Source: an uncultured Planctomycetaceae bacterium (GTDB lineage Bacteria > Planctomycetota > Planctomycetia > Pirellulales > UBA1268). Taken from it: a DNA stretch of 37,763 bases. The notes under the pieces were generated by a model. It ran no database searches. It was given only the letters and a program-made list of their open reading frames with translations, and was not told the origin of the DNA. The DNA lies in assembly GCA_903831155.1 (NCBI GenBank), contig CAIKWU010000427.1, positions 1-37,763 of the forward strand, written 5' to 3'. Every line of letters starts with the position of its first letter. The stretch's first letter is position 1. The position numbers were made by a program, and so were the translations under genes. Below are positions 1 to 37,763 of the stretch, one piece after another.

Positions 1-339
1 CACCAGGACGCCTCGGAACGCCGACGGATCGAACCCATGATGGCCACTCCAGACAGCCACTCCACACAACCCCTCTTGCGCGGGGGTTCTTCAGCGGTGT
101 TCATCGGACGTTTGCCCGCATGGCACGATCCCTCGCTCCGCGCGCGCCGGAGGGGCGGACTCGGGGGACTTTGCGGGGCGGTGCCCGCCGGGCTCAACGA
201 GCGTGAGGGCCGTCGAATCACGACAAGGGCACCCTGCCGTCGCCGCGTGTCGCGGTAGTTGCGCACGCTCGGCGTGATGCCGCCGGTCGCGGGCGGTATC
301 GTCAGGGAAACCCGCCAACGGTATTCAAAGACTCGAGCC

Positions 340-2961
340 ATGCTCGCCCGACCGATCGCCATCGCGTGGACCCTGACCGCACTCGCGAGCCTCGCCACGC
401 CCGTGATGGCGATTCCAGCGGTTCCCGGGGCGACCGGCTTCGGTGCCAACGCCACCGGGGGCCGCGGCGGCGACGTCTACCACGTCACCACGCTGGCCAA
501 CGATCCGGGCCGCGCGATCCCGGGCTCGCTGTTCTACGGCCTCTACTCCAAGAACGTGCCGGCCGGCGGCCGCACGATCGTGTTCGACGTCGGCGGCACG
601 ATCGACCTCTCGTCCGGCACCAGCGCCACGCTCGACCTGAAGGACATCCGTAACGTCACGGTGGCCGGCCAGACGGCGCCCAGCCTCGTCACCATCATCG
701 GTAACACGGTGCAGATCACCGGAAACACCGTCGCCACCCCCACCCACGACATCATTTTCCAGCATGTCGCCATCCGCAAGGGCACGGGCGCCGGCGCCGA
801 CTCGCTGAGCATCAAGGGCACGGGCAACACCCACGACATCTTCGTCAGCAACGTGTCGGGATGCTGGAGCGAGGACGAGGTGATCAGCGCCACGCAGACG
901 GCGACGAACGTGACCGTGCAGAACTCGATCCTCGCGGAGGCGTTGACGGCAAGCCACGCCTACGGCGCGCTCATCCGGCCCACCGTGAACTCCCGGATCT
1001 CCTACAACCAGAACCTGTTCGCCGACCAACAGAGCCGCAACCCGCGGCCCGGCACCTACAACGGCATGACGCTCGACTTCGAGTTCCAGAACAACGCCAT
1101 CTACAACTGGGCCGACCGGGCCGGCTACATCGCGGGGGCCGACGGCACGATCCAGCGCCTCAACATGAACTACGTCGGCAACTATCTCGTCGCCGGCCCC
1201 GTGCCCGTCAACACGTCGTCGAACCCCGTGCGGCGGAGCACCGCGTTCCTCAAGGAGATGAACGCCGACCCGCTCGACGTCAAGATCTTCCAGGCCGGCA
1301 ACAAGATCGACTCCAACTACACGGTCATCCGCGACGGCACCGACACCGGCTGGGCGATGTTCCAGCAGTCGGCGAGTGGCACCTATTCCACGCTCGCCAC
1401 CGCCGACCGCGTGGCCACGAGGTTCGACTACCCCGACGCCACGCCGCTCGACGCCGATGACGCCTACGCCAACGCGATCGCCACGGCGGGCGCCATGCCG
1501 TGGGCACGGAGTCCGATCGACAGGCGGATCATCGACACCGTACTCACTTTCACCGGCACCGCCCCGGTCACGGCCCCGAATGCCGCCGAGTGGGCTTCGC
1601 TCACGAGCGGCAGCATGACCACGCGGCCGGCCGGATGGGATACCGACGGCGACGGCATGCCCAACGCATGGGAGGCGAAGCGGGGAACGAACCCGAATGT
1701 CGCCGACAACAACGGCTCGGTGGCCGGCAACGGCTACACGAACCTCGAGAACTACCTGAACTCGCTCTCCGCCCAGGCGGTCTGGTATCCCGACACCGAC
1801 GGCGGAGCGGCAAACTTCATGAACTGGCGGGGCGAGCGGCCGACGTCGGCCTGGTCGATCGCCACCTTCGGCGATGTCATCACCGCCCCCCGAACCGTGT
1901 CGCTCGACGTGCCGCTGTCGGTGCAGGACCTCACCTTCGACAGCCCGCGGGGCTACGTGCTCTCGGGCACGCGGTCGCTCACGCTCGACGCCCTCGCCGG
2001 CCACGCCACGCTCACCGTGGCGAGCGGCAGCCACGTCGTCGCGGCGCCGGCGGTGTTTGCCGATGCGACGACCGTCACCGTCGCGACCGGGTCGGCGGTG
2101 GTGTCGTTCACCGGGGGCGTGACCGCGTCGGGACGGACGATCACGAAGTCCGGGCCGGGAAGCATGGTGGTGCCGAGCCTTTCGTCCGCCGCACTCGTGG
2201 TTTCGGCCGGCGGCATCCACCTCGCCTCGGCCGGCCCCACGGCGAGTGACCTCACGAGCCTCGCGATCGACGAGGCGGCAGGCGGAGCGGTCGATCTCGG
2301 GGCTGGCAGCGTGACCATCGCCGCCGGCGGGATGACCACGGCGGCGCTGCTGGCAGACCTGATCGCGGGTCGCAGCGGCGGTTCGTGGACCGGCCCCGGC
2401 ATCCGCTCGTCGGTCGTGGCGGCGGAGGTGGCGGCCGGCCTGCCGCGGGCGGTGGGCTGGCTCGCGAACGGCGACGGCTCCCTGACCGCCTCCTACGCCG
2501 CGCCGGGCGACACCAACATCGACCGGATCGTGGACCTGCTCGACACGGCCAACTTCCTCGCAGGTGGCCGGTTCGACACCGGCCTGCCCGCGACCTGGTT
2601 CGAAGGCGACTTCACCTACGACGGCGTGGTCGACATCCTCGACGCAGCCGACTTCTTCGGCGGCAACCTCTACGACACCGGTCCCTACGGCACTGCGGTC
2701 TCGTCGCCGGGCGTGGCCGCGGTGCCGGAACCCACATCGCTGATCCTGCCCGCGGCCGCGGGCTCCATCATCGCCGTCGCCTCCGCGGGTTGGCCGCAAC
2801 GCCGAGGCCGCAGGCCAGGGCAGTCTCTTCCGCTGCCGTACGGCGGGATCACACTCGATTCGACCGCCGGATCACCGACGCGTAGGCTTGCCGTCCGGCA
2901 GCGCGGCACGACGTCGCGGTGCCGACTCCGCGGGAATCCCCGATGCGGGCGGCAGCGTTGA
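340..2961 (+). CDS. Pectate lyase-like (PL1-type beta-helix) secreted protein with C-terminal dockerin-like repeats and PEP-CTERM signal
   Basis: ORF 259..2961; the likely start is ATG at 340 (MLARPIAIAWTLTALASLATPVMA signal peptide). N-terminus AVPGATGFGANATGGRGGDVYHVTTLAND is typical of pectate lyases. DTDGDGMPNAWE motif, then PGDTNIDRIVDLLDTANF / GDFTYDGVVDILDAADF dockerin-like repeats, then VPEPTSLILPAAAGSIIAVASAGWPQRRGRR. Confidence 0.85.
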   Translation: MLARPIAIAWTLTALASLATPVMAIPAVPGATGFGANATGGRGGDVYHVTTLANDPGRAIPGSLFYGLYSKNVPAGGRTIVFDVGGTIDLSSGTSATLDLKDIRNVTVAGQTAPSLVTIIGNTVQITGNTVATPTHDIIFQHVAIRKGTGAGADSLSIKGTGNTHDIFVSNVSGCWSEDEVISATQTATNVTVQNSILAEALTASHAYGALIRPTVNSRISYNQNLFADQQSRNPRPGTYNGMTLDFEFQNNAIYNWADRAGYIAGADGTIQRLNMNYVGNYLVAGPVPVNTSSNPVRRSTAFLKEMNADPLDVKIFQAGNKIDSNYTVIRDGTDTGWAMFQQSASGTYSTLATADRVATRFDYPDATPLDADDAYANAIATAGAMPWARSPIDRRIIDTVLTFTGTAPVTAPNAAEWASLTSGSMTTRPAGWDTDGDGMPNAWEAKRGTNPNVADNNGSVAGNGYTNLENYLNSLSAQAVWYPDTDGGAANFMNWRGERPTSAWSIATFGDVITAPRTVSLDVPLSVQDLTFDSPRGYVLSGTRSLTLDALAGHATLTVASGSHVVAAPAVFADATTVTVATGSAVVSFTGGVTASGRTITKSGPGSMVVPSLSSAALVVSAGGIHLASAGPTASDLTSLAIDEAAGGAVDLGAGSVTIAAGGMTTAALLADLIAGRSGGSWTGPGIRSSVVAAEVAAGLPRAVGWLANGDGSLTASYAAPGDTNIDRIVDLLDTANFLAGGRFDTGLPATWFEGDFTYDGVVDILDAADFFGGNLYDTGPYGTAVSSPGVAAVPEPTSLILPAAAGSIIAVASAGWPQRRGRRPGQSLPLPYGGITLDSTAGSPTRRLAVRQRGTTSRCRLRGNPRCGRQR

Positions 2962-3425
2962 TCGTCGTGGAAGTCGCGCTGCTCGCCGTGGCCCACGCGG
3001 CCGGCGGACCGGCCTGGGCCGCGATCGCGGCGGTCGCCTGCCTCGCCCACGTCGCGATCGATCTCCGGGGCGGTACGCTCGCGTCCGCCCTGCCTGCTCT
3101 CATCTGGCTCGCGGCCTCGCGGCTCACGGGCAACCGCGAACTCTTCTTCCCCTACTCGATGCTCCTGGCAGCGTCGACCCTCCTGGCCGCCCCACCCTCG
3201 AGGCGCACCGCCGGGGTCGTCGCCTCGGGATGCGTGGTCGCGGCGTTCCTCGTCGCCCGTGTGGCGCAGGAGGCCTCGGGGAGGGTGCTGGCGGTCGAAC
3301 TCGCCGCGGCCGTGGCCGTGCTGGCCGCGGTCCTCGCCGTGCGGGAAGTCATGCCCTCATCGGCCTGCCGCTGGTGGCTCCCGGCGGCCGCGTCGCTCAT
3401 GGCCTGCGGTTGCCTCGCGCTCTGA
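2943..3425 (+). CDS. Hypothetical hydrophobic membrane protein (several predicted TM segments)
   Basis: ORF 2919..3425; likely start MRAAALIVVEVALLAVAHAAGG at 2943. Strongly hydrophobic, Ala/Leu/Val-rich. Overlaps the end of the lyase ORF. Confidence 0.55.
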   Translation: MRAAALIVVEVALLAVAHAAGGPAWAAIAAVACLAHVAIDLRGGTLASALPALIWLAASRLTGNRELFFPYSMLLAASTLLAAPPSRRTAGVVASGCVVAAFLVARVAQEASGRVLAVELAAAVAVLAAVLAVREVMPSSACRWWLPAAASLMACGCLAL

Positions 3426-3445
3426 GGACTCGACCGCCCGCCGCC

Positions 3446-4195
3446 TCAGCGGCCAGCGGCCGTGTGGGCGTTCACCGCCTCGGCGATGGCGTTGGCGATC
3501 TCGTCGGCGAGCCGCTGCTGCTGCGTGACGTCGGCGATGCCGCTGTTCGAGACGACGTGCTTGCCCACCATCACAGCCGGGTTGAAGCCCGCCACCGCAC
3601 CCACGGCCACCGTGCCCGGCATCATCCGGCCCCGGTCAGAACTGTCGAGGATCAGGAACGGCCGGCCGCCGGCGGTGTTGGGGTCGGCGAGCATCACGTC
3701 GATCCCCACCTGCTTGTTGCCAACGCCGAAACCGACGACGCTCCGGGCCGCCGCGCTCCCCTCGTCGAGGCCGACCACCTGGCCCATCAGCCGCCAGCCG
3801 TCGCTCGGCGGCGGAGCCGCCTCGGTCCAGAAGACGGCCGGCCAGCCCGCGCGGGCCATCTCGTCGGCCACCAGCCGCGCCACGCCGACCCCCGGTGGTT
3901 CGCTTCGGTCGTAGCCCGTCACCGCATCCACGACCCGCGGCCGCGACGCCAGCATCTGCCGCACAGGGCCCTGCGGCACCAGGCCCGACGACGCCTGCTG
4001 GCGAAGCTCCTCCTGGAGGGCGGGATCCATCGTGAACGGCAGGACGTAGATCCGCTGCGGCGGCGACGCGGGCCAGGCAACCGTGGTTCCGGCGGCCTCC
4101 GTCGAAGTCGGGCCGAGCGACTGGGCCGCCGCAATCGGCGCCAGCACGAGCCACGACGCGACCGCGACGAGCGGAGAATGGCGGCACACAGCCAT
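3446..4195 (-). CDS. DUF4410-like secreted protein
   Basis: 249 aa with signal peptide; IYVLPFTMDP..., WRLMGQVVGLDEGS, IADVTQQQRLADEIANAIAEAV resemble DUF4410 proteins. Confidence 0.55.
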   Translation of the reverse strand: MAVCRHSPLVAVASWLVLAPIAAAQSLGPTSTEAAGTTVAWPASPPQRIYVLPFTMDPALQEELRQQASSGLVPQGPVRQMLASRPRVVDAVTGYDRSEPPGVGVARLVADEMARAGWPAVFWTEAAPPPSDGWRLMGQVVGLDEGSAAARSVVGFGVGNKQVGIDVMLADPNTAGGRPFLILDSSDRGRMMPGTVAVGAVAGFNPAVMVGKHVVSNSGIADVTQQQRLADEIANAIAEAVNAHTAAGR

Positions 4196-4312
4196 GATGG
4201 ACGTCTCCCGTGGCGATGCCGACCCGCGACGTGCGGGAGACCGGCAGGGTCGGGAGGGTAGCGGACCCTGGGCGACGGCGGAAGGCCGCCCTGCCCATCG
4301 ATCCGCCGGGCC

Positions 4313-4663
4313 TCACTCGTGGCCTCCCTCCTCCTGCCCGGGCTTCGCCCGCCGCCGCGGCCGCGGCTGGTCGTCGCGACGGAACACCGCCACCACGTCC
4401 TCGATCGGCACGACGTAGAGGAGGTTGTCCTGCTCGAAGTCGACCGGGATGGAGTTCTTGGGGTGGAAGAGCACCTTGTCGTACTTCTCGATCGGAAAGT
4501 CGGCGTCGCGCTCGACCTGCAGGCTCACCTCGACCACGCGGCCGGTGATCGTGGGGATCTCCGCCTGGTCCGGCAGCACGATCCCGCCACGGGTGGTGTG
4601 GCGGCTCTCGTCCTTGCGGATCAGCACCCGCATCCCGAGCGGCTCGACCGACTCATGCGCCAC
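4313..4663 (-). CDS. GroES-like co-chaperonin family protein
   Basis: VEPLGMRVLIRKDESRHTTRGGIVLPDQ...GRVVEV...YDKVLFHP...LLYVVPIEDVVAV matches the Cpn10 fold and its mobile-loop motif. GTG start at 4663 has a GGAGGG Shine-Dalgarno 5 nt upstream. Confidence 0.8.
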   Translation of the reverse strand: MAHESVEPLGMRVLIRKDESRHTTRGGIVLPDQAEIPTITGRVVEVSLQVERDADFPIEKYDKVLFHPKNSIPVDFEQDNLLYVVPIEDVVAVFRRDDQPRPRRRAKPGQEEGGHE

Positions 4664-4687
4664 GTGATCCCTCCCGTCAGGTGCCAT

Positions 4688-7600
4688 TCATGCACGGTGC
4701 CGACGACGGCACCCCATCCATCCCGCGGCCGCGGCCACGACCACCACCGCACCCGAGGGCTCGGGCACGGAAGCGACCGGCGCCGCGAGTGTGTCGGATG
4801 CGGCGGCCCACGTGAAGCCGGCATCGAAACGCCCGGTGCCGAGGGCATCGGCCACGTCGAGCAGATCGACCATGCTGTCGAAGTTGAAGTCGCCGTCAGC
4901 CCAGCCCGTCTGGCCGCCCTTGTCGTAGTGGCCCCCCGACAACAGGTCGGCGGCGTCGAGGATGTCGTAGAGACCGTCGAGGTCTCCGTCGCCCGGCGCG
5001 GCCGCGGCGATCGTGAACGAGCCGTCCGCCTCCTGCAGCCAGCCGATGCCACGGCCCTGCCCCGCTGCCGCAGCCGCCGCCACGCTCCTGGAAACGATGC
5101 CCCGCGGGCCGTCCCAGCTGCCGTCGCCGCGTCCGGCGATCAACTCGGCGAGCAGCGTCTGCCGCGTGATGCCACCGGCCGCCACGCTCATCCGCGCCGT
5201 GCCCACGTCGACCACGCCTCCGCTCCCGACCGTGAGGCCGGCCACCCGCAGCGCGAACGCGGGATCCTCGGGGAGCATCACGGTGCCGCTGGTGACGACG
5301 AGCCGCGCCTGGGCCGCCGCGCCGCCGCCCGACACCGAGAGCCGTCCCGCCGCGACGTCGATCGTGCCCGTCACGAGCAGCGGCGCCGTCACCGCGAGCG
5401 TGCCGCCGCCGGTCTTCGACATGCCGCTGGTGCCCGAGAGCGTGGCCGCGAGCGTGGCGGTCAGGCCGCTTCCCACGTCGACGCTCGGCCGGATCGTGCC
5501 CGAGGCGAAGGCGACTGTGCCCCCCTGGAGCACGTAGCCCGTCGACTGGAACGAGAGCCCCGCGGTGGACACGCGGCCCGACACGCTGACGGTGCCGGCG
5601 GTCCCGCTGAACACCGACCGGGCCGTCGTGACCGGACCCAGGCGGCCCGACCCGTTCACCCAGCGCATCCCGGAGTCGGTCCAGGTGCCGCTGCCCCCGG
5701 CCGTCGTGCCCGACGCGGCTCCCGACCAGACCATCTGCGACGGCGCCCGGTACAGGGCGTCGACCCGCGACTGCACGTCGGCCGGCGAGAGCGTGCGGCC
5801 AAACACCGAGACCTCGTCGATCGAGCCGGCCCAGGCCTCCTGCATGGCGGTGCCCGACAGAAACCCGCCGAGCGCCATCCGCGCCGTCGTGAGCGGCACG
5901 CCGCTGGCGACCTGCGCGGTGATCGCCCGCGTGACCTGCTGCTGGCCACCCGTCATGTCGGCCACGTAGGTGTTGATCGTGGTCTGCGACCCCGACACCG
6001 CATAGGTGCTCGCCACGTAGTACCAGCGGCCCGGCTCGAACGTGGCGGCGAACGTCGCCCTGTTGTCGGCCTGGCTGATGCTGTCGCCGATGATCGTGGA
6101 CATCGAGTCGGCGGCCGCCCCCTCCTGCTGCACCACGAAGTAGCCGCGGTTGTTGCTGTTCTGGCCGCCCGCGTTCACGGCGTAGCCGATCGAGCCGCCC
6201 GTCTCGAGCAGCTCGGGCCGCACGAGCGCCTCGACGGTGTAGGCGGCGGGCAGCGTGACGCTGCCGGTGGTGGCCAGGGCCGCGCCGCCGGCGGTGCTCG
6301 AGAATCGGCCGAGCCGCTGCGGCGACATCGCCGTGGTCGACTCGTCGAGGCCCATTCCGTAGCCGATCGCCGCGGTGCTCCCCTCGCTGCCATACGCCAG
6401 CGACTGAAGCCCGCCCCCCGACCCGGTGCCAGAGTTCCGCAGGAGCTCCGCCGCCGTCGTACCCTCGAAGCTCCACTGGTAGAGGAGCGCGGAATCGGCC
6501 CGCGCCCCGTCGCGAAGCTGCGACGTGAAGGTGCGGACGGCGGGCGTCTCGAGCACGCGCCTCACCGTCGCGCCGCCGTCGCCGCCGGAGGGAAGCCGCA
6601 TCGTGATCCGCGCGAGGTCGGCCGGCCCCTCCGGCCGCGGCCGCGTCACGTCGGCATGGATCGTGGTCGCCTGGTTGTGGGGATTCGAGACGGATAGCAC
6701 GGCTGCGGACGCCGACTCGTCCAACATCACGAGCGACGGCTCCCGGACCGCGAGCGTGGTCCCGCTGCCGGTTGCCAGCGTGCCGGAGGCGTAGAACGCG
6801 GCCTGCGTGAGTTTCATGGCGTCGTGCCGGGCGGCCTGCAGGGTTCGCGTGTTCGCGAGGATGCGAACCGCGGGGGCGGCCGCGTAGGCGGCCACGGCCG
6901 ACCCGCTCACCCCCGGCAGGACGACGTAGGAGTAGGCTGCTCCCGTCGGAGCGGTGCCATGGCCCACCTGGAGGCTGAACACGCTCCCGGTCACGAGCGT
7001 GCTGGACTGCGAGGTATTGAGCCCCGACCACGAACCGCTCTGCACGGCCGCCCGCAGCGTCACCTCCTGTGGCTCCGGGAAGACGTAGCCGACGCCGTCG
7101 TGAAGCACCCAGCTCACGTCGCCTCGCGAGAGCGTTCCGCTGGTGAGCGAGCCGCTCGAACCGCTCGTGGCCGCCCAGGCTGCCGAGCCGGTCTGGAAGG
7201 TCTGGTTGAGCGTGGTGATCACCTCGCCCGTCGCGGAGGGCGCATCGATCCCCGCACCGAGCGCCACCTCGATGTCGTCGAAAAAGAACCAGGCCTTGCG
7301 GGCCTTCACGTTCCGCTGCGAGTAGTCGAGCACGGTGGCCCCGTTGCGGCCGTCCGACACGCCCCCGACGAATCCGGTCGTGCCCGCCACGCCCCAGTTC
7401 GATCCGGGCGTGAGCGAGTAGGACGACTGCTCGGTGGTCGTGCCCGGGAGCCGTCGCCAGTCCCAGAGCGGCTGGATGTCGGTGTATTCGTTGCCGCGCT
7501 GCTGGATCAGGTTGACGCCGTCGGCGAGGTGCAGGTTCTTCAGCCCCTCCCCGTTGCCCGACTCGGGCTCGAGCGTCCGCGTCGACGACACCTTCACGGT

Positions 7601-8683
7601 CGCGGAGAACCCCGGGCGGTGGTGGGCGGTGAAGTCGGACCGCCAGAAGTGGCGGTGACCGGCGAGGGCGAGGGCGGGAGAGGCCGTGCCCGAGGTCTTT
7701 GCGGCCGAGATCCGGTCCCGCATCGTGGTCAGCTCCGCGGCCCGGTAGGTCGTCATCGCGCTCACCTGGTCGATCACGCCGACGAGGCCGCTGCCGAGGT
7801 TCTTGCTGCTCGTCCGGGTGATGCCGCGGCCCTGGGTCGTGGCGTCGAACGTGGTTCCCCGAAGCATCCACTGCTGGCCGTCGAGGAGGTAGTCCACGAT
7901 CACGTGCGCCTCGGCGTCGGCGAGGGCGTAGCCGGTGCCCACGGCATAGGACGTGATGTCGAGCGACAGCGACGCGAAGGTCAGGCCGTACGACCCGTTG
8001 TTGAGCTGCGGGCCGTGCTGGTGGAAGCTGAAGTCGGGCTGGATGCCCTCGCCCGTGCCCGTCACGAGCGTGTCGCCGATCGCCGCGAAGGCCTCCGCGG
8101 TGAGCGGGGAGTCGCGGGCGATCACGCCCCTGAGGATCGTGGCGTAGGCCCGATCCATGCGGTTCGTGCCGGTGTTCGTGCCGGCGTTGGTGCTCCGCGG
8201 AATGGTGGAGCGGGCCACGATCGTGGTGCCGCTGGTGAGCTGGGCCGCCGAGAGCTGCGGCTGCACGAGCAGGATCGTCCCGCCCAGCAGCTGCGGCGTG
8301 TTGATCTCGTTGTACCACCAGTTGGTGCTGCGGGGGTCGAGCGACACGAACGCGTCGTAGGCCTTGAGGATCCCCTGGAGCAGCGTCGCCGACCCGTGGA
8401 GCGCGTGCGTGGGGTTGGCATAGGCCCGCGACATGGAGAGCAGCCGCGACAGGTGCGTCTGCTGCGACCAGCCCGTCTGGCTCGTGTCGGCGTAGTCGAC
8501 GTCGCTCCAGCGACCGTCGGCCCCGAGTGACGTCAGGTATCCGTTGGTGATCGTCGCGCTGGAGGCGGCCGACGTCAGGTCCGTCCTGATCCGCGCAGCC
8601 ACCGTGTCGAGATCGTCCCCGCGGGCGGTCGCCGCAATCGCGATCGCCAGGCACAGGCACGGGATCAGGCAGGGGCGTCGCAC
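4688..8683 (-). CDS. Polysaccharide lyase family 8-like protein (hyaluronate/chondroitin/xanthan lyase type) with LamG-like, beta-strand, dockerin-like and PEP-CTERM C-terminal regions
   Basis: NWWYNEINTPQLLGG, DFSFHQHGPQLNNGSYG (catalytic Asn/His/Tyr region of PL8), NGEGLKNLHLADGVNLIQQRGNEYTDIQPLWDWRRLPGTT. LamG-like LLYQWSFEG...AYTVEALVRPE; APGDGDLDGLYDILDAADLL / GDFNFDSMVDLLDVADAL; VPEPSGAVVVVAAAAGWMGCRRRHRA. Confidence 0.88.
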   Translation of the reverse strand: MRRPCLIPCLCLAIAIAATARGDDLDTVAARIRTDLTSAASSATITNGYLTSLGADGRWSDVDYADTSQTGWSQQTHLSRLLSMSRAYANPTHALHGSATLLQGILKAYDAFVSLDPRSTNWWYNEINTPQLLGGTILLVQPQLSAAQLTSGTTIVARSTIPRSTNAGTNTGTNRMDRAYATILRGVIARDSPLTAEAFAAIGDTLVTGTGEGIQPDFSFHQHGPQLNNGSYGLTFASLSLDITSYAVGTGYALADAEAHVIVDYLLDGQQWMLRGTTFDATTQGRGITRTSSKNLGSGLVGVIDQVSAMTTYRAAELTTMRDRISAAKTSGTASPALALAGHRHFWRSDFTAHHRPGFSATVKVSSTRTLEPESGNGEGLKNLHLADGVNLIQQRGNEYTDIQPLWDWRRLPGTTTEQSSYSLTPGSNWGVAGTTGFVGGVSDGRNGATVLDYSQRNVKARKAWFFFDDIEVALGAGIDAPSATGEVITTLNQTFQTGSAAWAATSGSSGSLTSGTLSRGDVSWVLHDGVGYVFPEPQEVTLRAAVQSGSWSGLNTSQSSTLVTGSVFSLQVGHGTAPTGAAYSYVVLPGVSGSAVAAYAAAPAVRILANTRTLQAARHDAMKLTQAAFYASGTLATGSGTTLAVREPSLVMLDESASAAVLSVSNPHNQATTIHADVTRPRPEGPADLARITMRLPSGGDGGATVRRVLETPAVRTFTSQLRDGARADSALLYQWSFEGTTAAELLRNSGTGSGGGLQSLAYGSEGSTAAIGYGMGLDESTTAMSPQRLGRFSSTAGGAALATTGSVTLPAAYTVEALVRPELLETGGSIGYAVNAGGQNSNNRGYFVVQQEGAAADSMSTIIGDSISQADNRATFAATFEPGRWYYVASTYAVSGSQTTINTYVADMTGGQQQVTRAITAQVASGVPLTTARMALGGFLSGTAMQEAWAGSIDEVSVFGRTLSPADVQSRVDALYRAPSQMVWSGAASGTTAGGSGTWTDSGMRWVNGSGRLGPVTTARSVFSGTAGTVSVSGRVSTAGLSFQSTGYVLQGGTVAFASGTIRPSVDVGSGLTATLAATLSGTSGMSKTGGGTLAVTAPLLVTGTIDVAAGRLSVSGGGAAAQARLVVTSGTVMLPEDPAFALRVAGLTVGSGGVVDVGTARMSVAAGGITRQTLLAELIAGRGDGSWDGPRGIVSRSVAAAAAAGQGRGIGWLQEADGSFTIAAAAPGDGDLDGLYDILDAADLLSGGHYDKGGQTGWADGDFNFDSMVDLLDVADALGTGRFDAGFTWAAASDTLAAPVASVPEPSGAVVVVAAAAGWMGCRRRHRA

Positions 8684-8692
8684 GAGCGATCC

Positions 8693-9997
8693 TCAGGCCG
8701 GCTCGATGCCGGGCATGGCTCCCGTGGAGGTGGCGAACGACTCGACGTTCATCCCGGTGCGTCGCAGGATCGACACGAAGAGGTTCGGCAGCGGATGATT
8801 CTTCTTCCGGTCGAAGGCAAGGTGGCTGCCGTGGCGGAACCCTCCGCCGGCGAGCAGGACCGGCAGGTTGCGGTTGTCGTGGCTCGACGCGTTGCCGAGG
8901 TTGCTCGTCAGCAGCACCGTGGTGCGGTCGAGCACCGAGCCGCCGGCGCCGCCCCCCTCGTCGCCCGCGGCGAGGCCGCGGAGGAAGTCGCCCCAGGCCC
9001 GCACGATCTCGGTCTCCACGAGGGCCAGCTGCCCGAGCTTGTCCTCGTCGAGGCCGTGGTGCGAGAGCGAGTGATAGCCCTCGTCGACGCCCTCGATCGG
9101 CACCACGCCGCCGCTGCCGCCGAGGTGGAGCGTCACGAACCGGGTCGAGTCGGTGACGAGGGCCAGCCGCACCATGTCGCTCATGAGCCGCTGACGGCCC
9201 ACGAAGTCGTTGGGGTCGGCGATGTCCACGGGCCTGGTGACGTCGACCTTCGGCTTCGGGCGATTGACCCAGGCCTCGCTCTCGACCAGCCGCCGCTCGA
9301 GTTCCCGCACGCTCGTGAAGTAGGCGTCGAGCCGGTCGCGGTCGCCGCGGCCGAGGGTCCGCTCGAGGGCCCGCGTGTCGTCGGCGATGAGGTCCATGAT
9401 GCTCTGGCCCTCGCGGGCCCGGACCGCCTGCCGCTCTCGCTCGTCGGGCGAGTCGGCCACGAAGAGCCGGGTGAAGAGCCTGGCGGGAGAATGCTCGGCG
9501 GGGATCATCGAGCCGTTGTCGGTGTAGGAGGGGCTGTTGCTGCCGGCGAGGCCGAGCACGAGCGACGGAAAGCGGGTCTCGCCGCCGAGATACTTGGCGA
9601 GCATCTGATCGAGCGAGATCGAGTTCTTCGTCTGGGCCGACGCCGACATCGGAGCGGCGGTCAGCAGACTGGCCTCGGCGCGGTGGCCGCCCGACACGCC
9701 CGGATGAGACGCCCCGGAGATCACCGTCAGCCGGTCGCGGAGGTCGCTGAGCGGCTCGAGGTAGGTCGACGACTCGTAGTCGCGGCCCGCCTGCCGAGGA
9801 TTGAGGTTGTCGGCGAGCAGGCCGAGGCCGAGCGTGATGGCCACGAACCGCCGCGGCGGACGGACGGCGGCCGTCGCTCCGAAGGCCGCGTTCATGGCGG
9901 AAAGCCACGGCACGGCCATCGCCACGCCCGCCCCCTTCAGGAGGGTGCGCCGGGGCAGCGCCCGCCGGAAGTCGCAGTTCACGCGGATGTCCATCAC
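8693..9997 (-). CDS. DUF1552 domain-containing protein, Tat-type signal
   Basis: [54 protein letters not shown]...[69 protein letters not shown]. Confidence 0.88.
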
Positions 9998-10034
9998 CGG
10001 CTCCTCGGCCTGACTGGGAGACGCACGCCGGGAC

Positions 10035-12452
10035 TCATTTGTTCAGGAAGAGGGGGCTCGTGACCACCGCCCGGACGATCGCGGCGAATCCATGATCGTC
10101 TGCGGCAGCCTGTTTGGCGACCTTTTGGGCCGATTTTCGGTCGGCGTAGGAGAGGGCGGCCCCGGTGCCGTAGGCCAGCATGTGCCCCGCGAGGCTGCCG
10201 GCGAGCCGCTCCCGGTCGGCGGCGAGCAACTGGCGAAACTGGCTGAAATCCGCGAACTCTCGGCCGTCGGCGAGGGTGTCGGCGACGTCGACCCGGATTC
10301 CACCCTTCTGGGAGCCGTTCTGCAGCGCCAGGTACCGCTCCCGCCACGTGCCGGCCGGGTCGAAGTTTTCCAGGGCGAACCCCGGCGGATCGATGATCCG
10401 GTGGCAGGTGGCGCAGGCTGCGTCGCCGCGGTGCCTCGCGAGCTGCTCGCGGATCGAGGTCGCGCCGCGGATGTCGGGCTCGATCGCCGGCACGCCGCCG
10501 GGTGGGGGCGGCACCTCCACACCGAGGATCCGCTCGCTGACCCAGGCGCCGCGCACCACCGGTGAGGTGTTGTTGCCGTTGGCGGTCACCTTGAGAATCG
10601 CTCCCTGCGCGAGCAGGCCGCCGCGGTGGCTCGATTCACCCACCTCGACGCGACGGATCTCGTCACCCACGACGTCCGGAATGCCGTAGTACCGGGCCAG
10701 CCGGCTGTCGAGGTAGGTCACGCCGGCATCGGCGAGCCACGAGACCGGCCGGTCCTCGCGGAGCAGCTCCTCGAGGAAGTGGTGCGTCTCCGAGAGCATC
10801 GACTGCTTCACCACCGCATCGAAGCCCTTGTAGAGCTTGCGGTCGGGCTCGGTGAAGTCGATCTGGTCGAGGTCGAGCCACTCGGCCGCGAAGTCGCGAA
10901 CGAACAGGGCCGCGCCCGGGCCGGCGAGCAGCCTGTCCACCTGATGGCGGAGGGCCGCCGCGTCGCGGAGCCGCCCCGCGTCGGCGGCAGCCGAGAGTTC
11001 GTCGTCGGGCGGCCCGCCGGTGAGGAAGTAGCTCAGCCGCGCGGCGACGGCATGGTCGTCGAGCGGGCCCGGCTCCTCCACGAAGTAGAGAAACCGCGGC
11101 GAACAGAGCACCGCCCGGTAGCCTGCCCGCAGCGCCTGCTCGAACGAGCCGCCCTCGGCGAGTTGCCGCCGCGCGAGCGCCACCGCCGCCGACGCCTCGC
11201 CCCCTGCGAGCGGCCGGCGAAACGCCCGGCGGGCGACCGCGGTGATCAGCCGCTCGAGGTCGGCGTCGGGCTCCGATGGCCGAGGCCTGCGGTCCCCGGT
11301 GTTCGGCATCGGCTCGAGCGGCACGCTGCCGAACACGAGCCGGCGAAGCCCGGGGTCGTCCGGGCCACGATGGATCCGCTCCATCGAGAGCCGCTCGATC
11401 GCGATGCCCGGCACCTGCTGTGGCTCCCCCTCGCCGGTGCCGATCTGCCCGCCCGCGAACTTCGCCTGCTTGAGCGTGACATCGCCCGGACGAATCTCCA
11501 GCATGTGATCTCGGGGGATCCACGCTTCGAACTCGATCTCCCGCGGCTCAGCCTGCGCCTCGAAGTCGGTCACGAACTCGAGCAGGGGCGCGCTCGACAC
11601 GCAGAGACCGGTGTGCACGGTGCTCCACACGCCTCCCGTGGCGGGCGGATTGACCGCCGCCACGCGGATGCGGAAGCGATACCAGCCATCCGCCGGGGCC
11701 GTGGTCGCCGGGATGCGGCCGTAGTAGGTGATGCCGTTGGCCCAGACCACCGCCCGGTCGCGGAGCAGCTCGGGTTCCCGGCAGCGGACCTTCGGATCGA
11801 CGCGGCAGATGCCGGCGGCGTCGAACTCCCGCCCGAGCTCGTCCCCCGGGCCGACCGCCCGGCGAAACGCCTCGTCGAGGGCGGCATCGACCACGGCCAG
11901 GTGCCGCTCGAGTTGGTGGTGCGACATCGTCTGCCTGGCGGCGGCGGTGCTGTAGCCGCCGGGCCTTCCCTCCTCGGGGATCATGCCGGCCAGCGGAATG
12001 TCGATGCCCAGCGCGGCGTGCAGCGACCGCTCCAGTTCGCGTCGCGACAGCCTTCGCGCCCGCACGCGGCCGTGCCGCTCGTCGCGGGCGGCGATCTCGG
12101 CCAGCAGCCAGCGGTCGGCCACCTCGTGAAAGGCCCGCGCTGCGGCGGGCTCCGGCTGGTCGGCATCGGGAGGCGGCATCTCGCCCGCTGCCACCCGCTC
12201 GATCACCCGCGCCCACGGCCGGTCCCCGGCGGGAGCGTCCGGATCGAACCGGAGGCCGGCGAGGTCGAGGCCCCCCTCGGGCTGGTCTCCCGAGTGGCAG
12301 GCCGCGCAATGCTGCTCCAGGAATCCCGCGATCGCGCGGGGAGGCCGATGCGGGCGATCCGCCTCGACCGCTAAAGCTCCGTCCGCGACCGCAAGCGCGC
12401 AGGCCACTGCGATGCACGAAACCATCCCCAGACGGACATCGCGAGCACACAT
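10035..12452 (-). CDS. DUF1592-type cytochrome-like protein (PSCyt1/DUF1587/DUF1592/DUF1588/DUF1585 architecture)
   Basis: Signal peptide; heme motifs CAACH and [77 protein letters not shown]-terminal [15 protein letters not shown]. Confidence 0.9.
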
Positions 12453-12574
12453 GGCAGCCCACCGTCGGCCGAGAGCCGGGACCGACCAGTCCCCAACCTT
12501 CCACGACTATCGTAGCCGCAGGCTCGCCGCCGCTCAGCGGCGATTTCCTGCGACGGCGGGCGGATTGGCCGCCG

Positions 12575-13324
12575 TCAGCCCTCCCCCGGGCCCCCCGCCT
12601 CCAGCCGGAGTTCGCCGAGCGCGTTGGAGGCGGCCCGTTGCTCCGCCTCCTTCTTGTTGCGGCCCCAGGCCGGCGCGTACCGCCTGCCGCCGATCTGGGC
12701 CGACACCCGGAAGCTCTTGCTGTGGTCCGGCCCCACCTCCTCGAGCACCTCGTAGGTGGGCGTGATCCCGAAGTCCCGCTGCGCCCACTGCTGCAGGAGC
12801 GACTTGTGGTTCGAGCCCATCTCGCCGCTCGCGACCTTCCCGATCTCGGGCACGAGCATCCGCTCCACGAGCGGGCGGACCGCATCCATGCCGCCGTCGA
12901 GATAGATGGCCGCCACCAGCGACTCGAAGAGGTCGGAGAGCACCGACGTGGGCACCGCCCGGCTGGGCGTTGAAAGCCCCTTGCCGACGATCAGGAAGCT
13001 CTCGAGGTCGAGTTGCTCGCTGATGCGGCTGCAGGTCTCGCGGCTGACGACCACCGACTTGATCCGCGTCAGGTCCCCCTCGAGCGAGTCGGGGAAGAGC
13101 CGGTAGAGCTTCTCGCACACCAGGAAGCCGAGGATCGAGTCGCCGAGGAACTCGAGCCGCTCGTTGGAGGCGAGGCGGTGCTGGGCGCCCGACGCGTGGG
13201 TGAGGGCGGCCACGAGGAGCGCGGGGTCGCGAAACTCATAGCCGATCCTCCGCTGGCACTCGACCACGTCGATGCCGGTGTCGGCGACTGCCCGCGGTTG
13301 CTGATCGGCCATGCTCGCTGCCAC
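12575..13324 (-). CDS. rnc: Ribonuclease III
   Basis: ECQRRIGYEFRDPALLVAALTHASG...NERLEFLGDSILGFLVCEKLYRLFP; second acidic motif LFESLVAAIYLDGG; C-terminal dsRBD PTYEVLEEVGPDHSKSFRVSAQIGGRRYAPAWGRNKKEAEQRAASNALGEL. Confidence 0.95.
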   Translation of the reverse strand: MAASMADQQPRAVADTGIDVVECQRRIGYEFRDPALLVAALTHASGAQHRLASNERLEFLGDSILGFLVCEKLYRLFPDSLEGDLTRIKSVVVSRETCSRISEQLDLESFLIVGKGLSTPSRAVPTSVLSDLFESLVAAIYLDGGMDAVRPLVERMLVPEIGKVASGEMGSNHKSLLQQWAQRDFGITPTYEVLEEVGPDHSKSFRVSAQIGGRRYAPAWGRNKKEAEQRAASNALGELRLEAGGPGEG

Positions 13325-13546
13325 TCCGAGATCCCCCGGAATATCGGGGATTTGGGGGGTGTGTCAACGCGGATCGCCCCGCTGCTGGAGCGGCACGATG
13401 CCGGGCGCGAACAACCCGCCACCGGGGCCCGTACAGGGGGAAACGCATCTCCGCGAGCACCGCCGGCCTCCCCTGGCCGGCCGGTGCCGTTTGCACGTCG
13501 CAGGCCTACACTTCCGCAGCCCGTTCGTCCACGAAAGGAGTCCTCG

Positions 13547-15091
13547 ATGACCAGTCGTATCCACTCCCGCCCGTCGTCCCGCCGCGGTCGTTATCGTCCC
13601 GCGGCCTGTGTGTTCTGTGCCGCGGCCCTCGCCGCCGCCGCCGTGGTCGCCGCCCTCGCCCCCGTCTCCGCCCTGGCGGAGCCCTCGGCGGCAGAGGATC
13701 TCGTCCACGCCCAGGCGCTCTCCAAGGCCTTCCGCCGGGCGGCCGAAACCGCGTCGCCCGCGGTGGTCGTCGTCCGCAGCCAGGCGAAACCGAAGAAGGT
13801 GAGCGGCCGCGGTCCTCAGCGGGAGCGTGGCGAGAACCCCTTCAAGGGCACCCCGTTCGAGGACATGTTTCCGGACGGGCTGCCCGAGGGCTTCGAGTTC
13901 AACATGCCCGAGGGGGGCAAGTCGCCCGGCCGCTCGGGCGTGGGCTCCGGGGTGATCGTCGATGCCTCCGGAGTCGTGATCACCAACAACCACGTGGTCG
14001 AGGGGGCCGACGAAGTGGTGGTCGAACTCGCCGACGGACGCGAGTTCAAGGCCGACACGATCGAGACCGATCCCGAGAGCGACCTCGCCGTGATCAAGCT
14101 CGCCGACGCCCGGGGCCTGCCGACGGCGAAGCTCGGTGACTCCGACCGGCTCGCGATCGGCGACTGGGTGATTGCGATCGGCAACCCCTTCGATCTCGAG
14201 ACCACGGTGAGCGCCGGGATCATCAGCGGCAAGGGCCGCGTGCTCGGCGGCACGCGGGCCGAGTTCCTCCAGACCGATGCGGCGATCAATCCGGGCAACT
14301 CGGGCGGCCCGCTCATCAACCTCGAGGGCGAGGTCGTCGGCATCAACACCGCGATCGCCTCCAACAGCGGTGGATACCAGGGCATCGGATTCGCGATCCC
14401 GGCGAAGCTCGCCCGCTGGGTGACCGACCAGCTGATCGCCAAGGGCAGGGTCGAACGGGCCTACATCGGCGTGCAGATGGGGCCGATCGACGCCCGCATG
14501 GCCACGAAGCTCGGCGTGAAGGACCGGAACGGCGTGCTCGTCAGCGAGGTCGTGCCCGGGTCGCCGGCGGCGGCGGCTGGCGTGCAGGAGCTCGACGTGA
14601 TCACGGCCTTCGACGACCAGCCCATCAAGGGTCTGCGATCGCTGCAGGAACTGGTGGAGCGGTCGGCCATCGGCAAGCCGCACACGCTCACGGTGTTCCG
14701 TGACGGCGAGCAGGTGACGCTCACGGTCACGGTGAAGCCGCTGCCCGATGATCTTGCGAAGGCGGGCCGACCCATGAAGCCCGAGGCCGAGGACGGGTCC
14801 GAGACGTTCTATTCCGGGGAGTTCGGCCTCGAGGTCCGCGACAAGGGCTCGCTGGCCGAGGACGCCTACGCCGACTTCACGGGCGTGGTGGTCGACCGCG
14901 TGGACGACGACGGCGTGGCCGCGGCCGCCGGGATCGGGCCGGGCATGCTGATCCGCAAGGTCGGCCGGACGCCCGTGGCCAGCATCGCCGAGTTCGAGGC
15001 GGCCCTGGCGAACGAGTCGGCAGCCGACGGCGTGGTGCTCGGGGTCCGCACGCCCCGCGGGAACCAGGTCGTGCTCCTCAAACAGGGCTGA
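13547..15091 (+). CDS. HtrA/DegP-family periplasmic serine protease with two PDZ domains
   Basis: ATG at 13547 with upstream AAAGGAG. Triad contexts [34 protein letters not shown]1 [10 protein letters not shown]..., PDZ2 [30 protein letters not shown]. Confidence 0.93.
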
Positions 15092-15095
15092 AGCA

Positions 15096-15127
15096 TCGCC
15101 CGGGGGGCCTCGCGGCCCCCCGGGCGA
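15096..15127. terminator. Strong GC hairpin between the htrA-like gene and pdxJ (terminator-like, no T tract)
   Basis: Perfect 14-bp inverted repeat TCGCCCGGGGGGCC-tcgc-GGCCCCCCGGGCGA, 5 nt after the stop codon of the upstream gene. Confidence 0.6.
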
Positions 15128-15174
15128 GCCCACCCCCTTGCCACGGCCGCGTCCCGCGGCGACGCTCTCCGTCC

Positions 15175-15888
15175 ATGGCAACTCTCGGCGTCAACATCGA
15201 CCACGTCGCCACCGTCCGGCAGGCCCGCCGCACGGTCGAGCCTGATCCCGTCTGGGCCGCCGCCCTCGCCGAGCTCGGCGGGGCCGACGCGATCACCGTC
15301 CACCTCCGCGAGGACCGCCGCCACATCCAGGACCGCGACCTCGAGGTGCTCCGGCAGACGGTCCAGGTAAAGCTCAACCTCGAGTGCGCGATCTCCCCGG
15401 CGATGATCGACATCGCCTGCCGCGTGAAGCCCTGCCAGGTCACGCTCGTGCCGGAGAAGCGGGAGGAGGTGACCACCGAGGGTGGCCTCGACGTCGTCAC
15501 GCACCGCGACGCCACGGCCGAGGCCGTGCGGCGGCTGAGGGCCGCCGGCATCGCCGTGTCGCTCTTCATCGATCCCTGCCCGAAGCAGATCGACACCTCG
15601 GTCGACCTCGCCGCCGCGGCGGTTGAGCTGCACACCGGCTGCTACGCCAACGCCACCAACGAGGGCGACCGCCACGACGAACTCGTGAAGCTCGCCCGGG
15701 CCGGCGCCATGGCCAGACAGGCCGGCCTCGAGCTCAACGCCGGCCACGGCCTCACCTACCGCAACGTGGTGCCCGTGGCCCGCATCGAGGGGATGGGCGA
15801 ACTCAACATCGGCCACTCGATCGTGGCCCGCGCCGTGTTCGTGGGGCTCGCGCAGGCCGTTCGCGAGATGAGAGCCCTGATCTCCTAG
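15175..15888 (+). CDS. pdxJ: Pyridoxine 5'-phosphate synthase
   Basis: [29 protein letters not shown]...[20 protein letters not shown]...; [34 protein letters not shown]. Confidence 0.97.
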
Positions 15889-15907
15889 CCGCGGTTTCGC
15901 CTTCCGC

Positions 15908-17599
15908 TCAGCGCTCGATCGCGAAGGCCTCGGGCTCGGTGAGCACGAAGGCGTGGCCGTGGTCGCTCGTCACGATCACCACGGCGTCGTCCCAGGCCTG
16001 ATGCCGCTCGATCCAGTCGAACACCGCCTTCACGGCGGCGTCGCCGCTTCGCACGGCACCGATGGCGTTGTCGATGTTGTTGGCGTGCGATGCCCAGTCG
16101 ACCTCGCCGGCCTCCAGCATCAGCCAGAACCTGCCCCGCGCCGCGAGCACGTCCATGGCCGTCGTCGCCATCTCCGCGAGCGACGGGTTCTCCACCAGGT
16201 CGGCCTCCGTGTAGCGGATTGCCGAGCCGTACTTCTTGCGGAGCGCGTCGACCTCCTCGTCGTCGGTCGGCAGATTGCCGGCCGCCGGGTCGTGGTCGCC
16301 GTTGGCGGTCTGAAACGGCAGGTGCCCCTCCGCCGCGCCAAACAGCCCGAAGAGCCGCAGGCCGCGGGACGTGGCGTCGGCCGCCGCCTCCGCGAGCACC
16401 TCCCGCCCGCTGCGGCCGGGCGTCCGCAGCGCGAGCCGGTAGCGGCCTCCCTGTGCGGAATCGATCGCCGCGAGCGTCGAACCGGCGACGTACTTCAGGC
16501 CGGGCTCGAAGTTGGCCCCCTGGTCCTTCTCCTCCTCGGCCCGCACGCCGAAGCCGCCCCCGATCACCACGTCGAGGCCCGGGAGCGGCTCGGCGCGATG
16601 CGCGATCGACGGCAGCCCCACGAGGTCGCGGGCGATGTCGTGGTAGTCGTCGCGGGTGACGTTGTTGGCATACGAACAGGCGGGAGTGGCGTGCGATGCG
16701 GGCACGCTCGAGACGGCACCCACGACGTAGCCCCGCTGCTGGAGCGTGCGGGCGATCGGCTCCACGTGATCGCCGTCCACGTCCACGTTGATCGCGTCGT
16801 TGTAGCTCTTGCGGCCGGTGCAGAGCGACATGGCCGACGCGGCCGAGTCGGTGTAGGCGTGGGGCACGTCGCGGTCCTTGCCGATCAGGTAGGTGAGGCT
16901 CGCTCGCCGATCCCACGGCGTGCTTCCGCCACGGGTCGGGTCGTAGCCCCCGGGAACCTCGCCCCCCGGGTTCTTCACCGCCTGCGCGTCGACGTCGAAC
17001 GTCGTCTTGTCGTTTGCCGGGCTCGTCACGCAGAAGCCGAAGTCGGTCGGCGCGTTGCCATAGTCCTGAAAGGAGAAGCCCGTGCCCCGCCCCTCCGAGT
17101 ACTCGACCCGGCCACGGGTGGCGATCGCCGCGGTCCGCGTCGTATGCCAGTCCATGCCATCGAACACCACGAGCACGATGATCTTCTTGCCGGCGTCGGC
17201 GGCGGCCATCTGCAGCCGGTAGATGTCGGTCTGGTCGAAGTACTCGGCCTCGGGATTGAGCGTGTGGTCGGGCAGACGGCCGTAGAGGCTCTCGAGCTTG
17301 CCGGCGTCGCGGTAGACGCTGTTCGTGCCGCTCACCGCGTCGAGGTTCATCCCGAAGGAGTAGACTGGGATGAGCCGGTTCGAATGGCTCGAATGGGAGA
17401 CGTACTTGCGGGGCTGGTCGCCCCAATAGCCCCACGACGCGCGGCCGGCTGCCTCGGCGTCGGCCTGCATCTGCCGGATCCGGTCGGGAGCCGCGACGTG
17501 GAGATCGTCGGGCGCGGCGGTCGCCACGGCGCAGGTCCAGCCGACAATCATGGCCGCGGCGGCGACGGCCGGAACCAGGTGGGGGGCGCGTGCGTGCAT
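15908..17599 (-). CDS. Alkaline phosphatase (PhoA-type)
   Basis: Likely start MHARAPHLVPAVAAAAMIVGW at 17599. Nucleophile motif AYTDSAASAMSLCTGRKSYN; KKIIVLVVFDGMDW; FWLMLEAGEVDWASHANNIDNAI; VVIVTSDHGHA. Confidence 0.9.
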   Translation of the reverse strand: MHARAPHLVPAVAAAAMIVGWTCAVATAAPDDLHVAAPDRIRQMQADAEAAGRASWGYWGDQPRKYVSHSSHSNRLIPVYSFGMNLDAVSGTNSVYRDAGKLESLYGRLPDHTLNPEAEYFDQTDIYRLQMAAADAGKKIIVLVVFDGMDWHTTRTAAIATRGRVEYSEGRGTGFSFQDYGNAPTDFGFCVTSPANDKTTFDVDAQAVKNPGGEVPGGYDPTRGGSTPWDRRASLTYLIGKDRDVPHAYTDSAASAMSLCTGRKSYNDAINVDVDGDHVEPIARTLQQRGYVVGAVSSVPASHATPACSYANNVTRDDYHDIARDLVGLPSIAHRAEPLPGLDVVIGGGFGVRAEEEKDQGANFEPGLKYVAGSTLAAIDSAQGGRYRLALRTPGRSGREVLAEAAADATSRGLRLFGLFGAAEGHLPFQTANGDHDPAAGNLPTDDEEVDALRKKYGSAIRYTEADLVENPSLAEMATTAMDVLAARGRFWLMLEAGEVDWASHANNIDNAIGAVRSGDAAVKAVFDWIERHQAWDDAVVIVTSDHGHAFVLTEPEAFAIER

Positions 17600-17726
17600 G
17601 CCCGCAGCATACCCGCCGCACGTCCGCATTGAGGACACCGCGGCCGGCCGACTATCTTCCCCGGCACGAACGCGTCGACGCGGGGCTCGCCCGATCTCGA
17701 CCGCTTCGCCGGTGGAGGCGGTCAGC

Positions 17727-18779
17727 ATGGGTGGTCGGACGGCGTGGCTCGACGCGGTGCGGTCGCAGGTGGAGTTCTACGGAGCGGCGCCGCCCCGCGA
17801 CCGCCGCGGCACCGACTTCGACTGGGAGTGGTTCGCCGGCCGCGGGCCGAAGGCCGCCGCCCCGCCCCCTCCGGGCACGCCCTTCTCCATCGAATGGCTC
17901 ACGGAATCCTCCGAGCCTCTCTGGGAGGTCCGTGAGCGGCTCGCCGACGACACGAGCCGCCTCCTCTTCGACCTGCACCTCGTGCTTCGCGGCGCGGGCC
18001 CGGCCCGCCACCACTTCCCCCGGATCGACTTCGCCGACTGGATCACGGTGCACGGGAGCGATCCTCTCGCCGTGGACGGGCTGCCCCCGGACTACCTCGG
18101 GCAGCCCCTCGAGACCTTCGACGCGGCCGTCGCCGGCGCCCGCGTGCGGCTGGTCGCGACGGCCAATCAGATCCGCCTCTGCAATGCCTTCCGCCAGTAC
18201 GTGCCGGTGCGGGAGGGCCTGCCGCTGGGACCCCGCCAGGGCGACGTCGTGTTCGACTGCGGCGGCTGCATCGGCGACTTCGGCATCCTCTTCGCCGCGC
18301 TCGTGGGCCCGACGGGCCAGGTGCACCTCTTCGATCCTGTGCCGCTGCACGTCCGCTACTGCCACCACCAGAGGTCGCTCAATCCGCACCTCGCCCCGGT
18401 GCTGCGGGTGGTGCAGGCGGCGGTCGGCGCGCACTCGGCCACCGTGGCCGGCGAGACGGGCGACGTGCATCGCGTGTCGCCCGGCGGGCTCGCCGTCGAC
18501 GCCTACGAGCAGGTTTCCCTGGACGACTACGCCTCGTCGGCGGGGCTCTCCCGGATCGACGTGGTGAAGATGGACATCGAGGGCGCGGAGCTCGACGCCC
18601 TCGCCGGTGCCGGCCACTGCCTCGCCCGTCACCGACCGCGGCTCGCGATCTCCGCCTACCACCGGCCCGAGCACCTCTGGGAGATCCCGCGGGCGATCCT
18701 CGCCGCGAATCCCGGCTACCGCCTGCACTTCGGACACCACATGCCCGTCAAGTGGGAGAGCGTGTTCTACGCGGTGTGA
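17727..18779 (+). CDS. FkbM family methyltransferase
   Basis: GDVVFDCGGCIGDFGILFAALVGPTGQVHLFDPVPLHVRY; VSLDDYASSAGLSRIDVVKMDIEGAELDALAGA; LAISAYHRPEHLWEIP. Confidence 0.87.
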   Translation: MGGRTAWLDAVRSQVEFYGAAPPRDRRGTDFDWEWFAGRGPKAAAPPPPGTPFSIEWLTESSEPLWEVRERLADDTSRLLFDLHLVLRGAGPARHHFPRIDFADWITVHGSDPLAVDGLPPDYLGQPLETFDAAVAGARVRLVATANQIRLCNAFRQYVPVREGLPLGPRQGDVVFDCGGCIGDFGILFAALVGPTGQVHLFDPVPLHVRYCHHQRSLNPHLAPVLRVVQAAVGAHSATVAGETGDVHRVSPGGLAVDAYEQVSLDDYASSAGLSRIDVVKMDIEGAELDALAGAGHCLARHRPRLAISAYHRPEHLWEIPRAILAANPGYRLHFGHHMPVKWESVFYAV

Positions 18780-18789
18780 ACGCGTGCCG

Positions 18790-18817
18790 ACGCGGCCGGC
18801 GTTGCCTTCGGCCGCGT
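18790..18817. terminator. Hairpin between convergent genes (terminator-like, usable from both strands)
   Basis: ACGCGGCCG-gcgttgcctt-CGGCCGCGT, 9-bp perfect stem in the 53-bp gap between convergent stop codons. Confidence 0.45.
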
Positions 18818-18832
18818 TGTTCGGACAGCCGC

Positions 18833-20266
18833 TCAGGCAAAGAGGTCGACGACGGGCTTTCCCTTGCCGTCCTCGGTGGCATAGAAGGGCCGATTCTCGA
18901 TGTCGAACACCGTCTTCGGGCTGATGCCCATGGCGGTGAAGAGCGTGGCGTGGAGGTCGGAGATCGTCACCGGGTTCTCGATGGCCAGGCAGGGCCGCTC
19001 GTCGGCCGTCCGGCCGTGGACGAAGCCCCGCTTCATCCCGCCGCCGAAGAGCACCACCGTGGAGCCGCCGGTGAAGTGCCGGTGCTGGCCATAGTGCTCC
19101 GGCTTCTGCAGAAAATCCTTCGGCGAACTGGCCTGATCCTTCGCGTCCGAACCGGGCTGGCCCTCCGTGATCATGTCGCGGCTGAACTCGCTGGCGATCA
19201 CCACCAGCGTGCGGTCGAGCAGGCCGCGGGCCTCGAGGTCGCGGACGAGCGTGGCGATCGGGCGATCGATCATGGTGTGGAGCTTCTGCATTCGCTCGTG
19301 GCCCCGCTCGTGCGTGTCCCAGTGCACGAAGGGAACGTATTCCGTCGTCACCTCGACGTAGCGGGCGCCGTGCTCGACGAGCCGGCGGGCCAGCAGGCAG
19401 CCGCGGCCGAACCGGCCGTCTTCGCCGCCGATGTCGTACCGCTCCTGCACCTCCTTGGGCTCGAGGGTGATGTCGAAGGCGTCGCGCTCCCGGGCAGCCA
19501 GCAGCCGATGGGCGTTCTCGAGGCTCCGCAGCATCGACTCCTGATGGTGGTCGCTCGTGAACTCGCCCCGCGGCGACGACCTGAGGAGATCCTTGTAGCG
19601 GGCGTAGCGGGCCGAGAACCGGCCGGGGTCCATGCCCTGCGGGGGCCGCACCGCGAGGGCCGCCTGTTCGGGATGGGGAAGGTTCATGGGGCCGAACTCG
19701 CTGCCGAAGAAGCCGCCGGTGGTGAACGCCTTGATCTCCTCGTTCTCACCGATCCCCTCGAGCCGCTGGCCGATGTTCACGAAGGCCGGCATCACGGGAT
19801 TCCGCGGCCCGAGCACGCGGCTCATCCAGGCGCCGATGTGCGGGCAGGCGACCGTCTGCGGCGGAACGTAGCCCGTGTGCCAGTGGTACTGGTGCCGCGA
19901 GTGGAGGATGCTGCCGAGATCGGGCTGGACGTGCGAGCGGACGAGCGTGGCCCGGTCGAGCACCGCGGCGATCTCCGGCAGGCCGTCGCAGATCTGCACG
20001 CCGTCGAGGGCCGTGGGGATCGCGGGAAAGGTGCTGATCACGTCGGCCACGGCGAGGCCCGGCTCGAAGGGCCGGTAACGCTTGGGATCGAACGTGTCGG
20101 GGGCGGCCATGCCCCCGGCCATCCAGAGCACGATGATGGCGTCGGCGGTCGGGGTCGGATGGACGACCGTCGCGTCGGCGGAACCGCGGGCTCTCGGCTC
20201 GGGCAGTGCGAGCGTGGCGGCAGCGGCGGCGGACAGGCTTCGGAGCAGGTCGCGGCGGGTGTGCAT
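18833..20266 (-). CDS. DUF1501 domain-containing protein, Tat-type signal
   Basis: MHTRRDLLRSLSAAAAATLALPEP; IIVLWMAGGMAAPDTFDPK; HSRHQYHWHTGYVPPQ; HMIDRPIATLVRDLEARGLLDRTLVVIASEFSR; FTGGSTVVLFGGGMKRGFVHGRT. Confidence 0.9.
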   Translation of the reverse strand: MHTRRDLLRSLSAAAAATLALPEPRARGSADATVVHPTPTADAIIVLWMAGGMAAPDTFDPKRYRPFEPGLAVADVISTFPAIPTALDGVQICDGLPEIAAVLDRATLVRSHVQPDLGSILHSRHQYHWHTGYVPPQTVACPHIGAWMSRVLGPRNPVMPAFVNIGQRLEGIGENEEIKAFTTGGFFGSEFGPMNLPHPEQAALAVRPPQGMDPGRFSARYARYKDLLRSSPRGEFTSDHHQESMLRSLENAHRLLAARERDAFDITLEPKEVQERYDIGGEDGRFGRGCLLARRLVEHGARYVEVTTEYVPFVHWDTHERGHERMQKLHTMIDRPIATLVRDLEARGLLDRTLVVIASEFSRDMITEGQPGSDAKDQASSPKDFLQKPEHYGQHRHFTGGSTVVLFGGGMKRGFVHGRTADERPCLAIENPVTISDLHATLFTAMGISPKTVFDIENRPFYATEDGKGKPVVDLFA

Positions 20267-20289
20267 GGTGCGTCCTCGTCGGCGTGGGG

Positions 20290-22740
20290 TCAGCGGATCA
20301 GTTGAAACTCGGGAAGCATGACGACCGCCCAGAGCAGGTCGGCCACGCTCCCTGCCGTGGGGGCGTTGCCGACGATCGCGGCCGCGGCCGCCGCCTCCTC
20401 GGGAGACGGGGGGCGAGCCACCGCGGCGAGGAAGATCGCATCGACGACCCGCTCCGGGGTGGGGCCGTGCTGTTCGAGGATGGCCGCCCCGCCCCGGGCG
20501 AACTCGTCGGCGAGGCTCTGCTCGTTGGCGAGCCGGATCGCCTCGAGCGTCGTCAGGTCGAGCGGTCGGCTCGTCACCACCTGGTCGCGATTGGGCCGTC
20601 CGAGCGCGGCCATCAGGGGCGTCGCCTTCACCAGTGACGCCCGCACCATCGGCATCGTGTCGGGAGCGAGCCCGTGCCGCAGGTGGTCGGCGAACGCGGG
20701 CATGCCCCCCGCCCACGTCTCCTGCTCCTTCACCACGGACGCCGCGGCCCAGTCGGTCGGCTCGCGGCCCTTCGGATAGCCGCCGTTCGCGCCTGGCATC
20801 GACGCTGTCCACTCCCAGTCGCCGTCGCTGGGGATGGTGACGGTGGAGCCGTCGGCACACCTCACCCGGATCTCGACGATCACGGCCGCCGGCCCCCCGG
20901 CCGCCGCGTTCGCGGCGGTCACGACCACCTGGTTCTCGCCCTCGCGAAGCCTCGCGGCGACGAGTTCCCGCACCGGCTTCCGCCAATCCCGGCACGTCGG
21001 CCCCTTCTTGCCGTTGAGCCACAGCGTCGCCTCGTTGTCGGCGGCGATCACGGCGACGGCGTGCACGGCGGCCGCCGGAAGCGTGAACGTGCGGCGGAAG
21101 GTCCGCTGCTCGCCGGGGACGGAGGCGGCTCGGTCGTTCGACCAGATCCACGCGGCCGACGGCCGCACGGCATCCGCGTCGGAAGGCGGATCGAAGCGGA
21201 GCACATCCGCATCGGGCGTGGTGGGCGCGGTCGACGTGAGCTGCCAGACGGCGTCGGTGAACTGCTCGGCCGTCATCCGCCGCGGCAGCGGCCCCTCGAA
21301 CACGAACTCGCCCCCGGACGAACGCTCGGGCACGGCAGGAGTCGTCGCACCGTAGGCCTCGGAGGTGGCGATCGTCTCGAGCACGTGCTTCACGTCCCAG
21401 CCGTGCTCCACGAGGTCGGAGGCGAGCATCTCCAGCAGATCCTCGCTCCACGGGGCGGTCCGCAGGCTGTCAACGGGATGCACGAGGCCCCGCCCCATGA
21501 GCCGGTGCCAGAGACGGTTGACCAGTGTCCGCGACAGCCACCCGTTCTCGGGCCGCGTCATCAGGGCCGCCAGCTGCTCGAGCCGCTGGTCCGGGGCCGC
21601 CGCGGCATCGACCTGCCCGAGCTCGGCGAACGGCCATGCCGGCGTCGCCATCGCGCCCGTCGCCTTCTCGCAGCGGTGCAGCTCGAGGGGCGTCGGCGAC
21701 GCCACGGCCGCCAGCCCGTAGGTCTGCGCCAGCGTCCAGCGGTCCACGAAGGAGTCGTGGCAGCTCGCGCACTTGAGGTTGATGCCGAGGAACGTCTGGC
21801 CGACGTTCTGGGCGAACTGGATCGGCACAGCCTGGCTGGCGTTGACCGTGCCCCGCCAGACGATGCCCTCGATGAAACCCCGCGACTCGGGCTTCGGCGC
21901 AACCAGCTCGCGGACGAATCGATCGAAGGGCTTGTTCTCCACCAGCGAGCGATGCAGCCAGGCCGTGATCTGCCGGCGGCCCCCGGTGATGTAGCCGGTG
22001 CCGGTGTAGTCGTTGCGGAGCAGGTCGTTCCAGAACGACAACCAGTGCTCCGCGTAGGCGAGCTTCCCGGGATCGCCGAGCAGTTCGCGAACGAGCATCG
22101 CTCGCTTGTCGGCCGCGGGGTCGGCCACGAAGCGCTCGACACGCCCCGGATCGGGCAGCAGGCCCGTGAGGTCGAGGCTCGCCCGGCGGACGAACGTGCG
22201 GTCGTCGCACCGCGGAGGTCGCTTGATGCCCCTCGCGGCCTGCCAGGCATCGACGATCCGGTCGACGGGGTTGGTTCGCCCATCCACGGCCGGGGGCAGG
22301 CTCACGGGCCGCAGCGCCAGGGGCGGCTCCCACGACGACCGCTCGAAGGCGAAGCCCGGCTCCCAGGCGGCGCCTTCGGCGATCCAACGTCGCAGCACCT
22401 CCACCGCCTCCGGCGGCACCGGATCGCCCTCGCTCGGCATCCTCAGGTCGGGGTCGTCGCTCGTGATGCGGCGGATGATCTCGCTGGCGTCCGCCCGGCC
22501 GGCCACGAGCCCGGGAACGTCCGTGTCGCCTCCCGCCAGCAGGTCGTCGCGGGTGTTCATCGAGAAGCCACCCTGCCGGGCATCGCCGATGTGGCATTCC
22601 CCGCAGTGCTTCCTGAGCAGCGGCACCACGTCGTGGGCGAAGTCCACCGCCTCCGCGGGCACGATCGTCGACTGGACCGCCCACGCCGCCACGGCGGCTG
22701 CTCGAAGCAGCGACGTCAGGCGTCGGTGTCGGAAAACCAT
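20290..22740 (-). CDS. PSCyt1/DUF1549/DUF1553 cytochrome-like protein with an inserted beta-sandwich domain
   Basis: Start MVFRHRRLTSLL at 22740. FAHDVVPLLRKHCGECHIGDARQGGFSMNTRDDLLAGGD; RCDDRTFVRRASLDLTGLLPDP; NLKCASCHDSFVDRWTLAQTYGLAAV; WLSRTLVNRLWHRLMGRGLVHPVDSLR; C-terminal LLWAVVMLPEFQLIR. Confidence 0.9.
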   Translation of the reverse strand: MVFRHRRLTSLLRAAAVAAWAVQSTIVPAEAVDFAHDVVPLLRKHCGECHIGDARQGGFSMNTRDDLLAGGDTDVPGLVAGRADASEIIRRITSDDPDLRMPSEGDPVPPEAVEVLRRWIAEGAAWEPGFAFERSSWEPPLALRPVSLPPAVDGRTNPVDRIVDAWQAARGIKRPPRCDDRTFVRRASLDLTGLLPDPGRVERFVADPAADKRAMLVRELLGDPGKLAYAEHWLSFWNDLLRNDYTGTGYITGGRRQITAWLHRSLVENKPFDRFVRELVAPKPESRGFIEGIVWRGTVNASQAVPIQFAQNVGQTFLGINLKCASCHDSFVDRWTLAQTYGLAAVASPTPLELHRCEKATGAMATPAWPFAELGQVDAAAAPDQRLEQLAALMTRPENGWLSRTLVNRLWHRLMGRGLVHPVDSLRTAPWSEDLLEMLASDLVEHGWDVKHVLETIATSEAYGATTPAVPERSSGGEFVFEGPLPRRMTAEQFTDAVWQLTSTAPTTPDADVLRFDPPSDADAVRPSAAWIWSNDRAASVPGEQRTFRRTFTLPAAAVHAVAVIAADNEATLWLNGKKGPTCRDWRKPVRELVAARLREGENQVVVTAANAAAGGPAAVIVEIRVRCADGSTVTIPSDGDWEWTASMPGANGGYPKGREPTDWAAASVVKEQETWAGGMPAFADHLRHGLAPDTMPMVRASLVKATPLMAALGRPNRDQVVTSRPLDLTTLEAIRLANEQSLADEFARGGAAILEQHGPTPERVVDAIFLAAVARPPSPEEAAAAAAIVGNAPTAGSVADLLWAVVMLPEFQLIR

Positions 22741-23072
22741 CACAGCGTCCCTGTCGGCCACCGCAGCCGTCTCCTTCTCGGTCCTCGAAGAGTTTACCGT
22801 TGCCGCGCACTCCGCCGACCTCGAACCGGCCCCAACGGCGAATCGCCATCGTGCCCGCCCCGGACCGCCGGCTGCCTTCGGATTGGGCAACGGCCGCTCG
22901 TTTCCCGGGACGGCCCCTGGGGACGCCCGACGCCGGGCCCCGGGGACGGGAGCGGTTTTCAGCGGAGGAAACGGCGTCCGGCCCCAACGAGCCCGCGGGC
23001 GTTCTTCCCGGCGCGGGGTTTGCAAGTACAACCGTCAGGACCTCCGGCCTCTCCCCACCTTCGGCCTCCCGC

Positions 23073-25856
23073 GTGTCGCTCTCCACCGCCGCCCCCGTGG
23101 CCCACGACGAACTCCTCCGCCGCGACGTGCGGTTCCTGGGGGACATGCTCGGATCCGTGATCCGGGAGCTCGCCGGGCACGAAGCCGATGCCCTCGTGGA
23201 GGAAGTCCGACGACTCGCCCGCGAGCGGCGTCAGGGCCGGCACGACGCCGAGCCGGCGCTCGCCGCCAGGATCGAGTCACTCGACGACCACCAGGCCACG
23301 ATCGTGGCCCGCGCCCTCGGCATCTTCTTCGACCTCTCCAACATCGCGGAGGATCGCCAGCGGATCCGGGTGCTCCGTGACCGCGAGCGGATGCGGCATC
23401 CCGAACCGCTCGGCGAGTCGCTCGCCGCCGCCATCGCGGAACTGAAAACACTCGGAGCCCCGGCCGACGACGTCCAGCGGGTGCTCGATCGCCTCGCGGT
23501 GGAGCTCGTGTTCACCGCCCACCCCAGCGAGGCGAAGCGGCGGTCGATTCGCGCCAAGCTGAGGCGGATGCGGCGGAGCCTGCAGGAATTCGACTCGACC
23601 GATCTGCTGCCCCGGGAGCGGGCCCGCCACGAGGCCGACATGCGGAGCGAGCTGGTGCTCCTCTGGCAGACCGAGTTTCTCCGCCCTACGCGGCCCACGG
23701 TGCTCGACGAGGTGGACCGCGGCCTGTCGATCATGCCCCGCCTCTGGGAGGCGGTGCCGCAGGTGCATGCCGCGCTGCGGCGGGCCGTGGCCGAGCACTA
23801 CCCCGGCCATGCGTTTCACGTGCCGGCCTTCCTTTCCTTCGGCTCGTGGATGGGGGGCGACCGCGACGGCAATCCTTTCGTCACCGCCGACGTCACCGCC
23901 GCGACGCTCGTGACGCTTCGCGACGCCGCGATCGACGGTCACCTCGCCTGGTGCGACCGCCTTCACGATCTGCTCACGGTCTCGATCCACGTGGCCGACG
24001 GCGCCCGCCCCCTCACCGAGCAGCTCGCGGAGATCGGCCGCCGCTGGCCCGAGATCGCCGCCGCCATCGAGCCGATCCCCGACCACGAGACCTACCGCCG
24101 CTGGATCCGCATGATCCGCACGCGGCTGGTTGCCTCACGGCTGGAGGCGCCGGGCGCCGCAGGGGCCGCCTGGGCCTACCGCGACGGCGGCGACCTCGAG
24201 GCCGATCTCCTCCCGCTGCTCGACGCCCTCCGACGCGACCGGTGTCTCGCCGACGACTCCCCCGCCCAGGCCTGGTGGGATCTCGCCCGCACCTTCGGAC
24301 TTCACATGACGCGGCTCGACGTCCGCCAGGATGCCCGGGCCTACCGCGAGATCATGGGCGACATCCTCGCCGCCGCGGGAATCGTGGCCGACGCCGCCGC
24401 CTACGAGTCGCTCGACGACGCCGGCCGCGCGGAGGTGCTCGCGGCATCGCTCGCCACCGTGGGCGACGTTCCCGAGGAGGGCCTGCGGCCCCTGGCCCTC
24501 GACTCGCTTCGGCTCTTCCGCATGCTGCACGCGGCGAGCGCCCGCTTCGGCCCCCGCTGCCTCGGCGGCGCCGTCGTGAGCCTCACCCGCTGCCCGGCCG
24601 ACGTGCTCTCGGTGCTCTGGCTGTGGCGATGGGCGCAGGGCCGGGCGGCCGCGGCGGGCGAGCGGGTCGCCGAGAGCGACATCGCGGTCGTGCCGCTCTT
24701 CGAGAAGATCAACGACCTCGCCCACGCGCACGAGACCCTGTCGGCGATTCTCGACGTGCCCGCCTACCGCGACCATCTCCGCGGGCGGTCCGACCGGCAG
24801 GTCGTGATGGTGGGCTACTCCGACAGCACCAAGGACGGCGGGTATCTCTCGGCCTGCTGCGGGCTGCAGAACGCCCAGAGCAACCTGCATGCGGCCGCAG
24901 CCGCCCGCGGCGTGGCCCTCACGTTTTTCCATGGTCGAGGCGGCTCGCTCGGCCGTGGCGGCGGGCCGGCGGCCCGCGGCATCCTTTCCCTCCCCTCCGA
25001 GACGCTCGACGGGTCGCTGCGGCTCACCGAGCAGGGCGAGGTGCTCGCGGAGCGGTACGACGATTCCGAGATTGCCCGCCGGCACCTCGAACAGGTCACC
25101 TGGGCCACGCTCGTCGCCTCGAGCGTGCGGCGGACCGAGCCGAAGCCCGAATGGACCGCGATCGCCGAGCGGATGGCAGAGCGTTCGTTCGCCTCCTACC
25201 GCGAGCTGGTCGATCAGCCCGGTTTCATCGGCTACTTCTCCCAGACCACGCCGATCGACGAGATCGAGACCCTCCCGATCGCCTCGCGGCCCTCCCGCCG
25301 CCGCGGCGAGCGGACGCTCGACGACCTCCGGGCGATACCCTGGGTGTTCGCCTGGACGCAGAGCCGCTGCATGATCCCGGCCTGGTACGGCCTCGGCACG
25401 GCGCTCACCGAGGTGAAGTACGACGACCGCCGCGCCTGGCAGGCGATCTGCGACATGTACCGCCAGTGGCCCTTCTTTCAGGCCACCATCGACAACGCCA
25501 CGCTGGCCCTCGCCAAGGCCGACATGGTGATCGCCCAGCGGTATTCGGAGCTGGCCACCGACGACGATGCCCGGCGGCGGATCTGGCAGCGGATCGCCGC
25601 GGAGCGCGACCGCACCCGGCAGGCGATCCTCGACATCGTCGGCGGCGGCGAACTGCTCGCCACCACCCCCTGGTTCCAGCGGTCGATCGAGGCCCGCAAC
25701 CCGTCGATCGATCCGCTCAACCTGATCCAGATCGAGTTCATGCGGCGGCGGCGGGCGGAGCTCGAGGCCGATCCGACGTCGCCCGGCGACCACCACCGCG
25801 AGCTGCTGCGGCTCTGCGTGCAGGGTATCGCCGCCGGCATGCGGACCACGGGATAG
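23073..25856 (+). CDS. ppc: Phosphoenolpyruvate carboxylase
   Basis: VFTAHPSEAKRRSIRAKLRRMRRSL; FLSFGSWMGGDRDGNPFVT; VMVGYSDSTKDGGYLSACCGLQNAQ; FFHGRGGSLGRGGGPAARGI; C-terminal GIAAGMRTTG. GTG at 23073 is proposed as the start; the ORF extends open to 22800. Confidence 0.95.
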   Translation: MSLSTAAPVAHDELLRRDVRFLGDMLGSVIRELAGHEADALVEEVRRLARERRQGRHDAEPALAARIESLDDHQATIVARALGIFFDLSNIAEDRQRIRVLRDRERMRHPEPLGESLAAAIAELKTLGAPADDVQRVLDRLAVELVFTAHPSEAKRRSIRAKLRRMRRSLQEFDSTDLLPRERARHEADMRSELVLLWQTEFLRPTRPTVLDEVDRGLSIMPRLWEAVPQVHAALRRAVAEHYPGHAFHVPAFLSFGSWMGGDRDGNPFVTADVTAATLVTLRDAAIDGHLAWCDRLHDLLTVSIHVADGARPLTEQLAEIGRRWPEIAAAIEPIPDHETYRRWIRMIRTRLVASRLEAPGAAGAAWAYRDGGDLEADLLPLLDALRRDRCLADDSPAQAWWDLARTFGLHMTRLDVRQDARAYREIMGDILAAAGIVADAAAYESLDDAGRAEVLAASLATVGDVPEEGLRPLALDSLRLFRMLHAASARFGPRCLGGAVVSLTRCPADVLSVLWLWRWAQGRAAAAGERVAESDIAVVPLFEKINDLAHAHETLSAILDVPAYRDHLRGRSDRQVVMVGYSDSTKDGGYLSACCGLQNAQSNLHAAAAARGVALTFFHGRGGSLGRGGGPAARGILSLPSETLDGSLRLTEQGEVLAERYDDSEIARRHLEQVTWATLVASSVRRTEPKPEWTAIAERMAERSFASYRELVDQPGFIGYFSQTTPIDEIETLPIASRPSRRRGERTLDDLRAIPWVFAWTQSRCMIPAWYGLGTALTEVKYDDRRAWQAICDMYRQWPFFQATIDNATLALAKADMVIAQRYSELATDDDARRRIWQRIAAERDRTRQAILDIVGGGELLATTPWFQRSIEARNPSIDPLNLIQIEFMRRRRAELEADPTSPGDHHRELLRLCVQGIAAGMRTTG

Positions 25857-25905
25857 CCGCCGGCACCGTGGCCGCGATTGCAGCCACACGAGGAGGAGCG
25901 ACGCG

Positions 25906-27237
25906 ATGACCGCGAGGATCACGATGAGCGATCTGGCGGTGATCACCCTCGGGGAGTGCCGGATCGACTCGCCACTGCGGCCGTTGATCGAGTCTCGCAG
26001 GACCAATGTCCACTACGTCGAAGAGGACGATCGCGTGCTCTTCGCCGACACGGCGAGCCTGGTGGCCGCGGCGGGTGTGCGGGCCGAGGCCTTGCCGGGC
26101 TTCGAGCCCGCCGGCCCCCGCAAGGCGATCTTCTTCGATCCCCCGAAGATGCGGGTCGGCATCGTCACCTGCGGCGGGCTCTGCCCGGGCATCAACGACG
26201 TGATCCGAGGCCTGGTGATGGAACTCTCGTTCCACTACGGCGTGCAGCGGATCTACGGCTTCCGCAACGGCTACCAGGGATTCATCCCCAAGTACGGCCA
26301 CGACGTGATGGACCTGACCCCCGAGGTGGTCTCCGGCATCGACGAGGACGGCGGCACGATCCTCGGCACGTCCCGGGGCGGCCAGGACGCGGGCGAGATC
26401 GTCGACTGCCTCGAGCGGATGAACATTTCCGCCCTGTTCGTGATCGGCGGCGACGGCACCCTCCGCGGCGCGATGCAGATCGCGGCCACCGCCCTCGACC
26501 GCGGCACGAGGATCGCGGTCGTCGGGATCCCCAAGACGATCGACAACGACATCCCCTACATCGACCAGAGCTTCGGCTTCCAGACCGCGTTCAGCGAGGC
26601 CACGAAGTCGATCCGCTCGGCCCACGTCGAGGCCAAGGCCTCGCCCAACGGGGTCGGTCTCGTGAAGCTCATGGGACGCCACTCGGGATTCATCGCCTGC
26701 TACGCGTCGCTCGCCGAGCCCGACGCCAACTACGTGCTGATCCCTGAGGTGCCGTTCGCGCTCGAAGGTCCGGGCGGCTTTCTCGCCCATCTGCTGGAGC
26801 GGGTCCGCCGGCGGGGCCACGCGGTGATCGTCGCGGCCGAGGGGGCGGGGCAGGACCTCGTCCAGGATGCCGGCACGGGGGTCGATGCCTCGGGCAACAG
26901 GAGGCTCGCCGACATCGGCACATTCCTGAAGGGCAGGATCACCGACCACTTCGCAACCGCGGGCGTGGAACTCAACCTCAAGTACATCGACCCGAGCTAC
27001 GCGATCCGCAGCGTGGAGGCGAACCCCTACGACAGCGTCTACTGCCTCAGGCTCGCGCAGAACGCCGTCCACGCCGCAATGGCGGGGCGGACGGGCATGG
27101 TGGTGGGCCGCTGGCGGGGCCGCTTCGTGCACATCCCCATGGCCCTTGCGGTCAGCCACCGAAACCAGGTGGAGCCAAGCGGCGACCTCTGGCTCTCGGT
27201 CCTGGAGGCTACTGGCCAGCCGCGAACGTTTTCCTAG
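25906..27237 (+). CDS. 6-phosphofructokinase (long-form/plant-trypanosomatid-like clade, probably ATP-dependent)
   Basis: VGIVTCGGLCPGINDVIRGLV; LFVIGGDGTLRGA; VVGIPKTIDNDIPYIDQSFGFQTAF; VKLMGRHSGFIA; YIDPSYAIRS. AGGAGGAG Shine-Dalgarno upstream of ATG. Confidence 0.93.
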   Translation: MTARITMSDLAVITLGECRIDSPLRPLIESRRTNVHYVEEDDRVLFADTASLVAAAGVRAEALPGFEPAGPRKAIFFDPPKMRVGIVTCGGLCPGINDVIRGLVMELSFHYGVQRIYGFRNGYQGFIPKYGHDVMDLTPEVVSGIDEDGGTILGTSRGGQDAGEIVDCLERMNISALFVIGGDGTLRGAMQIAATALDRGTRIAVVGIPKTIDNDIPYIDQSFGFQTAFSEATKSIRSAHVEAKASPNGVGLVKLMGRHSGFIACYASLAEPDANYVLIPEVPFALEGPGGFLAHLLERVRRRGHAVIVAAEGAGQDLVQDAGTGVDASGNRRLADIGTFLKGRITDHFATAGVELNLKYIDPSYAIRSVEANPYDSVYCLRLAQNAVHAAMAGRTGMVVGRWRGRFVHIPMALAVSHRNQVEPSGDLWLSVLEATGQPRTFS

Positions 27238-28135
27238 GCCAAGCGGCGGCCCCGCCCACCGCGATCAGGCCGACGATCACACCCGTCGCGAGATCGGTGC
27301 CCTTCGTCGCCACCAGGCTCCACCAGGTGCCGCCGTCCGGACCATGGGCGGCCGCATGCCCCATCAGCCGGCTCACGGTCTCGTGGATCCACGGCAGGCC
27401 ATGCGCGATGATCCCGCCGCCCACGAGGAACATGGCGAGCGTGCCCGCGATCGAGAGCACCCGCATGAGGACCGGCGCCGCGCCGAGGAGCATTCGACCG
27501 ATGCCGCGGCTGATGCGGCCGCCCCGGATGAGCACCGCTCCCAGGTCGTCGAGCTTGATGATCGCGGCCACGAGCCCGTAGACGCCGATGGTCATGGCCA
27601 CGGCGACCGCCGCGAGCACGCCCACCTGCACGGCCAGGGGCATGCCCGCCACCACGCCCAGCGCGATCACGATGATCTCGCCCGAGAGGATGAAGTCGGT
27701 CCGGATCGCGCCCGCGATCCGCGTCCGCTCGGAATCGGTGCCCTCTGCCGGGCCGGGAACCGCATGCGGGTCCTCCGTCGGCGGATCGCCGTGGCGGGCC
27801 ATCCGCAGGGCGTTGTGGAGCACCTTCTCGACGCCCTCGTAGCAGAGGTAGGCGCCGCCCGCCATCAGGATCGGCATGATCGCCCACGGTGCCAGCAGGC
27901 TCACCGCCAGCGCGATCGGCACCAGGATCAGCTTGTTGACGGCGGAGCCCCTCGCCACGGCAAGGATCACCGGCAGTTCGCGTTCCGCCTGCACGCCCGC
28001 GATCTGCTTCGCGTTGAGGGCGAGGTCGTCGCCCACCACGCCCGCCGTCTTGGCCGCGGCAACCTTCGTCATGGTGCCCACGTCGTCGAGCACCGACGCG
28101 ATGTCGTCGAGCAGCATCAGCAGGCTGGCAGGCAT
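27209..28135 (-). CDS. DUF808 (YedI-like) membrane protein
   Basis: MPASLLMLLDDIASVLDDVGTMTKVAAAKTAGVVGDDLALNAKQ; ILMAGGAYLCYEGVEKVLH; RTDFILSGEIIVIALGVVAGMPL; PWIHETVSRL. Confidence 0.88.
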   Translation of the reverse strand: MPASLLMLLDDIASVLDDVGTMTKVAAAKTAGVVGDDLALNAKQIAGVQAERELPVILAVARGSAVNKLILVPIALAVSLLAPWAIMPILMAGGAYLCYEGVEKVLHNALRMARHGDPPTEDPHAVPGPAEGTDSERTRIAGAIRTDFILSGEIIVIALGVVAGMPLAVQVGVLAAVAVAMTIGVYGLVAAIIKLDDLGAVLIRGGRISRGIGRMLLGAAPVLMRVLSIAGTLAMFLVGGGIIAHGLPWIHETVSRLMGHAAAHGPDGGTWWSLVATKGTDLATGVIVGLIAVGGAAAWPRKTFAAGQ

Positions 28136-28184
28136 CGTTGATCCCTCCACGAGGCGCCGCACGCGGCGGACGGCCGCTGCAGGC

Positions 28185-29375
28185 TCACTTCCGGCAGCGG
28201 TGGAGCGTCATCAGGGCGTAGCCGGTGCCGTAGGGCTGATGGTAGTCGTAGAGCGGGTAGTCCCACCACGAGCCGTCGGCATCCTGCACGTCGAGGATGA
28301 TCCGCGCGAGATTTCCCCGGTAGCCGTCTGCCACCTCGTGCGGGAGCACCTCGAGCACCCGCGCGGCGTAGTAGTGGCCGAAGAAGTAGAAGTAGCCGGC
28401 GACCTGAAAGAACGACTCGTGCGGGATCGGCCGCTTGCGTCCCAGTTCCAGCCAGCCGTTGCGGACGACGAGCCGGTCGAGCCACTCCTCGAGCACCGCA
28501 TCGGTGATCCGCTCGTCGCCCCAGAGCCGCAGCGCGAGGTTGCAGGCCTGGCTGCGGCCGAGGCTGCCCCCGGGCCGGTTGACCGCCCGCCGCGGCTGCC
28601 AGCGGAGGTAGGAGCCGTAGAGGTAGCTGAAATCCGGGAGCATCTGCGCCTTGGTGGCCTCGACCGCCCGCCGCACGAGCTTCTCCGGGGGCTCCACGCC
28701 GATCTCCCTCGCGTCGTGGAAGGCGACGAGCACGGCCGCGTTCACGAAACTCGTCGACGACGACGCCGGCCGCTGCGTCCCCACCGTGAAATCGTAGTAG
28801 CCCCAGCCCCCCTGGGCCGACTCGTACCGCAGGAGCTTCGCGTACTGCCCCCGGATGAGTTCCGCGATCCGCTCGCGCCGGGCCGCGTCGTCCGGACGGC
28901 GTCCGTGCATCGCCACGAGCGCCTGAATTCCATAGGCGTGGGCCCAGACGTTGTAGATGAGCGCAGGGTCGTCGCGGCGCACGGCCGGCAGATGCTCCAT
29001 CAGCCAGCGTTCGCCCCGCTCGATCGCTTCGGCGACGGCCGGCGAGCCATCGGCCTCCTCGATGAGCCCCTGCACGGCGAGCGCCGTCGTCGCGGCCCGA
29101 AAGCCGAAGTGTGAGCCGACCCCGGCGATGATGTTGAGGTCCTTCGTCCGTTCGGCCGAGCCGAACGAGCCGTCACGATTCTGGCAGCCCACGAGAAACG
29201 CCCGGCCGCGGGCCACGGCTGCGTCGATCTCCGCGGCGGGCACGTCCACCGGCTGCGACTTTCGGTCTGCCGGGGCCAGGGCCGCTGTCGGCTCGATGAT
29301 CGTCGCCGGCGTTTCCCCCCGGACCTCGAGACCGAGCGAGCCGATCGCCGCGATGATGACGAGCCTCGCGATCAC
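28185..29375 (-). CDS. Prenyltransferase/squalene-cyclase-repeat (alpha/alpha toroid) secreted protein
   Basis: GTG start at 29375, hydrophobic leader VIARLVIIAAIGSLGLEVRG. Repeats GRAFLVGCQNRDGSFGS, AQGGWGYYDF, ARIILDVQDADGSWWDYPLYDYHQPYGTGYALMTL. Confidence 0.75.
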   Translation of the reverse strand: MIARLVIIAAIGSLGLEVRGETPATIIEPTAALAPADRKSQPVDVPAAEIDAAVARGRAFLVGCQNRDGSFGSAERTKDLNIIAGVGSHFGFRAATTALAVQGLIEEADGSPAVAEAIERGERWLMEHLPAVRRDDPALIYNVWAHAYGIQALVAMHGRRPDDAARRERIAELIRGQYAKLLRYESAQGGWGYYDFTVGTQRPASSSTSFVNAAVLVAFHDAREIGVEPPEKLVRRAVEATKAQMLPDFSYLYGSYLRWQPRRAVNRPGGSLGRSQACNLALRLWGDERITDAVLEEWLDRLVVRNGWLELGRKRPIPHESFFQVAGYFYFFGHYYAARVLEVLPHEVADGYRGNLARIILDVQDADGSWWDYPLYDYHQPYGTGYALMTLHRCRK

Positions 29376-30841
29376 GGCTTGCTGGTCCGCACGCGGTCGC
29401 CGACCGCCACGCCTTCGAGGATCTCGGTGCGGCCGCCGGCCGAGAGGCCGACCTTCACGGGCCTCTTCACCGGCTTGCCGTCGGCGGGCACCACGAACAC
29501 GTGGCGGGTGCCGTCGTCGTCGCGAAACACGGCACCGCTCGGCACGGTCACCGCCTCCGGACGCTTCGCGACCACGCAGCGTGCCTGCCCGGACATCCCC
29601 GGCAGGAGCTTCGGCCCGCCCTCGCGGGGCGAGACGGCGAAGATCGCCTCGAAGCTTCCATCCCTCGGCACCGGCACGAAGGGCCCGAGCGTCACGGGCA
29701 CGTCGGTGTCGGGGTAGCCGGTCGGTTCGGCGAGCCCGGCGAGCCCCGTGGTCAGGAGGTGCAGGTCCTTCTCCTCGATCTTCGCCCGGAACTGCAGGCG
29801 GTCGGGGTCGAGGATCGTGAAGTCGAGTTCGCCGGGCTGCACCGGCTGACCGACGACCGCCTTCGCGGCCACCGCGGCGGTGCTCCACGCCCCCTCGCGG
29901 AAGCGGCCGAAATACACCATGCCGGCCCGCGGGGCCCGGAGCGTCGCGGCGGCCCGGTCGGCCTCGAGCTCGGCGAGTCGCCGCAGCGACGCGGCCCGCT
30001 CGTGCTCCTGCTTCGCGAGGGCGAGCTTCTTCTGTGCGAGCAGCAGCGGGAGGGTGACTCGCGACTTCTCGAGGGCGATCGCGGCCTTTTCCGCCGCCCG
30101 CCGGGCCTCCGTCTCACGCCTCGGGATGCCGAGCGTGAGCGACTCTTCCGACGCCTCCTTGATCCGCTTCAGCGACTGCTCCGACTGCTCGACGTCGAAC
30201 CGCGTGCGCTGCAGGATCATCTCCTCCGTCTCCTCGGTGAGGTCCTTGTCCTTGTACATCCGCTCCAGTTGGGTGAGCTCCTCCCGGGCGTACTTCAACC
30301 GCTCTTCCGCCCCCCGCACCGCGAACCGCGACTGCTCCTCGGAGGCGGCTTTCTCCACCGCCAGAAACCGGGCGAGGTCCTCGGCCGCCACCCGCGCAGC
30401 CCGCTCCGCCTCGGCCATCTCGATCGGGTGAAGCGCCTCGGCGGCCGGCACGTCCTTGCGGGCCACCTCGAGCGCCGTCTCCCCGAGCACCAACTCCACC
30501 TTGAGGTCGGCGATCGCCTGGTCGAGCTTCTCGGTGTCGAACTCGACGACTGGATCACCGGCGTTCACCCGGCTCCCGTGCGACACCACCCGCACGACGT
30601 CGAGGGCCTGCCCCCACGCCTTGGGCCGGAACTCGACGACTGCGTAGTCGACCGGCTCGAACGACCCCTTGGCCGAGAGGGCGGACTCGAACGGGCCCCG
30701 CTCCGCGGCGACCGTGTCGGCCGGCTTCTCGGCGGCCGTCTTTGCCGGCGGCTCATCGGCCCGAAGGAGGTGGGAGGGCCCCACCTTCATCACGACCATC
30801 ACCACCGCCATCGCGGCCCACCACGCACCGGTTCGCCCCAT
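29372..30841 (-). CDS. HlyD-family efflux periplasmic adaptor-like protein
   Basis: Start MGRTGAWWAAMAVVMVVMKVG at 30841. Lipoyl/coiled-coil/barrel order: VRVVSHGSRVNAGDPVVEFDTEKLDQAI, long Glu/Lys/Arg-rich coiled coil, RAPRAGMVYFGRF, C-terminal KPVKRPVKVGLSAGGRTEILEGVAVGDRVRTSKP. Confidence 0.82.
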   Translation of the reverse strand: MGRTGAWWAAMAVVMVVMKVGPSHLLRADEPPAKTAAEKPADTVAAERGPFESALSAKGSFEPVDYAVVEFRPKAWGQALDVVRVVSHGSRVNAGDPVVEFDTEKLDQAIADLKVELVLGETALEVARKDVPAAEALHPIEMAEAERAARVAAEDLARFLAVEKAASEEQSRFAVRGAEERLKYAREELTQLERMYKDKDLTEETEEMILQRTRFDVEQSEQSLKRIKEASEESLTLGIPRRETEARRAAEKAAIALEKSRVTLPLLLAQKKLALAKQEHERAASLRRLAELEADRAAATLRAPRAGMVYFGRFREGAWSTAAVAAKAVVGQPVQPGELDFTILDPDRLQFRAKIEEKDLHLLTTGLAGLAEPTGYPDTDVPVTLGPFVPVPRDGSFEAIFAVSPREGGPKLLPGMSGQARCVVAKRPEAVTVPSGAVFRDDDGTRHVFVVPADGKPVKRPVKVGLSAGGRTEILEGVAVGDRVRTSKP

Positions 30842-30963
30842 CGTCACCCCTCGCTGAAAACGTGATCCCCGCGGGCCGGCGAGCCTGGCCACTCCGGCTC
30901 GCATGAGGCCGACCGGACTGTACCATAACGGAACGACTGTCCCCGCCGCCCGCCGCCGCCACG

Positions 30964-32064
30964 ATGCGACCACGCCACGCCACCGACGACCTCCGCATCG
31001 CGGAGATCAAGGAACTCTCGCCCCCGTCCCACCTGCTTCGCGAGTTTCCCTGCACCGAGACGGTGAGCGGGGTGGTTTCGGCCGGCAGGACGGCGATCCA
31101 CGCGATCCTGCACGGCGACGACGACCGGCTCGTCGTGGTGATCGGCCCCTGCTCGATCCACGATCCCGAGGCCGCGGTGGACTACGCGAAGCGGCTGGCC
31201 GCGGAGCGGGACCGGCTTCGCGCCGATCTCGAGGTGGTGATGCGGGTCTACTTCGAGAAGCCCCGAACGACGGTCGGGTGGAAGGGGCTCATCAATGACC
31301 CCGATCTCGACGGCACGTTCCACATCAACAAGGGTCTCCGGGTCGCCCGCGAACTGCTCGTCGAGATCAACGAACTCGGCGTGCCGGCCGGCTGCGAGTT
31401 CCTCGACATGATCACCCCGCAGTACATCGCCGACCTGGTCGCGTGGGGGGCGATCGGGGCCCGCACCACGGAGAGCCAGGTGCACCGCGAACTCGCCTCG
31501 GGCCTCTCCTGCCCCGTCGGTTTCAAGAACGGCACCGACGGCAATGTGCGGATCGCCGCCGAGGCGATCCTCGCCGCACGACGCTCGCACCACTTTCTCT
31601 CGGTGACGAAGGGGGGGCACACCGCGATCGTGTCCACGAAGGGCAACGACGACTGCCACATCATCCTCCGCGGCGGCTCCGCCCCCAACTACGATGCCGC
31701 GAGCGTGGCGGCGGCCTGCGACGTGCTCGCCCGACACGGGCTCGACGCCCGGCTGATGATCGACGCGTCCCACGGCAACTCGTCCAAGCAGCACGAGCGG
31801 CAGCTCGACGTCGCCGACGCGATCGCCATCCAGCTCGAGTCCGGCGAGCGACGGATCGTCGGCACGATGGTGGAGAGCAATCTGGTGCCGGGCCGTCAGG
31901 ACCTCGTGCCCGGGAGGCCGCTGGCCCGCGGCTGCTCGATCACCGACGCCTGCCTCGGCTGGGACGAGAGCGTGCGGCTCCTCGACCGGCTCGCCGCCGG
32001 GGTCCGCGGCCGCCGGTCCCATGCCACCACGGCCCCCGCCCATCACGCCCCCGCCCGCACCTGA
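30964..32064 (+). CDS. 3-deoxy-7-phosphoheptulonate synthase (class I, AroG/F/H type)
   Basis: LVVVIGPCSIHDPEAAVDYAKRL; VVMRVYFEKPRTTVGWKGLINDPDLDGTFHINKGLRVAR; GARTTESQVHRELASGLSCPVGFKNGTDGN; MIDASHGNSSKQHERQ; GTMVESNLVPGRQDL. Confidence 0.96.
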   Translation: MRPRHATDDLRIAEIKELSPPSHLLREFPCTETVSGVVSAGRTAIHAILHGDDDRLVVVIGPCSIHDPEAAVDYAKRLAAERDRLRADLEVVMRVYFEKPRTTVGWKGLINDPDLDGTFHINKGLRVARELLVEINELGVPAGCEFLDMITPQYIADLVAWGAIGARTTESQVHRELASGLSCPVGFKNGTDGNVRIAAEAILAARRSHHFLSVTKGGHTAIVSTKGNDDCHIILRGGSAPNYDAASVAAACDVLARHGLDARLMIDASHGNSSKQHERQLDVADAIAIQLESGERRIVGTMVESNLVPGRQDLVPGRPLARGCSITDACLGWDESVRLLDRLAAGVRGRRSHATTAPAHHAPART

Positions 32065-32086
32065 CGAGAGCACCACCCACGCCACC

Positions 32087-32422
32087 ATGACTGATCTGCC
32101 GCTCGAAATCCCGGTCACCGACGCCGCCGCCGCGCTTCGCGGCTCCGCTCCGCCGCTGCTGCTCGACTGCCGCACGCCCGAGGAGCATCAGACGGCGAGG
32201 ATCGCCGGCGCGGTCCTGATCCCGATGCAGGAACTCCCCGAGCGCGTCGCCGAGCTCGCCGGCCAGGAGGCTGCGTCGATCATCGTGCACTGCCACCACG
32301 GCATGCGGAGCCTGCGAGTCGCCACGTGGCTCCGCGACCGCGGATTCACCAAGGCCCAGAGCATGGCTGGCGGGATCGACGCCTGGAGTGAGCAGGTCGA
32401 CCCGACGGTGCCGAAGTACTGA
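32087..32422 (+). CDS. Rhodanese-like domain protein
   Basis: LLLDCRTPEEHQTARIAGAVLIPMQEL...IIVHCHHGMRSLRVATWLRDRGFTKAQSMAGGIDAWS; active-site Cys loop CHHGMRS. Confidence 0.9.
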   Translation: MTDLPLEIPVTDAAAALRGSAPPLLLDCRTPEEHQTARIAGAVLIPMQELPERVAELAGQEAASIIVHCHHGMRSLRVATWLRDRGFTKAQSMAGGIDAWSEQVDPTVPKY

Positions 32423-32430
32423 GCCGCACG

Positions 32431-33606
32431 TCAGCCGTAGAGCAGGGCTCCGGCCCGCCGGTCGATGAAGGACCGCTCCTCCGCCGCCCATGCCGCGGCG
32501 ATCTCGGGGGCATCGACGCCCGCCTCGATGGCGAGCCGCTCGCGATCGGATCCGAACAACAAGTCGATCGCGATCGGGTCCGACACGAACTCGTAGGTCT
32601 CCGTCCGCCAGGCAAAGGCCTCCGGATTCTGCCGCCGCATCTCGGCGAGCAGCGCAAGGCTCGTCCGCACCGGCTGGAAGGTGCGGCGGTCGGTCACGTG
32701 CACCTGCACGCCGCCGCAATCGATTGCGGCGTGCTTCTGGAAGGTGGGGCGAAACGTCAGCGGCCGAAACGCCACGCCCGGCAGGTCATGGGAGGCCATG
32801 CGGCTGGCGAGGGCCGCGCCGTCGATCCAGGGGGCTCCGCAGATCTCGAAGGGTCGCGTGGTGCCCCGGCCCTCGCTCAGGTTCGTGCCCTCGAAGAGGC
32901 ACTGACCGGGATAGACCACCGCGGTGTCGATCGTCGGCATGTTGGGCGAGGGCAGCACCCACGGCAGGCCGCACTCCTCGAACGGCATTCCCCGCCGCCA
33001 GCCCTCCAAGCGGACCACGTCGAGCCCCTCCCGGTCGAGCCCGAGTTCGCCAGCGTAGAGGGTGGCAAGCTCGCCGATCGTGAGCCCGTGGCGGATGGCG
33101 ATGTCGTGCGCGCCCACGAAGCTCCCGAATCCTGGCCGCAGTGCCGGCCCCTCGACGGCGTCACCGCCGAGGGGATTCGGACGGTCGAGTACGACCACAC
33201 GGATGCCCCGCGACACCGCCGCCTCGAGGCAGTATTTCATGGTCGCCTGGAAGGTGTAGTAGCGGCTGCCGACATCGACCATGTCGATCACGAGAGTCTC
33301 GATTCCATCGAGCTGCTCAGCCGTCGGCCGCAGGCTGGCGGCCGTGGTGCCGTAGAGGCTCCAGGTGCGTGGCCCTGCCGACGGCATGCCGGTCCCCACC
33401 GCCTCGAGATCCTGCGCCGCCCCGGCGAGCCCATGCTCCGGGCCGAAGACGGCGGCCAGTTCGACGCCAGGGGCGGACGACAGCAGGTCGACCGCGGTGC
33501 GGAGGCTCTGGTCCGTGGCGGCTGCATGCGTCACGAGGCCGACCGCTCGACCCCGGAGGCGATCGAACCCCTCGCGCACCAGCACGTCGAGCCCCGTGAC
33601 TACCAT
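32431..33606 (-). CDS. DUF1343 / NamZ-like exo-beta-N-acetylmuramidase family protein
   Basis: ATG at 33606 with AAGGAG 5 nt upstream. GLDVLVREGFDRLRGRAVGLVTHAAA; VFGPEHGLAG; LVIDMVDVGSRYYTFQATMKYCLEAA; VVLDRPNPLGGDAVEGP; PSPNMPTIDTAVVYPGQCLFEGTNLSEGRGTTRPFEICGAPWI. Confidence 0.9.
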   Translation of the reverse strand: MVVTGLDVLVREGFDRLRGRAVGLVTHAAATDQSLRTAVDLLSSAPGVELAAVFGPEHGLAGAAQDLEAVGTGMPSAGPRTWSLYGTTAASLRPTAEQLDGIETLVIDMVDVGSRYYTFQATMKYCLEAAVSRGIRVVVLDRPNPLGGDAVEGPALRPGFGSFVGAHDIAIRHGLTIGELATLYAGELGLDREGLDVVRLEGWRRGMPFEECGLPWVLPSPNMPTIDTAVVYPGQCLFEGTNLSEGRGTTRPFEICGAPWIDGAALASRMASHDLPGVAFRPLTFRPTFQKHAAIDCGGVQVHVTDRRTFQPVRTSLALLAEMRRQNPEAFAWRTETYEFVSDPIAIDLLFGSDRERLAIEAGVDAPEIAAAWAAEERSFIDRRAGALLYG

Positions 33607-33647
33607 CGACTCTCCTTCGCGTGCGCCCGACTCGGCCATGACCAGCC

Positions 33648-33691
33648 TCGCGTCCGAGCGGGTGCCACGTGCCGCCTGAGTCGCGTCCGAG
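33648..33691. repeat. Pair of 11-bp direct repeats in a divergent intergenic region (possible operator)
   Basis: TCGCGTCCGAG at 33648-33658 and 33681-33691, start-to-start spacing 33 bp. Confidence 0.4.
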
Positions 33692-33751
33692 TTTCCCTCG
33701 CAGGGTATCCTTGCGGAGAGCCTCGAGGAAGAGACGAAGGGAAGTCGGGTT

Positions 33752-34783
33752 ATGCCTGCGCGGCGTCGAACGATACGCCTGATGACGCTCGCCCTCCTCG
33801 CCGCGGCCTGCATCACCGGCCGCACCGAGGAGCGGGCCTGGCTCGTTCCGCCGGCCCTCCGTCCTGGCGACACCGTCGCGCTCGTCGCTCCCTGCGGAAT
33901 ACCCGAGGCGGCCGATGTCGACCGGTTCGCGAGGTCACTCGAAGCGGCCGGGTTCCGTGTGGACATCGATCCACGCCTCCCCGACCGCCGCCATCGCTAC
34001 CTCGCCGGCACCGACGACCAGCGGGCCGACGAGCTCAACCGGGTCCTGAGGGATCCCGCGATCCGCGGGGCCTTCGTGCTGCGGGGAGGCTTCGGCCTCA
34101 CGAGGATCCTCGATCGACTCGACTACGAGGCGCTCCGACGCGATCCGAAGGTCGTCGCCGGATACTCGGACGTGACCGGCCTCCACCTCGCCATCGCCCG
34201 CCAGGCCCGGGTGGTGACGTTTCACGCGCCCATGGCCAGCGCGGTCCGTGCCGCGGGCCCCGAGCCGTCGTTCGCGGAGCGGTCGTTCCGCGACATCCTC
34301 CTGCTCGATCCCACGGCAGCGCGACGCACCGTGCCCGTGCCCGCCGATAGCCCGGTGAAGACCGTCGTCGGCGGACGCTGCGAGGGCCGGCTCGTCGGTG
34401 GCAACTTGTCGCTGATCACCGCCACGCTCGGCACACCCTACGCCATCGACCCCGTCGGCGCGGTGCTCTTCCTCGAGGACGTGGACGAGCGGCCCTATCG
34501 CGTGGACCGGATGATGTCGCATCTCCGCCTCGCGGGCGTCCTCGACGAAGTGGCGGGGGTCGTGCTCGGACGCTTCACGTGCAAGGATCCGGACGAGCAG
34601 GCGCTCCAGCGCGACGTGGTGCTCGACTTCTGCCGGTCGATCGGCTGCCCGGTGATGGCCGACTTCCCCTGCGGCCACGTCGCCGACAACGTGACGCTGC
34701 CACTCGGCGCCCGCGTCGCCCTCGACGCGGATGCCGGCACGCTCACGATCCTCGAGCCGAGCTGCGGTCCACCGGGCCGGTAA
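33752..34783 (+). CDS. S66-family LD-carboxypeptidase (LdcA-like) with N-terminal export signal
   Basis: LVPPALRPGDTVALVAPCGIPEAADVDRFARSLEAAGF; RYLAGTDDQRADELNRVLRDPAIRGAFVLRGGFGLTRILDRLDY; VVAGYSDVTGLHLAIARQARVVTFHAPM; LVGGNLSLITATLGTPYAID; LFLEDVDERPYRVDRMMSHLRLAG. Confidence 0.92.
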   Translation: MPARRRTIRLMTLALLAAACITGRTEERAWLVPPALRPGDTVALVAPCGIPEAADVDRFARSLEAAGFRVDIDPRLPDRRHRYLAGTDDQRADELNRVLRDPAIRGAFVLRGGFGLTRILDRLDYEALRRDPKVVAGYSDVTGLHLAIARQARVVTFHAPMASAVRAAGPEPSFAERSFRDILLLDPTAARRTVPVPADSPVKTVVGGRCEGRLVGGNLSLITATLGTPYAIDPVGAVLFLEDVDERPYRVDRMMSHLRLAGVLDEVAGVVLGRFTCKDPDEQALQRDVVLDFCRSIGCPVMADFPCGHVADNVTLPLGARVALDADAGTLTILEPSCGPPGR

Positions 34784-34788
34784 TCCGC

Positions 34789-37485
34789 TCAGCCGGCCGT
34801 GCGACGCGACCGGACGTCCGGAGTGGCGGGAAGCGCGGCCTCCCAGTTGATCCCGTACGTGGCGAAGGCCGAGGCGACCGCGGCCTGCCGAGCGGCGTCT
34901 CGCGAGCCCGCGATCCGCGCGCCCGAACCGGCCGTCGCTGCCGCCGCGAGGGCGAACCGCACCTGGTAGACGCCGGTCGAGCCGTTGCGACCGGAACCGG
35001 CCCGCGTCGGCGAGTACGACGAGTTGCCGTAGCCCGAGATGCCCACGTAGTAGGTGCCGGCGGTCGTCGCCCGGAAGGAGATGTAGCTGTCACGCGACCC
35101 GCCGAAGTCGTCGTTGGCTGCCACCTGCCTGCCCGAGGCGTCGAACAGCCGTGCGTAGCTGTCGAGCGTGGATCCGCCGGAGAGCGACCTGGCATCGACG
35201 TCGATGACGAGCGTCTGGCCCGCGGCGAGCACGACCCGGTAGAGATCGACATCCCGGGACCCGTAGGAGCCGTCACCGATCCGGCCCGCGAGCCGCACCT
35301 CGCCCGAGGTGATCCCGAGGTCCGCCGACGTCGCCAGCGTGTCGCCCGCGTCGGTGAGCGTGGCGGCCTGCGTCACCCAGGTGTCGCTCGCCGCGGTGGC
35401 GAATGCCGTGCCGCCGTCCACGGCCGAGATCCCGCTGCCAGTGGCGTTGATCGTGAGCACGTAGGTGCCCGCCGATGCCGTGGCGGTGGACAGACCGTTG
35501 ACCGTCCAGCGGACGTTGTCGGTCGTGGTCACGGTGACGCCCGCCAGGGATACGGCGGTGCCGCTGCGGGTGAGCGTGAAATCGGCGGCATCGACGCCGT
35601 TCACGGCCCGGCTGAACTGCACGACCACCGCCGACACCGAGGTGGTGCGGGGGTCGGGCGAGATGTCGACGACGTCGGCCGTGGGCGCGGGCAGGGCGGC
35701 GCTCACGGTGAGCGTGTAGCCGCCCGTGGTCGAGCCGGTGGTGCCGCTTCCGGCCGTGGCGGCGGCATACGTCGAGTTGCCGTACGACGACACGCCGATG
35801 TAGTAGGTGCCCGACGTCGGCACGGTGTACGACACCAGGCTGTCGAACGACCCGCCGGCATCGTCGTTGGCCGCGAGCTGCGAACCGGACGCAGCGAACA
35901 CCCGCAGGTAGGAGTCGAGCGACGACGGCGTGGCCAGGGAACTGGCGTCGATGTCGGCGGTGAGCACCGTGCCGGCCGCGAGGGTCACGGCGTAGAGATC
36001 GACGTCGGCGGCGGTGAAGGCACCGTCCCCGATCGTGGCCGATACCGTGGCCCTTCCGCCCGACAGGGTCACCGGTGTGGCCGTCGCGAGCGAGTCGTTC
36101 GGCTCACCCGCGCCGGACGGCGGCGGCGGGGGCGGAGGCGGCGGCGGGGGCTCCGTGCCGCCGAGCGCGGCGAGAGCGGCCGACGCGTTCACGAGGCCTC
36201 CGGTGGCGACCTTTCCAGCCAGCGCCGCAACCGGCACGGCCGTCGAGAGGATGGCCGAGCGGATCTGGGCCGCGGTCGCCTGCGGGTTGGCCGCCGCGAG
36301 GAGCGCGACCGTGCCCGTGACGTGGGGCGTGGCCATGGAGGTGCCGCTGTACGACGCATAGCCGGCGTTGGGCACGGTCGAGTAGATGCCCACGCCCGGA
36401 GCGGCGACATCGACGGTGGTCGCCCCGTAGTTCGAGAACGAGGCCAGCCGGTTGGAGGCGTCGGTGGCCGCCACGGAGATGATGGCGTCGCTCGGGTAGT
36501 TCGCCGGATACGACGGCGTGGTGTCGTTGTTGGTCGCCTCGTTGCCGGCGGCCGCCACGCAGACGATGCCGGCGGTCCCGCCGTTGGCGATCGCATCCCG
36601 CAGGGCATTCGAGGCTCCCCCGCCGCCCCAGCTGTTGTTCGTGGCCACGACGTTCACGCTGAAGCTCTGCCGCATCCGGGTGGCGTAGTTGACCGCCGCG
36701 ATCGCCCCGCTGGTGGAGCCGCTGCCGTCGGCACCGAGGAACTTCAACGCCATCAGCGACACGTTCCACGACACGCCGACGACGCCCACGCCGTTGTTGC
36801 CCACGGCGCCGATCGTGCCGGCAACGTGGGTGCCGTGTCCCTCGTCGTCGAACGGGTCGGCGTCGTTGTTGGCGAAATCCCAGCCGTGCACGTCGTCGAC
36901 GTAGCCGTTGCCGTCGTTATCGATCCGGTCGCCCGCAACCTCGCCCGGATTCCGCCACATGTTGGCGGCGAGATCGGGATGGCGGTAGTCGATTCCGGTG
37001 TCGATCACACCCACGACGACCGACCGCGACCCGGTGGTGGTGTCCCAGGCCTCGGGCACGTCCATATCGGCGTCGGTCACGCCGCCAGTCTGTCCGGTGT
37101 TGTGGAGGCCCCAGAGCCGCGAATACGACGGATCATTCGGAGTCGCCGCGGTCGTGATCACGAAATCGGGCTCGACGTACCGCACGCCGGGCGTGGCGGC
37201 GGCCCAGCCCTGCACCTCGGCCACGCTCGCTGCCGGGGCGCGAAGCGCGAGAAATCCGCCGCCGAGGGAGGTGGCGGTCCAGCCCTGCTTCACCCCCAGC
37301 GATGCCGCGTCTGCCCGCACGATCCAGGAGTCGGCCCGGGCCGCCACGGCCCGGCCGTCCCAGTCGATTTCGCGAACGCCCTGACCGACGTCGGCCGCGA
37401 GGAGCATCCTCGGCTCGAGCCGCTCCAGCCGGGGCAGCCTGGCAGTTCGACGACGACGCAGATGGGCGGGACGGGAAGGGGTCAT
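34789..37485 (-). CDS. Subtilisin-like (S8) secreted serine protease: LEPR-XLL N-terminus, propeptide, peptidase, polyproline linker, two PPC-like domains flanking an Ig-like domain
   Basis: RLERLEPRMLLAAD N-terminus. Triad VVGVIDTGIDYRHPDL / DDEGHGTHVAGTIG / SGTSMATPHVTG. EPPPPPPPPPPPSG linker; tandem EPNDSLATATPV...YYIGVSSYGNS and DAGDTLATSADL...YYVGISGYGNS. Confidence 0.93.
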   Translation of the reverse strand: MTPSRPAHLRRRRTARLPRLERLEPRMLLAADVGQGVREIDWDGRAVAARADSWIVRADAASLGVKQGWTATSLGGGFLALRAPAASVAEVQGWAAATPGVRYVEPDFVITTAATPNDPSYSRLWGLHNTGQTGGVTDADMDVPEAWDTTTGSRSVVVGVIDTGIDYRHPDLAANMWRNPGEVAGDRIDNDGNGYVDDVHGWDFANNDADPFDDEGHGTHVAGTIGAVGNNGVGVVGVSWNVSLMALKFLGADGSGSTSGAIAAVNYATRMRQSFSVNVVATNNSWGGGGASNALRDAIANGGTAGIVCVAAAGNEATNNDTTPSYPANYPSDAIISVAATDASNRLASFSNYGATTVDVAAPGVGIYSTVPNAGYASYSGTSMATPHVTGTVALLAAANPQATAAQIRSAILSTAVPVAALAGKVATGGLVNASAALAALGGTEPPPPPPPPPPPSGAGEPNDSLATATPVTLSGGRATVSATIGDGAFTAADVDLYAVTLAAGTVLTADIDASSLATPSSLDSYLRVFAASGSQLAANDDAGGSFDSLVSYTVPTSGTYYIGVSSYGNSTYAAATAGSGTTGSTTGGYTLTVSAALPAPTADVVDISPDPRTTSVSAVVVQFSRAVNGVDAADFTLTRSGTAVSLAGVTVTTTDNVRWTVNGLSTATASAGTYVLTINATGSGISAVDGGTAFATAASDTWVTQAATLTDAGDTLATSADLGITSGEVRLAGRIGDGSYGSRDVDLYRVVLAAGQTLVIDVDARSLSGGSTLDSYARLFDASGRQVAANDDFGGSRDSYISFRATTAGTYYVGISGYGNSSYSPTRAGSGRNGSTGVYQVRFALAAAATAGSGARIAGSRDAARQAAVASAFATYGINWEAALPATPDVRSRRTAG

Positions 37486-37618
37486 CGTGACCTCACAAAG
37501 GATGGGAGCGCGGCCGCGGTCACCCCGCCACCGACGTCCTTAAGTATGCGCCCTGCCTTGGAGGAAGGGTATGCCGATCCCGCCCCTCCGCCAAGGTGCC
37601 GCCCAAGCGGGCTTTTCA

Positions 37619-37763
37619 TCATCGGCCAACGAACCGGTAGTCGCCGGAGCCGACCTCGAGGAGCACCTCACCCGGACGCTCCTCCACCACCTTCACGCCC
37701 GGTACCTGGCCGCCCGCCACGGGCCGGCCTTCGAGGAACTTTCCGGCCCAAACCGCTTCGCCC
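37619..37763 (-). CDS. Partial CDS (C-terminal ~47 aa), possibly glycoside hydrolase (alpha-L-rhamnosidase-like) C-terminus
   Basis: Reverse-strand reading GEAVWAGKFLEGRPVAGGQVPGVKVVEERPGEVLLEVGSGDYRFVGR*. The VEVGSGxYxF-type ending resembles GH78 C-termini. Truncated by the window edge. Confidence 0.35.
   Translation of the reverse strand, partial: GEAVWAGKFLEGRPVAGGQVPGVKVVEERPGEVLLEVGSGDYRFVGR

Follow-up and report, generated by a model that had tools for sequence, protein, structure and literature searches.

An unnamed module and a dockerin-like EF-hand pair form a recurrent cassette, probably a structural cap and spacer, in presumed surface proteins of planctomycetes

Two catalytically unrelated lyases of an uncultured Planctomycetaceae bacterium, both encoded in the window (the whole stretch of 37,763 nucleotides analysed here), carry the same cassette, composed of an unnamed module of about 75 residues and a dockerin-like EF-hand pair, and this cassette recurs throughout the genome. 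Its probable role is structural, as a terminator and spacer for enzymes and adhesins displayed on the surface. In the proposed mechanism, the pre-dockerin module would close the stalk formed by a PATR beta-solenoid: the first two short strands of the module would prolong the final rung of the solenoid, and the module's helices would shut the open end. The calcium-loaded EF-hand pair would then serve as a rigid, calcium-stabilised spacer joining the stalk to the next part of the protein. This part would usually be a PEP-CTERM tail, processed by the exosortase for attachment to exopolysaccharide or the envelope, and sometimes a CBM2-like or other domain. The route-independent use of the module as a cassette is new to the available sources, while PATR, dockerin-type EF-hands, PEP-CTERM and LEPR-XLL were already known.

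The peptides on which the original prediction of a common C-terminal cassette relied were confirmed in frame, at window positions 2290-2700 on the plus strand and 4814-5215 on the minus strand. Compared by BLASTP, the two copies have 50% identity and 66% positives over 131 amino acids with one gap (E 1e-38), a likeness far above chance, which bears out the cassette shared by both lyases. The catalytic parts are unrelated, as had been proposed. The plus-strand gene aligns with the solved pectate lyase 9buj_A, its sole Pfam match being the TSP3 repeat, and in the minus-strand gene the full set of three PL8 domains is accompanied by a LamG domain (Table 1). Downstream of both copies, the PEP motif, hydrophobic helix and C-terminal basic cluster are present by sequence, with PF07589 scoring below its cut-off. 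The pectate lyase frame runs about 48 codons beyond the basic end of its PEP-CTERM (window 2815-2961), which is unusual; this overrun may equally be due to a frameshift near the end or to a genuine extension.

Table 1. Features of the window discussed in the text (positions in the whole stretch)
Feature	Position	Strand	Evidence or remark
PL1-type pectate lyase ORF bearing copy 1	340..2961	+	ATG at 340; listed ORF opens at 259
PL1-type pectate lyase catalytic region	418..1335	+	residues 27-332 aligned to PDB 9buj_A, E 1.3e-19
Bacterial TSP3 repeat	1639..1704	+	PF18884, 28.8 bits against a cut-off of 25
Predicted PATR-like beta-solenoid stalk, directly before module copy 1	1858..2268	+	AlphaFold2 model
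Pre-dockerin module copy 1, unnamed alpha/beta cap domain of ~75 aa (predicted)	2287..2511	+	
Dockerin-like EF-hand pair copy 1	2509..2688	+	calcium loops 2509-2544, 2608-2643
PEP-CTERM tail copy 1 (VPEP, hydrophobic stretch, RRGRR)	2722..2814	+	PF07589 in register, below cut-off
PL8 lyase ORF bearing copy 2, with LamG domain	4688..8683	-	PF08124, PF02278, PF02884, PF13385
Pre-dockerin module copy 2	4988..5215	-	BLASTP against copy 1; assembly profile search
Dockerin-like EF-hand pair copy 2	4814..4990	-	BLASTP against copy 1; ligand columns
PEP-CTERM tail copy 2 (VPEPSGAVVVVAAAAGWMGCRRRHRA)	4691..4768	-	PF07589 15.6 bits, below cut-off of 20.7
LEPR-XLL subtilase without cassette and without PEP-CTERM	34789..37485	-	NF012209 23.4 bits, over cut-off, at 37387-37431

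A profile built from the two window copies gave 81 cassette matches in the window's own assembly (G000; 4.39 Mb, 652 contigs, 89% complete), part of them contig-end fragments, and full-length coverage was obtained for 58 copies. The conserved core reads xDxGxGxxTVAxG...LxAGRGDGSWxGxxGITSSxAAA...PRxVGWLxNGDGSxTxAYAAPGD and is followed by two calcium loops 33 residues apart. The carriers are catalytically unrelated, with highly varied upstream domains, among them PL1, PL8, PL11, GH16, GH26, alpha-1,3-glucanase, subtilase, BNR, LTD, GSDH and others, and they are not restricted to enzymes, contrary to the original expectation. What most of them share upstream is the PATR / TIGR02601 beta-strand repeat, which precedes the cassette in 42 (PF12951) and 43 (TIGR02601) of the 53 copies scanned. 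About 20 of the 81 matches adjoin a contig end, approximately twice a rough chance estimate (e.g., on C339, C473, C147, C503 and C639, and likewise on C529, C620, C212 and C634). The assembly may have been broken by the cassette genes, and the real copy number could differ.

The DNA common to paralogues with unrelated N-termini starts about 290-300 nt (about 100 codons) upstream of the segment, inside the solenoid, and extends beyond the dockerin-like pair in the direction of the PEP-CTERM; the boundaries first assigned to the cassette were in frame and slightly too narrow. The highest DNA identities, 91% and 81%, belong to pairs which are paralogous over much of their length, and the others are about 60-80%. 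A recently mobile cassette was rejected, since DNA identity is just about 70-77% even between the most similar copies whose upstream regions are unrelated. In the course of the DNA comparison of paralogues, no mobile-element feature was noticed. The cassette module thus appears to be old and widely recombined, and nothing indicates that it is mobile at present; the term "mobile" used in the original prediction holds for the former sense alone.

The pre-dockerin segment had been described as fitting no named family, and indeed no Pfam or NCBIfam match was obtained for the window copies and 57 paralogues, nor was any PDB family matched. AlphaFold2 predicts a compact alpha/beta domain in the order strand-strand-helix-strand-helix-strand-strand. 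The same module fold appears in a 154-residue model (pLDDT about 89) and in a 309-residue model, which comprises copy 1 and the 170 residues upstream and reaches a pTM of 0.79, with pLDDT mostly 83-98 across the solenoid and the module. The solenoid strands lie at model residues 27-163 (mostly pLDDT 83-97), and the first two short strands of the module, VDL and SVTI, come directly after the last of them. Confidence is low over the dockerin part, where pLDDT is about 50-67. Neither the cassette model nor the extended model had a PDB match with an E value below 0.6 in a Foldseek search. The module is predicted to extend the last rungs of the PATR-type beta-solenoid, a contact which rests on pTM and pLDDT, and it would cap the solenoid in the real protein in the same manner. 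Such capping is not universal, because three short members of the broader family described below (L200, L201, L202) have no long solenoid ahead of the module.

A solenoid stalk directly upstream, found in most cassette copies, is a likeness to the PATR / TIGR02601 autotransporter passengers, whereas the cassette proteins have no barrel and end in the module, the EF-hand pair and PEP-CTERM. The module could also be regarded as a folding and secretion nucleus, comparable to the C-terminal regions of autotransporter passengers. It would fold first outside and make the PATR solenoid fold vectorially during export, the trigger being calcium binding in the EF-hand pair. Its place directly after the solenoid, the strong conservation of the calcium ligands and the occurrence of PATR in autotransporter passengers, known from the family name, suit this explanation. 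However, export would probably proceed through Sec and the exosortase, or through an unknown LEPR-linked route, rather than through a C-terminal beta-barrel, and no barrel is seen downstream of the cassette, so that a folding nucleus is improbable.

Even less credit is given to the module as a carbohydrate- or exopolysaccharide-binding domain tethering the enzymes to the matrix. Many carriers are polysaccharide-active (PL1, PL8, PL11, GH16, GH26), and the GGxWxGxxGIxSS core is conserved together with its tryptophan. Yet some carriers are without any polysaccharide-active domain, a separate CBM2-like domain is present in some copies, and the glycines flanking the tryptophan look structural; this function is therefore considered very improbable, and the cap-and-spacer role is retained as the preferred reading.

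The dockerin-like pair shows the hallmark of type I dockerins, i.e., two calcium loop-helix (F-hand) repeats with near-invariant acidic ligands. Among 57 paralogues, aspartate occupies loop positions 1 and 12 in all 57 for both loops, position 5 in 57 of 57 (loop 1) and 54 of 57 (loop 2), and position 9 in 55 of 57 in each loop. At position 3, loop 1 has N or D in most copies, and loop 2 mostly N, T, G or S. Calcium binding by the pair is very likely, as judged from these ligands. Positions 10-11 serve for cohesin recognition in cellulosomal dockerins. In both repeats of the 57 paralogues they are near-invariantly hydrophobic (mostly I or V, then L), which would also suit a partner-binding face. 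The Dockerin_1 family PF00404 recognises 27 of the 57 paralogues and neither window copy, and several paralogues score above its cut-off.

The tandem calcium repeats, with aspartate at 1, 5, 9 and 12 and the same spacing, thus resemble type I dockerins, but the cassette differs from them in the unmatched window copies, in the lack of a detected cohesin, in the presumed anchors of the carriers themselves and in the dedicated module, which precedes the pair in nearly all copies. With the cohesin family PF00963, nothing over the cut-off was found in the bacterium's own genome and no match whatever in four cassette-rich relatives, in assemblies 89-97% complete and at a divergence which PF00963 can still recognise, since strongly divergent cohesins would escape it. 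The lack of cohesin matches in these five genomes agrees with the original prediction, which had already doubted a classical cellulosome. One weak cohesin match (C636:561-884, 18.5 bits) was rejected, as it sits in a PATR beta-strand repeat protein and not in a scaffoldin.

The pair might nevertheless be a true dockerin, with a cohesin-like receptor too divergent for PF00963, by which about 80 enzymes and adhesins would be gathered on a surface scaffold similar to a planctosome. The PF00404 matches over the cut-off, the conserved calcium ligands and the hydrophobic pair kept in both repeats agree with this explanation, and a non-canonical cohesin/dockerin system has been proposed for freshwater planctomycetes (Nemodlikiaceae, PMC6461901). 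The planctosome hypothesis likewise concerns dockerin-type domains on non-cellulolytic planctomycete exoproteins, but its model relies on cohesin proteins (PMC6461901), whereas none was recognised in the cassette genomes. Docking would also be redundant, as nearly all complete copies have a presumed anchor of their own (PEP-CTERM, or a LEPR-type N-terminus and tail), and in several proteins the cassette is located between domains. A true dockerin is accordingly judged unlikely, and the pair would serve for spacing rather than docking, in proteins whose final location would be the cell surface.

The placement of the cassette along the protein bears on the same question. In L281 (G472 C114), it is located near the N-terminus, directly after a short PATR-like stretch and ahead of a pectin-lyase-like enzyme region, and additional domains follow it in L094, L077, L100 and L261; the suggested restriction to the C-terminus of surface enzymes does not hold for these proteins. 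Because of this order in L281, the domains after the cassette and the copies without PEP-CTERM, the cassette cannot be called strictly C-terminal and does not belong to a sorting signal. Its position before an enzyme or before CBM2-like and other domains is easier to reconcile with a structural unit than with a C-terminal sorting signal.

The most common element after the cassette belongs to the PEP-CTERM / exosortase sorting system (Haft et al. 2006, PMC1569441), with which the cassette proteins share VPEP, a hydrophobic helix and a basic cluster. PF07589 was over its cut-off in all five paralogue tails scanned (L051, L052, L056, L072, L073). The search for an exosortase, which had been recommended at the outset, detected one in the bacterium's own genome (PF09721, E 5.7e-45), at locus L060 (G000 C54:8520-12810). 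By reading, the neighbouring genes are chain-length-determinant/tyrosine-kinase-like, EpsI-like and GDP-mannose-dehydratase-like, and the neighbourhood is an exopolysaccharide-type locus. A single clear exosortase in such a locus with tens of substrates is a further likeness to the known system, in which Verrucomicrobium spinosum has 65 PEP-CTERM substrates (PMC1569441). The difference lies in the distribution: the exosortase is present in all ten congeners, cassette-bearing or not, and the cassette in about half. Since the exosortase occurs without the cassette and a minority of cassette proteins are without PEP-CTERM, the cassette is not part of the PEP-CTERM signal.

The complete cassette proteins of five genomes, 87 in total, fall into two exclusive classes. 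PEP-CTERM is present in 71, none of which has the N-terminal LExRxxL motif, and the remaining 16 are without PEP-CTERM and all have the motif. A uniform pattern found 15 of these 16, L094 being missed through the distance filter alone and its motif seen by eye; Fisher's test on the resulting 15:0:1:71 table gives p 6e-16, a value which is indicative, because related proteins from one genome do not count as independent observations. The split was spotted in the bacterium's own genome and then checked in the relatives, where a stricter first pattern caught six of nine LExRxxL cases and the remaining three were recognised on inspection. The LExRxxL carriers include L063, L077, L086, L087, L090, L094 and L100, and, in relatives, L222, L240 and L255-L261. 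With the NCBIfam LEPR-XLL model (NF012209), one of four scanned N-termini reaches the cut-off (L077, 17.2 against 17). The tails of this class are CBM2-like in L077, L100 and L261 (by reading) and consist of other domains in L094; the remaining ones are short and basic-ended, often with DAAFAA(L/F/Y) ahead of the basic end. As the two classes are exclusive, the cassette is not bound to either anchoring route.

The window itself encodes a LEPR-XLL subtilase without the cassette, which has Peptidase_S8 and PPC domains. It is related to three other cassette-free LEPR-XLL subtilases (L284, L289, L290), which share with it a tail of the form DAAFAAYG..NW.AALP...RR, and this tail resembles those of LEPR-type cassette carriers (e.g., L080, L222, L287). 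By its sequence, the DAAFAAYG-type tail is a candidate sorting tail for LEPR-XLL proteins. A wider reading would assume two exclusive routes, one through Sec and PEP-CTERM/exosortase and the other through the LEPR-XLL N-terminus, which would deliver proteins sharing one interchangeable cassette of solenoid cap and calcium spacer, with a second, undescribed sorting signal in the LEPR tail, i.e., a short DAAFAA(L/F/Y)... stretch with basic residues at the end, often paired with the LEPR-XLL N-terminus. This reading is tentative and somewhat doubtful as a whole. In the literature searched, LEPR-XLL appeared in two passing mentions, and nothing was found on planctomycete dockerins combined with PEP-CTERM.

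The module was detected in 18 of the 60 genomes of the family, and its copy number within one genus is very uneven (70, 56, 47, 21, 12, 1, 1, 1, 0, 0, 0). Dockerin_1 matches are confined to five of the ten congeners, those with a strong module match; the module and the pair would therefore have been gained or lost together, atop a constant exosortase system. Five congeners (G318, G342, G424, G462, G466) have the exosortase, no or merely weak cassette matches and no dockerin matches. A general planctomycete domain was rejected: profile A2 matched the own genome and one of 296 genomes drawn across the phylum, and a broader profile the own genome and one of 248, figures which are lower bounds, as about 20 candidates per genome were scored. 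The phylum-wide occurrence of the module is patchy.

Remote relatives (L171-L202) were sought with a profile of distant members, as A2 has no stretch conserved enough for a contig scan, and they come from Phycisphaerales, Planctomycetaceae, Pirellulales, Thermoguttaceae and one Opitutaceae genome. An hhalign comparison of A4 with A2 (probability 95.9%, E 6e-9) ties them to the window form. These PVC relatives share the order of strand, helix, GGxWxGxGIxSSxAA core, GY, strand and YTxxGDANLDG dockerin, mostly followed by PEP-CTERM, but have about 25-35% identity to the window copy, and in most of them an additional loop precedes the last strand. The window form is a divergent subfamily which has expanded greatly and occurs largely within its own family.

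A role and a model are thus proposed for a domain which is unnamed in public family libraries and is carried by about 80 proteins of one genome. On this view, planctomycete "dockerins" that have no cohesin partner would in many cases be structural calcium spacers and not parts of cellulosomes. The strict division of the carriers into a PEP-CTERM and a LEPR-XLL class, in turn, provides a way into the study of the LEPR-XLL N-terminus, which has received little attention, and of its export route.
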